Positions 1 to 56,316 of a DNA stretch of 56,316 nucleotides are shown in pieces. Both the position numbers and the translations under genes were made by a program. The notes below the pieces were generated by a model that did no database searches, was not told the origin of the DNA, and saw only the letters and a program-made list of their open reading frames with translations. The stretch comes from an uncultured Prochlorococcus sp. (GTDB lineage: Bacteria; Cyanobacteriota; Cyanobacteriia; PCC-6307; Cyanobiaceae), in assembly GCA_902627335.1 (NCBI GenBank), contig CACOIV010000008.1, positions 1-56,316 on the forward strand. Reading direction: 5' to 3'. Position 1 is the first letter of the stretch. Every line of letters begins with the position of its first letter.

Positions 1-54
1 CAAGAAATCCCTACAGATGACCTGAGTGAGTTCATAATGCACCAAGGTATATAA
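1..54 (+). CDS. ftsQ: C-terminal end of a gene upstream of ftsZ, probably FtsQ (partial)
   Basis: Frame 1 is open from the window edge and ends at a TAA at 52-54, giving 17 residues that end in FIMHQGI. The fragment is too short to identify by itself. In picocyanobacteria the gene just upstream of ftsZ is normally ftsQ, which encodes an inner-membrane divisome protein that links early and late division proteins. The spacing of 18 bp to the ftsZ start fits co-transcription. The identity is therefore inferred from gene order only. Confidence 0.5.
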   Translation, partial: QEIPTDDLSEFIMHQGI

Positions 55-72
55 ATTTGTTTTTAAATAGCG

Positions 73-1188
73 ATGAGCTTCGGGAACAATTCAAACATCA
101 ATCAATCCAATGAAATTCTTCCAAGTCAAAATGCCAAAATAGAAGTTATTGGCGTTGGAGGTGGAGGGAGTAATGCTGTTAACCGAATGATCGATAGTGA
201 TCTTGAGGGAGTATCTTTTAGAGTACTTAATACTGACGCACAAGCTCTCTTGCAATCATCTGCAAATCAAAGAGTTCAATTAGGTCAAAATTTAACTAGG
301 GGTTTAGGGGCAGGAGGTAATCCAAGTATCGGACAAAAAGCTGCCGAAGAATCTAGAGAAGAATTACAACAATCTTTGGATGGAGCCGACCTGGTATTTA
401 TTGCAGCGGGCATGGGAGGTGGTACTGGTACAGGTGCAGCCCCAGTAGTAGCAGAAATTGCCAAACAAACTGGAGCTTTAACAGTAGGTATCGTTACGAA
501 ACCATTTTCTTTTGAAGGTAAAAGAAGAATGCGTCAAGCAGAAGAAGGTATTGCCAGATTAGCTGAGAATGTAGATACTCTTATTGTTATCCCTAATGAT
601 CGTTTAAAAGATATTATATCTGGAGCTCCTTTAAAAGAAGCTTTCAAAAATGCTGATGATGTTTTGAGAATGGGAGTTAAAGGAATAAGTGATATCATAA
701 CTTGTCCAGGTGAAGTCAATTTAGATTTCGCAGATATTAGATCAGTAATGACTGAAGCAGGTTCTGCATTACTTGGAATTGGACTAAGCTCCGGAAGATC
801 AAGAGCATTAGAGGCTGCTCAATCAGCTATCAGTTCTCCATTGCTTGAGGCTGGAAGAATTAATGGTGCTAAAGCATGCGTAATTAATATTACTGGTGGT
901 AGCGATATGACTCTTGAAGATGTGAATTCTGCTACAGAAGTAATTTCTGATTTGGTTGATCCAGACGCTAACATTATTTTTGGAACTTCCATTAATGATT
1001 CAATGGAAGGTGAAATACAAGTTACAGTAATTGCAACAGGATTTGATGCGAAGGAAGTCAATAGACAACAAAGACTTAAAAGTAGATTATCTGCACAGCC
1101 ACTAAGGAATATTTCTGATAATAAAGAGACAGGAGCAAATATTCCAGAATTTTTGAGATTAAGACAAAATAGAAGAGATGAAGGATAA
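73..1188 (+). CDS. ftsZ: Cell division protein FtsZ
   Basis: This 371-residue tubulin-like GTPase forms the cytoplasmic Z-ring that drives septation. The nucleotide-binding glycine loop [10 protein letters not shown] lies at about 27-36, and the tubulin signature GMGGGTGTG is at 113-121. The T7-loop region and the C-terminal GTPase activation domain follow. The tail contains IPEFLRLRQ near the C-terminus, the conserved peptide that binds membrane tethers and other division factors. The length is normal for the family and the ATG at 73 follows the short ftsQ-ftsZ gap. The N-terminal extension before the Rossmann core is about 22 residues long. The call is secure. Confidence 0.98.
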
Positions 1189-1200
1189 TTCCTGAAAAAT

Positions 1201-1297
1201 GTGACCCGGTTATCTCGCCTGCTCTAAGCATCCTGTGTGGCTGCTTCCTTCCGGTCCTGACCAGATTTAGGCGTTAAAACCGCGAAAGGCCGAGTCA
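1201..1297 (-). ncRNA. ffs: Signal recognition particle RNA (4.5S/small SRP RNA)
   Basis: Read on the minus strand, the sequence contains the universal SRP RNA apical domain, with GGTCAGGACCGGAAGGAAGC followed by AGCC. This is the GGAA tetraloop and asymmetric loop that bind Ffh. The outer stem closes with GACTCGG near 1296-1290 against CCGGGTC at 1209-1203. The size of about 97 nt matches the small bacterial type. The RNA scaffolds the SRP that targets nascent membrane proteins. It lies antisense in the ftsZ-panB gap. The exact ends are approximate to a few bases. Confidence 0.95.
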
Positions 1298-1340
1298 ATC
1301 TATATCATAGCAACTTATCCAATAAATTATTAATATCATC

Positions 1341-2111
1341 ATGATTCCCTCAGAACTTATTAACTTTAAAAACACAAAAAAAATTATTGCTTTAACGGCA
1401 TGGGATTCAATTACTGGATCTTTGGCAGAAATTGCTGGAGCAGATATTGTTTTAGTTGGTGATTCATTAGGAATGGTAGCTTTGGGTTATAAAACTACTC
1501 TTCCAGTCACTTTGAGAAATATGGTCGATCATACAAATGCTGTTTGCAGAGGCTTTTCTTATAACCTTGATGCTCAACCTCTTCTGATCTGTGATTTACC
1601 TTTCCTAAGTTACCAGTGCGGAGAGGATAGGGCAGTTGAAAATGCAGGGAAAATAATTAAAGATACCCCTGCTAAAGGTGTAAAACTAGAGGGGGCAGAA
1701 CCAGAAACTTTAGATGTAATTTCTAGATTAATAAGAATGGGAATTCCTGTAATGGGACATGTAGGCTTAACCCCACAAAACTTTTTAAATCAGGGACTTA
1801 AACAACAGGGTGATAATTATTTAACTCAAGAAAAAATCAAACAAGAAGCGAGGTCTTTAGAAAAAATTGGATGTTTTGCGATTGTTTTAGAACACGTTCC
1901 TAATTTGCTTGCCAAAGATATCAGTGACAACTTAAAGATACCCACAATTGGAATTGGCGCAGGCAACTATTGTGATGGCCAAATACGAGTAACGGCTGAT
2001 TTACTAGGCTTAACTGATAAACAACCCCCTTTTTGTAAACCATTAATTGATGGTAAAAACATTTTTAAAGATAAATTAAAAAAATGGATAGAGGATGAAA
2101 GACTTAATTGA
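1341..2111 (+). CDS. panB: 3-methyl-2-oxobutanoate hydroxymethyltransferase (PanB)
   Basis: PanB transfers a hydroxymethyl group from 5,10-methylene-THF to alpha-ketoisovalerate to make ketopantoate, the first committed step of pantothenate/CoA synthesis. The 256-residue TIM-barrel shows VGDSLGMV with metal-ligand Asp41, the DLPFLSY strand, [14 protein letters not shown] and VLEHVP with the expected catalytic Glu184, then IGIGAG. The length is typical. The gene starts at an ATG and overlaps the convergent hemW gene by 8 bp at its end. Confidence 0.96.
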
Positions 2112-3333
2112 TTTTTTCCCACCAATTAAACATATCAATTAATATTTGGTTGCTTAATTCCATTCCTTTAGGATCGCTTAAGAAAAATCTATCTCCCTCA
2201 TTCTCAAGAAATCCACCATCTATGTATTTATCCCAAGTTTTTATCAATTTTAAATAATTACCTTTTATCTTTTCATCACTCCATCCATAATCTTTCATTA
2301 AATTTTTTACATTTACACCTTCGTTAGTTCTCAAATTCAACATTATTTTTTCATCTAAATCTATCTCTTTAAAAGATGATTTTAATAAAGACTCATCCAA
2401 AGCTAATGAACATTGATTTATTACCCATTCTTTATAAAGTTCGGTTGTCTTTGGTCTTGTGAATCTTCTGCCCCAAGGAGAACTAGTAGATCCTTGTCCG
2501 AAGCTCCACCATCCTAAACCTTTCCAATAAACTCTATTATGCCTTGATTGATGACCTGGAATTGAATAATTTGATATTTCATACCTTACATATCCTGATT
2601 GCTTTAAAAATAAACTTGTCAGTGCACTATTTTCATAGGACTCATCATTATTGGGTAAAGAAAGTTTACCAAGATCATAAAGCTTCTTAAAGACAGTACC
2701 ATCCTCAATAATCAAATCATAAATTGAAATATGTGGTGGCAAAAATTTAATTGCCTCATTTAAATCATTTGTCCATATATTAGACCCACTTTCTGGCAGA
2801 TTTTGAATTAAGTCTAAGCTCCAACTTCTAATAAAGTTTTCATTTTTTGCCTTACTTAGCCATGAACAAGAATTGTAAACATCATCTTTTGAATGCCTCC
2901 TTCCCGCTTTTTTTAATATTTCATCATTAAAACTTTGAGCACCTAAACTAAAACGATTAACGCCAGCATTTATAAAACCATTTAGACAATACTCATCAAA
3001 ACTAGCAGGATCTACTTCCATTGTTATTTCTGCACCTCGATCTATTCCATAATATTTTCTAAAAATATTTATTAAATCGTATATTTGAGTTGGATCTAAT
3101 ATTGAGGGAGTTCCTCCACCAATATAAATTGTTGATAAAGGGGATTTGTGTTTAATTGATAATATTTCCCTTTTAAGATATGTCAAATAATCTTTTACAG
3201 TATCACTTTTGTTTCCATTGAGAATATCAATATTGTCACCTATTGGCACCACTGCAAAGTCGCAATAGAAGCATCTTCTATGGCAAAAAGGAATATGAAT
3301 ATAAGCACTTTTTGGGTATGTATACATATGCAT
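2104..3333 (-). CDS. hemW: Radical SAM heme chaperone HemW (HemN-like)
   Basis: The protein has 409 residues and carries the radical-SAM CX3CX2C motif at Cys17, Cys21 and Cys24 (CHRRCFYC), followed by the [11 protein letters not shown]-binding glycine motif. It lacks the fourth cysteine directly after the cluster that marks true coproporphyrinogen III dehydrogenase HemN (CX3CX2CXC). HemW, a heme-delivery protein, is therefore the better name, although many genomes annotate it as coproporphyrinogen oxidase. The C-terminal HemN-type domain (NEGVNV..., [13 protein letters not shown]) is present. The ATG at 3333 has a second in-frame ATG two codons later. Confidence 0.88.
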
Positions 3334-3405
3334 TTAATTTATTATTTCATTAGAAGATCTTAATAAACAATTTAAAAAATAAAATCTTTATTTACTCAAT
3401 TTAAA

Positions 3406-3425
3406 AACCCTAGTAGATTAGGGTT
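3406..3425 (+). promoter_or_regulatory. Hairpin directly abutting the PIN-TRAM start codon
   Basis: A perfect 7-bp inverted repeat, AACCCTA and TAGGGTT with a 6-nt loop, ends at the base before the ATG at 3426. It covers the place where a ribosome binding site would lie. It may limit translation initiation, or it may be a chance repeat. No T-run follows, so it is not an intrinsic terminator for the plus strand. Confidence 0.4.
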
Positions 3426-4535
3426 ATGACAGATATTTTAGTAATTATCTTATTTATATTGTCAGGCGCTGCATCAGGGTGGCTTGGAGTTGATCTGTTA
3501 CCTATTGATGTTTTAAAGCAAGTTTCCAACATCGAAGGATTTAGAATCGTTTTAGCAATAATAGGATCTTTCATTGGTCTCGCAGCAGGATTTGTATTTC
3601 TTCAATTAAGGAAGACATTTTTAGATCAGATACGGACTATGCCAACAGACTTATTGATCAGTAGATCGGTTGGATTGATTTTAGGTTTATTAGTAGCGAA
3701 TTTATTACTAGCTCCAATATTATTAATACCATTTCCGCGAGAAGTGTTTTTTGCAAAACCTTTATCAGCCATATTAAGTAATATTTTCTTTGGTGTTTTA
3801 GGATATAAATTAGCTGATACGCATGGTCGAACTTTACTAAGAATTTTTAATCCAAATAATACAGATGCATATCTTGTGAATGAAGGGATCTTACCTGCAG
3901 CAAGCCCAAAAATTCTTGATACAAGTGTAATTATTGATGGTAGGATAAATGGTCTATTAAACTGTGGCTTATTGGAAGGCCAAATAATAGTTGCGCAGAG
4001 TGTAATCGACGAACTTCAAACACTCGCTGATTCTAGCAGCAACGAAAAAAGATCTAAAGGAAGAAGAGGGCTTAAGTTATTAAAAGAATTAAGAGAAATA
4101 TATGGTAGAAGGCTTGTAATTAATCCAACAAAATACGAAGGAGAAGGTACTGATGAAAAATTACTACAAATAACTCAAGATATGACTGGGACTCTAATAA
4201 CAGCTGATTATAACCTTTCTCAAATCGCTGAAGTAAAAGAATTGAAAGTTTTAAATTTAAGCGATCTTGTAATTGCTTTAAGACCTGAAGTTCAGCCCGG
4301 CGAATCTCTCAATATTAAAATTGTTCGTGAAGGGAAGGAAAAAATGCAAGGCATTGGTTATTTAGATGATGGAACTATGGTTGTAATAGAAGAAGCCAAA
4401 AAATTTGTTGGCACAAGATTAGATATAGTTATCACTGGTGCATTACAAACTCCCACCGGAAGAATGGTCTTTGGGAAACTAATAAATGATCAGGAGTCAA
4501 ACAAATCTTTTAAATCTCCAGCAACTCAAGGGTAA
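3426..4535 (+). CDS. Membrane-anchored PIN/TRAM domain protein
   Basis: This 369-residue protein has an N-terminal membrane part with about four hydrophobic segments (roughly residues 3-22, 43-62, 82-104 and 115-132). A PIN-domain nuclease-like fold follows, starting at KILDTSVIIDGRI with Asp165 as a likely metal ligand. It continues with VIDELQ, DEKLLQ and TLITADYNL. The C-terminal 80 or so residues match a TRAM RNA-binding domain. The architecture is the same as that of the YacL family of Firmicutes and cyanobacteria. An RNase role at the membrane is inferred from these domains; the substrate is unknown. It precedes clpR by 38 bp and may be co-transcribed with it. Confidence 0.9.
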   Translation: MTDILVIILFILSGAASGWLGVDLLPIDVLKQVSNIEGFRIVLAIIGSFIGLAAGFVFLQLRKTFLDQIRTMPTDLLISRSVGLILGLLVANLLLAPILLIPFPREVFFAKPLSAILSNIFFGVLGYKLADTHGRTLLRIFNPNNTDAYLVNEGILPAASPKILDTSVIIDGRINGLLNCGLLEGQIIVAQSVIDELQTLADSSSNEKRSKGRRGLKLLKELREIYGRRLVINPTKYEGEGTDEKLLQITQDMTGTLITADYNLSQIAEVKELKVLNLSDLVIALRPEVQPGESLNIKIVREGKEKMQGIGYLDDGTMVVIEEAKKFVGTRLDIVITGALQTPTGRMVFGKLINDQESNKSFKSPATQG

Positions 4536-4573
4536 CTCTGGTTACAATCTAATAAGAAGTTTATTTTTAAAGA

Positions 4574-5236
4574 ATGACGGTTTCTGCTCCTTATTATGGA
4601 GAGAGTAGTGTTATGAGAACACCGCCTCCAGATCTACCATCCTTATTACTTAAAGAAAGGATTGTTTATCTTGGATTACCATTATTTTCAGATGATGATG
4701 CAAAAAGACAACTAGGTATGGATGTCACTGAACTTATCATTGCTCAACTTCTTTATCTTGAATTTGATAATCCTGATAAACCTATATATTTTTATATTAA
4801 TTCAACTGGAACTAGTTGGTATACAGGAGATGCTGTGGGATTCGAAACTGAGGCATTCGCTATTTGCGATACTATTAGTTATATAAAACCTCCTGTTCAT
4901 ACTATTTGTATTGGACAAGCAATGGGGACTGCTGCGGTCATTTTATCGTCAGGTACAAAGGGGCATAGAGCAGCTCTCCCACACGCATCGATAGTCCTCC
5001 ACCAACCAATTAGCGGAGCTAGAGGTCAAGCTACAGATATACAAATAAGAGCAGAAGAAGTACTTAAAAATAAGAAGTCAATGCTTCAAATACTTTCGAG
5101 CAATACTGGCAAAACTATAGAAGAACTATCCAAAGACTCTGATCGAATGAGTTACCTCAATCCACAGCAAGCTGTTGAATATGGTGTTATAGATAGGATA
5201 CTTAAAAGTCAAAAAGATTTACCCCAACAAATTTAA
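4574..5236 (+). CDS. clpR: ClpR, inactive ClpP-like subunit of the Clp protease
   Basis: The 220-residue protein is a ClpP paralogue. Aligned to the following gene, the nucleophile Ser is replaced by Gly118 (GQAMGTAAV against GLAASMGAF), while the HQP histidine at 143 remains. This is the defining feature of ClpR, a catalytically inactive subunit that forms mixed rings with ClpP3 in cyanobacteria and plastids. It has an N-terminal extension of about 25 residues before the fold. The gene lies 12 bp upstream of clpP3, which matches the known clpR-clpP3 pairing. The substrates are not shown by the sequence. Confidence 0.94.
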   Translation: MTVSAPYYGESSVMRTPPPDLPSLLLKERIVYLGLPLFSDDDAKRQLGMDVTELIIAQLLYLEFDNPDKPIYFYINSTGTSWYTGDAVGFETEAFAICDTISYIKPPVHTICIGQAMGTAAVILSSGTKGHRAALPHASIVLHQPISGARGQATDIQIRAEEVLKNKKSMLQILSSNTGKTIEELSKDSDRMSYLNPQQAVEYGVIDRILKSQKDLPQQI

Positions 5237-5248
5237 TTCATTTTTATT

Positions 5249-5854
5249 ATGCCAATAGGAACACCAAGCGTACCCTACAGACTCCCAGGAAGTCAGTATG
5301 AAAGATGGGTTGACATATATACACGATTAGGAGTTGAAAGGATTTTATTCCTTGGTCAAGAAGTTAATGATGGAATCGCAAATAGCTTAGTTGCTCAAAT
5401 GCTCTATCTTGATTCTGATGACAATACAAAGCCAATTTATTTATACATAAATAGCCCAGGAGGATCTGTCACAGCTGGTTTAGCAATTTATGACACAATT
5501 AAATACGTCAAAAGCGATGTAGTGACAATCTGTGTAGGATTAGCTGCTTCTATGGGTGCTTTTTTACTAGCTGCAGGAACAAAAGGTAAAAGAGTTGCAT
5601 TGCCACACAGCCGAATAATGATTCATCAGCCATTGGGAGGAACTTCACAAAGGCAGGCAAGTGATATTGAAATTGAAGCTAGAGAGATTTTACGAATTAA
5701 GGATATGTTAAATAAATCAATGTCAGAGATGACTGGACAATCTTTTGAAAAGATTGAAAAGGATACTGATAGAGATTATTTCTTAAGCGCTGAAGAAGCA
5801 AAAAATTATGGACTAATTGATCGTGTCATATCTCATCCAAGTGAGGCTACTTAA
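5249..5854 (+). CDS. clpP3: ATP-dependent Clp protease proteolytic subunit (ClpP3 type)
   Basis: This is a 201-residue serine protease subunit with Ser101 in GLAASMG, His126 in SRIMIHQP and an Asp in the DTDRDYFLS region, so the triad appears complete. It forms the barrel that degrades proteins unfolded by ClpC or ClpX. The pairing with clpR makes it the cyanobacterial ClpP3 subunit rather than ClpP1 or ClpP2. A 115-bp AT-rich gap separates it from ilvC. Confidence 0.95.
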
Positions 5855-5969
5855 TCTTAACTTTATAATTAAATTTAAATAATTATTATTTTTATAAAAT
5901 TACTTAATTTATTTATTTTGTCAAATAAATACTAAAATAGACATTATAAAAAAAATAATCTCTTCGCTA

Positions 5970-6959
5970 ATGACACAACTTTTTTATGATTCTGACGCCG
6001 ATCTTAGTCTTTTGAGTAATAAAACTCTTGCAATCATAGGTTATGGTTCCCAAGGCCACGCCCATGCGCTTAATCTCAAAGATAGCGGGATGGATGTGAT
6101 TGTTGGTTTATACAAGGGTAGTAAATCTGAGAGTAAAGCCATTAATGATGGGTTAAAGGTATTCACTGTTGCTGAAGCTTGTGATAAGGCTGATTGGATA
6201 ATGGTCTTACTTCCAGATGAGTTCCAGAGTGATATCTATGAGAAAGAAATAAAGCCTTATTTAAAACCTGGGAAAATTCTAAGCTTTGCTCATGGGTTCA
6301 ACATAAGATTTGAACTAATTAAACCTCCTTCGTTTATTGATGTAGTAATGATCGCTCCAAAAGGTCCTGGACACACAGTGCGATGGGAATACCAAAACGG
6401 CCAAGGGGTGCCTGCTTTAATTGCTGTTGAACAGGATTATTCAGGTAATGCAAGAGAGTTAGCAATGGCATATGCCAAAGGGATCGGTGGAACCAGAGCA
6501 GGTATTCTTGAGACTAATTTCAAAGAAGAAACAGAGACAGATCTATTTGGTGAACAGGCAGTTTTATGCGGTGGATTATCTGAATTAGTAAAAGCTGGAT
6601 TTGAAACTTTAGTTGAAGCGGGTTATCAACCAGAGTTAGCTTATTTTGAATGTCTTCATGAAGTTAAATTGATTGTTGATCTAATGGTTAAGGGAGGTCT
6701 TTCTCAAATGCGTGACTCGATTTCAAATACTGCTGAGTATGGAGATTATGTTAGTGGGAAAAGACTTATTAATAATCAAACCAGAGAAGAAATGAAAAGA
6801 ATTTTAGGGGATATCCAAGATGGTACTTTTGCAAGAAATTTTGTAAATGAATGCAAAGAGGGTAAGCCATATATGACAAAGCAAAGAGAGGATAATTCTA
6901 ATCATAAAATTGAAATTGTTGGTAAAGGACTTCGATCTATGTTCAGTTGGCTGAAGTAA
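5970..6959 (+). CDS. ilvC: Ketol-acid reductoisomerase (class I)
   Basis: IlvC converts acetolactate or acetohydroxybutyrate to the dihydroxy acids of valine/isoleucine synthesis, using NADPH and Mg. The N-terminal Rossmann domain shows [13 protein letters not shown] at about 24-36. The C-terminal knotted domain shows [12 protein letters not shown] and ECLHE, the acidic metal-binding segments, plus [10 protein letters not shown]. The length of 329 residues is standard for the short class I form. The last 13 bases overlap the next gene, which suggests translational coupling with the cobalamin gene cobD/cbiB. Confidence 0.98.
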
Positions 6960-7978
6960 ATATTTTTTTATTAGTAATTAGCTCCATCGGATTAGATTTA
7001 TTAATAGGAGATCCTTTATTTCTCGTACATCCTGTTCAGATAATGGGTTTTTTTATAAGTAAATCATCTAAATTTTGTATACATCTTTTTAATAAAAAAG
7101 AAACTTTACTGAAATGGAGCGGTTTATTCATAGCTTTAATAACAATATTGGTAAGTTTTTCTGCAGGAAAGATACTGGAGATATTTTTCTTAAAATCAAA
7201 TAATAATTTCTTGTTGGGTTTAGCTATTCTTTTGGGTTTATCAAGTTGTTTAGCGACTAAAAGTCTTATTTCCAGAGCTAGAGAAATATCTTTTTTGATT
7301 AATAAAAAATTTATAGATGAAAATACATTAAAAAAAATTGTTTCAAAAGTTCAAAAGATTGTAAGTAGGGACGTTACTTCATCCTCTCTTAAGGATTTAT
7401 TAAGATCTACCACAGAAAGTTTGACTGAAAACTCTGTAGATGGAATATTTGGGCCACTATTTTGGATTTTTGTAGGTACTATTTCTATTCATTATTCTAT
7501 GTATCTCCCAGGACCTCTCTCATTAGGGTTCACTTACAAAGCAATAAGTACATTAGATTCAATGATCGGATATAAGTATGATTTTTATAAAAAACTGGGT
7601 TTTTTTAGTGCAAAAATTGAAGATCTTGCAACTTATATTCCAGCAAGATTAGTTGTTTATAGTTTACCATTTGTTAAAAAAAGAACAAAAAAATACTTTA
7701 ATCTCATTCAAACAGTCTTTGAGGAAGGTCATAGGTATGAATCTCCTAATGCAGGTATTTCAGAAGGGATATTTGCTCATGTTGCGAATGTTCAACTAGG
7801 TGGTGAAAATATTTATCCAAATGGTGTAATTAAAAAACCAATATTAAATTCACGAGGGGAAAGATGTAGCTTTAAGTCCATAGAGATAATCAAAAATTTA
7901 ATTTTTAGATTACTTTTACTGTGGATTTTTCTTTTTACTATTATTTTTCTATTAATTTATTTGCAACAAACAACTTAG
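6947..7978 (+). CDS. cobD: Adenosylcobinamide-phosphate synthase (CbiB/CobD)
   Basis: CbiB/CobD attaches aminopropanol (phosphate) to adenosylcobyric acid late in B12 synthesis. The N-terminus shows the family signature LDLLIGDP...HPVQIMG, followed by several membrane helices. The core has [26 protein letters not shown], and later the YESPNAG region. The length is 343 residues. No ATG is available: the start is a TTG at 6947, 13 bases inside ilvC. It matches the expected N-terminus well. Prochlorococcus is known to make its own (pseudo)cobalamin. Confidence 0.93.
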
Positions 7979-8013
7979 AATTTTTTTCTATAATATTAGA
8001 AAAAAAGTATCAC

Positions 8014-8256
8014 ATGGAAAAGAAGGATTTTCAAAAAAACTCATTAGAAGCTGAAATTAAAATATCAAAAGATGTTGAAAATAACAGTAAATGGATAGAC
8101 AATAGTGGCGAAGAAGTAAATCAGGTATTTGGATTTAATTCAAGTGCCGAACTTGTTAATGGAAGAGCAGCTATGGTGGGATTTTTAATGTTAATATTGA
8201 CTGAATTAGTTCTCAGTGGCCGTCCCGTGACTTCATCAATTTTTGGTATTAATTAA
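8014..8256 (+). CDS. hli: High-light-inducible protein (Hli/LHC-like one-helix)
   Basis: This is an 80-residue single-helix protein with the chlorophyll-binding motif ELVNGRAAMVGF at 46-57, which fits ExxNGRxAMxGF, followed by a hydrophobic helix ending near residue 68. Hli proteins sit in thylakoid membranes, bind chlorophyll and carotenoid, and protect photosystems under stress. A longer reading from 7921 (GTG) is possible, but the ATG at 8014 gives a normal Hli length and avoids overlapping cobD. The N-terminal 40 residues are hydrophilic and longer than in the smallest Hli types. A 70-aa membrane protein follows after 2 bp. Confidence 0.93.
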   Translation: MEKKDFQKNSLEAEIKISKDVENNSKWIDNSGEEVNQVFGFNSSAELVNGRAAMVGFLMLILTELVLSGRPVTSSIFGIN

Positions 8257-8258
8257 CA

Positions 8259-8471
8259 ATGGATTGGAAAGAAAATAAAAATCTTAAGGTCATACTATAC
8301 ATATCTTCTTGGATTATTATTTGGGGATCGGTTGGATCACTTATTGATTATCCTCTTTACAAATCAGAAATTTACAGTGAAGGTTCTATATGGCAATATC
8401 TCACTTTTACAATAACAGGAATAATATCTTTTTTAATAGGCTTCAAAATTTATAAAAAATTGAAACTATAA
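8259..8471 (+). CDS. Small two-helix membrane protein downstream of hli
   Basis: The protein has 70 residues and two predicted membrane helices (about 10-27 and 46-62), with a short lumen-side loop containing YPLYKSEIY and a basic C-terminus ending YKKLKL. The family is not recognised. The gene starts 2 bp after hli, so the two are probably made from one transcript and may act together in the thylakoid or in stress protection. That link is inferred from position only. Its end overlaps a convergent ORF by 6 bp. Confidence 0.75.
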   Translation: MDWKENKNLKVILYISSWIIIWGSVGSLIDYPLYKSEIYSEGSIWQYLTFTITGIISFLIGFKIYKKLKL

Positions 8472-8723
8472 AAATCTATATCTGAATCTTTTGATAACTT
8501 TTGCAGGTTGAGAATTATCATTTTTTTCATATAGTATCCATTGATGCGTTTCGGTATCGTGATCGCAGCCTAAGTTTTGATTAATTGCATTAGAGTTAGT
8601 TAATGTTGAATGACACATTTGGTCAGCCTCAAAAGCTGAATTATATCCTAATAACCAATAACTTAATATTCCAACAATTACGATTGATAGAATTGATTGA
8701 AAAATTGAGCTTATTAATTTCAT
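8466..8723 (-). CDS. Small exported or membrane-anchored hypothetical protein
   Basis: This is an 85-residue protein of unknown function. One N-terminal hydrophobic segment (about residues 8-26) could be a signal anchor or signal peptide. The mature part has two cysteines, in DQMCHSTL and NLGCDHDTETH, which could form a disulfide outside the cytoplasm. The C-terminus is basic. The ATG at 8723 is the natural start. It is one of a group of small minus-strand genes between hli and hup. Confidence 0.65.
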   Translation of the reverse strand: MKLISSIFQSILSIVIVGILSYWLLGYNSAFEADQMCHSTLTNSNAINQNLGCDHDTETHQWILYEKNDNSQPAKVIKRFRYRFL

Positions 8724-8763
8724 CTTTTATTTTATAGTTTGAAAATTTAAATATATCATTAAA

Positions 8764-9012
8764 CTATCTCCCTACATTAAATATAAAATCATGAAATGCA
8801 TCATTATTAAAAAACAAAAGAATTCCCACAACAAAAAATAAATTTAGACCCAAAACAACAAATGCAAAGATATTAATTTGTCTTTTACCAGGTAATGTAT
8901 AAGTAAACTTTTTTTCAGCTAAGATTTTTGCAAGACCTTTTTTAGGTTTGCTTTCATCTTCAACTTTGTTATTAACTCCATTTGATTTATCAGAGAAACC
9001 CTTCTTATTCAT
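8764..9012 (-). CDS. Small single-helix membrane protein (hypothetical)
   Basis: Starting at the ATG at 9012 the protein has 82 residues. The first 45 are charged and Lys-rich (KGLAKILAEKKFTY). A single membrane helix follows at about residues 48-70, then a short tail ending FNVGR. A reading from a TTG at 9072 would add 20 residues and approach the upstream gene, and is less likely. The function is unknown. The design of a basic N-terminus, one helix and a short tail resembles photosystem-associated small proteins, but no motif supports a precise call. Confidence 0.7.
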   Translation of the reverse strand: MNKKGFSDKSNGVNNKVEDESKPKKGLAKILAEKKFTYTLPGKRQINIFAFVVLGLNLFFVVGILLFFNNDAFHDFIFNVGR

Positions 9013-9065
9013 GAAATATAGAAATAAATTTAATAATATTGTAGATTTAAATATTTGTTCTAAAG

Positions 9066-9425
9066 TTAACAATTTTTAATTAGATTAGAGTTAATAATTG
9101 ATTCTGGAAGAATTTCATTTTTCTCAAAATAGAAATTTTTAATAAGTGCTGTTTGAATTCCAAGTAAAGTTGATTGACATCTAAAATTTCCCTTATTAGA
9201 TACTTCCATTTGCAAATTTTCCATAATCAAAATTAAATTTTGACATTTTTCAAAATTACTTTTTCTTAAACATGTTTTTAATTCGTCTAAATTAAGATTA
9301 TTCACAATACTTATTTCTGCGAAAGAAGAATTAGGAAGAACATTTAAAAGAATAACTATTAAGAGAATAAAGTAATTATCATTGTTAAGAACAAATTTTT
9401 TAATAAAATTTTGTAATAAAATCAA
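9066..9425 (-). CDS. Secreted or periplasmic small protein of unknown function
   Basis: This is a 119-residue reading with a clear signal peptide. The hydrophobic segment at about residues 18-32 is followed by a cleavage-like site SSFA-E. The mature portion holds four cysteines (LKTCLRK, EKCQNL, FRCQST and the C-terminal NC), consistent with a small disulfide-bonded periplasmic or lumenal protein. The start is a TTG; no ATG precedes the hydrophobic region in frame. The family is not recognised. Confidence 0.6.
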   Translation of the reverse strand: MILLQNFIKKFVLNNDNYFILLIVILLNVLPNSSFAEISIVNNLNLDELKTCLRKSNFEKCQNLILIMENLQMEVSNKGNFRCQSTLLGIQTALIKNFYFEKNEILPESIINSNLIKNC

Positions 9426-9465
9426 AATAACTCTTAAAGAACTATTGGAAATAATTAAAAATTAA

Positions 9466-9490
9466 AAAGGTGCTCATATTGAGCACCTTT
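9466..9490 (-). terminator. Rho-independent terminator of hup
   Basis: A perfect 11-bp inverted repeat, AAAGGTGCTCA and TGAGCACCTTT with a 3-nt loop, lies 25 bp past the hup stop. On the minus strand a T-rich tract follows, as expected for an intrinsic terminator of hup. It may also serve plus-strand transcription weakly. Confidence 0.88.
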
Positions 9491-9515
9491 AGAAAAGACC
9501 AGATTCAAGAGTATA

Positions 9516-9791
9516 TTAACCCTGAACTCTATCCTTAAATAATTTCCCTGCGGAAAATGTAGGTACTCTTTTAGCAGGAATTGCTATTTTTTCGCCTGTC
9601 TTAGGGTTTAAGCCCTGCCTCGCAGAACGATCTCTTGGTTCAAAGGAACCAAATCCAAGTATGGAGACTTTTTTACCCTCCACGACCGAATCAACAATAG
9701 TTTCAATAGCTGCATCAACTACTAAAGAAACGTCTGTTTTTGTGAGCTCAGTACGAGCTGCAACAAGGTTTACTAAATCAGCTTTGTTCAT
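9516..9791 (-). CDS. hup: DNA-binding protein HU
   Basis: This 91-residue histone-like protein compacts and bends DNA as a dimer. It starts MNKADLV and contains the family core GFGSFEPRDRSARQGLNPKTG, with the DNA-binding beta arm around IAIPAKRVPTFSAGK. Length and sequence are typical. It is followed by a strong terminator and preceded by a long leader with a GC-rich hairpin. It is monocistronic. Confidence 0.97.
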   Translation of the reverse strand: MNKADLVNLVAARTELTKTDVSLVVDAAIETIVDSVVEGKKVSILGFGSFEPRDRSARQGLNPKTGEKIAIPAKRVPTFSAGKLFKDRVQG

Positions 9792-10339
9792 TGAATTGTT
9801 TTTATAGCAGAGATTTTTGAAAGACGATTTTTAAAAAGTCTAAATATCTCGAACTTGCATATCATATGGAGCAAATACAAATACGGCAACCGAAAATGCC
9901 GGCGGCGCAAAGCTTTATACAAACTTTACTGACATTTATATCAAGAATATTTAATAATATAAGAAAATAAATTTTAATACGAAGAGGAATCAAAGTTCGT
10001 TCAAACCTCTCAAAACTATTGATATAACTAACTTTAATCTTAAAAATATTAAATTAGATAAAGTTACAAAAATCTTTGATTTAAAAAAATAATAAGAATG
10101 GAAAAATTTTATTATTTTTTATTAACTTTCTAATATATTTCCTTCTCATCACATGAGAGAAAAAATTATTCAATAAAAATTATTCATATCAATTAAGTTT
10201 TTTTTATAAATTCAGTCACTTTTTAATAAATAAATCTTAAAAACATCAAAATTGAGAATTTTATTAATTTAAAGAATTATGATCAAGTTAATGCATTAAA
10301 AAATCTTTAATTCATTCTCATCAATTATCTAATTTAAAA
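9792..10339. other. 548-bp hup/glgX divergent spacer
   Basis: The spacer separates divergent hup and glgX. No credible gene is seen in it; its longest readings are only a dozen or so residues. The hup side (9880-9920) has a GC-rich patch unlike the surrounding DNA. A weak hairpin, TCTCAT and ATGAGA with a 3-nt loop, lies at 10144-10158. The rest is low-complexity AT-rich DNA that presumably holds the glgX promoter, but no clear box could be fixed. Confidence 0.6.
9884..9919 (-). promoter_or_regulatory. Putative hup promoter and structured 5' leader
   Basis: On the minus strand a TATAAA box lies at 9919-9914, followed by a GC-rich start region and a hairpin with stem CGGCA and TGCCG (9884-9888 and 9897-9901, 8-nt loop). 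A start near 9907 would give a 5' UTR of about 115 nt for hup. The box and the hairpin are visible; the promoter role is inferred. Confidence 0.4.
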
Positions 10340-12379
10340 TTGTCAGGAATTAATATTGGTCAGCCCTCACCGCTTGGGAGTTCTATAACAAAACTTGGAG
10401 TGAATTTTTCTATAGTTGCTACGAATGCAGAATTGATTGAAATATTAATTTTTGAAGAGAAGAATTCAACTCACCCAAAATTCATCTACCGTCTTGATGA
10501 AAAGTTTAGATCTGGTCCATATTGGCATGCGGAAATAGAAGGATTAGCTGAAAATACTTTTTACGCATATAGAGTTCATCAAAAGAAGAATCATATTAAT
10601 AATGATTATTCTGACAAAATTTTAATTGATCCTTGTTCAAGAGGTATTGTTGGTTGGGATAACTATAAAAGAGAAAATTCAACTTATTCTAGTAACAATT
10701 CAAGTTACGCTCTAAAAAGTGTTGTTTGCGAAAGAGATAACTTTAACTTTGAAGACTATCCAAGACCAAAACATTCGTGGGAAGATTTAATTATTTATGA
10801 ATTACATGTTGAGGCATTTACAAAAAATTATTTTTGCAAGGATTTTGATGAGGGTAACAGTTGCTTCAAAAAAATTAAATCAAAAATTCCTTACCTTAAA
10901 GAACTTGGCATAACAGCTATAGAACTACTACCAATCTTTTGCTTTGATCCAAATGATTCTCCAAATGGACTTAATAATTTCTGGGGATATAGTCCTATTA
11001 ATTGGTTTTCACCTCATTATCAATATTTTTCCGATGAATCTCCCAAGATAATTAGAAATGAATTGAGAGCATTTGTCCAAGAATGTCATAAATTTGGTAT
11101 TGAAGTAATCTTAGATGTTGTATTTAACCATACTTCAGAAGGGAATGAATTAGGCCCAATACTATCTTGGAAAGGGATAGATGAAAACTTGTATTATTTC
11201 CTAGATAAGGATAAAGGGTTTCAAGATGTAAGTGGATGCGGTAATACAATAGCTGCTAATAGGGGACTTGTAAGAAAATTAATAATCGAATCATTAAAAT
11301 GTTGGGCAAATGAATTTGGCATAGATGGTTTTCGATTTGATTTAGGTATAGCTCTTACAAGAGGGGAAAATTTGATCCCTTTAGATAACCCGCCACTTTT
11401 TGAAGATATCGAATCTGATCCAGAATTAACATCAATAAAACTTATCAGTGAACCATGGGATTGTGGTGGACTTTATAAGATAAAGGATTTTCCATCACGC
11501 TCAACTTACACATGGAATGGTCATTATAGAGATGATGTAAGAAAGTTTTGGAAAGGGGAAGAGGATACAGCTTGGAATATGAGCGATAAAATTCAAGGGA
11601 GTCCCAATATATATGGAGGAGCTAATAAACCTATAAAATCAATTAATTTTATAACCGCTCATGATGGATTTACCTTGAAAGATTTAGTAAGTTTCAACAA
11701 AAAATATAACTTTGCTAACAAAGAGCAAAATAGAGATGGTGAAAATAATAATAATTCATGGAACCATGGAGTAGAGGGGCCAACCAGCGACAATATTATT
11801 AAATCCATAAGAAGACAGCAACAAAAAAATCTTCTTTTTACTTTATTTATTTCTAAAGGAGTCCCAATGATGCTAATGGGTGATGAAATTGGTAGATCCC
11901 AAGGAGGTAATAATAATAGTTGGTGCCAAAATAACCTTCTTGGATGGATGAATTGGGATAAAAATGAGCAGGACCTTGAACTTCTCAATTATGTTAAATT
12001 ACTAATAAAGATTAGAAAAAAATATATTTATCTAATTAACCCATCTCATATTAACTCAGAAGAATTAATAAATTATCAATGGCATGGAATAAAAACTAAT
12101 AGTCCTGACTGGAGCAGTTGGTCTCATACTTTAGCCTTCAGCTTAAATAAATGTACTAATAATGAACCTCTAATATGGATTGCCTTAAATGCATATTCAA
12201 AAGATATAAAGTTTTCTCCTCCAAAACCATCTAAAAACTGGTTAAAAATAATCGATACATTTGAATCATCTCAATTAAAACCTGCAATAATTAATGATAA
12301 ATTATTAGAAGTAAAGAGTAGAAGTGCAGTGATGCTTATTGCAAATCAATTGCTTGACAGTAATAATCAAATTGATTAA
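10340..12379 (+). CDS. glgX: Glycogen debranching enzyme / isoamylase (GlgX-type, GH13)
   Basis: The 679-residue enzyme hydrolyses alpha-1,6 branches of glycogen during mobilisation. The N-terminal CBM48 domain spans about 1-135. The GH13 barrel shows DVVFNH (259-264), GFRFDLG with nucleophile Asp334, SEPWDCG with acid/base Glu371, and FITAHDG with His441-Asp442. The isoamylase/GlgX-like insertions and the C-terminal beta domain are present. The start is a TTG at 10340, which leads straight into the CBM48 strand GQPSPLGSS. It ends next to a convergent tRNA gene. The gene probably works with other glycogen genes elsewhere; none is adjacent. Confidence 0.93.
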   Translation: MSGINIGQPSPLGSSITKLGVNFSIVATNAELIEILIFEEKNSTHPKFIYRLDEKFRSGPYWHAEIEGLAENTFYAYRVHQKKNHINNDYSDKILIDPCSRGIVGWDNYKRENSTYSSNNSSYALKSVVCERDNFNFEDYPRPKHSWEDLIIYELHVEAFTKNYFCKDFDEGNSCFKKIKSKIPYLKELGITAIELLPIFCFDPNDSPNGLNNFWGYSPINWFSPHYQYFSDESPKIIRNELRAFVQECHKFGIEVILDVVFNHTSEGNELGPILSWKGIDENLYYFLDKDKGFQDVSGCGNTIAANRGLVRKLIIESLKCWANEFGIDGFRFDLGIALTRGENLIPLDNPPLFEDIESDPELTSIKLISEPWDCGGLYKIKDFPSRSTYTWNGHYRDDVRKFWKGEEDTAWNMSDKIQGSPNIYGGANKPIKSINFITAHDGFTLKDLVSFNKKYNFANKEQNRDGENNNNSWNHGVEGPTSDNIIKSIRRQQQKNLLFTLFISKGVPMMLMGDEIGRSQGGNNNSWCQNNLLGWMNWDKNEQDLELLNYVKLLIKIRKKYIYLINPSHINSEELINYQWHGIKTNSPDWSSWSHTLAFSLNKCTNNEPLIWIALNAYSKDIKFSPPKPSKNWLKIIDTFESSQLKPAIINDKLLEVKSRSAVMLIANQLLDSNNQID

Positions 12380-12450
<71 letters not shown>

Positions 12451-12515
12451 AAAGTGCAAAAATCATTACCTTTGCAATAATACATTATCAAAGAATTCAC
12501 TGAAGTCCAAAAAGA

Positions 12516-13898
12516 TTGAAAAATTCACACTCAAATATAAATAATTCCAAACGAAGATTAATGTTTTCATATGGACTTGGCGATGCGGGTACTGGTTTAG
12601 CAGCGACTCAGCTTGGATTTTATTTATTTCCTTTTTTTATTGGTTACGCAGGATTACCAGCTTTAATAGCTGGATCAATATTAATGTTAATAAAGATTTG
12701 GGATGCCATAAATGATCCATTCATAGGATGGCTAAGTGATAGAACTAACACAAAGTGGGGGCCTAGATTACCTTGGATGTTTGTCGGAGCAATTCCTCTT
12801 GGGATTGCCCTCGCTTCAATTTGGTGGGTGCCTAATGGAAGTCTCATAGAAAAGACAACCTACTATATATTAATTTCCATAATATTAATGACTGCTTATA
12901 CCAGCGTGAATCTACCATTTGCAGCATTATCAACCGAACTTTCTGAAAAAGTTTCTATTAGAACAAGGTTAAATGCTGCAAGATTTACTGGCTCAATATT
13001 AGCAGGATTAAGCGGTTTAATAATAGCTGCAAATATTCTTTCTAAAAATGAATTTGGATACTTTACGATGGGTAAGCTTAGTGGAACTATAGCTGTATTT
13101 GCCACATTGATATCTTGTTGGGGTTTAGCACCTTTTGCAAAAAAAGCTAGAAGGCCTTCAAAAAATTTTATCCCTATAAATATTCAATTAAAAAGAATAT
13201 TCAAGAATAAAAAGTTTATTAAAGTTATAACTCTTTATTTATTACTATGGTGCGCTCTTCAACTCATGCAAACTGTATCTTTAATTTATGTTGAACAAGT
13301 TTTATATATTCCCTCAAAATTCGCAAAATGGATCCCAATACCATTTCAATTAAGTGCATTAGCAGGATTACAAATATGGAGCTTTTTTTCAAATAAATTT
13401 GGAAGAATATCTGCATTATATTATGGTTCAATCATTTGGATATTTGCATGCTTATCAGTTTTATTTATACCTTCTTTTCAGACTTTTAATTTAATAGATA
13501 ATATGTTTTTTTATGAAAACAATAATATGATTTTATTAATTATTCTCGTAGTTTCAATTTGCTTAATAGGAGTTGGTGCCTCAACTGCCTATTTAATACC
13601 CTGGTCATTATTACCAGATGCAATAGATGAAGACCCTGAAAAATCATCAGGAATATATACCGCTTGGATGGTTTTAATCCAAAAAATCGGGATTGGCATT
13701 AGTGTTCAATTATTAGGGTTACTCCTCTCTTTATCGGGATATTCAACTCCAGAAAAATGCACTACTAATGATTGTTTGCAACAAACGGAATTAACCCAAA
13801 TAACTATAAGAATTTGTATCGGATTGATTCCAATTATATTAATATTACTGGGTCTGAAAGTCATGCAAAAATGGGATAAAAAATTTATTTTGAATTAG
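12516..13898 (+). CDS. GPH-family sugar/cation symporter (MFS)
   Basis: This is a 460-residue polytopic membrane protein with about 12 helices. The glycoside-pentoside-hexuronide signature is present: YGLGDAGTG near the N-terminus and the cytoplasmic loop DRTNTKWGPRLPW between helices 2 and 3. Members import sugars or glycosides with Na+ or H+. The substrate cannot be told. The reading starts at a TTG at 12516; an ATG at 12561 (residue 16) is an equally plausible start. The adjacent MlaE-like permease gene begins 9 bp later, so the two may share a transcript. Confidence 0.85.
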   Translation: MKNSHSNINNSKRRLMFSYGLGDAGTGLAATQLGFYLFPFFIGYAGLPALIAGSILMLIKIWDAINDPFIGWLSDRTNTKWGPRLPWMFVGAIPLGIALASIWWVPNGSLIEKTTYYILISIILMTAYTSVNLPFAALSTELSEKVSIRTRLNAARFTGSILAGLSGLIIAANILSKNEFGYFTMGKLSGTIAVFATLISCWGLAPFAKKARRPSKNFIPINIQLKRIFKNKKFIKVITLYLLLWCALQLMQTVSLIYVEQVLYIPSKFAKWIPIPFQLSALAGLQIWSFFSNKFGRISALYYGSIIWIFACLSVLFIPSFQTFNLIDNMFFYENNNMILLIILVVSICLIGVGASTAYLIPWSLLPDAIDEDPEKSSGIYTAWMVLIQKIGIGISVQLLGLLLSLSGYSTPEKCTTNDCLQQTELTQITIRICIGLIPIILILLGLKVMQKWDKKFILN

Positions 13899-13907
13899 AA
13901 TAAGGAT

Positions 13908-14663
13908 ATGCTATCTACAAACTTCTTAGAACGATTATTTAAAAGTCTGATCATTGGTGGGCAGGCTATAAACTATATTTTTCAAGGGAAAATATCTAAA
14001 AATGATCTTACAGAACAATTAATGGAATCTGGTCCAGGGAGTTTTTTAATTGTTTTAATAACTGGTATCGCCGCTGGAACAGTTTTTAATATTCAAGTTG
14101 CTTCACAATTAACAGGCATGGGAGTATCTAGTGAAATTGGAGGCCTTTTAGCAGTTGGCATGGCAAGAGAAATGGCTCCTTTACTTACTGCAACCTTAAT
14201 GACAGGAAAAGTTGCCACAGCATATGCCGCGCAATTAGGCACAATGAAAGTAACCGAGCAAATTGATGCCATAACGATGTTAAAAACAGAGCCAGTGCAA
14301 TATTTAGTTGTTCCAAGATTATTGTCAATGATAATAATGTCTCCTATACAATGCCTCCTTTTTTTATCTGTAGCATTATGGAGTGGTCAAATTTGGAGTA
14401 CTATTTTCTATAACGTGCCTCCTACCATTTTTTGGTCATCTGTACGCTCAGGTAATATAAGCCTTACAAGTAGTGATCTAACTTCAATGATCATCAAATC
14501 TATAGTATTTGGTCTTCAGATAGCTATCATTGCATGTGGTTGGGGGCTTACAACAAAAGGAGGTCCTAAAGAAGTCGGAACGAGTACTACTGGAGCTGTT
14601 GTAATGACCCTTGTTACAGTATCTCTTATGGATGTACTATTGACCCAAATCTTATTTGGATAG
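13908..14663 (+). CDS. mlaE: MlaE/YrbE-type lipid ABC transporter permease (Ycf63-like)
   Basis: The 251-residue permease has 5-6 hydrophobic segments. It carries the MlaE family hallmarks GIAAGTVFNIQVASQL, GGLLAVGMAREMAPLLTATLMTGK and a C-terminal GWGLTTKGGPKEVG...TTGAVV. The family moves lipids between the inner and outer membrane together with an ATPase and an MCE protein; in plastids it is called Ycf63 or TGD1-like. The usual ATPase and MCE genes are not in this window. A short AAGGA-like sequence precedes the ATG. The DUF3119 gene follows 4 bp after the stop. Confidence 0.93.
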   Translation: MLSTNFLERLFKSLIIGGQAINYIFQGKISKNDLTEQLMESGPGSFLIVLITGIAAGTVFNIQVASQLTGMGVSSEIGGLLAVGMAREMAPLLTATLMTGKVATAYAAQLGTMKVTEQIDAITMLKTEPVQYLVVPRLLSMIIMSPIQCLLFLSVALWSGQIWSTIFYNVPPTIFWSSVRSGNISLTSSDLTSMIIKSIVFGLQIAIIACGWGLTTKGGPKEVGTSTTGAVVMTLVTVSLMDVLLTQILFG

Positions 14664-14667
14664 ATTT

Positions 14668-15075
14668 ATGACTAGCAAATCTGAATCAAAAGATGCTGTA
14701 ACAATCTCCCCCTCTTTTCAGCTTCCAATTATTTTAATTGTATTAAGCTTTATGTTGCTTTTTCTTAATATAGGTATTTGGCCAACAATTATTTCCTCAT
14801 CATTTAGTTTCTTCCTTTTATTACAAGCATTTACTTTAAGAATAAATATTACGAAGGAAGATTTTGTGGTTTTACAATTAGGAAAAGAAATACGAAGATT
14901 CCCTTTTAAAAATTGGATTGCTTGGAAGTTATTTTTACCAGATTTACCAGGAATTTTTTACTTCAGAGAAACATCTAGCCCTCACCTTCTTCCAATATTA
15001 TTCAATCCAAAACAATTGAAAGAAGAACTTCTTAAGAAAGTAGATTCTTTAGAAATAAGAAATTCTAGTGTCTAG
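14668..15075 (+). CDS. DUF3119 family protein
   Basis: From the ATG at 14668 the protein has 135 residues. Two hydrophobic segments at about 18-50 form a hairpin. A small cytoplasmic domain follows with the family-typical FPFKNWIAWKLF, the PGIFYFRE region and SPHLLPILFNP. A TTG at 14656 inside the mlaE end would add four residues. DUF3119 is confined to cyanobacteria and plastids and has no proven role. Its tight linkage to the MlaE-like permease suggests a partner in lipid transport, by inference. Confidence 0.85.
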   Translation: MTSKSESKDAVTISPSFQLPIILIVLSFMLLFLNIGIWPTIISSSFSFFLLLQAFTLRINITKEDFVVLQLGKEIRRFPFKNWIAWKLFLPDLPGIFYFRETSSPHLLPILFNPKQLKEELLKKVDSLEIRNSSV

Positions 15076-15113
15076 TTTTATGCAAACCTATACCATTAAC
15101 AAATAATAAAAAC

Positions 15114-16103
15114 ATGATCGATAAAACATCCGAAAATAAACAATCAAGTGAAACTGATGTTTCAATTAAAAAAGGTGAGGCAAATAGTAATAAATCAAAC
15201 TTAAATCAAAAAAACAAACAACTAATTACGAATAAGAAAACTAATCAAGAAGAAATTTTTAATGAGATTTTTAATGAACTCATTCTAAAAAAATCTAATT
15301 TAATAAAAGAAATTAATCTTTTAGAAAAGCAGAAGAATAATTTAATAACTGATATTGAATCAAATTTTTCTGGTAAATCAGATATTATTGCAAAAAGAGT
15401 AAAAGGATTTCAAGACTATTTAACGGGTGCTTTACTTCATTTATCTCAAACTGTAGAAAAGTTGGAATTAGTCTCTCAACCCATCATGGTTAAGCCATCC
15501 CCACTTGATGAGACTCAAATTAAAGCTAAAAATGAAATAATTCATGTTCCCGCCTTATCTGATACATTCAAACAAGATGAAAAGATTATCAAAAAATGTT
15601 TTTCTTTATTCTGTAAACAACCAGATTTTTATGCAGAACCTTGGAAGTTAAGACGCAGTCTCGATAAAGAAGATATAGAAATACTCGATGATTGGTTTTT
15701 CAACATGGGAGGAAGAGGTGCTCTTGAGAGCAGAGGTTCAAGACAAAAAAATGCTTTATTATCAGCGGGTTTAATATCTATTTTAGGGGAATTATATGGA
15801 GATCAGTTCCAGACTTTAATTCTAGCTTCTGAGCCAGAGAGGCTTGGCGAGTGGAGGAGAATTCTACAAGACTGTTTAGGTCTTAATAGAGATGACTTTG
15901 GTCCCAATAGTGGAATAGTGCTTTTCGAGAGACCTGAAGGGGTTATAGAGAAAGCCGATAGACTGGAAGAGGAGAATGAAGTACCATTAATAATTATTGA
16001 TGGATCAGAAACTAATATTGAAATACCAATCCTTCAATTTCCTCTATGGCTGGCATTTGTAGGCTCAGATGAAGAAATTTATGATGATTATGAAATGAAC
16101 TAA
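15114..16103 (+). CDS. DUF3086 family protein with N-terminal coiled coil
   Basis: The 329-residue protein begins with about 45 polar, low-complexity residues, then a Lys/Leu-rich coiled coil (about 45-90). A well-conserved globular domain follows, with [28 protein letters not shown] and the acidic LIIIDGSE segment. The C-terminus is very acidic. DUF3086 is found across cyanobacteria; no activity is established. Its stop overlaps the plsY ATG by one base (TAATG), which points to coupling with phospholipid synthesis and the upstream lipid permease. Confidence 0.85.
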
Positions 16104-16708
16104 TGGACCTAAATTTAAAAATCTTAATCTTATTTCTTTGCTATTTACTAGGATCCTTTCCAACAGGTTTTTTAATTGGAAAATATTTGAAAAATATAGA
16201 TTTAAGAAAAAAAGGATCTGGCTCAACAGGGGCTACTAATGTTTTAAGAAATGTTGGTAAATGGCCCGCTTTATTTGTGTTTATTATTGATGTTCTGAAA
16301 GGTTTTATTGCAGTTAAAATTTCTTATATTTTTATTTCAAACAGTATTTATGAAATATTAGCAGGTTCTTTAGCCGTTTCAGGACATATTTGGCCAATTT
16401 GGCTTAAAGGCAAAGGAGGAAAAGCAGTTGCCACTGGATTAGGAATATTCATTGCTCTATCATGGCAAGTTGGATTGGCTTCCTTTGGAATATTTCTATT
16501 AGTTTTAAGTTTCTCTAAATTTGTCTCCTTATCAAGCATTACGGCCTCTTTCCTTTTGCCTGTTTTAATGTTTTTATCTCTGGGTAAAATGGATCATCCC
16601 TACTTCATATTTAGCGTTGTAGTAGCATTTTTAATCATTGGTAAACACAAAACAAATATAGTAAGGTTAATAAAAGGAATTGAACCAAAAATTAAAGTAA
16701 AAAGTTAA
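16103..16708 (+). CDS. plsY: Glycerol-3-phosphate acyltransferase PlsY
   Basis: PlsY transfers an acyl group from acyl-phosphate to glycerol-3-phosphate, the first step of phospholipid synthesis, in the cytoplasmic membrane. The 201-residue protein has five helices and the three conserved loops: [23 protein letters not shown] and [10 protein letters not shown]. In the second loop the usual GSGNxGATN has Ser in place of Asn at one position. The gene is coupled to DUF3086 by a one-base overlap and overlaps convergent pyrF by 4 bp. Confidence 0.95.
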
Positions 16709-17424
16709 ATAATACTATTACAAATTTCAGAAAATATTTTATTGGGATTATTGTTTTTAGTTATGGCTCTTCCTACAACAATTTTTGACGCTCCATTAGA
16801 AATTGCATCCACTGGTGACATAATTCTACTTTGATCATTAATATCGTTTATTAAAAATCTGATTCCTGGTGTAATTAACTTAAATTTATTATCGTATTTA
16901 TCTCTTAAACTTTTAACTTCTAAAGGAGAACATACGCATCCATCTAATCCAGCATCATAGGTTAATTTAGATAGGTTTATAACATTCTCTTCAATTGAAG
17001 ATTCTCTATTTAATTCATATTTAAAATCATCTGGAGATATACTCGTTAAAATTGTTATAGCAATAACCTCAGGAGGTTTATTGTTTATTTCTCTTGCTCC
17101 TTTTAAAGTTGCTTTTTTTGATAGTTGTAATGCTTTCAGACCAGCAGAAGCATGCAGAGAAATAATATCAACTCCTAATTTTGATACATGATAAGAGGCT
17201 GAACTCATAGTATTTGGAATATCATGGAATTTTAAATCTAAAAATATTTTTTTATCCATATCCTTAAATATCTTTATAATAGATGGCCCTTCTCTAGTAA
17301 AAAGTTCCAGGCCTACTTTAATCCAAGAGATATCAGGACACCTTTTAAGAAAAGTTATAGCCTCATTTCTATCCATTCCATCAATAGCAACAATTATTTT
17401 ATCTGATGGATTATTTGAACTCAT
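16705..17424 (-). CDS. pyrF: Orotidine 5'-phosphate decarboxylase
   Basis: PyrF makes UMP from OMP, the last step of de novo pyrimidine synthesis. The 239-residue barrel carries [10 protein letters not shown] at the N-terminus and the catalytic charged network [13 protein letters not shown], which fits DxKxxDIPNT. The phosphate-binding end TPGIRF...IVVGRAIT is present. This is the short prokaryotic type. The gene lies 4 bp downstream of tyrS and is probably co-transcribed with it. Confidence 0.96.
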
Positions 17425-17428
17425 CTAC

Positions 17429-18667
17429 TTACTTCTCAAATCTCTTAGTAATTTTCTTTCCAATTTGCAAAATTTTACCAACCAACTCATCTTTAGAATT
17501 AAAAACAATATCTGGATCCAATATTTTTTCACTATCTAATTTAACTGCTCCTCCTTTTATTGATCTTCTTGATTCGCTGCTTGAATTAAACAGTTTTAAG
17601 AAACTGAGCAAATAAAAAAACTTTAATGGGAATTTTGCATCATTTAAAGATATCAATGGTATTTCAGTAACCTCCCCTTTTTCACCAAGAAATAATTTCT
17701 CAGAATTTAACTGTGCTTCTAAAGCTGCCTCCCTACCATGGAACAAGGAAGTTACCTCTAAAGCCATAAATCTTTGAATATCTCTTGGATCTTTATCCTT
17801 AATCGAAGATAAATTGCAATCTGTTAGCAATTCAATATATGAAGGTACAACACTATCTTTTAATTTTTCTAATTTGGAATACATTGATAATGGCTCTTCA
17901 TTAATCCCAACAGTATTCATTTCAGATTTACTCATCTTTTTTACTCCATCTAAACCTGTAAGGATTGGAAGTAACATTCCAAATTGAGTTTCTTTCTTGA
18001 AGAATTTTTGCAAATCTCTACCAATGCCTATATTAAACTTTTGATCAGTTCCACCAAGTTCAATATCAGCTTTTACTTGCACTGAATCGTAGCCTTGCAA
18101 AAGTGGATATAAAAATTCATGCAATGATATTGGTATTTGAGAATTATATCTATTGCAAAAATCTTCTTTAGCAAGCATCTGACTAACAGTACTACAACTC
18201 ATAAGTTGAATAATTGAATTTAAGTCTAAATTTTTTAGCCACTCGCTATTGTGCCTTATTTCAAGTCGCCCTTTAGTTTCAAAATCTAATAATGAACGTG
18301 ATGCTGGCTTACCTAAGCCTAATTGTTCTAGATAAGTTTTAGCATTTAGATTAACCTGTTCCTCTGTTAATTGAACTCTAGTTTTGTTCTTTCCAGTGGG
18401 ATCACCTATTTTCGCTGTAAAATCTCCAATTATTAAAACTGCTGTATGTCCATTGTCTTGAAAGTTTCTAAGTTTTCTAAATAAAATACTGTGCCCTAAA
18501 TGAATATCTGCTCCGGTAGGGTCAATTCCTAGTTTAACTCTTAACTTTTTACCTTCCCCGTGATATCTCTCCAACTTTTTAGCTAAGGTTTCATCTGAAT
18601 TTTGTAAAGGAAATAATTCCAATACTCCTCTTAATAACCAAGAAGGTAAATTTTGATCATGAAGCAT
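17429..18667 (-). CDS. tyrS: Tyrosyl-tRNA synthetase
   Basis: This is a 412-residue class I aminoacyl-tRNA synthetase that charges tRNA-Tyr. The HIGH motif appears as HLGH at 56-59 within [14 protein letters not shown], and KMSKS is at 244-248. The C-terminal third (about 345-412) is an S4 RNA-binding domain with [16 protein letters not shown]. The TyrRS-type tRNA/tyrosine pocket GGTDQKFNI is visible. The ATG start is at 18667. Confidence 0.97.
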
Positions 18668-18687
18668 AAGAAAACAAATTAAGGTTA

Positions 18688-19011
18688 TTAAGAACTTTGA
18701 TCAAGTTCATTTTTCATTCGCAATAATGTTTTATTCATTTGGTCAAACATTTGTTCTGGTGTTATACCAAATTGACCTAACTGCGTTTTCAACTGTTCAA
18801 CTGTCATTTTTGCTTGAAAATCCTCAGACAACTCAAACCTTTTCATAAACACCTTATATCTATCCATAAGGGTCTCCATTCTTTTTATAAACATCTTTTT
18901 CCCCTCTCTATCAAATTTTCCATAGTCAGAACCTAATTTCATTAGTTCTTGATAATCGTTAAAAAGCTGTTTAGCTTCTTCTTGAACAATGTCTGACTCA
19001 AAAAAACTCAT
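18688..19011 (-). CDS. DUF1825 family protein
   Basis: The protein has 107 residues and is almost wholly helical and charged, with no membrane segment. It starts [21 protein letters not shown], matching the cyanobacterial family DUF1825, whose role is unknown. The tail contains [18 protein letters not shown]. It lies 20 bp upstream of tyrS and is likely in the same operon (DUF1825-tyrS-pyrF). Confidence 0.88.
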
Positions 19012-19154
19012 TTAATTCAAATCAACTAAGGGACAAAATTATTTAAGACAAAATATCTTAAAAATACAAAATTATAGTAATACAATTATAGTTTATAAAT
19101 AATGTATTTAAAAATTGCTTACTTACAATTAATATTCTAAAAAATATCAATAAA

Positions 19155-19763
19155 TTGGAAGATCAAAACAAAAATAACAATTCTTACAAAAATAAGCAAT
19201 TTGAACTATTCCGATGTGAAGAAATATTTGGTTCAAACTATAACTTAAAATATAATATAAATCACTCACAAAGCTCTTTTCTAGATTGGCGAGAAAAGAT
19301 ACATAAGCATCAACTCTTTATTCGCAATAATTTGAGTAATCTCTCTTTACAGAAATCACTATTCGCAAATGTTGAAGAAAATTTTAGAAATATAAATCCC
19401 TTTTTACTTTCAAGTATTTCTATAAACTTCTGGAGAAGTAACAAAGTAATTCACAAAGGACCAGCTATGTACTTTGTGGTTGATAAATTAAACAGCTCTG
19501 AAATTATATTATATATAGGTGAAACAAATTCAGCCGATAACAGATGGAAAGGCGATCATGACTGCAAAATTTATATAAATAATTACAAAGAATCATTATC
19601 AGAAAATAATTTTAAAAGCCATATAGATATACGTTTTTACCTAGATGTTCCCAAAGAGGCCAAATTTAGACGTAAATTAGAACAGCAACTGATATATTTA
19701 TGGTTACCCCCATTTAATAAGGAAACTAGAAATAGATGGGTAACAACTTTCACAACTAAATAA
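19155..19763 (+). CDS. GIY-YIG nuclease-like protein
   Basis: In this 202-residue protein the second half fits a GIY-YIG fold. AMYFVVDK at 104-111 stands for the GIY strand, LYIGETNSADNRW at 119-131 for the YIG strand and the catalytic Arg130, and LEQQLIYLWLPPFNKE at 175-190 supplies the metal-binding Glu176 or nearby and the final Asn188. The N-terminal 95 residues have no recognised domain. The start is TTG at 19155. It is alone between DUF1825 and pepA, and its target is unknown. The fold assignment comes from motifs only. Confidence 0.75.
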   Translation: MEDQNKNNNSYKNKQFELFRCEEIFGSNYNLKYNINHSQSSFLDWREKIHKHQLFIRNNLSNLSLQKSLFANVEENFRNINPFLLSSISINFWRSNKVIHKGPAMYFVVDKLNSSEIILYIGETNSADNRWKGDHDCKIYINNYKESLSENNFKSHIDIRFYLDVPKEAKFRRKLEQQLIYLWLPPFNKETRNRWVTTFTTK

Positions 19764-19787
19764 AAATTAAATTAAAACTTTAATAAG

Positions 19788-21260
19788 ATGCAATTTTCAA
19801 TTTTCCAAAATCCATTAAATACTTGGCAGGGTAATTCATTAATTATTGGGATGTTTGAAGAAGATATTCTCCAACAATTGGAAAAATATAATTTAAACAT
19901 AGATGCTAAATTATTAACATCCAAACTTCTTGAAAAAGATTTTCAAGGCAAAAAAGGACAAATTTTAAACTTCGAATTTTTAGACTCGCATCTTAATTCT
20001 GTATTAATTTTAGGATTAGGTAAAGTAAATAAAATTGATTATGAATACTTAACAAAGTCAATCGCTGATTGTTCTAGAAAAATTTGTGATGTTGAAGAAA
20101 AGAGCGGGATTCTTCTTCCCTGGAGGGACTTAGAAAACTTTTCATTCAACTCGGCAGCAGAAATAATTCGATTATCAATTTTTAGAGATAATAGATTTAA
20201 TCATAAAAAAGATGAAAAAATTTCTCTTAAAGAAGTTGAATTTCTTGGCTTTAATGACTCAAAAGAAATTTCTTTTCAAGAGATACAAGATATATGTGCA
20301 GGGGTAGAATTTGCGAGAGAGCTTGTAGCCGCTCCCCCCAATTTTCTTACCCCTCTTGAGATGTCAAGACAAGCTCTTGATATTGCCAAAAATTATAACT
20401 TAGAAGTCAAGATTTTAGGTACGAAAGAATGTGAAGATCTATCCATGGGAGCATATCTTGCCGTTGCGAAAGGTTCTGATCTAGAACCCAAGTTTATTCA
20501 TTTAATTTATAAATCAAATGATGATATAAAGAAAAAGATTGCACTAGTAGGGAAAGGATTAACTTTTGACTCTGGGGGATATAACCTAAAAGTAGGAGCT
20601 GGTTCTCAAATTGACATGATGAAATATGATATGGGGGGAAGTGCAGCTGTACTTGGAACAGCAAAAGCAATTGGAGCTATTAAACCCCAAGGATTAGAAA
20701 TTCATTTTATTATTGCCTCATGTGAAAATATGATTAATGGTTCTGCTTTTCATCCTGGTGATGTCATAACCGCTTCAAATGGAAAAACTATTGAAATTAA
20801 TAATACAGATGCAGAAGGTAGATTGACGCTCGCAGACGCTTTAACTTATGCCTCTAATTTAAATCCAGATACAATTATAGACCTTGCGACTTTAACAGGA
20901 GCATGTGTTATTGCTTTAGGAGGTGATCTAGCAGGTTTATGGAGTAATAATAATCAATTAGCAAATGATCTTTTAAAAGCAGCCTCTGAAGTTGGAGAAG
21001 GGATGTGGCATATGCCATTACAGAAATCTTATAAGGAAGGTTTAAAATCTCATATAGCAGATATGAAAAATACTGGGCCTAGGGGCGGTGGTTCAATAAC
21101 TGCCGCTCTATTTCTCGAAGAATTCTTTAATGAGAATATTAATTGGGCACATATCGATATTGCAGGGACTTGTTGGGCAGATAAGAACAAGGGTTTAAAT
21201 CCAAGTGGGGCTACAGGGTACGGTGTTAGGACTCTCGTAAAGTGGATACAAAATATTTAA
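19788..21260 (+). CDS. pepA: Leucyl aminopeptidase (M17 family)
   Basis: This cytosolic metallo-aminopeptidase trims N-terminal residues during peptide turnover. The 490-residue protein has a less conserved N-terminal domain and an M17 catalytic domain. The metal and active-site motifs are [10 protein letters not shown] (Lys256, Asp261), MKYDMGG and [12 protein letters not shown] at 339-350 (Asp341, Glu343). The end is convergent with msrA, 13 bp away. The role in peptide recycling is from the family. Confidence 0.96.
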
Positions 21261-21273
21261 ATAATTTATAGAT

Positions 21274-21876
21274 TTATTCACTCCAAGCAATTGTTTTTTT
21301 AGCCCTTTCACCCCATAGTTGATCTAACCTTTTATCCCTACCGCAGGCATACCTATAAAATTTATACTTCAATTCATTATTCTTAGCAAAATCTTGATGA
21401 TAATCTTCTGCCACCCAAAATTTATTTCGGGATTTTAATTCGACTTTTATCTTATCTACTGATACGCCAAGCTCTTCTGAAGCAGAGATCAAAGCATTTT
21501 TTGATTTATCAGCCTCATCAAGACCCTCATAAAAGATCACAGGTCTATAGGAGTCGCCTCTATCGCAAAATTGGCCTTCACCATCTAAAGGATCAATATT
21601 TCTAAAGTAAGTTCTTAATATAGTCTCTAATTTGATAATGTCAGGATCATAATTTACTAAAACTACTTCTTGATGACCCTCATGATTTTCATAAGTAGGA
21701 TTCAAAATTTTACCTCCTGAATAACCGCTCTTAACATTACTAATCCCTACCAAAGACTCTAAATCATGTTCCATACACCAGAAACATCCACCAGCTAAAA
21801 CAATTTCATTCGCGTTTAATCTTATGGGATTAATGAATATAAAAATAATGATAAAGATAGAGAATAGGTTTTTCAT
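21274..21876 (-). CDS. msrA: Peptide methionine sulfoxide reductase MsrA, exported form
   Basis: The 200-residue protein has the MsrA active site GGCFWCMEHDLE with nucleophile Cys31. Further features are GYSGG, NYDP, the YRPVIFYE region and AEDYHQDF. It reduces methionine-S-sulfoxide. A hydrophobic N-terminus (1-20) followed by polar NANE looks like a signal peptide. The enzyme is therefore probably exported to the periplasm or lumen, whereas many MsrA proteins are cytosolic. It lies 13 bp downstream of lpxB and may be the last gene of that operon. Confidence 0.93.
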   Translation of the reverse strand: MKNLFSIFIIIFIFINPIRLNANEIVLAGGCFWCMEHDLESLVGISNVKSGYSGGKILNPTYENHEGHQEVVLVNYDPDIIKLETILRTYFRNIDPLDGEGQFCDRGDSYRPVIFYEGLDEADKSKNALISASEELGVSVDKIKVELKSRNKFWVAEDYHQDFAKNNELKYKFYRYACGRDKRLDQLWGERAKKTIAWSE

Positions 21877-21889
21877 TCTTAGAATTAAA

Positions 21890-23068
21890 TTAAATTAGAG
21901 AGTCTAATATTTCAGAAGCAGCTCTTTGAACTACTCCCTTATCTCCTAAAATTTTTTTCAAAGATTTATAACCATTTTTTATTTTTATCTTTTGATTTGG
22001 TTTATTCATTATTTGTAAAGACTTTTTTAGTATTCTATTAACTTCAAAATCTTTCTGGACAAATTCAGGTACTATTCGTTTTCTCATTAATAAATTAACA
22101 GGTGATATAAATCTTACTTTGAATTTAAGAATATTCTTAGCTATGAAAGCTGTAACCCTACTTACTTTATAACCAACTACTTGAGGCACTCCATATAATG
22201 CAAGTTCCATATTTACTGTTCCAGATTTACATAGAGCTAATGTTGATAACGAGTAAATAAAAGGTTTATTGGCTTCAATATCTTTTGAGCTTACAATTCT
22301 ACCTTTAACATTATATCGATGAAGAGCTTTTGCAAATTTCGCCTCAAATATATCCCTGCATGATGGTATAAAGACTACTAGATTTGGATATTTTGCTTGT
22401 AATTTATTAGCAACTTTCATAAAAGTCGGCAAAATATACTTAATTTCTTGAGGCCGGGAAGCTGGCATCATTAAGAGTATATTTTCATTATTCTTCAGTC
22501 TTAGATGCTTTCGAGATAATATTTTACTAGGAAGTTTATCTGTTAAATCAACCATAGGATGACCTATCCAGGAAACATTCCCTCCTCTCTTTCGATAGAA
22601 ATCTGCCTCTTCTCTAAATATTGCAAAGATTTTATTAGAAAAACTTATTAAATCAGTTGTTGAATTATTACCTACTCTCCACGCCCACTCTTGTGGAGCA
22701 ATGTAGTAATAAATTGGAATTTGAATATTTTTCCTTCTTATTTTTCTGCCTATATTAATATTTGGACCCATGTAATCTATCAAAATCAAGCAATTAGGAG
22801 AATTTGAAATTAATAACTTATAAAATCTTTTTTGAATTTTTAGAGTAGGAAATATTAATGGTAGAGCTTCCCAAATACCTATTGCACTTATAGAGGTTGT
22901 ATCGTGCACTATATTCACACCTGCTTCTCGCATCCTTTCTCCTCCAAGTCCAAATATTTCTATTGGAATAGAGCGTTTTTCACTTTCATCTATTAAAGCT
23001 CGGGCTAAAAGGCTTCCATGTAAATCTCCAGAGACCTCACCTGTACTTATAAAAATTTTCTTTATCAT
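21890..23068 (-). CDS. lpxB: Lipid-A-disaccharide synthase
   Basis: LpxB, a GT19 glycosyltransferase, joins UDP-2,3-diacylglucosamine and lipid X to form the lipid A disaccharide. The 392-residue protein shows the N-terminal STGEVSGDLHGSLLA motif, CLILIDYMGPN and the ALCKSGTVNMELALYG sugar-nucleotide region typical of the family. The start ATG overlaps the lpxA stop (ATGA-type, 4 bp), which gives translational coupling. Confidence 0.95.
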   Translation of the reverse strand: MIKKIFISTGEVSGDLHGSLLARALIDESEKRSIPIEIFGLGGERMREAGVNIVHDTTSISAIGIWEALPLIFPTLKIQKRFYKLLISNSPNCLILIDYMGPNINIGRKIRRKNIQIPIYYYIAPQEWAWRVGNNSTTDLISFSNKIFAIFREEADFYRKRGGNVSWIGHPMVDLTDKLPSKILSRKHLRLKNNENILLMMPASRPQEIKYILPTFMKVANKLQAKYPNLVVFIPSCRDIFEAKFAKALHRYNVKGRIVSSKDIEANKPFIYSLSTLALCKSGTVNMELALYGVPQVVGYKVSRVTAFIAKNILKFKVRFISPVNLLMRKRIVPEFVQKDFEVNRILKKSLQIMNKPNQKIKIKNGYKSLKKILGDKGVVQRAASEILDSLI

Positions 23069-23907
23069 ATATTTATTGAGGGCATTGGCCCACGTCTATT
23101 ATTTGATATTGATTGTTCAACAAAATCACATAATTTTTTGGAGGAGAAATCCAATTGCTCCTCCTTCGCCATATTTAATGCTTTTAAAATAACGTAGTCT
23201 GATTTAAAAAGTAAATTCCATATTTTCAATAATAATTTTAAATCAAAATTTTTATCCTCCATTAAGCCACTCCTTTTTATCCCAACTCTATTAAGACCTC
23301 TTAAACGACCAGGATGTCCTTCTGCCAAACAAAAAGGAGGAACATCTCTATCAACTCGAGTCATGCCTCCGACCATAGCTAAATATCCAATATGAACAAA
23401 TTGATGAATTCCTAAACAACCACCAATTATTGCTTGATCATCAATTTTTACATGGCCTGCAACCTGTACACTATTAGATAAGATAACTTTATTACCTAAT
23501 TCGCAATTATGACCAATATGTGTATAAGCCATTAATAAATTCTGATTTCCAATAATTGTTTTTTCTCCCTTATTAGTAGCCCTATTGACAGTGACACATT
23601 CCCTAAAGGTATTATTATCTCCAATAATTACTTCTGTATTTGCCCCTTTATATTTTAGATCTTGAGGCTCTAAACCTAAAAAAACATTTGGAAAAATTTT
23701 ATTATTTTTTCCAATTCTTGTCCTCCCTTTTATTACAGAATTAGGACCTACATAAGTACCTGAATCAATAATGACATCTGGACCAATGATTGCTCCTTTT
23801 TCAATAACAACACCTTTATTTATTTGCGCATTTGGATGAACTGATGCAGTTGCATCAACTACGATCTCCTCAACTTTAGAAGAATAATTACTAAAAATAT
23901 TTTCCAT
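23065..23907 (-). CDS. lpxA: UDP-N-acetylglucosamine acyltransferase
   Basis: LpxA adds the 3-O acyl chain to UDP-GlcNAc, the first step of lipid A synthesis. The 280-residue protein is mostly a left-handed beta helix built of hexapeptide repeats (HPNAQINKGVVIEKGAIIGP). It has the catalytic-His segment AYTHIGHNCELG and the acyl-length region GCLGIHQFVHIG. A helical C-terminal domain follows from about residue 205. It starts 2 bp downstream of fabZ. Confidence 0.96.
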   Translation of the reverse strand: MENIFSNYSSKVEEIVVDATASVHPNAQINKGVVIEKGAIIGPDVIIDSGTYVGPNSVIKGRTRIGKNNKIFPNVFLGLEPQDLKYKGANTEVIIGDNNTFRECVTVNRATNKGEKTIIGNQNLLMAYTHIGHNCELGNKVILSNSVQVAGHVKIDDQAIIGGCLGIHQFVHIGYLAMVGGMTRVDRDVPPFCLAEGHPGRLRGLNRVGIKRSGLMEDKNFDLKLLLKIWNLLFKSDYVILKALNMAKEEQLDFSSKKLCDFVEQSISNNRRGPMPSINI

Positions 23908-23909
23908 TT

Positions 23910-24368
23910 TTAATCAACTAAAGAAAACATTAATTCTCCTGAGCAAACAAGTTTCCCTTCAACATGAGCCTCCCCTTTAACCTTTCCAAATCTTTTTCGT
24001 TTAATACTCAATAATTGACAGGTTATTACTAGTTGATCTCCAGGAACCACTGGTCTTCTAAATTTAACATTATCAATTCCTGCAAAAACAAACAGGCCTG
24101 AGGGCAGATCAGGCATTTGCGTAACTATCAACCCTCCAACTTGAGCCATAGATTCAACTATTAAAACCCCTGGCATTAGTGGTCTTTCAGGGAAGTGACC
24201 TTGAAACTGAGGTTCGTTTATTGTGATATTTTTAATCGCAACGGCTTTTTCTCCTGGGATGTGTTCAATAACCCTATCTACTAATGCAAAAGGGTATCTG
24301 TGCGGAAGTAAACCTAGAATCTCTTCTATATAAAGCTGATCATTATCAATAGATTTTTTATGTTCCAA
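23910..24368 (-). CDS. fabZ: 3-hydroxyacyl-ACP dehydratase FabZ
   Basis: This 152-residue hot-dog fold enzyme dehydrates 3-hydroxyacyl-ACP in fatty acid elongation. The catalytic His lies in [13 protein letters not shown], and the Glu-containing segment is [20 protein letters not shown]. Its place inside the lpx run is usual, because 3-hydroxyacyl-ACP is the shared substrate of LpxA and FabZ. The gap to lpxC is 5 bp. Confidence 0.97.
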
Positions 24369-24373
24369 AATAA

Positions 24374-25216
24374 TTAAAATGAATTTTTAAGAGATGAGGC
24401 CAATAATGCATTTAAAGAATGAGATCCTTTGTAAACAATTATCTGTCCCTTAGGTAACCCTACCAAAGCCAAGTCCCCAATAAGATCTAAAATCTTATGT
24501 CTTATTGGTTCATTTGCAAATCTTAACGGAGGATTAACCCAATTATCACCATCACAAACAAGCGCATTATCTAAACTTCCCCCTTTTATTAAACCCAGTT
24601 CCTCTAGTTCTTGGAACTGATCTTTAAAACCAAATGTCCTTGCAGGGGCAATAAGATCGACATAACATTTTGGATTTAAATCAATTACAAATGTTTGCTT
24701 ACCAATGGCTTTATAGCTGAAATCAATAGTTGAAATAATAGTCAGCTTATTAGAAGGCGTTATAGCAATCACAGATTTATCTTTATTAAAAATTTTTGGC
24801 TTGCTTATTTCTCTCATATAATTTAAGGGTTTTGGAACCTTCTTTATGCCTACTTCTTCAAAAGCTTTGACCCATTCAATGGCTGAACCATCAAGTAGAG
24901 GAATTTCTTTGCCATCAACCTGAATATGAATATAACTCATTCCACACCCAGCTAATGATGATAATAAATGTTCTATTGTATATAGATTTCTTTTACCTAA
25001 CTTAACAGCAGTACACAACATCGTACTTCCAATTAAACTCTGATCAAGTTTATATATCTGATTTGGCTTATCCGCAAAAGAGACAAAATAACCCTCTTCT
25101 TCAAATGAGGATATTTTTACTCTCGTTTTCTCACCACTATGCAAACCCACTCCATCTCTGGTTATGGAACCAGAGATGGTAAAACAGCAATCATAATTAG
25201 AGGGCCAAGAAAACAC
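24374..25216 (-). CDS. lpxC: UDP-3-O-acyl-N-acetylglucosamine deacetylase
   Basis: LpxC is the zinc deacetylase that commits flux to lipid A. The 280-residue protein has the zinc His in [12 protein letters not shown]. Further motifs are LLDGSAIEW, the ARTFGF region and [16 protein letters not shown], with another ligand His and Asp. The C-terminal GSHSLN holds the expected final His. The start is a GTG immediately after the bamA stop codon with no spacer, so translation is probably coupled to bamA. Confidence 0.96.
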
Positions 25217-27322
25217 TTAAAATTTCCATCCAACGCCTATGGTATAACGCATATTGCCACTTAGATCTTGAGTCGCTACATCAAATCTAAGTGGACCGAT
25301 GGGTGTTTTAATTCCTAATCCACCACCAAGTGAATAACCTGATCCCTCCTTACTTAAAAGTTTTCCAGGCTTTCCAGGAACGTTATCTTGAGACCCTAAA
25401 TCACTTCCTGCGTCAGCGAAAAATGAACCAGATAACATTCTCCAAATAGGAAATCTATATTCGGCAGTTGCTTCTGTAAAACTTCTACTTACTGCTAATC
25501 CACATGATGGCCAGCCTCTTACAGATGAAGCTCCTCCCATACAAAATGCTTCATAAGGAGGCAATTCTCCAATTATTGTACCGACTTTTAATTGAAATCC
25601 TATAGTTTGCGGACAACTATTAGCGTCAGAATTTTTATCTCTACAATCTTTAGTAAGATTTATTAACTTAGTTGGAATAAACCAAGAATATGAGCCCCTC
25701 ATCCTATTAAAAGTTGGGGAGTTATTACCTAACGGTAAAAATTGTTCACTGCCAAATTTAAGAACATTTCCTGATGTTGGATTAGTATTATTATTTAATT
25801 TATTTCTTGAAGCATTTACAGCCAAACTGATTAATGTATTTTCATCAGGGCACGTTCCATCTTCTAATTCGTAACCTGCACAAATAATTTCAGTTCTTTC
25901 AGCAGTAGTTGGTTCCTTAGTAGCGTAAGGTTTTTTATTTCCACTTGAATCAATCAATTTCACTTCTTTAAAATTCATGCCAGTTGAAACTTTCCATGGA
26001 GTTTGTTTGAATGGATCCCCCCCGTTTAATGGCCTAAAGAAAGTGAATCCTCCTCCAAAAGTTTCTAAGACTACAGATGAGAATGTATCTGTAGAGGTGC
26101 TATTAAGATCATCTACAGCATAAAGCTTACCATTACCGTCACTAGAAAATTCTCGAGGATAATTTCTACTTAAAAATATATTTGTCCTAAATGCTGTTCT
26201 ATATTTATCACCCTTTATCCAGGGATCAAAAATAGACAAATTATAAGTTGTTAGATACTCTCCAAAATTAACATCAAGACTAGTAGACCAAGCTCGGCCA
26301 AATGTGTTTGACTCCTTAAATCCTAATTGCGCGAAAATACCGGAAGCATTACTAAAACCAAGTCCTCCATTAAGAGAACCGGTCCTTTGCTCACTTATAT
26401 CTAATGTAATTATTACTTTTTCAGAAGTTACTGGATCAGGGCTTAAAGATACTTTTACATCATTAAATAAAGACGTTGAATATAACCTCTTAATATCACT
26501 TTCTAAAGTTTTTCTATTAAAAACTTCTCCAGGTACCGTTTTCATCTCTCTTTTAATAACCCATTCCTTCGTTTTTCCTCTTTTTCTTAATTCTTCATTA
26601 CTGTCAATAAATCTTATCTTAATTTGTGAAACCAACCCCTCTTCTATTTGTAGTTGAACTTCCCCATTATCCAGAATTCTTTCTGGGCCATTAATTCTTG
26701 CTAATGAGTAACCCTTCTCTTTGTACCATTCTTTTATAACATTTAATCTTCTTTGAAAAACATTAAGATTTAATGTCGTTCCATAATATTCACCGAATGT
26801 TTTATCTATAAATTCTTGAGAAATGATTAAATTATCTTGATCAATTATTACTTTTTTTAATATTGGATTAGGAGTTATAGTTACTATAAGCTTAACCCCA
26901 AGATTTCCATCTTCAGCCTTAAATTTAACTCCTGAAAATAACCCACTCGCGTAAATATTGTTGATATCCTGCTTTAATATTTGATTATTTACTACACTTC
27001 CTGGTTTAATGCTCATCGAGTCATAGGCAACCAATTCTAAATTTCTTCCCTCAGGATGATCTTCCCATCCTTCAATAATGATTTCTGAAATTAAAACATT
27101 CGAGTTCTTATTCTTATCTGCAATGAGGATGGGTTTATAATTATTTGATATATTTGTTAAATCATTAGTGATTGCTTGGATTTTGATTCTACTATCACTA
27201 ATATTTCGTTTACTATTATTAATATCTATTTCCACTGAATTACTATGACTAGAAGTCATAAACAAAGATAAAAAGCCTATGTTAGTAAATAACTTTCTTA
27301 CATTTATACGTCTATTGTCCAT
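25217..27322 (-). CDS. bamA: Outer membrane protein assembly factor BamA / Omp85
   Basis: The 701-residue protein starts with a signal-like segment (about 10-27). Three POTRA-like modules follow, at about 70-310 (ISEIIIEGWEDHPEG, LKKVIIDQDNL and VSQIKIRFIDSNEEL mark the strands). A 16-strand barrel ends in an aromatic residue (GVGWKF). The VRGWPS motif corresponds to the conserved VRGF/Y loop of the family. Cyanobacterial Omp85 proteins usually have three POTRA domains, as here. Extra Cys-containing loops (ICAGYELEDGTCPD, CMGGASS) are unusual. The gene lies between purC and lpxC. Confidence 0.95.
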   Translation of the reverse strand: MDNRRINVRKLFTNIGFLSLFMTSSHSNSVEIDINNSKRNISDSRIKIQAITNDLTNISNNYKPILIADKNKNSNVLISEIIIEGWEDHPEGRNLELVAYDSMSIKPGSVVNNQILKQDINNIYASGLFSGVKFKAEDGNLGVKLIVTITPNPILKKVIIDQDNLIISQEFIDKTFGEYYGTTLNLNVFQRRLNVIKEWYKEKGYSLARINGPERILDNGEVQLQIEEGLVSQIKIRFIDSNEELRKRGKTKEWVIKREMKTVPGEVFNRKTLESDIKRLYSTSLFNDVKVSLSPDPVTSEKVIITLDISEQRTGSLNGGLGFSNASGIFAQLGFKESNTFGRAWSTSLDVNFGEYLTTYNLSIFDPWIKGDKYRTAFRTNIFLSRNYPREFSSDGNGKLYAVDDLNSTSTDTFSSVVLETFGGGFTFFRPLNGGDPFKQTPWKVSTGMNFKEVKLIDSSGNKKPYATKEPTTAERTEIICAGYELEDGTCPDENTLISLAVNASRNKLNNNTNPTSGNVLKFGSEQFLPLGNNSPTFNRMRGSYSWFIPTKLINLTKDCRDKNSDANSCPQTIGFQLKVGTIIGELPPYEAFCMGGASSVRGWPSCGLAVSRSFTEATAEYRFPIWRMLSGSFFADAGSDLGSQDNVPGKPGKLLSKEGSGYSLGGGLGIKTPIGPLRFDVATQDLSGNMRYTIGVGWKF

Positions 27323-27352
27323 AGTTAATAAATAATTTGAATTTAGTAGTTT

Positions 27353-28090
27353 TTAAGTGAAACCAATAAAATTTTTTATTCTATTATCAATTTCACTGTA
27401 TGCTTCAATTAAATCACCTAAGTCATTTCTGAAACGATCTTTATCTAAGCTTTCTATCTTACCATTTTTTGTATTATGGTCCCATAATCTGCAATTATCT
27501 GGGCTAAATTCATCAGCTAAAATAATTTGTCCTGAGGAATCTTTGCCAAATTCCAACTTAAAATCTACTAACGTAAGGTTTAATTTCAGGAAAAAATCTT
27601 TTAAAATATTGTTGATTTTATAGGTAATTTCTTTAATTTTTTGAAGTTCTTCAGATTCAATAAGATCTAATAAAAATATTCGATCTGAAGTTAAAAGAGG
27701 ATCATTCAAATTATCATTTTTATAATAAAAATCTATTAAAGGTTGTTTTAAATTAGTCCCAGGTTCAATATCCGTTTGTCTACATAATGATCCATAAGCT
27801 ATGTTTCTAAGTACAATCTCAATTGGAATAATTTCCACCTTTTTAACAAGTATAGAATTTTCATTGATTTTTTTTATGTAATGAGTGGGGATTTTATTCT
27901 TTATAAGTAAATCAAAAATATTTGACGATATGCTGCAATTTAATATCCCTTTCCCTTTAAATATTTGCTTTTTTTTAGCATTAAAAGCTGTCGCATCATC
28001 TTTAAATACAATAGAAACCAATTCAGGATTTTCATTAGCAAATATAATTTTTGCTTTACCTTCATAAATAAGTTCGCCTTTTTTGTCCAT
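27353..28090 (-). CDS. purC: SAICAR synthase (PurC)
   Basis: PurC makes SAICAR from CAIR, aspartate and ATP in de novo purine synthesis. The 245-residue protein carries YEGKAKIIF at the N-terminus, IPIEIVLRNIAYGSL, LVDFKLEFGKD and the catalytic ADEFSPDNCRLWD. It is read divergently from purD, which supplies an earlier step of the same pathway. The gap of about 120 bp probably holds both promoters. bamA follows 30 bp downstream. Confidence 0.97.
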   Translation of the reverse strand: MDKKGELIYEGKAKIIFANENPELVSIVFKDDATAFNAKKKQIFKGKGILNCSISSNIFDLLIKNKIPTHYIKKINENSILVKKVEIIPIEIVLRNIAYGSLCRQTDIEPGTNLKQPLIDFYYKNDNLNDPLLTSDRIFLLDLIESEELQKIKEITYKINNILKDFFLKLNLTLVDFKLEFGKDSSGQIILADEFSPDNCRLWDHNTKNGKIESLDKDRFRNDLGDLIEAYSEIDNRIKNFIGFT

Positions 28091-28211
28091 AAGAGAGCTA
28101 TTTTCAATAATAAAAAAAACAATATAATTATTTATATAGTGGATTTCAGAATAAACGGACTTAATTACTTTAGCTGATATCTACCAAAATATATAGACAT
28201 CTAACAAATTC

Positions 28212-29543
28212 ATGACCATTAATTCTAGAAAAGCGATTAATTTTGAAAAATTAGAAAACCTCGCCATCATAGGCAATGGAGGGAGAGAAAATGCACTGGC
28301 TTGGGCTATACAAAGAAGTGACTATGTTAAAAATATATTCATTATCCCTGGGAATGGTGGCTCAAGCAACTTTAAAAAATGTAAGGGAATTGACCTTGAT
28401 TATAGTGATACTACAAAACTAATCGATAAGCTTATTGAGTTAAAAATTTATTTTATAATCATAGGACCAGAGATCCCTCTAGCAAATGGGTTAGCAGATG
28501 TATTGAGAAAAAAAGATTTTTGTGTTTTCGGACCTGGCTCTGATGGAGCAAAATTGGAGTCTAGTAAATCATGGGCAAAGAATTTTATGAAGGATGGCAA
28601 TATTCCCACTGCTGATTTTTGGAAGGTTTCATCCATTGAAGATGCTGCTCCAATAATTAATTCTAATAATTCATTAGTTGTAAAGGCGGATGGTTTAGCT
28701 TCAGGGAAAGGTGTTTTTATTCCTGAGAATAAAAATGAGACATTAGAAATAACAGAACTTATTTTAAATGGGAAATTTGGTAACGCAGGAAATATTGTTG
28801 TACTGGAAGAGAGATTAAAAGGACCTGAGGTATCAGTTTTTGCACTATGTGATGGGAAAAACTATGTAGTATTACCTACAGCTCAAGACCATAAAAGACT
28901 TGAAGAGGGAGATAAAGGTCTAAATACAGGAGGAATGGGGGCTTATTCCCCTACACCATTAATTTCCCAAGATAATTTAAAAGAAATATGTGAAAAAATC
29001 ATAGATCCTACTATTAAAGGGCTAATCAAAAAAAAGATTGACTATAGAGGCGTTTTATACTTTGGACTTATGATCACAGAATCAGGAGCAAAAGTTATAG
29101 AATATAATTGCAGATTTGGCGATCCAGAATGTCAGACCATAATGCCTTTAATGGATAAAAATTTTGTCAATTTATTATATGAATGCGCTATGGGCAATCT
29201 TCATAAAAATGAGCAAATTATTGTCAATAATATGGTAAGCGGATGCGTAATAGCTTGCTCAAATGGTTATCCCCAAGATTATGAAGTTGGCTATAAAATT
29301 CAATTAGAAAATGAGAAAGATAAAAATTTACAAGTTTTTCACTCTGGCACAATTTTAAATGAATCAAAAGAATTGGTAACCAATGGAGGGAGAGTTTTAA
29401 GTATTGTTTGCCAAAACAAGTCTTTTGATTCTGCTTTTGAAAAAGCATATAAATATCTTGATAAAGTTAAATTTAAAGGTATTTCTTACAGGAAAGATAT
29501 CGGTCATCAAGTTAGAGAAAGCTATAAAGGAGAGCGAAATTAA
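28212..29543 (+). CDS. purD: Phosphoribosylamine-glycine ligase (PurD)
   Basis: PurD joins phosphoribosylamine and glycine with ATP to give GAR. This 443-residue ATP-grasp protein shows the N-terminal IIGNGGRENALAWA, then IIGPEIPLANGLAD, the ATP-binding VVKADGLASGKGV, and the metal-site YNCRFGDPECQTIM. An N-terminal extension of about 15 residues precedes the core. The purD stop overlaps the nblS ATG by one base (TAATG). Confidence 0.97.
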   Translation: MTINSRKAINFEKLENLAIIGNGGRENALAWAIQRSDYVKNIFIIPGNGGSSNFKKCKGIDLDYSDTTKLIDKLIELKIYFIIIGPEIPLANGLADVLRKKDFCVFGPGSDGAKLESSKSWAKNFMKDGNIPTADFWKVSSIEDAAPIINSNNSLVVKADGLASGKGVFIPENKNETLEITELILNGKFGNAGNIVVLEERLKGPEVSVFALCDGKNYVVLPTAQDHKRLEEGDKGLNTGGMGAYSPTPLISQDNLKEICEKIIDPTIKGLIKKKIDYRGVLYFGLMITESGAKVIEYNCRFGDPECQTIMPLMDKNFVNLLYECAMGNLHKNEQIIVNNMVSGCVIACSNGYPQDYEVGYKIQLENEKDKNLQVFHSGTILNESKELVTNGGRVLSIVCQNKSFDSAFEKAYKYLDKVKFKGISYRKDIGHQVRESYKGERN

Positions 29544-31612
29544 TGGATAATCAAAGTAACATCAATAAAACAAAATATTTCGCGTCTGAAAACATTGAAA
29601 ATAGTCTTGATAATAAGTATTGGTGGGAAAGATTAATAAAGTGGTGGAGTGGATTCAGTTTAAGAACAAAATTATTAGCAATTGCTACCTTAGTTGTTAG
29701 TTTACTTATGACAGGAATTACTTTTTTTGCTTTAAATAGCATTCAAAGAGATGCAGGAATGAATGACACAAGATATGCGAGAGATTTGGGTTTACTATTA
29801 TCAGGCAATGTGACTGAATTAGCCGTCAATAATCAGAAGAATGAAATTTCAAATGTTGCTGAAAAATTTTGGCGATCTAGTAGAAACTTAAGGTATATTT
29901 TTTTTACTGATGAAGAAGATATTGTTCAAGTTGGTATACCTATCAGCGCTACATCCAACAATGGCAATAGTCAATTTCAAATTACTCGGAAACTTAAGCT
30001 ACCATCAGAATTAAAAAAAAGACCCCAATTCCCAGTTGTCAAACAACATACGACTCCTCAAGGTCAAGTAACAGATGTTTTTGTACCTATTTTATGGAAA
30101 GGTAAGTATTTAGGAACATTAGCTTTAGGAGTAACTCCAAATAAAAAAGCATTGGCAAGTGCAGCTCTTACTCGAGAGGTAACAGTCGCAGTTTTTATTT
30201 CAATATGGGTATTAGTAATCTTAGGAGCAGTATTTAATGCACTCACTATTACAAGGCCTGTAAGAGAACTTGTAAGAGGTGTTAGAGAGATTTCACAAGG
30301 TAATTTCAAATCAAGAATCTCTTTCCCTATGACCGGAGAATTGGGTGAATTATTAACCAGCTTTAACAAAATGGCTTCTCAACTTGAAAATTATGATGAA
30401 GCTAATTTTGAAGAATTAAAAGCCTCTCAAATAAAACAAGAATCTCTTATTGCAACTATGGCCGACGGAGCCATACTTTTAGATTCAAAAGGTAAAATTG
30501 TTCTTGCTAATCCAACAGCTAAAAGACTCTTTAGATGGGAAGGAAGATTTTTGGAGGGAAAAGACTTACTAAATGAGATTCCAGAAATATTATCCAATGA
30601 CTTACATGCATCGATTGAATCAATCTTAGAAAAAGATAAAGAAAGTGATGATATTAGATGTAGTGTTGGAGAACCTCCTAGAACCTTAAGAATAGTTCTC
30701 CAGTCAGTATTAGATACAAATAAGATTGAATTAAAAGGAATTGCTGTTACTGTGCAGGATTTAACAAGAGAAGTAGAACTTAATGCTGCTCAAAATAGAT
30801 TTATTAGCAATGTCTCTCATGAATTAAGAACACCCTTATTTAATATCAAAAGTTATGTTGAGACACTTTATGATCTCAAGGATCAACTTTCTAATGAAGA
30901 GCAATTAGATTTTCTTAATATCGCCAACTCTGAAACTGATCGATTAACTCGACTAGTCAATGATGTATTAGATCTATCAAGATTGGAATCTGGAAAACTT
31001 ATTCAGCTTGAACCCATGGATATCAAACCTGCGATTGAGCAAACCTTACGAAATTATAAATTAAATGCAACTGAAAAAAACGTTTCTCTTGCAAATGATA
31101 TTGAAGATAATATCCCATCAATTCTAGGCAATTGGGATCTTTTATTACAAGTTTTTGATAATTTACTAGGGAACGGCTTAAAATTCAGCCCTAAAAATAG
31201 CACATTAATGATAAGAGCATATACTTGGCCAGATACTTGCCCAGCCCTACCTCCAAATGAAGTAAAAAATGCCCCACAATGTGAATTAGTATCGCCTTTA
31301 CCAAAAGTAAGGATTGAAATTGCAGATACTGGTTGCGGAATTTCACAAGCAGATCAAGAAAAAATATTCGATCGTTTTTTTAGAGTTGAAAATGCCGTCC
31401 ATACTGAGCAAGGGACAGGTTTAGGGTTATCAATTGTTAGGGGAATTGTTGAAAAACATGGGGGAGAAATTAGAATGGCAAGTGAATTAGATATAGGAAC
31501 AACATTTTGGTTCGATTTACCTCTTGAGCAATCTGATAAAGATGAAATTCTAATAAATACTATTAATGCAGAAAAAAATATAAAAAGTGACCAAATCGAA
31601 GAATTAATTTAG
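29543..31612 (+). CDS. nblS: Sensor histidine kinase NblS (Hik33/DspA)
   Basis: The 689-residue kinase has TM1 at about 41-64, an extracytoplasmic region to 210, TM2 at 212-236, a HAMP linker (237-290), a PAS domain (about 297-405) and a HisKA helix with His426 in ISNVSHELRTP. The HATPase domain carries NLLGNGLKFSP, DTGCGIS and GTGLGLSIV. The architecture equals NblS/Hik33/Ycf26, the cyanobacterial kinase for high light, cold and nutrient stress that controls hli genes. An hli gene is 21 kb away here. The gene is coupled to purD, and its stop overlaps the kaiC end by 4 bp. Confidence 0.94.
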   Translation: MDNQSNINKTKYFASENIENSLDNKYWWERLIKWWSGFSLRTKLLAIATLVVSLLMTGITFFALNSIQRDAGMNDTRYARDLGLLLSGNVTELAVNNQKNEISNVAEKFWRSSRNLRYIFFTDEEDIVQVGIPISATSNNGNSQFQITRKLKLPSELKKRPQFPVVKQHTTPQGQVTDVFVPILWKGKYLGTLALGVTPNKKALASAALTREVTVAVFISIWVLVILGAVFNALTITRPVRELVRGVREISQGNFKSRISFPMTGELGELLTSFNKMASQLENYDEANFEELKASQIKQESLIATMADGAILLDSKGKIVLANPTAKRLFRWEGRFLEGKDLLNEIPEILSNDLHASIESILEKDKESDDIRCSVGEPPRTLRIVLQSVLDTNKIELKGIAVTVQDLTREVELNAAQNRFISNVSHELRTPLFNIKSYVETLYDLKDQLSNEEQLDFLNIANSETDRLTRLVNDVLDLSRLESGKLIQLEPMDIKPAIEQTLRNYKLNATEKNVSLANDIEDNIPSILGNWDLLLQVFDNLLGNGLKFSPKNSTLMIRAYTWPDTCPALPPNEVKNAPQCELVSPLPKVRIEIADTGCGISQADQEKIFDRFFRVENAVHTEQGTGLGLSIVRGIVEKHGGEIRMASELDIGTTFWFDLPLEQSDKDEILINTINAEKNIKSDQIEELI

Positions 31613-33138
31613 CTTTTATCAATACCTTTAAAAACATTTGGGAGATTTTCATCTGGCGTTATTCTATGAGGAGCGCCGCTGAATATCTGTTCAAAGTTAG
31701 AAAACGAGTCTTTTATTTCAGGTCCTTTACTAGTGATAATAAATTCTCTTATACGTTTATCATGCCAAGAACCTCTCATTTTAAAGACATTTATTGCTCT
31801 AGCCATTTCACCTTTGATTTCTACATATTGAAGTAGAAGGATGGTATCAGTAATTGTCGATATATGAGAATCTGTTATGGAATGACTTCCCATAAATTCT
31901 TCTGCGGTATTAGTAAAAAAACCAGCTATCTCTTCTTGTTTTGCATATCCTGTAACACCAATAACAAATTGTCTAAAAGCATTCAAGCTGACTCCTCTTG
32001 CTAATGCAGACAACGAATCAATGGCCATTCTGGTAGGTTTAAATTGAGTTATCTGAGTTTTAATAATTTGCAAATGATCCTCTAACCCAGTCGATTCAGG
32101 ATATGCACAAATTATTTTTAAAAGTCCATCACTTTCCATTTTCTCAAAATCTATGCCCCAACTTGTTGCATTTCTCAGAAGTTGAGCTCGCGATTCTTCA
32201 TATGCAAAAAGAATTGCTCTTTCTTTATTCTGATAAGCATCTTCAATGAATTTAGATACCAACATTGTTTTACCAGTACCAGTTGCACCAGTTGCAAGAA
32301 TAATTGAGTCTTGAAAATATCCACCACCACACATCTCATCAAGATCTTTTACTCCTGAACTAATTCGAACATTTGAAGATCTTTGAGTTAGCCTCATAGC
32401 TCCTAGAGGAAACACACTGATACCATTCTCTCCCATAGTGAAAGGAAATTCTCCTTTCATATGAACGGTACCCCTTAATTTTAAAACTTCTAGTGTCCTT
32501 CTTCTTTTCTCTGATTCAAGAACGTTTCGAAGTAAAACAACATTATCAGACACAAATTCCTCAACACCATAACGAGCTATTGGACCATAATCATCAACTC
32601 TTTCTGTTGTCATTACTGTAGTGACTCCAATTTCTTTTAATCTTGCGATTAATCTAAAAATTTCCCTTCTTACAACATAGATAGCATCATATTGTTGAAA
32701 AACGGCTGTAATAGAGTCAATTGCAACTCGTTTTGCTTTGTATTTTCTTATTGCATAACTTATTCTCTCAATTAATCCTGAGAGATCAAAATTACCCGCA
32801 ACATCTTGACCATCAGGATCAGGAGAAGCATCAAGAATAAAAAGCTTATTTTGATCAATTAATTCCTGCAAATCCCAACCAAAACTCGCTGCATTTCTAA
32901 TAATATCTAATGGTGATTCCTCAAAGGTTACGAAGATACCAGGTTCATCAAAGTTGTTTATTCCGTGATGCAGATACTGCAAAGAAAATACCGTCTTACC
33001 TGTCCCTGATGTTCCACTGACTAATGTGCTTCTAGAAGTTGGTAATCCTCCTCGACAAACGTCATCAAACCCCTCAATCCCGGTAGGTAGCTTTTGGACT
33101 TCCATTTTATTAGATTTATTTTGCGCTTTACCTTTCAT
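31609..33138 (-). CDS. kaiC: Circadian clock ATPase/kinase KaiC
   Basis: This is a 509-residue tandem RecA-fold protein. CI has the P-loop GTSGTGKT at 42-49 and the catalytic FEES. CII has the P-loop GATGTGKT at 284-291. The phosphorylation sites known from Synechococcus correspond to Ser427 and Thr428 in SHISTIT, with Thr422 just before. KaiC hexamers carry the clock by ATP hydrolysis and phosphorylation. kaiB lies 59 bp upstream, but kaiA is not in the locus. The C-terminal tail ends GIDKS and is shorter than in Synechococcus. In Prochlorococcus KaiC is known to phosphorylate without KaiA. Confidence 0.97.
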   Translation of the reverse strand: MKGKAQNKSNKMEVQKLPTGIEGFDDVCRGGLPTSRSTLVSGTSGTGKTVFSLQYLHHGINNFDEPGIFVTFEESPLDIIRNAASFGWDLQELIDQNKLFILDASPDPDGQDVAGNFDLSGLIERISYAIRKYKAKRVAIDSITAVFQQYDAIYVVRREIFRLIARLKEIGVTTVMTTERVDDYGPIARYGVEEFVSDNVVLLRNVLESEKRRRTLEVLKLRGTVHMKGEFPFTMGENGISVFPLGAMRLTQRSSNVRISSGVKDLDEMCGGGYFQDSIILATGATGTGKTMLVSKFIEDAYQNKERAILFAYEESRAQLLRNATSWGIDFEKMESDGLLKIICAYPESTGLEDHLQIIKTQITQFKPTRMAIDSLSALARGVSLNAFRQFVIGVTGYAKQEEIAGFFTNTAEEFMGSHSITDSHISTITDTILLLQYVEIKGEMARAINVFKMRGSWHDKRIREFIITSKGPEIKDSFSNFEQIFSGAPHRITPDENLPNVFKGIDKS

Positions 33139-33197
33139 TTTTCTTATATGCTAAGTAATTATTGATTCTTAAATTAATTATAGTGCTAAAAAAATTT

Positions 33198-33524
33198 TTA
33201 ATTTTTTTCTTTCTTAAAATTCACTTCAGATTCATTCAATTCATCAAATAATAGATCTAAGCCTATCAAGACTTTCTCTCTATCTGATAAATCACCAATT
33301 ATTTTTCTGACAGGTGGAGGAAGTATTTTAGCTAAGGTGGGTGTTGCTAGTATTTTATCTTCTTCTGCTAGCTGGGGATTTTTTAAAACATCAATTACTT
33401 TTAGTGCATAAACCCCCTTAAACTCTTTTTCTAATATTTCATTGAGGGTATTTAATGCGCGCATAGAATTAGGAGTATTTCCTGCAACATATAGTTTTAA
33501 GATATATGTTTTCCTGGCAATCAT
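33198..33524 (-). CDS. kaiB: Circadian clock protein KaiB
   Basis: The 108-residue thioredoxin-like fold-switching protein binds KaiC CI in the clock's night phase. It opens with [15 protein letters not shown], the family hallmark, and continues through [26 protein letters not shown] charged C-terminal tail is present. The next gene upstream is rplU, divergently read, in a 145-bp gap that is too short for kaiA. The kaiB-kaiC order is standard. Confidence 0.97.
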
Positions 33525-33582
33525 TTTTGATACTTACAAACTATCTAAAATTATTCTAGATATAACTTGACTTATTACGCTA

Positions 33583-33588
33583 TATAAT
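33583..33588 (+). promoter_or_regulatory. Putative -10 box upstream of rplU
   Basis: A consensus TATAAT lies 82 bp before the rplU ATG in the kaiB/rplU gap. A TTGACT sits only 10 bp upstream of it, too close for a normal -35, so the promoter may rely on the -10. A start near 33595 would leave a 5' UTR of about 75 nt. The box is visible; its use is inferred. Confidence 0.45.
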
Positions 33589-33669
33589 ATGAAAATATAT
33601 ATAGTTTATGATTACGAGTTAGGCATAATTATAGCCAAATAGCTTTAAGCCTATTCGTGTCCTCCTAAT

Positions 33670-34095
33670 ATGACTACTACAAAAAATTCAACATCAAAAA
33701 AAGATCCTCAAGATAATTTATTCGCGATTGCAGAAGCTTCGGGTAAACAATTTCTTTTTAAAGTCAACAGATATTATGACTTAGATAGGATAAAAGCTAA
33801 AGAGAAGGATAAATTAACTTTAGAAAATATATTGCTCATAAGCGATAAAGATTCAATATCTGTTGGTAAGCCCTACGTTAAAAATGCAAAAATCGAACTT
33901 GAGGTCATTTCACACAAAAGAGACAAAAAAATAATTGTTTATAAAATGAGACCTAAAAAGAAAACCAGAAGAAAGATGGGACATCGTCAAGAATTGACAA
34001 GAGTTATGGTAAAATCTATTACTATAGATAAAACTTCTACAAAGACTACCTCAAAAAAAGAGGCCCCAAAGAAGTCTACTAAATCTGAAAAATAA
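33670..34095 (+). CDS. rplU: 50S ribosomal protein L21
   Basis: This is a component of the large subunit that binds 23S rRNA. The family core runs from about residue 15 to 115 (FAIAEASGKQFLFKVNRYYD, NAKIELEVISHKRDKKIIVYKMRPKKK, RRKMGHRQ). At 141 residues it is longer than the usual bacterial length of about 103, with a short N-terminal and a Lys/Thr/Ser-rich C-terminal extension. It is followed 24 bp later by rpmA, the usual partner. Confidence 0.96.
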   Translation: MTTTKNSTSKKDPQDNLFAIAEASGKQFLFKVNRYYDLDRIKAKEKDKLTLENILLISDKDSISVGKPYVKNAKIELEVISHKRDKKIIVYKMRPKKKTRRKMGHRQELTRVMVKSITIDKTSTKTTSKKEAPKKSTKSEK

Positions 34096-34119
34096 ACTTT
34101 CAATTACAATTTTTTAATA

Positions 34120-34380
34120 ATGGCACACAAAAAAGGTACAGGTTCTACTCGAAATGGAAGAGATTCCAATTCAAAACGTTTAGGTGTTAAAACATTTGGA
34201 GGAGAAAAAGTATCTGCAGGATCAATTCTTATACGTCAGAGGGGTACTTCCTTTCTTCCTGGCCTAAATGTAGGGAAAGGCAAAGACGATACTTTATTTG
34301 CCTTAAGAGATGGGACTGTAAATTTTGAAAGTATTAAAAGGAATTTAAAAAACAGAAAGAGAATAAATGTTGTAATCTAA
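34120..34380 (+). CDS. rpmA: 50S ribosomal protein L27
   Basis: L27 reaches toward the peptidyl transferase centre with its N-terminus. The 86-residue protein begins [20 protein letters not shown], the standard form without a cleavable Firmicute-type extension. It continues with [20 protein letters not shown] and [18 protein letters not shown]. The gene overlaps the stop of the convergent methyltransferase gene by 4 bp. Confidence 0.98.
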
Positions 34381-35117
34381 ATTCTCTTCTTATAAGCTCT
34401 GGCTGTAATTAACATTGGATGAAATATTTCAATAAATTTATTTTGTAAAACCGTAAAAAATTCGTTAATTATTTCTTTGTCATCTATATGGAAGGGATAC
34501 TCATTATTTTCTCCTTTATAAAAATACCAGTTAAGCAAAGCGCTTGCATCTTTAGACATCAAACTATGAAAGATATCTATCTGCGATGATGGATCAGGTA
34601 GATGTTCCAAAACATCCAAGCATGTAATAGAATCGAATTTTTTGATTTTAGTCTGATCAATAGATTTAAAAAATGTTATTTTTTCTCCCACACCTAACTT
34701 ATTGGCTCTGAATTCTACAAAATCTCTATTCGTTTTATTTATATCAACAAAAAATACATGCTCAACATTGTTAGACATAGCATTTGCAAGTGCATGAGTT
34801 CCAATACCCCCTCCAAAATCAAGAACTAGATTCTTTGAAAATCTCTGTTGAAGTTCTAATGTCTTAGAAATATAATCTTTACTAGTGAGATGCCAAGCCG
34901 CTAAATCAGCTAAATGTTTATCACCAACAATTTCCTCATAGAAATCTGAACAGTCTAGGGAATTATCTCCAGGATGAAGATTTGCTAATTCCATTTTTGC
35001 ATTCTCAAGAAATACATCTAGTTTTGAAGGTTCTATTGGGAGGAACTCAATTAAATGCTCCTTTAAATTAAATCCATCTAAAAGAAAGTTTTTTAATATG
35101 GAATCATTATTTTTCAA
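34377..35117 (-). CDS. Class I SAM-dependent methyltransferase, substrate unknown
   Basis: This 246-residue protein has a Rossmann methyltransferase core. Motif I is [14 protein letters not shown] at about 97-110, motif II contains VFFVDI, and motif III is [13 protein letters not shown]. This order fits the UbiE/methyltransferase-11/12 group. The N-terminal 90 residues are helical, and [10 protein letters not shown] precedes the core. The start codon is a TTG. No substrate can be assigned, and no neighbour hints at one. Confidence 0.85.
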
Positions 35118-35192
35118 TTTATTATTTTAATTAAGTACTTAAAAATAATAAAATAAAGAATAAAATTTTTTCATAAAAATCTTAAAATCTAA

Positions 35193-36110
35193 ATGAATAA
35201 AATAAATGGCTTTTTAATTATTAATAAAGACCAAGGATGTACCTCACATGACTGTGTAAACACTATTAGAAAAATTCTTAATATAAGGAAGGTAGGTCAT
35301 ACTGGCACATTAGATCCTCAAGTAACTGGAATATTACCAATAGCAATAGGTAATGCAACTCGTTTTATACAATACCTACCTCAAGAAAAATGCTATTTAG
35401 GAGAAATAAAGCTTGGCATAAGCACTAATACTGATGATATACATGGAAAAATAATTAATAGAAGGAATTGGCCACAAATTAGTACTAAGCAATTAGACAA
35501 TACATTAAATCTATATAGAGGGGATCTTAAACAAATACCACCAAAAGTATCTAGTGTTCATGTTAATGGAGAAAGAGCATACAAAAAATTTCTCAAAAAT
35601 GAAGAATTCGAATTATCTCCAAAAGATATAACCATCAGTGAGCTCATACTAAAAAAATGGGATCAAGATAATGGTATTTTAAAATTAAAAATTAAATGTT
35701 CAGCAGGCACATACATTAGATCGCTTGCTAGAGATCTTGGCTTAACTTTAAATACTGTAGGTTGCTTATATGATCTTAAAAGAACAAGTGCTTGTGGATT
35801 TAATAAGGAGAACTCAAATTTAGTTAATTTAAAAGATATTCCGTCCAATATTGATTCATTTATTATGCCAACAATCGCTGCGCTTCAACATCTCCCGAGT
35901 TATTACTTAAACGATGAGGAAGAAATTATTTGGTGGGAAACTGGAAGAAAAATTATTTTAAAAAGTGAAAAATGCATTTTTTTTGAGAATATAAAAGATT
36001 TATCACCAATAAAGGTTATTGATCCCAAAAATAATTTAATGGGAATAGGAATAATTAATAAAAAAGAGGTTATTTATTTGCAGCCCAAATTAGTCTTAAA
36101 TGCGAAATAA
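35193..36110 (+). CDS. truB: tRNA pseudouridine-55 synthase
   Basis: TruB makes pseudouridine 55 in the T-loop of tRNAs. The 305-residue protein begins GFLIINKDQGCTSHDCVNTI. It has the catalytic-Asp segment RKVGHTGTLDPQVTGILPIAIG, the GEIKLGISTNTDDIHG region, and CSAGTYIRSLARDLG. The C-terminal PUA-like part is short. The ATG at 35193 places the first strand correctly. The gene converges with the SpoIID-like gene. Confidence 0.96.
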   Translation: MNKINGFLIINKDQGCTSHDCVNTIRKILNIRKVGHTGTLDPQVTGILPIAIGNATRFIQYLPQEKCYLGEIKLGISTNTDDIHGKIINRRNWPQISTKQLDNTLNLYRGDLKQIPPKVSSVHVNGERAYKKFLKNEEFELSPKDITISELILKKWDQDNGILKLKIKCSAGTYIRSLARDLGLTLNTVGCLYDLKRTSACGFNKENSNLVNLKDIPSNIDSFIMPTIAALQHLPSYYLNDEEEIIWWETGRKIILKSEKCIFFENIKDLSPIKVIDPKNNLMGIGIINKKEVIYLQPKLVLNAK

Positions 36111-36112
36111 AT

Positions 36113-37309
36113 TTATTTATAACGCCGAATAAATGGCTTTATATCTACTCCCTTATAAAAATACTTCAAAATTTGATTTGCTTTATATCCTTTTTCAGCC
36201 ATATATCTCGCACCCCACTGACTCATTCCCACACCATGACCAGCACCGATACCAGAAATAGTTAAATAAGGATAAAATTGAATATTGCTTTGATTATTTG
36301 AATCTTTCTTATCATAAAAATTCTCCAAAATTGTGGGCCTAAACAAAGTACTTTTAAGTCCAAGTTTTGATCTAAATTCTTTACCAGTAATTACTTTTTC
36401 ACCATAGGCACCTGTGATTTTTAAGTTTTTTATTCTTCCTGTTTCAGTTATATTTAAAACTTCAATTTGTTGAATCCCTCCAATCATTGGAAATATTTCC
36501 TTCAATTCTGATTTTGACACTTCTTTCTTCCAACTGATCTTAGGATTCTTTTGATCAAAATCTTTAACAGTTACTAAATAAGGATATGAATTACTCCAAA
36601 CTTCCTCGCTATTTTCAGTCATTCCTCCTGAACTACTATGAAATAATGCATTAATTAGTTTATTTTTATGCGTGATTACTAACGATCTTGTTTCTCTTAC
36701 AGCTCTTCTTGTTTTTAAAGTACTAGATTCCAACCCATTATAAACCTGATCAGTTTGGGTTGAATCAATATCGTATAATCCATTATTCGTTTTTTTTAAT
36801 GCATATGTCCTTGATGCAATAGCCTGAGCTTTTAATGCTTCTATATGCCATTTATGAGGCATTTCAGAACCAACTACACTATTCAAGTATTTTTCTACTC
36901 CTAAAACATTTATTACCAATATTTTATTATTACGAAAAATAATGTTGATTTCCCCTGGGTATCTTTTTGAATTAATCCATATACCGCGTCTGTCTGATGA
37001 TCTTATAATTAAACTTTTATTATTACTAATTTCAAAGTATTTATCTTTGTTACTATCCAATGAAAGAATAATCTTATGATTAAGTCTTTTTATTGTTAGA
37101 CCTTTTATTTTTCTTTTGTGAATAATTGATTCCTGTATATTTAATGGGATTGAACTATCTGCCCTAACCCTTATTTTTTCATCTTCAGCTATAAGAACTT
37201 TGATGATCGGTTCGGATAGAGGTAATACACTTTTACTGCTCAAAAAAGGGTAAATACAAAAAAATATAATAAATATTTTTAATGCTTCTTTGTTGATTTT
37301 ATATTCCAC
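36113..37309 (-). CDS. SpoIID/LytB domain protein
   Basis: The 398-residue protein starts with a hydrophobic signal or anchor (about 9-28). The SpoIID domain shows YLNSVVGSEMPHKWHIEALKAQAIASRTYAL, the core motif with the catalytic Glu of lytic transglycosylases of the SpoIID type. FHSSSGGMTENSEEVW and GAGHGVGMSQWGARYMAEKGY follow. It probably cleaves peptidoglycan in the periplasm. In cyanobacteria the role is not settled. The start codon is GTG. Confidence 0.92.
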   Translation of the reverse strand: MEYKINKEALKIFIIFFCIYPFLSSKSVLPLSEPIIKVLIAEDEKIRVRADSSIPLNIQESIIHKRKIKGLTIKRLNHKIILSLDSNKDKYFEISNNKSLIIRSSDRRGIWINSKRYPGEINIIFRNNKILVINVLGVEKYLNSVVGSEMPHKWHIEALKAQAIASRTYALKKTNNGLYDIDSTQTDQVYNGLESSTLKTRRAVRETRSLVITHKNKLINALFHSSSGGMTENSEEVWSNSYPYLVTVKDFDQKNPKISWKKEVSKSELKEIFPMIGGIQQIEVLNITETGRIKNLKITGAYGEKVITGKEFRSKLGLKSTLFRPTILENFYDKKDSNNQSNIQFYPYLTISGIGAGHGVGMSQWGARYMAEKGYKANQILKYFYKGVDIKPFIRRYK

Positions 37310-37398
37310 TTTGTTTTAGAAACAAATTTTCAATTTGCCTTAGTTTGTTTATAAGTTTAGATTTAATTTAGACATAAAATCAAAAAATATTTTAGAAA

Positions 37399-38337
37399 GT
37401 GAATATTACATTTTTAGGAACAAGTTCAGGGATACCTACTCTCACAAGAAATGTATCTTCTTTAGCCCTTAAATTATCTCAAAAAGCCGAGGTATGGTTA
37501 TTTGATTGTGGGGAAGGGACACAACACCAATTAATGAAAAGTAACATTAAATCATCTCAAATTAAAAAAATTTTTATTACCCATATGCATGGAGATCACA
37601 TCTATGGATTACCTGGTTTACTAGCAACATTGGGATTATCTGGAAATAGCAAAGGTATTGAAATATATGGCCCCTCAAATTTAAAAAATTTTACTTTATC
37701 TGCATTAAAAAATAGCTACTGTAAATTATCTTTTCCTTTATACTTTTTTGAAGTTGAAGATCATGCTTTTAAAAATAAAGTTCTTTTTGAGGATAATTTC
37801 ATAGAAGTTACCTGTGCATCTTTGAAACATAGATTACCCGCATATGGATATAGAGTTTCAGAAAAAGATAAGCCAGGTAGATTTAATATTGAAAAAGCTA
37901 AAGAACTCAACATCCCTCCAGGTCCTATTTACTCTGAATTACAATCTGGACAATTAGTACAACTAGAAGATGGAAGAATATTTAATGGAAAAAATTTTTG
38001 CGGCAAACCCAGGAAAGGAGAAAGTTTTGTTTATTGTACCGACACAATATTTAGTGATTCAGCAGTTAACTTATCAAAAGATGTTGATTTACTTGTTCAT
38101 GAATCCACTTTTTCAGCTAAAGATGAAGAGATGGCATATGAGAAGTTACATTCGACAACAATAATGGCTGCAAAAACAGCTTTATTGTCAAATGCAAAAA
38201 AATTAGTTTTAACACACTTAAGTCCCAGATACACACCAAAAAGTTCAATAACACCAATAGATTTGCTAAAAGAAGCACAGAAAATATTTCCAAATACATT
38301 TCTTGCAAAAGATTTTTTAACAACAAATATTAAATGA
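37399..38337 (+). CDS. rnz: Ribonuclease Z
   Basis: RNase Z cuts the 3' trailer of tRNA precursors. The 312-residue metallo-beta-lactamase fold enzyme has the zinc motif [16 protein letters not shown] with His62, His64, Asp66 and His67. It also shows the [12 protein letters not shown] loop, VYCTDT and LTHLSPRY, and the exosite region about 150-200. Because neither tRNA gene in this window encodes CCA, 3' processing by this enzyme is required for them. The start is GTG at 37399, 89 bp from the SpoIID start. Confidence 0.96.
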
Positions 38338-38426
38338 ACTGCAACAGTTCGTTAGAAGAATTTTTTTATATGGCCAACCCATGAAATAATAGTCATATAA
38401 ATTTCTAAAATTTCATTTAGATCGAA

Positions 38427-38975
38427 ATGGTTTCTAATTTTTCTTTCCTTAAAAAGTCTTTTACTAGACTTCTTATGTTTCTTCCATTGATATTTGGTTT
38501 ACTTTTAAATCCAATATCTACAAATGCCCTTTATCCAAGTGACCCTTCATCAGTAGATGTATTAAAAGAGGATTATCGAGGAAAAGATCTACAAAATACT
38601 GAATACGTTAAATATGATTTATCTAGTCAAGATCTAGGTGGAACAAATTTGCAAGGAGCATACATGAGTGTGACAACTGCAAAGAACTCGAGCTTTAAGG
38701 GAGCAAATATGAAGGATTTAATTGCCTATGCCACCCGATTTGATAATGCTGATCTTTCTGATGCTGATTTAACAAATGGCGAACTTATGAAAAGTGTTTT
38801 TGACGGAGCTTTAATTGAAGGAACTGACTTTACAAACGCCAACTTAGATTTGTCTCAAAGAAAAGCACTTTGCTCAAGAGCTTCAGGCACTAACTCAAAG
38901 ACTGGTATTGATACGTTTGAAAGTCTTGAATGCTCAGGATTAAAAGGTTACACTCCTCCAAAGCCTAAAGCATAA
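38427..38975 (+). CDS. Pentapeptide repeat protein, probably thylakoid lumenal
   Basis: This 182-residue protein has a signal peptide (about 1-36, cleavage near STNA-LYPSD). The rest carries A(D/N)LXX-type repeats (LQGAYMS, FKGANMKD, FDNADLSDADLTNGEL, FTNANLDL) that build a right-handed quadrilateral helix. Two Cys near the end (ALCSRA and LECSGL) may form a disulfide. The sequence resembles cyanobacterial lumenal pentapeptide proteins. The function is unknown. A strong terminator follows, inside the neighbouring gene. Confidence 0.88.
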   Translation: MVSNFSFLKKSFTRLLMFLPLIFGLLLNPISTNALYPSDPSSVDVLKEDYRGKDLQNTEYVKYDLSSQDLGGTNLQGAYMSVTTAKNSSFKGANMKDLIAYATRFDNADLSDADLTNGELMKSVFDGALIEGTDFTNANLDLSQRKALCSRASGTNSKTGIDTFESLECSGLKGYTPPKPKA

Positions 38976-38976
38976 T

Positions 38977-39339
38977 TTAACTATTAGGAAAGACATTACC
39001 AGGTTCTCTTGAACCTGGTTTTTTGCTGTACCACCATTCCTGCAATTCAGATGAAAATTTTTCAGCAAATAAAGTAATTACTGTTTGAACTGGTTTTGAT
39101 CCTGGTTCTAAAAGTTCTACTGAATATGAAGGACATTTTTTAGAAGCTATATCTGCTACAAATCTCGAACCTATACGAATCCAATAAGGTTCTTTACTTC
39201 GCCAAGCGATCCTGCAGCATGGCCAGGGTAATTCTTCTCTGTCGTACAATCTACAGCATGGTCCTATTATTTTATAACTATACTGACCTCCCAAACTAGA
39301 TCTAATCGCACCATATTCAAAGAATTCAAAACTATCCAT
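38977..39339 (-). CDS. Conserved-type Cys-rich hypothetical protein
   Basis: The 120-residue protein has no recognised family. Paired cysteines appear in IIGPCCRLYD and PWPCCRIAWR, with a further one in KKCPSY. It has many Trp/Arg/Tyr residues and no membrane segment. Five cysteines in a cytosolic-looking protein may bind a metal or cofactor. It lies next to the ferredoxin gene and is read in the same direction, with an 85-bp gap, so a redox link is possible but not shown. The C-terminus encodes the terminator of the opposing gene. Confidence 0.75.
   Translation of the reverse strand: MDSFEFFEYGAIRSSLGGQYSYKIIGPCCRLYDREELPWPCCRIAWRSKEPYWIRIGSRFVADIASKKCPSYSVELLEPGSKPVQTVITLFAEKFSSELQEWWYSKKPGSREPGNVFPNS
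38998..39024 (+). terminator. Rho-independent terminator of the pentapeptide gene, inside a convergent CDS
   Basis: A 9-bp stem, ACCAGGTTC and GAACCTGGT with a 4-nt loop, is followed by a run of five or six T on the plus strand. It lies 23 bp after the stop of the pentapeptide gene. It also lies inside the last codons of the convergent gene, where the stem encodes part of KPGSREPGN. No T-run lies on the minus side. Confidence 0.9.
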
Positions 39340-39424
39340 TCCCTTTTATTTTTATATATGATTAGACGATGACAGAAAAAAGCTAAATTACAAGCAAATA
39401 TAATAAATTATTTATAAATTTAAA

Positions 39425-39727
39425 TTAATAAAGGTCTTCTTCTGCATTTGTATTTATCACCAAATCAGAAGATGGATATGCTACACAAGTAAGAATAAAA
39501 CCAGACTCAAGTTGATCATTATCAAGGAAACTTTGATCTGGTTGATTAACTTTACCGGAGGAAATCCTTCCTGCACATGTTGAGCATGCTCCAGCTCTAC
39601 ACGAATAGGGAAGATCTATACCTTGCTCTTCTGCTGCATCAAGAATATATTGATCTTCAGAGACTTCAATAGTTGTATCAATACATTCACTTTGATTGAT
39701 AAATGTAACTTTAAATGAGGGAACCAT
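39425..39727 (-). CDS. petF: [2Fe-2S] ferredoxin, plant type
   Basis: The 100-residue protein has the four cluster cysteines at 43, 48, 51 and 81 ([13 protein letters not shown]...LTC). It is strongly acidic, ending NAEEDLY. Its fold and size match photosynthetic ferredoxin that accepts electrons from photosystem I and feeds FNR, nitrogen assimilation and thioredoxin reductase. Picocyanobacteria carry several such genes, so whether this is the main PetF or a paralogue is open. Confidence 0.92.
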
Positions 39728-39838
39728 ATTAACTCAAAGTTAAATAGATTTAAATTTAAGATTTTGAAAAGGATAATTATATTTACGCATCAGAATAGTA
39801 AGTAATTAAATTGATGCGAATAAATAAAGTTTCTTAAT

Positions 39839-40747
39839 TCAAGTAGATTTTATTGAGCATGCTTGAATACAAATCCAATCTTTTTTAGATACTACCTGAT
39901 CTATCTTAAAATTATATAAATTTAATAATTTGATAATATCTTCCTTTTGCGATGATATTATTCCACTTAAAATTATTTTTCCATTTTGATTAATTACTTT
40001 AGGTATATCTGGGATTATTTCCTTGATAACTCCTGCTATGACATTGCAGAAAATATAATCAAAACTATTTAAAGAGAAGTTATTTATAGTTTCACAAAAT
40101 GTACCAAGATATATTTGAAAACCATTTTGATTAGCAAAATTAATATTAATATTCTCTTTCGTAGATTTAATTGATAAATAGTCTTTATCAATTGACGATA
40201 TTTTGTCTGCGCCAAGTTTCCTTGCAGCAATAGACAATATGCCACTACCACAGCCTATATCTAATACTGTTTTAGAAAACATTGATTCCCCTTCCATGAT
40301 TTCTAAACAAAGCGCTGTGGAAGGATGATCCCCTGAACCAAAAGCAAGTCCAGGATCTATCTTAATTATATTTTTATCTTTTGATTCCTCAGGTGATTTA
40401 AACCAACTAGGCAAAATATAAAAGTTTTTTCCTACAGGATGGGGATTCCAATATTTTTTCCAATTATTTAACCAATCATTATCATTAACTGATTCATAAC
40501 GAAAACAACTAAAATCATGATTATTTGACCTAAAAAGTCTTAAAAAGGTTTCTTCAAGATTTTTAATTCTAACTTTATCCCAATTTGATTTCGGCAACCA
40601 AATAAATAACTCTCCTAAATTATTATTTTTATTTATGTAGTTGAATGAGTAACTTGTAATACAAAGCTCTGATAAATTCCAGATTAAGATTTCTTCAAAA
40701 TTGGCATGAACATCGCAACTTATTAGCCACCAACCTTTTTTATTCAT
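39839..40747 (-). CDS. prmA: Ribosomal protein L11 methyltransferase
   Basis: PrmA methylates ribosomal protein L11. The 302-residue protein has an N-terminal substrate-recognition domain and a SAM-binding domain with FGSGDHPSTALCLE and VLDIGCGSGILSIAARKLGA (motif I), then DYIFCNVIAGVI containing the NxxA/I-type motif. The ATG at 40747 was chosen; the codon before is a TTG that would add one residue. It follows serA by 15 bp and is probably co-transcribed with it, an arrangement seen in related genomes. Confidence 0.94.
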   Translation of the reverse strand: MNKKGWWLISCDVHANFEEILIWNLSELCITSYSFNYINKNNNLGELFIWLPKSNWDKVRIKNLEETFLRLFRSNNHDFSCFRYESVNDNDWLNNWKKYWNPHPVGKNFYILPSWFKSPEESKDKNIIKIDPGLAFGSGDHPSTALCLEIMEGESMFSKTVLDIGCGSGILSIAARKLGADKISSIDKDYLSIKSTKENININFANQNGFQIYLGTFCETINNFSLNSFDYIFCNVIAGVIKEIIPDIPKVINQNGKIILSGIISSQKEDIIKLLNLYNFKIDQVVSKKDWICIQACSIKST

Positions 40748-40765
40748 CAAATAAAAATTGAGAAA

Positions 40766-42352
40766 TTATAAAGTAACAGGATTTGCACTATTTATCCCTT
40801 CAACCTCAAGAATAGATTGAAGCAGATTAGAAGGGACTGGATCATCTATGCTTAAAACCATTACTGCCTCTCCTCTTACAATTTTCCTTCCAACCTGCAT
40901 AGACGCAATATTAACATTATTATTTCCTAATAATGATCCTAGTTTTCCAATTATTCCAGGCATATCTCTGTGTCTAGTAAGCAACATATATCTACTTGGT
41001 GATACATTAACAGGGTACTGATCTATACTTATTATTCTTAACTCTCCATCAGCAAAAATGCTTCCAGCCACACTATTTTCACCTTTGTCACCATAAGTTG
41101 TTAATTGCAAAAGTCCACTCGCAAATTCAGGTCTTGATTCATCTTTATTTTCAATAACACTTATACCCCTTGATTCAGCCTCTAAAGAAGCATTTACATA
41201 ATTAATCCTATCCCCAAGTGCCTTGGATAATAAACCTTTAAGACTTGCAATAATTAATGGTTTTGAAGGATGTTGAACAAACTCGCCTTGTAATTTAAGC
41301 TCTAACTTATCAATCTGGCCTCCAGAAAGTTGACTTATCAAAAGACCTAAAGTTTCTGCTAACTGCAAATGAGGTTTTAGGCTATCCATAATATCAGGAC
41401 TTAATCCTGGAATATTTACAGCAGTCCTAGCTGATAAACCTAATAAAACATCTCTAATTTGCTCAGCAACATCTACCGCTACATTTTCTTGAGCTTCAAC
41501 TGTAGATGCCCCCAAGTGAGGAGTAAGTATAAGATTTTTTTTAACTTTCAATAATGGTGAATTTGAGTTTAGTGGCTCTTCAGCAAAAACATCTATAGCC
41601 GCTCCACCAATTACAGAATTATTTAAAGCTTCTGCCAAAGCATCCTCATCAATTATTCCTCCCCTAGCGCAATTTATTAATTTTGCACTTTTTTTCATTG
41701 ATTTTAAAATTTCAATATTGACAAGATTTTCTGTTTCTTCTGTTCTTGGTAAATGTAATGTCACATAATCAGATTCTTTAAATAGATGATCTATTTCAGA
41801 TAACTTCACATTTAATTGCTGGGCTCTTTCTTGCGATACAAATGGATCATAACCAATAACCTCCATACCCATTGCATTTGCAACTTTAGCGACATGTGTT
41901 CCGATTTTACCTAATCCAACAACACCCAATTTCTTTTTAAATAATTCATTCCCAACAAACTTTTTCCTTTCCCACTTACCATCGAAAGTACTTACATTAG
42001 CAAGGGGAATATTTCTTGATAATGCTAACATCATTGCGATAGTATGCTCTGCTGCAGCTATCGTATTCCCTCCAGGAGAATTAACGACTAAAACTCCTTT
42101 TTGGGTCGCAGCAGTCACATCTACATTATCTACGCCTACACCAGCTCTACCAATTATTCTGAGTCTTTTAGAGGCATTAATGATATCACCGGTTACTTGG
42201 GTACCAGAACGAATCATTAATGCATCATATTCTGGAATTATGTTTGCTAAATCAGATTCAGAGATCCCTATTTTTTGATCAACTTGCGCTACTTGAGATA
42301 GGATATCAATTCCAGATTGATCAATTGGATCGGTAATTAGAACTTTGGGCAT
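40766..42352 (-). CDS. serA: D-3-phosphoglycerate dehydrogenase
   Basis: SerA oxidises 3-phosphoglycerate, the entry to serine synthesis. The 528-residue protein has the substrate domain, the NAD domain with GVVGLGKIGTHVAKVANAMG and the active-site LTPHLGAS. An intervening ASB domain (about 310-450) and a C-terminal ACT domain (MLLTRHRDMPGIIGKLGSLL onward) are present. This is the long form, whose ACT domain usually allows serine feedback. It is the first gene of the serA-prmA pair. Confidence 0.97.
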   Translation of the reverse strand: MPKVLITDPIDQSGIDILSQVAQVDQKIGISESDLANIIPEYDALMIRSGTQVTGDIINASKRLRIIGRAGVGVDNVDVTAATQKGVLVVNSPGGNTIAAAEHTIAMMLALSRNIPLANVSTFDGKWERKKFVGNELFKKKLGVVGLGKIGTHVAKVANAMGMEVIGYDPFVSQERAQQLNVKLSEIDHLFKESDYVTLHLPRTEETENLVNIEILKSMKKSAKLINCARGGIIDEDALAEALNNSVIGGAAIDVFAEEPLNSNSPLLKVKKNLILTPHLGASTVEAQENVAVDVAEQIRDVLLGLSARTAVNIPGLSPDIMDSLKPHLQLAETLGLLISQLSGGQIDKLELKLQGEFVQHPSKPLIIASLKGLLSKALGDRINYVNASLEAESRGISVIENKDESRPEFASGLLQLTTYGDKGENSVAGSIFADGELRIISIDQYPVNVSPSRYMLLTRHRDMPGIIGKLGSLLGNNNVNIASMQVGRKIVRGEAVMVLSIDDPVPSNLLQSILEVEGINSANPVTL

Positions 42353-42451
42353 TTAAGAATTGTTCTTTAATTATCTACTTTACTTATCTATAGTAAATAG
42401 AGCTTGTTTTATTAAATTGAATCAAGAAATCAACATTTGAGAGGTGCAAAA

Positions 42452-43012
42452 TTGACAAAGTGTATTTTGGTATTTGATGACTTTGAGAAATGTCTTAATC
42501 TCATAAACACATTTCAAGAAAAATCAATTTTCCTTTCAGAATCAACAATTATAATTCCTGAAGATAAGCGATTATCAACAGATCAGCAAACAACTATTAA
42601 TAAGTTTAATTTTATTAAAATAGAAGCCTTGGAGAATATAAGAGTTCTAAACCCAACACTTGATAGGCAATTAAGGCAACAAAATATGAAAAAATGGTTA
42701 ATGCCTTTTGGATTCATAGCAGGCTTAACATTCTCCAATATGACTAATTTGTCAACTTTTTCTTTCCTTGGATTAGATAGTTTCGGAGAATCATTGGTTG
42801 GAGGGGCCTTAGGAACAGCATCAGGATATTTGGGGAGTATTGTCTCCTCTGCAAGTATTAATTTAAATCGTAAGAAAGAGATTCGACCTATACTTAACTT
42901 TAATAAAAATGGGAAATGGTTAATGTTACTTGAAAGTCAAATAGGGTACGAACTACCCTGGAACCTAATAAAAGAATCTAAATCAATAGACATTATATTT
43001 TTAGAAAACTAA
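42452..43012 (+). CDS. Hypothetical membrane protein upstream of photosystem II S4 protein
   Basis: The protein has 186 residues from a TTG at 42452. An earlier TTG at 42437 would add five. The GAGG at 42441-42444 with 7-nt spacing supports 42452. The N-terminal half is soluble. A hydrophobic Gly-rich segment (about residues 75-115, GFIAGLTFSN...GGALGTASGYLGS) could insert in a membrane. The C-terminal part looks like a small alpha/beta domain (GKWLMLLESQIGYELPW). It is followed 3 bp later by the S4 gene, which suggests joint function. Confidence 0.8.
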   Translation: MTKCILVFDDFEKCLNLINTFQEKSIFLSESTIIIPEDKRLSTDQQTTINKFNFIKIEALENIRVLNPTLDRQLRQQNMKKWLMPFGFIAGLTFSNMTNLSTFSFLGLDSFGESLVGGALGTASGYLGSIVSSASINLNRKKEIRPILNFNKNGKWLMLLESQIGYELPWNLIKESKSIDIIFLEN

Positions 43013-43015
43013 AAG

Positions 43016-43801
43016 ATGAATTTTAATGATCTGCTAATAAATTGCTCATATAAGAATGAGATGGAAGATTTATTAAAAATCACAAATCTAGCATATAAAA
43101 ATTGGCAAGTATATTGGAGTAATTTTTTACCTTACTTTATTTATGAAGAACTTATTGAGGAGTTGAGTAAATTAAATGATTTATCATTTTTTGTTTATGG
43201 AGGTTATGAGAACTTCTCAAGGGCAAAAATAGCTTGCTATAGAAATACAATATTGAATGAAGTGGATGATCTAATTAGTGCATTTCCAGGGAAGGGTATA
43301 GAAATAACTGGAAATTTTATGTTCGATAATGCCACTCAAAATGATTTTAGAAATTTCTTAACAAGATACGGAATAAAAGAAAATAGTATTGGAGATGTTT
43401 GGACTATAGGAGAAAGAGGGGCTCAAGGTATTATTTCTGAATTCAAAAATGAAAATATTCAAGAAAAATTATTTCTCAGAGATGTAGAAGTTAATTTAAG
43501 AATAATTGATTTAAAAGATCTAAAAACTCCTATTCAAAGGATCGAAAGAACAATAAACACAGTTGAGTCATCTACGAGATTAGATGCCATTGCGTCTGCA
43601 GGATTTAGATTATCTCGAAATAAGATTGTAGATCGGATTAAAAATGGCTTACTTAGTATTAATGGTAAAAAAGTTACTAAACCAATAATTAATGTAAAAC
43701 AGGGTGACAAAATAAATCTTGAAAATAAAGGCTTTATAGAGATTTTGGATATTTCAGAAACTAAAAGAGGGAAATTTAAAATTAAATTAATTAAGAAATG
43801 A
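43016..43801 (+). CDS. Photosystem II S4 domain protein (YlmH-like RNA-binding)
   Basis: The 261-residue protein has an N-terminal YlmH-type region (YEELIEELSKLNDLSFFVYGGYENFSRAK) and a C-terminal S4 RNA-binding domain (SSTRLDAIASAGFRLSRNKIVDRIKNG...VKQGDKINL). The cyanobacterial/plastid form is named photosystem II S4 protein. In other bacteria the family works on stalled ribosomal 50S-tRNA complexes or in cell division. A role in photosystem II assembly or translation is from family naming; RNA binding is inferred. Confidence 0.92.
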   Translation: MNFNDLLINCSYKNEMEDLLKITNLAYKNWQVYWSNFLPYFIYEELIEELSKLNDLSFFVYGGYENFSRAKIACYRNTILNEVDDLISAFPGKGIEITGNFMFDNATQNDFRNFLTRYGIKENSIGDVWTIGERGAQGIISEFKNENIQEKLFLRDVEVNLRIIDLKDLKTPIQRIERTINTVESSTRLDAIASAGFRLSRNKIVDRIKNGLLSINGKKVTKPIINVKQGDKINLENKGFIEILDISETKRGKFKIKLIKK

Positions 43802-43854
43802 ATTCTTTCGCAATTGATTACTTATAATAGGTATCTGTTGAAGAAAAAACTTTA

Positions 43855-43927
43855 GGGCGATTAGCTCAGTGGTTAGAGCACTACCTTGACATGGTAGGGG
43901 TCACTGGTTCGAATCCAGTATTGCCCA
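43855..43927 (+). tRNA. trnV: tRNA-Val (anticodon GAC)
   Basis: A 73-nt cloverleaf is seen with acceptor stem GGGCGAT/ATTGCCC, D-arm TAGCTCAGTGGTTAGAGCA, anticodon stem CTACC/GGTAG with loop TTGACAT and anticodon GAC, T-arm CTGGTTCGAATCCAG, and discriminator A. CCA is not encoded. Confidence 0.97.
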
Positions 43928-43995
43928 TTAATACAAAAACCTTTCCTCCACAAAAAGATTTTTATTTTTTTAGATTATTCAAAAGTATTATCCTG

Positions 43996-44613
43996 ATGAA
44001 ATTAAACCAGATCATAAATCTACATAAAGGATTAACTCCCTTTGTTGTTATTGGTTTAATGAGTTATTATGAAAATTTTTCTTTACCAGCATGGGTTTAT
44101 TTATCTCTACATGGTACTTACGGCATTTTATGGTTACTAAAAGAAAAGATTTTTCCTGATCCATATTTTAAGGAAGAAATAAATATCATAACTGCAATAA
44201 CAGGGTTTATTTTCTTAGGAAGTTATTGGGTAGCGCCATTTATTTTAATTTCTTCCGATAAGGTGGTTCCTAATGCGATAATTGCTTCAAGTATTTCATT
44301 AAATATCATAGGCGTCTTTTTACACTTTGCTAGTGATTCTCAAAAATATTTCACTCTAAAAGTTAATAAGCAATTGATTGATGACGGCTTTTTCAAAAAT
44401 ATAAGAAATACAAATTACCTCGGTGAAATATTGATTTACTTATCTTTTTCGATGCTCTCTATGAGCTATATTCCCTTTATTATTTTAGTTTTATTTTTCT
44501 TTATAGTTTTCTTACCAAGAATGCTAAAAAAAGATAGATCACTTTCCAAATATAATAATTTTGAAAAATATAAAAAAAATAGTGGTTTAATATTTCCAAA
44601 GCTTAATGAATGA
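43996..44613 (+). CDS. ICMT/DUF1295-like integral membrane protein
   Basis: From the ATG at 43996 the protein has 205 residues and about five membrane helices. The C-terminal signature NIRNTNYLGEILIYLSF, then RMLKKDRSLSKYNNFEKYKKNSGLIFP, matches the cofactor-binding end of the ICMT/steroid 5-alpha-reductase/DUF1295 superfamily (usual form RHPNYLGE). The longer reading from 43891 begins inside tRNA-Val and is wrong. The chemistry (methyl transfer or reduction) is unknown. The last 8 bp overlap the next gene. Confidence 0.82.
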   Translation: MKLNQIINLHKGLTPFVVIGLMSYYENFSLPAWVYLSLHGTYGILWLLKEKIFPDPYFKEEINIITAITGFIFLGSYWVAPFILISSDKVVPNAIIASSISLNIIGVFLHFASDSQKYFTLKVNKQLIDDGFFKNIRNTNYLGEILIYLSFSMLSMSYIPFIILVLFFFIVFLPRMLKKDRSLSKYNNFEKYKKNSGLIFPKLNE

Positions 44614-45151
44614 AGTCAATTTACCAGAGTGGAGATTAGCTATTAAATCTTCTAATCATAAAGAGGGTAAATCAGTTTCAAAAAGATGGATTCAAATTGC
44701 AACAACTTCAAAAGATAATTTTCCAAGACTAAGAACAGTAGTTTTCAGGGGGTGGTCAGAAGCTCATTCAATGTTGATATACACTGATCGAAGAAGTGAA
44801 AAATTTAATGATATAAATATCAACAACAATGTAGAACTATTATGGTTATTTCCAAAAAGTAAATGTCAATATAGATTAAAAGGTGAAGCCTACGAAATCA
44901 AAGAAAATAAAAAATTTTGGGATACTTTATCTGAGAACTCTAAAGCAACTTGGTTTTGGCCAAATCCAGGAGGGAAGTTATCTACACGGAGTGCTTATAA
45001 CACACCAAAAAAATTGGAACTACCTAGGACTTTTGCTGTTATGGAAGTAAAAATGAATTATGTTGAACTTCTAAAATTAGAAAGGCCAATTCACAAAAGA
45101 TGTTGTTGGAGTAAGCAAAAAGGATGGAATCGTATTGATATGAATCCTTAA
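44606..45151 (+). CDS. Pyridoxamine 5'-phosphate oxidase-like FMN-binding protein
   Basis: The 181-residue protein has a split-barrel flavin fold. It starts LPEWRLAIKSSNHKEGKSVSKR and contains the FMN region RWIQIATTSKDNFPRLRTVVFRG, then DRRSEK, NVELLWLFPKSKCQYRLKG and WFWPNPGGKLS. The C-terminal residues CCWSKQKGWNRIDMNP resemble the PNPOx dimerisation end. It differs enough from PdxH that B6 salvage is not assured. The 8-bp overlap with the upstream membrane gene points to coupling. Confidence 0.85.
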   Translation: MNEVNLPEWRLAIKSSNHKEGKSVSKRWIQIATTSKDNFPRLRTVVFRGWSEAHSMLIYTDRRSEKFNDININNNVELLWLFPKSKCQYRLKGEAYEIKENKKFWDTLSENSKATWFWPNPGGKLSTRSAYNTPKKLELPRTFAVMEVKMNYVELLKLERPIHKRCCWSKQKGWNRIDMNP

Positions 45152-45226
45152 ATATTTCTAAATTGTATCTAATTAGTTGAAAATTGATATTATTTCGGTC
45201 AAGTTGAGTATAGAAATAATATTTAT

Positions 45227-45400
45227 ATGAATTTCTCAACCATTCACGAAAATCCAGTCTTATTTCTTACTTGGGTAACTGCATTTGGAATGTTGATAAG
45301 TTTGATAGAAGCTACCCTTAAGATAAAATTTGAAAATTACAATAATATCAAAAGAAGAGAGAGGATGATAAGAAGCCTTTACCCTAAAAAACTAGCTTGA
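45227..45400 (+). CDS. 57-aa single-helix membrane protein
   Basis: This small ORF starts at ATG 45227 and ends at TGA 45398-45400. It encodes a hydrophobic helix at about residues 11-28 (VLFLTWVTAFGMLISLIE) and a basic tail that ends RRERMIRSLYPKKLA. It is convergent with doxX and overlaps its end by 9 bp. The RR...SLYP end is shared with the 75-aa protein at 55281, which supports it as real. The function is unknown. Confidence 0.65.
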   Translation: MNFSTIHENPVLFLTWVTAFGMLISLIEATLKIKFENYNNIKRRERMIRSLYPKKLA

Positions 45401-45991
45401 AGTTTCTGATAATAAATTAGATTGTAAAAACCTAAAGAATCCTTCTTTTTTAACTTCCTTTAATTCTTCTACTTTAAGGTTGCCAGATTTTTTATTAATC
45501 GTAAGAGTCGCTACTTCAATTTCTTCAGACTCAGATTTTAATATTCTTATAATTACCTCATCTAAGGAGAAAATACCTGGTCCTGTAAGTGTAATACATC
45601 CTGCTGCTGCAAAATATAAAAGTAGAAGCTCAAGGATATATATGTTAAAGCCACCTGAAGTCACTACGCCATGATATATAGCAACAGAAATAGTTCCAAC
45701 AATAGCTAACGCTCCAAATCTGGTAGCAAGTCCAATAATTAGTAGCCAGCTACCCCCAATCTCAGAAAATGCTGCTACGTAAGATAAAAATATTGGAAAA
45801 GGTAAATGAAGTGGTCTGACGAAAGCATCAGCAAAATTTTCAATGTTTGCAGTTTTTTCAAATCCATGATGGATTAAAACTGTCCCTGTAATAACTCTAA
45901 GAAGCAATAGAGCAGTATCTTTGCTAAATGATTTTGTAAGAATTGTTGAAAGCACTATTAAATTTACTCTTAAGTAAAAATAACTACCCAT
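45392..45991 (-). CDS. DoxX family membrane protein
   Basis: The 199-residue protein has four helices of the DoxX type (LLLLRVITGTVLIHHGFEK, FLSYVAAFSEIGGSWLLIIGL, RFGALAIVGTISVAIYHGV, YILELLLLYFAAAGCITLTGPG). A charged C-terminal domain of about 55 residues, ending in SETSS, is longer than in basic DoxX proteins. DoxX proteins are linked to redox and sulfur metabolism in some bacteria; the role here is not known. Confidence 0.9.
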   Translation of the reverse strand: MGSYFYLRVNLIVLSTILTKSFSKDTALLLLRVITGTVLIHHGFEKTANIENFADAFVRPLHLPFPIFLSYVAAFSEIGGSWLLIIGLATRFGALAIVGTISVAIYHGVVTSGGFNIYILELLLLYFAAAGCITLTGPGIFSLDEVIIRILKSESEEIEVATLTINKKSGNLKVEELKEVKKEGFFRFLQSNLLSETSS

Positions 45992-46126
45992 AAATTGCTT
46001 CGTGGATAAAAACTAAAAAGTCATTATAGAATAAGTATTTATACTTACTTAAAATGTGAGATATTGTCCTTTATGTGCTTCTTGGCAACCCAAATTGTAA
46101 TTTTTAATTTTAAGGTTTTTCATTAA

Positions 46127-47275
46127 TCACCAAAGTCTTTTCTTCTGAAATAAAAAATTATTTATTGATGGAATATCTTTTTTAAACCTAAAGAATCCCT
46201 TACTTGCAAATTGCCAAGAATATAAATCCTCATCGCGAACCAAATTTTTAATTGTTTTATTATTAGAAACCTTAAAACGATTTATGAAATCATTATTATC
46301 TCCAACACAGGGGTAAATAAGATCTATTTTTTTAATATCGTTTAATTTAGAATTAATTGATAAGGAATCAATAACCTCAACATTTTTGAAGTTAGTACTA
46401 AATTCATTTATTAACCTTTTTTTAAATTCAATAACTTTATTGGATATCTTTAATTGCCTATCCTCATCATTAAGAAAAATAATATATGCTTTTTTATATT
46501 GATTAATTAATAATTTTAAACTTTTTTGGTTAAGGTCATTTTCGAATAACAACAAATATTCTGATGACTTTTTAAAATTGCATTTGAAAATTTCTTTATT
46601 GTTAACTATTTCGAATTCATCTTTTAAATCTAAATCTTTACTAGAAATATGATTAACAACAAATCTATTATCTGAAAATTTTTTTAAGTTTTCAGGAGAA
46701 AATAAATACTTTTTACCTTTTGTTTGCAAACCTGCAACCCATCTCCAGCTGAGTAAATTTGAAGCTGCATCACCATCATTTAGATATTCAAAAAAAAGTT
46801 TAGCGCCCAATTCCCATGGCAACCCTAGGTTGAATATCCAAGTACTCGCAAACCACATCCTAGTATGATTATGAAGATAATTATTTTCTTTTAATTCTTC
46901 GACCCAAAAATTGAAATAAGAAAGATTTGTCTTTCCATTAATAGCCTTTTCATAAAGCATATCATCAAATTTATCAACATTTTTTGAAATAAAATTATCC
47001 CATACACATGGTTTATTTTCTAACCATCCTTTCCAATAAATACGCCAATAAACTTCTTCAATAAATTTATTAACATTATCGCTATTATATTTATTCTTTA
47101 TATCCTTTATTAGATCATACTCTAATAAAATTCTATGAGAAATATAAGGAGAAAGTTTTGATACAGAACTATTTTTATTTGGTCCAAAATCATAATTCCT
47201 AAGATAACTATATTTAGAAATTTTTGAATCTAGAAATTTATCCCAATTGTTTTCTGCTTCTTTTAATAATGACAT
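46127..47275 (-). CDS. Photolyase/cryptochrome-like FAD-binding protein, apparently domain-permuted
   Basis: In this 382-residue protein the first 205 residues are the FAD-binding helical domain of the photolyase/cryptochrome family. They show SKLSPYISHRIL (39-50), EEVYWRIYWKGWLE (73-86), HNHTRMWFASTWIFNLGLPWELGA (135-158 in two parts) and DGDAASNLLSWRWVAGLQTKGKKY (167-190 region). The usual N-terminal alpha/beta antenna domain is missing in front. A Rossmann-like segment instead comes after it (YLLLFENDLN at 240-249, AYIIFLNDED at 263-272). The protein ends with LYSWQFASKGFFRFKKDIP. A light-driven DNA repair or sensory role is inferred. Confidence 0.85.
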   Translation of the reverse strand: MSLLKEAENNWDKFLDSKISKYSYLRNYDFGPNKNSSVSKLSPYISHRILLEYDLIKDIKNKYNSDNVNKFIEEVYWRIYWKGWLENKPCVWDNFISKNVDKFDDMLYEKAINGKTNLSYFNFWVEELKENNYLHNHTRMWFASTWIFNLGLPWELGAKLFFEYLNDGDAASNLLSWRWVAGLQTKGKKYLFSPENLKKFSDNRFVVNHISSKDLDLKDEFEIVNNKEIFKCNFKKSSEYLLLFENDLNQKSLKLLINQYKKAYIIFLNDEDRQLKISNKVIEFKKRLINEFSTNFKNVEVIDSLSINSKLNDIKKIDLIYPCVGDNNDFINRFKVSNNKTIKNLVRDEDLYSWQFASKGFFRFKKDIPSINNFLFQKKRLW

Positions 47276-47473
47276 TTTTATAGATATCTTAGAAAATTTT
47301 TTATTAAATCATGGAATTTACAATTTACAATTGAAAGTCACTTTAATATTCAATAGGATATTAATATTTAAAAATTTATATTTTGCTTGAACCAAATTTT
47401 TTGAGATTATTATTTATTTATTAATAATAAATAAATTTATCAACAAGAAAATCAAAATTTTTAGAGGCAAAAA

Positions 47474-48219
47474 ATGGGAAGCATGATAAATGAAAATTTT
47501 AGAAAATTTCAGCAAGATTATAGATATAAGCTATCAAAAAAGATAGAACATTTTTAAAACTTGAGCGAAATTTAATAAGAATAAATCCAGAAAAAAATTA
47601 CTTTTCACCAACAAATAATTTAAATTTGCCTGAATTATCTAAGGGAGACTATAAATCTTTTTTAAGTAGTTTATTAAAAAAAACCAGATTATGTATTGAG
47701 CCAAAAATTAAAGGTAGCAGTATTGCGATTCAATATATATAAGGAAAATTATTTAAAGCAATATCCAAAAAAGGAATAGATGTAACCGTAAAAATAAAAG
47801 AATTAAGAAAAATCCCTAAATATATCCCAATAAAACAAGATTTTCAAGTTAGAGGAGCACTTTATGTACCTAATCAAATTTTCGAATTATTTAGGATAAT
47901 TGTGAATAAATATCTTATAGGAGACAAGGTTATTGACAATAAAATTTTATTCCGTTGTTTCCAAATTATAAATGGAAAAATTAATCAATATGAAACCCTT
48001 AATTTTCTAAAGAAATGTGATTTTAGTTCTCCTAATTATTACACTACAATTTTCATAAGCCAAGTCGAGTTTTATAGAAAAGAATGGTTGAAGGACCGTA
48101 TATTTTCTAATTATCCAAACGATGGCATTGTAATTAAAATAAATAGCAGGAAATTACAACTAATAAGGGAAAAAAGTTTTTCAAGTTTTAAAGATTGGCA
48201 AAATGCTATCCAAAACTAA
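47474..48219 (+). pseudogene. Decayed NAD+-dependent DNA ligase-like gene (adenylation domain)
   Basis: A reading from ATG 47474 (MGSMINENFRKFQQDY) breaks at about 47540-47560, where an A/T-run frameshift moves it from frame 2 to frame 1. Frame 1 then has a TAA at 47740-47742 and continues open to 48219. Joined, the piece shows IEPKIKGSSIAIQY, which aligns with the LigA adenylation motif KxDG (active-site Lys kept, Asp replaced by Lys). It continues with IDVTVKIKELRKIPKYI, FQVRGALYVP (compare EVRGEVYMP) and NDGIVIKIN (compare DGVVVKV). It lacks the OB, zinc, HhH and BRCT parts of a full ligase. The frame break, stop and short length suggest decay. An internal GTG at 47902 could express only the last 105 residues. 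Confidence 0.72.
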
Positions 48220-48360
48220 CAACATAATCTAAAAGAATAAAAAAAGTATCAGGTCAGATTTTTCGCGAAGTTATTTTTATTTCCTTATTATTCTTTATTA
48301 AACAGTCTTATAAAATATTTTATTTGCCTCAAAAACTTTACATCTTTTTTACTAAAAATT

Positions 48361-49266
48361 ATGAAACATAACTGGTCAACCAAAGATATTCCAAATCTCA
48401 ATAACAAGTATGCATTAGTTACCGGAGCTAACAGTGGGCTAGGTTATTTCACAGCTAAAGCTTTAGTTGAAAAAGGATGTCACGTAATATTGGCTTGCCG
48501 AAGTGAAGAAAAGTGTTTGAAAACCAGAGACAAATTAAACAAACTAATTCCAGATGCAAAGTTAAGTTTTTGCATCTTAGATCTCTCAGATTTTCAAAAT
48601 GTTTCTAATAGAGCTAATGAATTATTAGAAAAATATGAGCACCTAGACTTTTTAATTAATAATGCAGGATTAATGCATCCACCCAAAACATTAAACGCAC
48701 AAGGATACGAGATTCAATTCGCAGTTAATCACTTATCACATATGCTCTTAACCATAAAATTACTTCCAATTATAGAAAACAAAGATTATGCGAGAGTAGT
48801 AACTGTAACCTCGGGTGCACAATTCTTTGGAAAAACCAAATGGGATAATCTAAAAGCTGAAAATTATTATAATAAGTGGGAATCATACGCAAACAGTAAA
48901 TTAGCAAATGTAATGTTTGCTTTAGAGCTTAATACCAGGTTAAATCCAAATAAAACATTTTCCTTAGCCGCACACCCTGGAGTAGCAAAAACAAATTTAT
49001 TTAATGCTCAAAAACCAAATCCAAGTCCACTAGAAAAATTTTCTTTAGAACTCTTTAGTCCAATTTTTCAATCTGCTGAAATGGGTGCTTTACCTCAACT
49101 TTATGCAGCAACTTCAGAAAATGCTAAAAGTGGAGAACACTATGGCCCAAAATATAACTTCAGAGGATATCCAAAACTATCTCCTCCATCACCTTTTGCT
49201 AAGGATAAATTTCAGAGAGAGAGGCTTTGGGATAAAAGTTATGATATTTTAGAACAATTTATTTAG
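48361..49266 (+). CDS. Short-chain dehydrogenase/reductase (retinol dehydrogenase/POR-like group)
   Basis: The 301-residue SDR has the cofactor motif ALVTGANSGLGYFTAK near residue 18, a basic residue after strand 2 (ACRSEEKC) that favours NADP, LINNAGLM, the catalytic Ser in VTVTSGAQ and YANSK with Tyr and Lys. The substrate loop AAHPGVAKTNLF is typical of the large SDR group that includes retinol dehydrogenases and light-dependent protochlorophyllide reductase. It is not POR itself. The substrate is unknown. Confidence 0.88.
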   Translation: MKHNWSTKDIPNLNNKYALVTGANSGLGYFTAKALVEKGCHVILACRSEEKCLKTRDKLNKLIPDAKLSFCILDLSDFQNVSNRANELLEKYEHLDFLINNAGLMHPPKTLNAQGYEIQFAVNHLSHMLLTIKLLPIIENKDYARVVTVTSGAQFFGKTKWDNLKAENYYNKWESYANSKLANVMFALELNTRLNPNKTFSLAAHPGVAKTNLFNAQKPNPSPLEKFSLELFSPIFQSAEMGALPQLYAATSENAKSGEHYGPKYNFRGYPKLSPPSPFAKDKFQRERLWDKSYDILEQFI

Positions 49267-49528
49267 TATTTCTTAACTTTATCAATTTTGAAAAATAAAT
49301 AAATATATGTAATTCGCTTTCTGAAAGTTTAATAAACTCTTGTAAAGCATCGTGATTTTGAATATCAAATTTTTTCGCTATTTCTAATAAATCTTCTTGA
49401 TTATCATTTACAAACCGCTCTGCGATTTGAGAAGGTTTTAACCCGTTATCTATTAGATCTCCAGGAGAATATTCCTCCCATTTTTTATAAAACCATTTAA
49501 ACCATTGATCATTAATATTATCTTGCAT
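49259..49528 (-). CDS. Small acidic hypothetical protein
   Basis: The protein has 89 residues and is mostly helical, with aromatic residues near the start (QWFKWFYKKWEEYSP). GLKPSQIAERFVNDNQEDLLEIAKKFD resembles a small helix-turn-helix-like bundle but is not a clear domain. No family is recognised. It is convergent with the SDR gene and overlaps its end by 8 bp. The ATG start is clear. Confidence 0.72.
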   Translation of the reverse strand: MQDNINDQWFKWFYKKWEEYSPGDLIDNGLKPSQIAERFVNDNQEDLLEIAKKFDIQNHDALQEFIKLSESELHIFIYFSKLIKLRNTK

Positions 49529-49691
49529 GTATTTATAAAATATTTAGTCATTGCATTTATTTTATATAAAAATAAAATAATAAATAATATTTGACTTAAA
49601 TTATCTTTTTGAAATATCAGTACAAATGCAGGTAATTTATAATTAAATTTGTATTTGATTTTCTTAAAATATTTATTCGGATTTCAATCTA

Positions 49692-51113
49692 ATGAGTTTT
49701 TTTAAAAAACACAATAAAAAAAATTATTTAATTATTGGTTTAGGAAGATCTGGATTCTGGGCTGCAAAATTACTTCAACATTCAGGTAATAAAGTTTTAG
49801 TTATTGATGAAAGTAATAATAGTGAACTATCAAATTCTCAAAAGCTATTAGAAAAAGATGGTGTCAAAGTTATTTTAGATAAGCCTTTTTTATATGATCA
49901 AATATCTCCTTATTTACCAAATCTTAATTATGTTATTTTAAGTCCAACCATAAGCTTGGCTAATGATACTGTCAAAAAATTAAGAAAGCAAAAGATAATG
50001 CTATTAGGCGAAATAGATATTGGATGGCAATATCTAAAAAATATTAATTGGGTTGGCATAACAGGTACTAATGGGAAAACGACAGTAACAGATTTATTAA
50101 GTCATATCCTTTCGGAGAATCATCTTATGGCTCCTGCAGCTGGAAATATAGGCATACCAATATGCAAATATGCATATGATTTATACAAAGATAAAAAGAA
50201 TATTGATTGGCTAATAACAGAGTTAAGTAGTTATCAAATAGAAATTACTGATGAATTGAAGCCAAAAATTGGAATATGGACTACTTTTACAAGTGATCAT
50301 TTAGAGAGGCATAAAAATCTTGAAAATTATTTCAATATCAAGAATAAGCTTCTGAAAAATTCTCAAATCAGAATTTATAATTACGATGATAAAAATCTTA
50401 GGAATTCCTCTCAAAAACTCTCAAAAGGTATATGGGTAACTTCTAGTTCTGATTCTTTAACTAAAAAAATTTGTGATTATTGGATAGATAAAGAAGGATA
50501 CGTAAATGAAAAAGGAAAGAAATTATTTGATACTAAATTTTTTAATTTAAAAGGAGAGCATAATCTTCAGAATCTATTACTTGCTTCAGCAGCAGCTAGA
50601 AAAATGGGCCTAACTGGAGATAATATTTCAAATGCATTATTGAATTATAGAAATTTACCTCATAGATTAGAAACTATTTTTAAGAATAGAAAATTTGAAA
50701 TAATCAATGATAGTAAAGCAACAAATTTTGATTCTTCTTTGGTAGGTATTAACTCTATAAAAAAATCTAAAATAATTATTTCAGGTGGTAGAAAAAAAGA
50801 AGGCGATTATAAAACATGGGCTAAAACAATCTTTCAAAAATGTAACTCTATTTTCCTGTTTGGAGAAAGCGCTTATGAACTTGAAAGCCTTCTGAAAAAG
50901 GAAGATTTTAAAATACGAATTTATTGCTTCAATAAATTATCAGATCTTATAGATAAAGTATTAATTCATGCAAAAAGAGAAAAAGTTAACACAATTTTAT
51001 TCTCTCCAGCATGCTCTAGTTTTGATCAATTTAAAAATTATGAAGAGAGGGGAAATTATTTTAAATTTCTAGTTAATGAAGCTATTACAAAAAACAAAAC
51101 TTTACTAGATTAA
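49692..51113 (+). CDS. murD: UDP-N-acetylmuramoylalanine-D-glutamate ligase
   Basis: MurD adds D-Glu to UDP-MurNAc-Ala in peptidoglycan synthesis. The 473-residue protein has an N-terminal Rossmann-like domain (IIGLGRSGFWAAKLL), the central ATPase P-loop GITGTNGKTTVTDLL, TELSSYQIE, the ligand region PHRLETIFKN and the C-terminal domain with NDSKATNFDSSLVG and ISGGRKKEGDY. Length and motif order are normal. Confidence 0.96.
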   Translation: MSFFKKHNKKNYLIIGLGRSGFWAAKLLQHSGNKVLVIDESNNSELSNSQKLLEKDGVKVILDKPFLYDQISPYLPNLNYVILSPTISLANDTVKKLRKQKIMLLGEIDIGWQYLKNINWVGITGTNGKTTVTDLLSHILSENHLMAPAAGNIGIPICKYAYDLYKDKKNIDWLITELSSYQIEITDELKPKIGIWTTFTSDHLERHKNLENYFNIKNKLLKNSQIRIYNYDDKNLRNSSQKLSKGIWVTSSSDSLTKKICDYWIDKEGYVNEKGKKLFDTKFFNLKGEHNLQNLLLASAAARKMGLTGDNISNALLNYRNLPHRLETIFKNRKFEIINDSKATNFDSSLVGINSIKKSKIIISGGRKKEGDYKTWAKTIFQKCNSIFLFGESAYELESLLKKEDFKIRIYCFNKLSDLIDKVLIHAKREKVNTILFSPACSSFDQFKNYEERGNYFKFLVNEAITKNKTLLD

Positions 51114-51147
51114 GATAATTTAATTTATATGGACGGTCATTACAACC

Positions 51148-51167
51148 TAAACCGAACTGGCGGTTTA
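51148..51167 (+). other. Perfect 7-bp hairpin after murD
   Basis: TAAACCG and CGGTTTA with a 6-nt loop (AACTGG) lie 35 bp past the murD stop. The GC content is higher than in the surrounding spacer. No T-run follows on the plus strand, so it is a poor intrinsic terminator. It could be a processing site, part of an sRNA, or a leader element for the next gene. Confidence 0.4.
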
Positions 51168-51208
51168 ATAGCAAAAACAGTTAATTTATTTTAAGAGATT
51201 TAAACTAT

Positions 51209-51523
51209 ATGAGTGACTCTAACAACCTTCCAAAAGCGATAAGTCATAAAAAACTTTCATCTTTGCTAATTAATGCCCATAAGGACAGATTTTCTTCTAT
51301 TGGCGAAAATAATGTAATTGAAACTGAACAGCAAGAATTTGCAGAACTATTAGAGAATTGGGAAGAAAGTACAAAGGATATAATAAATAAAGTTTCTTCT
51401 AAAAATAAAAATATATTAAAAGACAAATCTAGTAACTCAATCATGGCACTTGGGGCAATGGAAGTGCATTTAAACATGGCTTTGCAAGCATTAAAAGTTT
51501 TTATCAACGATAAAAAAGAATAG
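51209..51523 (+). CDS. Small hypothetical protein
   Basis: The protein has 104 residues and is hydrophilic and helical, without signal peptide or membrane segment. The middle has ENWEESTKDIINKVSSKNK and the C-terminal helix SIMALGAMEVHLNMALQALKVFI is amphipathic. No family is recognised. It stands alone between murD and a 480-bp gap and probably belongs to the picocyanobacterial-specific set, but that is inferred. Confidence 0.7.
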   Translation: MSDSNNLPKAISHKKLSSLLINAHKDRFSSIGENNVIETEQQEFAELLENWEESTKDIINKVSSKNKNILKDKSSNSIMALGAMEVHLNMALQALKVFINDKKE

Positions 51524-52002
51524 ATAAACAATTTTTGATGAGTTAAAATTATTGATAAATATTTTTATTAACAATCAAATTCAACCAAAAATTTTTATTT
51601 TAAAGTCCAATACGTCTTTTATAATGTTGAATATTATATGGTAGTTAAGATTTTTGAATCTATGAATATAGGCAGTATTTGATTTATAAGTTAATTATTC
51701 AAAACAAGCTATCAGCTTTTTTAATATGTAAAATTTAAATAATATTTAAATAAAAGTACTACTTATCTATCCTGTTTTGAGTTTTAGTTGCTTTATCAAT
51801 TATTTTTTTTGCTTCTTCTCTCGTCAAACATTTTTCAGCTTTTACCTGAAGACTATTCAATTTTCTGTATTGCTTTGTATTTTTCATTATCTTTTTACCA
51901 AATATAACACAATTTATATTATTTAGTTTGATTACATTTCCAAAACAATTAACTTAAAATGAGATGCTTTTAATTCAGATATATTTAATAAATTTTGAAT
52001 TA
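51524..52002. other. 479-bp spacer with one candidate small ORF
   Basis: This is AT-rich DNA with no RNA gene or strong hairpin. The only supported candidate is a 42-residue minus-strand reading at 51759-51887, listed separately. The plus-strand part at 51530-51750 contains only very short readings. Confidence 0.6.
51759..51887 (-). CDS. Candidate 42-aa protein
   Basis: The ATG at 51887 opens 42 codons ending in TAG. The product is basic and helical, with MKNTKQYRKLNSLQVKAEK followed by CLTREEAKKIIDKATK. The amino-acid mix (KK, EE, ordered helix pattern) looks more protein-like than random AT-rich sequence. No close neighbour explains it. It could equally be a remnant. Confidence 0.42.
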   Translation of the reverse strand: MKNTKQYRKLNSLQVKAEKCLTREEAKKIIDKATKTQNRIDK

Positions 52003-52509
52003 TCACAACAGTATAGGGGGGTGTATAGGATTATTAAGTTTTGTCTTTCTAATAATTAATGGTTCATAAGAATCTAAAAATCGTTTTTGCTTTAATTTTT
52101 TATATTTTTCTAATATTTTTAATAATTGTCTATTCCTAGAAAATAATTTTCCTTTATTGCCCCAACCTAGCCACAAATCACAATTTATATTTTCTGACCA
52201 ATATCTAAGACTTGAATTTATAAATTGGTTATTTAAAAAACCTATAGGATTATTATGGTTTTTTAAATTCTCTGGATTTTTTGATATTAAGGCAAAAAGA
52301 TTAATTATCTTAAGTTTTCCATATTCATTAAATGATGATATTTTAATTATTTTCTTTGTAGTATTATCTGTAAATTTATTATCTGAAAGAGAAGGATTCA
52401 ATCCAATAAATACTAATTCTTTTTGATTATTTGAAATTTCAAATTCTAATATCCATCTATATAGCCTGCATTCGCTCAGAAGACACTTTCTACTAATAAT
52501 TTGAATCAA
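52003..52509 (-). CDS. DUF1643 family protein
   Basis: The start was set at a TTG (52509) that overlaps the stop of the upstream DUF2214 gene as TTGA, giving 168 residues. A reading from 52566 would overlap that gene by 61 bp. The family pattern is clear: SECRLYRWIL, ELVFIGLNPSLSD, KIINLFALISKNP, and LWLGWGNKGKL. DUF1643 occurs in phage and bacterial genomes; its role is unknown. The C-terminus ends PIHPPILL, matching the usual HP end. Confidence 0.8.
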   Translation of the reverse strand: MIQIISRKCLLSECRLYRWILEFEISNNQKELVFIGLNPSLSDNKFTDNTTKKIIKISSFNEYGKLKIINLFALISKNPENLKNHNNPIGFLNNQFINSSLRYWSENINCDLWLGWGNKGKLFSRNRQLLKILEKYKKLKQKRFLDSYEPLIIRKTKLNNPIHPPILL

Positions 52510-52991
52510 GTTAAACCAATTCCCCGTGCCATCAAAGTAGCAAGAAAGGGTATCATTGCAAAACAAGCAAGTTCGGTACTTATTATGAATTTAAATCTTT
52601 TAACAATGTTATCAGAAATAATAGGTAACTCATTTTTACTCAAAGGGATTGCCCAAAGTATATATGTAGTAGTGGGGTAAAGAGAAAGTAAGCCAACTAT
52701 TACGTAGACTGAGACTTTAAACCAAAAAATTGGATTACTCAAATAAAATTCACCACCTTGACCAAAATATTTAACTCTTAATATTCCTGTGATTAATATC
52801 GCTAAACCAGCTATTCCATAAATTACATCTGCGATAATCATATTTATTACTTCTTTCTTATTTAAATCTACCTTAAGAAAGATTCTTTCATAAAGTAGTG
52901 CACCAAAACAAAGAATGATTCCTAGGTAATGAACATATGCAACAAATGCACTTTTTAATGAATCACCACCCGAAGAGAGATCAACAAACAT
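52506..52991 (-). CDS. DUF2214 family membrane protein
   Basis: This 161-residue integral membrane protein has four helices: FVAYVHYLGIILCFGALLYER, MIIADVIYGIAGLAILITGILR, FWFKVSVYVIVGLLSLYPTT and ELACFAMIPFLATLMARGIG. The His in helix 1 and spaced basic residues resemble heme-binding CopD/DUF2214 members. The function is unknown. It starts at ATG 52991 and is coupled to DUF1643 by a TTGA overlap. Confidence 0.85.
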   Translation of the reverse strand: MFVDLSSGGDSLKSAFVAYVHYLGIILCFGALLYERIFLKVDLNKKEVINMIIADVIYGIAGLAILITGILRVKYFGQGGEFYLSNPIFWFKVSVYVIVGLLSLYPTTTYILWAIPLSKNELPIISDNIVKRFKFIISTELACFAMIPFLATLMARGIGLT

Positions 52992-53079
52992 TGGGATGTA
53001 GAATTTTATACAATATTAGCTATCTTTTAACTTATTCGTCTCATCGCTATTTACGTTCTTGTTTCTAACAAATTTAAAC

Positions 53080-53805
53080 CTATTTTTCACATACTTCAGT
53101 TTTGCTCCAAGCCTCCACTACATCAGGAAAATGTTTTTCCATGCAATTATCACAAACCCCATGGCTAAATCTAATATTACTTACTTTTGCCAAATACTTT
53201 TCTATATGTTGCCAATCCCCATCCTTATTTCTTACCTCTCTGCAATAAGAACATACAGATAATATCCCATCTTGATGATGTAAATGAGAAAGAGCATCTA
53301 ATAAATTTAAACTTCTCTTTCTTAGTTCTAAAAAAGATACTATTTGCTTCGCTAACAATTCCATTACTGAAGATTGATCAGAAGATAAACTACCAGGCTT
53401 TCTATCAATTACACAAAGAGTTCCCACTTTATTACCTTCGCTATTCTTTAATGGAAATCCAGCATAAAAGCGAATCTTAGGATCCCCTTTAACTAGTGGA
53501 TTATTTACAAATCTCTCATCAAGAAAAGCATCTTCAACAATTAAAGGATGATTTTCTTTAATTGCATGGGTACAAAAAGACCAATCTCTTCTTGTCTCAT
53601 TTTTATGAAATCCAACTTTTGATTTAAACCATTGTCTATCTTTATCTACAAGTGTCATTAAGGAAATTGGAACTTTACAAGTATGGCAGGCTATCTGGGT
53701 AATATCATCGTAACAAGATTCTGGTTTAGTTCCTAAAATTCTATATTCAGCCAAAGCCTGTAACCTTCTATCTTCTTCTTCTTGGTCTGAAATTAGATTA
53801 TTCAT
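53080..53805 (-). CDS. GAF domain protein with C-terminal four-cysteine module
   Basis: From ATG 53805 the protein has 241 residues. A GAF domain covers about 30-165 (CYDDITQIACHTCKVPISLMTL, WSFCTHAI, FYAGFPLK, VGTLCVIDRKPG). The C-terminus has CSYCREVRNKDGDWQHIEKYL with Cys185 and Cys188, and SHGVCDNCMEKHFPD with Cys218 and Cys221. This tail is also seen appended to PAS and receiver proteins and is probably a metal site. The longer TTG reading was rejected. No output domain such as a kinase or GGDEF is present. Confidence 0.88.
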   Translation of the reverse strand: MNNLISDQEEEDRRLQALAEYRILGTKPESCYDDITQIACHTCKVPISLMTLVDKDRQWFKSKVGFHKNETRRDWSFCTHAIKENHPLIVEDAFLDERFVNNPLVKGDPKIRFYAGFPLKNSEGNKVGTLCVIDRKPGSLSSDQSSVMELLAKQIVSFLELRKRSLNLLDALSHLHHQDGILSVCSYCREVRNKDGDWQHIEKYLAKVSNIRFSHGVCDNCMEKHFPDVVEAWSKTEVCEK

Positions 53806-53903
53806 ATTTATATCTAATAAATACAAACTTTAAACTTAGACTTGCTAATTAAAAACAATTTTTTCTAAATCCTTAATAAAAAAAAATGAAACTTAGTGAA
53901 TTG

Positions 53904-55136
53904 TTACCTTAATGAATTTGCTATTGCCACGCCTGCCAACCATCCACTTGTCCAACAATGTTGAAAATTAAAGCCTCCTGTTATTCCATCAACATCAAGT
54001 ATTTCTCCTGATAGATACAAACCTTTACAGATCAAACTTTCCATTGTTTTAAAGCTAACTTGACTCAAGTCAACTCCACCAGAAGTAACAAACTCATCTC
54101 CAAAAGGGCCTTTATTAGTTATTTGATATTCATCATTCATTAAAAATTTAATCATTATTTCCCTTTCTTTAGTGATAATCTCAGCCCATTTCTTATCTTT
54201 ATCTATATTCATTTTATCTAATAAAAAGATCCATAATCTTTTTGTAATGTATGGGAAGGGCCTTGTATTGTAAAGATTAGATTTACCATTAAATTGTCGT
54301 AATTGATTTAATTTTTCACTTAAATCTGAATAACCTAATTTAGACCATTGAATTATTAGTTTGAATTTATATCTAGCTCCATAAAGTTCTCTTGCAGCAA
54401 TAGAAGATAATTTTAAAATGCCTGGACCACTAAATCCCCAATGAGTTATAAGTAAATCTCCTTTACAGGAAAAAGAGTTCTCATTTATCAAAATTTTTAA
54501 ATCTAGATCTCTAACTGATACACCACTACATTCTTTTAGAAAATTTTCTTTACAAGTAAACGAAAATAGTGAGGGGACCGGTTTTATAATATTATGACCT
54601 AATGAGTCTGCTAATTTATATCCACTTGGATTTCCTCCTGTTGATATAAGTATCTTTTTTGAGAATAAATATTCATCATCAGAAATAAAAACTTGGAATA
54701 AATCAGAGGAGGTTTTAATGATTTTTCGTACAAATTTCTTTTTAGAAACTTGTATGTCTATCTCCTTGGCAGATCTTTCAAGGCAACTAACTATATCCAT
54801 CGATGAATCAGAAACAGGGAAAACTCTATTATCATCTTCAATTTTTAATTTTACTCCCCTCTTTTCAAACCAATCAAATATGTCGCCTGTAGCAAATCTG
54901 CTAAAAGATTCGAAGAGTTTAATTCCACCTCTTGGATAATTTCCAATAAATTCTGCTGGAATCCAAGACGCGTTAGTAACATTACATCTACCGCCTCCAC
55001 TTATCCTTACTTTTTCTAAAATCCTTGAAGTGCCCTCGAGAATAGTAATTCTTCTTACTCCCCTCTCCTTCGCAGTTATTGCGGTCATAAAACCTGCAGC
55101 GCCTCCTCCAATAACAATTAAATCAAACTCCAACAA
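53904..55136 (-). CDS. HI0933/BaiN-type FAD-dependent oxidoreductase
   Basis: This 410-residue flavoprotein has the FAD-binding VIGGGAAGFMTAITAKERG at the N-terminus and GTSRILEKVRISGGGRCNVTNA, the HI0933 family signature. The C-terminal GPFGDEFVTSGGVDLSQVSFKTMES and GLYLSGEILDVDGITGGFNFQ complete the FAD site. The start is a TTG at 55136. The family includes reductases of uncertain substrate; none can be named here. Confidence 0.92.
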   Translation of the reverse strand: MLEFDLIVIGGGAAGFMTAITAKERGVRRITILEGTSRILEKVRISGGGRCNVTNASWIPAEFIGNYPRGGIKLFESFSRFATGDIFDWFEKRGVKLKIEDDNRVFPVSDSSMDIVSCLERSAKEIDIQVSKKKFVRKIIKTSSDLFQVFISDDEYLFSKKILISTGGNPSGYKLADSLGHNIIKPVPSLFSFTCKENFLKECSGVSVRDLDLKILINENSFSCKGDLLITHWGFSGPGILKLSSIAARELYGARYKFKLIIQWSKLGYSDLSEKLNQLRQFNGKSNLYNTRPFPYITKRLWIFLLDKMNIDKDKKWAEIITKEREIMIKFLMNDEYQITNKGPFGDEFVTSGGVDLSQVSFKTMESLICKGLYLSGEILDVDGITGGFNFQHCWTSGWLAGVAIANSLR

Positions 55137-55280
55137 TTACTCAAAATATGCTTACTATTTTTAACCTTAGCAATTATATAATTTTAAAAAAAATAAACTT
55201 TAAACCCATTTTTAATAAAGTTAAAATCAAAAATTAACATTTTATTCTCATAATTTAATTTTTTAGTTTAGTTTGTTGTA

Positions 55281-55508
55281 ATGGATAGATTATTTTCTTA
55301 CGTTAAATATTCTGAAGCTAGTTTTCAAATGACTAGTCAATATACTGCACTTTTACTAATAACAAGCGGTATATGGATTCTTCTTTGGTTTGGTTATAGA
55401 AATAATAAATTAAACGATGAAAAAAAAATGAAAGAGAAACAGGAACGGATCCAAGCAAACACAGAGAGAAGAAAAAAATTAGATAGCCTTTATCCAAATA
55501 ATAAATAA
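55281..55508 (+). CDS. 75-aa single-helix membrane protein
   Basis: The protein has a short N-terminal segment, one membrane helix at about 22-38 (TALLLITSGIWILLWFG) and a Lys/Glu-rich coiled tail ending RRKKLDSLYPNNK. The tail and its SLYP end resemble the 57-aa protein at 45227. No family is recognised. The ATG at 55281 is the only start that keeps the helix near the N-terminus. Confidence 0.75.
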   Translation: MDRLFSYVKYSEASFQMTSQYTALLLITSGIWILLWFGYRNNKLNDEKKMKEKQERIQANTERRKKLDSLYPNNK

Positions 55509-55793
55509 AATTACAGCTTAGTAATACATTATTTAATTATTTATGGTTTTAGAGATTGTATTTATTTTTACGAAATCAAAATTATTTAAGAAAATGGTAA
55601 AAAGACATTCTTTTAATAAAGGAGCTTAAGAGCCTTTAAAAATTTATATTTGCAATTTTGATTTTTTTATAAGTTTTCTAATTTATTAGTTTACATATAC
55701 TGGGAAGATTGAATGCTTATTTTACTGATTAATGTCTAATCTAATAAAAAGCATTTAATATGAAGTAGTATCAATTTTTAAATTATTAATTTA
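55509..55793. other. 285-bp AT-rich spacer with a weak hairpin
   Basis: No supported gene is seen. An imperfect palindrome, AAAGGAGCTTAAGAGCCTTT, lies at about 55618-55637 and could be a weak terminator for the 75-aa gene. A 28-codon reading at 55543-55629 lacks other support. Confidence 0.5.
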
Positions 55794-55892
55794 ATGCAAT
55801 TAAGGGATTTAAAATCTTATTTACAATATCTTCCTGGGTGTTTAATACTTTTATATGTATTATTTCTAGTTATATCTCAAGTATTAAATTAA
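55794..55892 (+). CDS. Candidate 32-aa single-helix peptide
   Basis: The ATG at 55794 opens 32 codons and ends at TAA 55890-55892. The second half is hydrophobic (LPGCLILLYVLFLVISQ), forming one membrane helix. It lies 21 bp before the probable EamA start and could be a leader, an independent small membrane peptide, or the frame-shifted front of that gene. The evidence is thin. Confidence 0.3.
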   Translation: MQLRDLKSYLQYLPGCLILLYVLFLVISQVLN

Positions 55893-55913
55893 TTGTAATT
55901 TGATTTAGCTATT

Positions 55914-56316
55914 TTGATAGGAATTTTTTCTGCTATAGGCGCTTCTTTATCATGGACTTATGCATGTTTTATCTGGAGAAGTCAAACAAATCATAATAGA
56001 CCTTTAGATATTAATTTAATAAAAAACTTATTTGCTTTTATATTTTTTTCTCCAGTACTTTTTACTCTTAAAGATATTATTCAATATAAATTCCTTATTT
56101 TATTATTATTAAGTGGTGTTATCGGAATAGGAATTGGGGATTCATTTTATCTAAGATCTTTAAAACTTATAGGCACGAGAAAAACTCTATCTATTGAAGC
56201 TTTATCTCCAATAATAGCAGCATTAAGTGGAGGCATTTTTATTAATGAAAATTTATCCATTAAATCTTGGATAGGCATAATAATTGTATCAATTTCATTT
56301 ATTACAATTTTAAAAA
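55914..56316 (+). CDS. EamA/DMT-type transporter, 5' part (cut by window end)
   Basis: The frame is open from 55899 after an in-frame TAA, and the first likely start is a TTG at 55914. It encodes 134 residues with about four or five helices: GIFSAIGASLSWTYACFIWR, then LLSGVIGIGIGDSFYLRSLKLIG and EALSPIIAALSGGIFI...ENLSIKSWIGIIIVSISF. The helix pattern, the G-rich helix and the repeat-type end NE-x-L-S-x-x-x-W-I-G match the first EamA repeat of drug/metabolite exporters. A second repeat should follow beyond the window. The substrate is unknown. Confidence 0.8.
   Translation, partial: MIGIFSAIGASLSWTYACFIWRSQTNHNRPLDINLIKNLFAFIFFSPVLFTLKDIIQYKFLILLLLSGVIGIGIGDSFYLRSLKLIGTRKTLSIEALSPIIAALSGGIFINENLSIKSWIGIIIVSISFITILK

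Follow-up and report, generated by a model that had tools for sequence, protein, structure and literature searches.

The stretch of DNA analysed here, called the window, is a 56,316-nt contig of a Prochlorococcus draft genome (1.31 Mb in 68 contigs, 86% complete), in which a photolyase-like gene and an SDR-family oxidoreductase gene enclose the remains of a ligase-like gene (Table 1). The genus assignment agrees with a protein from another genome of the genus that is identical to one of P. marinus MIT 9401; the named hits listed for its family all belong to Prochlorococcus or picocyanobacterial assemblies. The photolyase-like neighbour has a partial FAD domain near its N-terminus (residues 71-200), and the next 180 residues or so have no Pfam match.

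Table 1. Features of the photolyase-SDR site in the window.
Feature	Position	Strand	Basis
Photolyase-like FAD-domain protein, upstream syntenic neighbour	46127..47275	-	PF03441, E 1.3e-14; synteny
Pseudogene, family C stand-alone NAD+-ligase adenylation-domain gene (photolyase-SDR site)	47474..48219	+	PF01653, tree, site
5' part with Ia-like N-terminus, MGSMINENFRKFQQDYRY, in the original frame from the family start codon	47474..47529	+	Aligns with MGSLLEKNV...QYR of intact copies
4-base deletion shifting the frame (placement ambiguous by a few bases)	47529..47530	+	Alignment with sister genome G287, L225
Remaining Ia-like part and nucleotidyltransferase domain, one stop inside	47533..48216	+	tblastn with intact copies
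Motif I, KIKG instead of KxDG; also in sister genome	47704..47715	+	Alignments
In-frame TAA; GAA in sister genome	47740..47742	+	tblastn and sister alignment
Motif III, VRGA instead of VRGE; RGE intact in sister genome	47848..47859	+	Alignments; RGE to RGA at 47857-47859
Motif IV, DGIVIK, kept	48121..48138	+	Family alignment
Domain end, AIQN-stop; motif V lysine changed to Q, likewise in sister genome	48205..48219	+	Alignments
SDR-family oxidoreductase, downstream syntenic neighbour	48361..49266	+	NCBIfam PRK06197, E 4e-82; synteny

Read in the forward frame with X at the stop codon, the ligase-like stretch matched the adenylation domain PF01653 with an E-value of 6.4e-16. When the whole genome was searched in six frames, the same locus scored 58.7 bits, above the family cut-off, as two joined pieces with one TAA inside. 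When intact copies were used as tblastn queries, residues 21-249 aligned with the broken gene at 54% identity in a single frame. The 5' frame closes at 47555 after the deletion, and the second frame terminates at the stop at 48217. The first-pass annotation of this DNA had described LigA-like adenylation motifs with KIKG for KxDG, a stop at 47740, and no OB, zinc or BRCT domain downstream, and all of this held; a domain search of the read-through of 47474-48219 returned PF01653 as the sole domain, with no OB, zinc, HhH or BRCT domain, and the next gene is the SDR oxidoreductase. The frameshift that it placed near 47550 is real, as a 4-base deletion relative to the sister genome, but lies at about 47529/47530. 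Furthermore, the 105 codons that it gave as open are those counted from the first GTG; 158 codons are open downstream of the TAA. The loss of motif III had escaped it. An open frame with KxDG in motif I and RGE in motif III was not found at the locus, which has the deletion, the TAA, KIKG and RGA instead, and the gene is a pseudogene of the family described below, not a working member of it.

Matches to PF01653 were obtained in 113 of 121 genomes of the genus, mainly as open frames of about 250 codons, and most Prochlorococcus genomes have one to three of these short ligase-like genes. The short genes were grouped into families A (249 aa), B (251 aa), C (the photolyase-SDR site), D (240 aa) and E (other genera, in which LigA is present too). 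The Ia-like N-terminus is found in all five families, and KxDG, RGE and the DGxV motif in nearly all members. All members finish one to a few residues past motif V in the alignment, so that the missing OB, zinc and BRCT domains represent the normal form of the family, not decay, and their absence should not count as truncation. The window copy likewise runs for no more than a few residues past motif V. Two earlier readings had to be given up on this basis, namely that the missing domains reflect the decay of a full-length ligase and that an extra short ligase is unusual in a streamlined genome; the window genome itself carries full-length LigA (contig C5) and an intact 251-aa short gene (contig C55) in addition to the broken copy. 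The tree joins the window copy to intact family C as its sister, with a support of 99, and the copy lies at the same chromosomal site, with the same photolyase-like and SDR flanks. The shared site and the tree support show that it is a broken copy orthologous to a stand-alone gene about 250 codons long. Pairwise dN/dS medians were 0.14, 0.15, 0.31, 0.13 and 0.17 for families A, B, C, D and E, respectively, and 0.15, 0.12 and 0.08 for the photolyase-like, SDR and DoxX-like neighbours at the family C site. Purifying selection acts on the relatives found elsewhere in the genomes (dN/dS of about 0.14), and family C is the least constrained of the short families (0.31 versus 0.13-0.17). PADLOC gave no defence-family match for the short ligases and their neighbours.

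The photolyase-SDR site was examined in 43 other genomes. Comparison across related strains had been suggested as a check on whether this copy is a recent pseudogene, and 33 of the 43 indeed have an intact frame there (248-263 aa, with about 1.07-1.22 kb between the neighbours). The gene is broken in four, each with its own stops or frameshifts, and the site is empty in the other six, where the gap is 146-185 bp. In a tree of the flanking proteins (FastTree, midpoint-rooted), two LigA-bearing genomes that lack the gene at this site are the sisters of the window genome; the remaining empty sites occur at two more places among gene-bearing genomes, which brings the number of such places in the tree to three. 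Since the empty sites are scattered among gene-bearing genomes, the gene is a long-standing occupant of the site that has disappeared or been disrupted many times. The best explanation is that it has resided between the photolyase-like and SDR genes since before the lineage split from most of the genus, at what appears to be a decay-prone site with repeated loss of the short ligase gene. Intact family C genes (L118, L121, L127, L144) have a conserved leader about 330 bases upstream, which contains a TATACT resembling a promoter element and a small hairpin; an Rfam scan of three family C loci detected tRNAs only, and the leader had no known RNA match.

Evidence for decay was taken from comparison with a sister genome, not from a long tree branch. 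Among 266 genomes of the genus, a single close relative (G287) was found, with DNA 97.5% identical over the region. The sister copy lacks the 4-base deletion, has GAA in place of the TAA and keeps RGE, whereas KIKG and the motif V change are common to both genomes, indicating that these two changes are earlier than the deletion and the stop. KIKG is not part of the recent decay, given its presence in a copy without deletion or stop. Note that the sister copy is one base short in an A-run near 47676 (A7 versus A8), either through a genuine lesion or through a fault of the assembly; in the first case the sister copy is broken as well. Whichever reading holds, the lesions of the window copy postdate the split of the two genomes. 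Codon differences between them were 1 synonymous and 15 other in the ligase-like gene, 15 synonymous and 3 nonsynonymous in the SDR gene, and 13 of each kind in the photolyase-like gene. The ligase-like and SDR patterns differ significantly (Fisher test, P = 6e-6), and the 1:15 ratio fits neutrality (P = 0.16), whereas a dN/dS of 0.3 is rejected (P = 0.0013). Seven changes affect columns that are invariant in the 33 intact family C copies, and six of the seven are on the window side. The private deletion and stop, together with the 1:15 codon pattern, point to a recent and unconstrained decay, bearing out the first-pass view of a dying gene. After scaling to the neighbours, no faster protein evolution of the window copy was seen relative to all intact copies; its protein divergence is not above the neighbour-based expectation, and the inactivation must therefore be recent.

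Sequencing or amplification errors in an incomplete, fragmented draft might have produced the same lesions in a gene that is intact in the cell, as the sister genome is free of both lesions and poly-A runs are error-prone. However, the deletion removes four bases outside a homopolymer and the stop arose by substitution. A further six derived substitutions lie at invariant columns, and errors would not have spared the adjacent SDR gene with its 15:3 pattern, so that we consider this explanation very improbable. It is scarcely credible, too, that the gene still functions as two pieces or by recoding, through use of the 3' part or of a frameshifted product. That part does stay open after the TAA and has GTG starts, but motif I is absent from it, and the neutral codon pattern extends over the whole gene including the 3' part, most of the 15 non-synonymous differences being located after the stop at 47740. 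Least credible of the three is a truncated duplicate of the host's replicative LigA, with which the gene shares the adenylation-domain family and the genome, because the short genes share only about 30% identity with LigA, a tree branch 1.78 substitutions per site long (support 100) separates the two, the viral and other-genus short genes group with the short genes and not with LigA, and the short genes all end at one same place. A recently inactivated member of the short family is thus retained as the preferred reading.

Full-length LigA itself was found in 6 of the 121 genus genomes among the matches listed, the window genome included. A search for the OB domain (PF03120) was positive in the six LigA genomes, with a single occurrence in the window genome, in LigA on C5, and was negative in all 26 LigA-less genomes searched, 23 of which are at least 90% complete. 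No OB-domain partner for the short ligases was found in these 26 genomes or in 11 viral records, with T5 as the positive control. In LigA-less genomes, the ATP-dependent ligases are about 546 and about 445 aa long; among the matches listed, the shorter one occurs in 30 of 34 genomes without LigA and in no genome with it. LigA is kept and the ~445-aa ligase was not found in the window genome (contigs C5 and C14), G287, G089, G078, G081, G098 and G108. The window lineage would accordingly stand on the other side of a replicative-ligase replacement, and because the window genome and its sister keep full-length LigA, they may mark the state before LigA loss. Partial NAD-dependent DNA ligase genes have reportedly been described in high-light Prochlorococcus by the Williamson laboratory, in agreement with the LigA and ATP-dependent ligase distribution found here.

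Many of the relatives are associated with mobile elements. In 10 of 13 family B copies, an integrase gene lies directly upstream, ending within about 65 bases, and several overlap the start codon; an integrase is also near 4 of 6 family E copies. tRNA-Ser lies beside five copies (three family B and two family A loci), tRNA-Pro beside one family E copy, and a VapE-like helicase near family D. No integrase trace was found at any of 35 family C loci or at most family A loci, nor was a tRNA found at the window's site. An integrase or tRNA gene at the locus, as expected for cargo of tycheposons or integrative elements, was therefore found for families B and E but not for C. Short ligase genes abut or overlap upstream serine or tyrosine recombinase genes at L201:2062-4712, L137:3697-5594 and L186:2749-4727, and these overlapping ends suggest integrase-ligase operons. 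The intact C55 gene (L002) has a 76-residue integrase C-terminal remnant just upstream, adjoined by tRNA-Ser(TGA) (L002:402-490 and L002:758-986), and it seems to have outlasted its integrase. On an 18.4-kb contig (G096 C15; L136/L137), the short ligase region is inverted at both ends, probably reflecting amplification or an assembly palindrome.

An alignment-based scan of marine viral contigs yielded 21 loci with short ligase homologs, while single-protein scans of these contigs gave no matches. The viral homologs sit inside the short-gene clade of the tree and adjoin RusA, or VapE, VRR-NUC and Mom. One block, shared by L204:4400-11465 and L205-L222, contains VRR-NUC, a VapE-like helicase, a minor tail-like protein, the short ligase and later a Mom-family protein. 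A DNA leader shared between sites, as expected if the gene moved as a unit, was not seen beyond scattered short matches. Given that integrases and tRNA genes accompany the relatives, integrative elements most likely carried the family as it spread, with the window copy as a resident left behind; for the window insertion itself, whose site has no integrase trace, we infer a mobile origin from these relatives.

Taken together, the stretch is very probably a recently inactivated gene without present function, whose intact orthologs encode a stand-alone NAD+-ligase adenylation module with mobile-element relatives. The module consists of a short Ia-like N-terminus and a nucleotidyltransferase domain, about 250 aa in all. 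For step 1, NAD+ ligases use the lysines of motifs I and V together with the Ia domain (PMC6698739). As intact relatives have both lysines and the Ia domain, NAD+-dependent self-adenylation is their likely, predicted reaction; judging from motifs and fold, they would bind NAD+, release NMN and carry lysyl-AMP on the motif I lysine. In the window lineage, the sister genome shows the order of events: the D to K change in motif I and the K to Q change in motif V came first, constraint then ended, and the deletion, the stop and the loss of the RGE glutamate followed. The window copy most likely does nothing now.

The single locus is thus an ordinary recent pseudogene, and its value lies in the family to which it leads: short NAD+-ligase modules kept in most Prochlorococcus, some copies constrained like their neighbours, in a genus mostly without a replicative NAD+ ligase. 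Nick sealing by a ligase adenylation module alone is unlikely without an OB fold. We offer only tentatively, and with more doubt than belief, that the family may be a distinct class of stand-alone NAD+-dependent adenylyltransferases, carried in integrase operons and domesticated several times in Prochlorococcus, with a role beyond ordinary nick sealing. If so, candidate roles would be adenylation of nucleic-acid ends during element integration, or action in trans with an ATP-dependent ligase, and the window would show one domesticated copy being lost.

Among known systems, the closest in fold is the LigA adenylation domain (PDB 1b04, 3jsl, 3baa). The structure model of the C55 protein (pLDDT 85) is predicted to share this fold, with Z of 21-22 and an rmsd of about 2.5 A over about 197 residues, and intact short relatives have motifs I, III, IV and V as in LigA. 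However, the short proteins are stand-alone, only 25-29% identical, about 60-90 residues shorter, and have no downstream domains. Split phage ligases (T5 dnlj1/dnlj2 and the PR1 heterodimer, PDB 9hu3 and 9i5i) likewise place the Ia-like and nucleotidyltransferase parts on a separate chain, and the PR1 chain matched the short-ligase model with Z of 16. On the other hand, T5 subunit A (323 aa) includes an OB domain (PF03120, E 3.8e-22), whereas the short genes stop before it, and the partner subunit B carries HhH and BRCT domains; no T5-type partner with zinc, HhH or BRCT domains was found near the window copy, whose neighbours are the photolyase-like and SDR genes. The viral short homologs (L202-L222) resemble the window copy in being stand-alone (239-259 aa, 30-48% identity, same clade), but they are intact and lie within viral gene blocks. 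The partial ligase genes of high-light Prochlorococcus are said to be similarly short, without OB, zinc or BRCT domains, and to occur in LigA-less genomes that have ATP-dependent ligases, with links to mobile regions; the window copy differs in belonging to a LigA-bearing lineage, in its fixed intergenic site and in being broken. To that earlier work, the present analysis adds purifying selection on several of the short families and integrases directly upstream.
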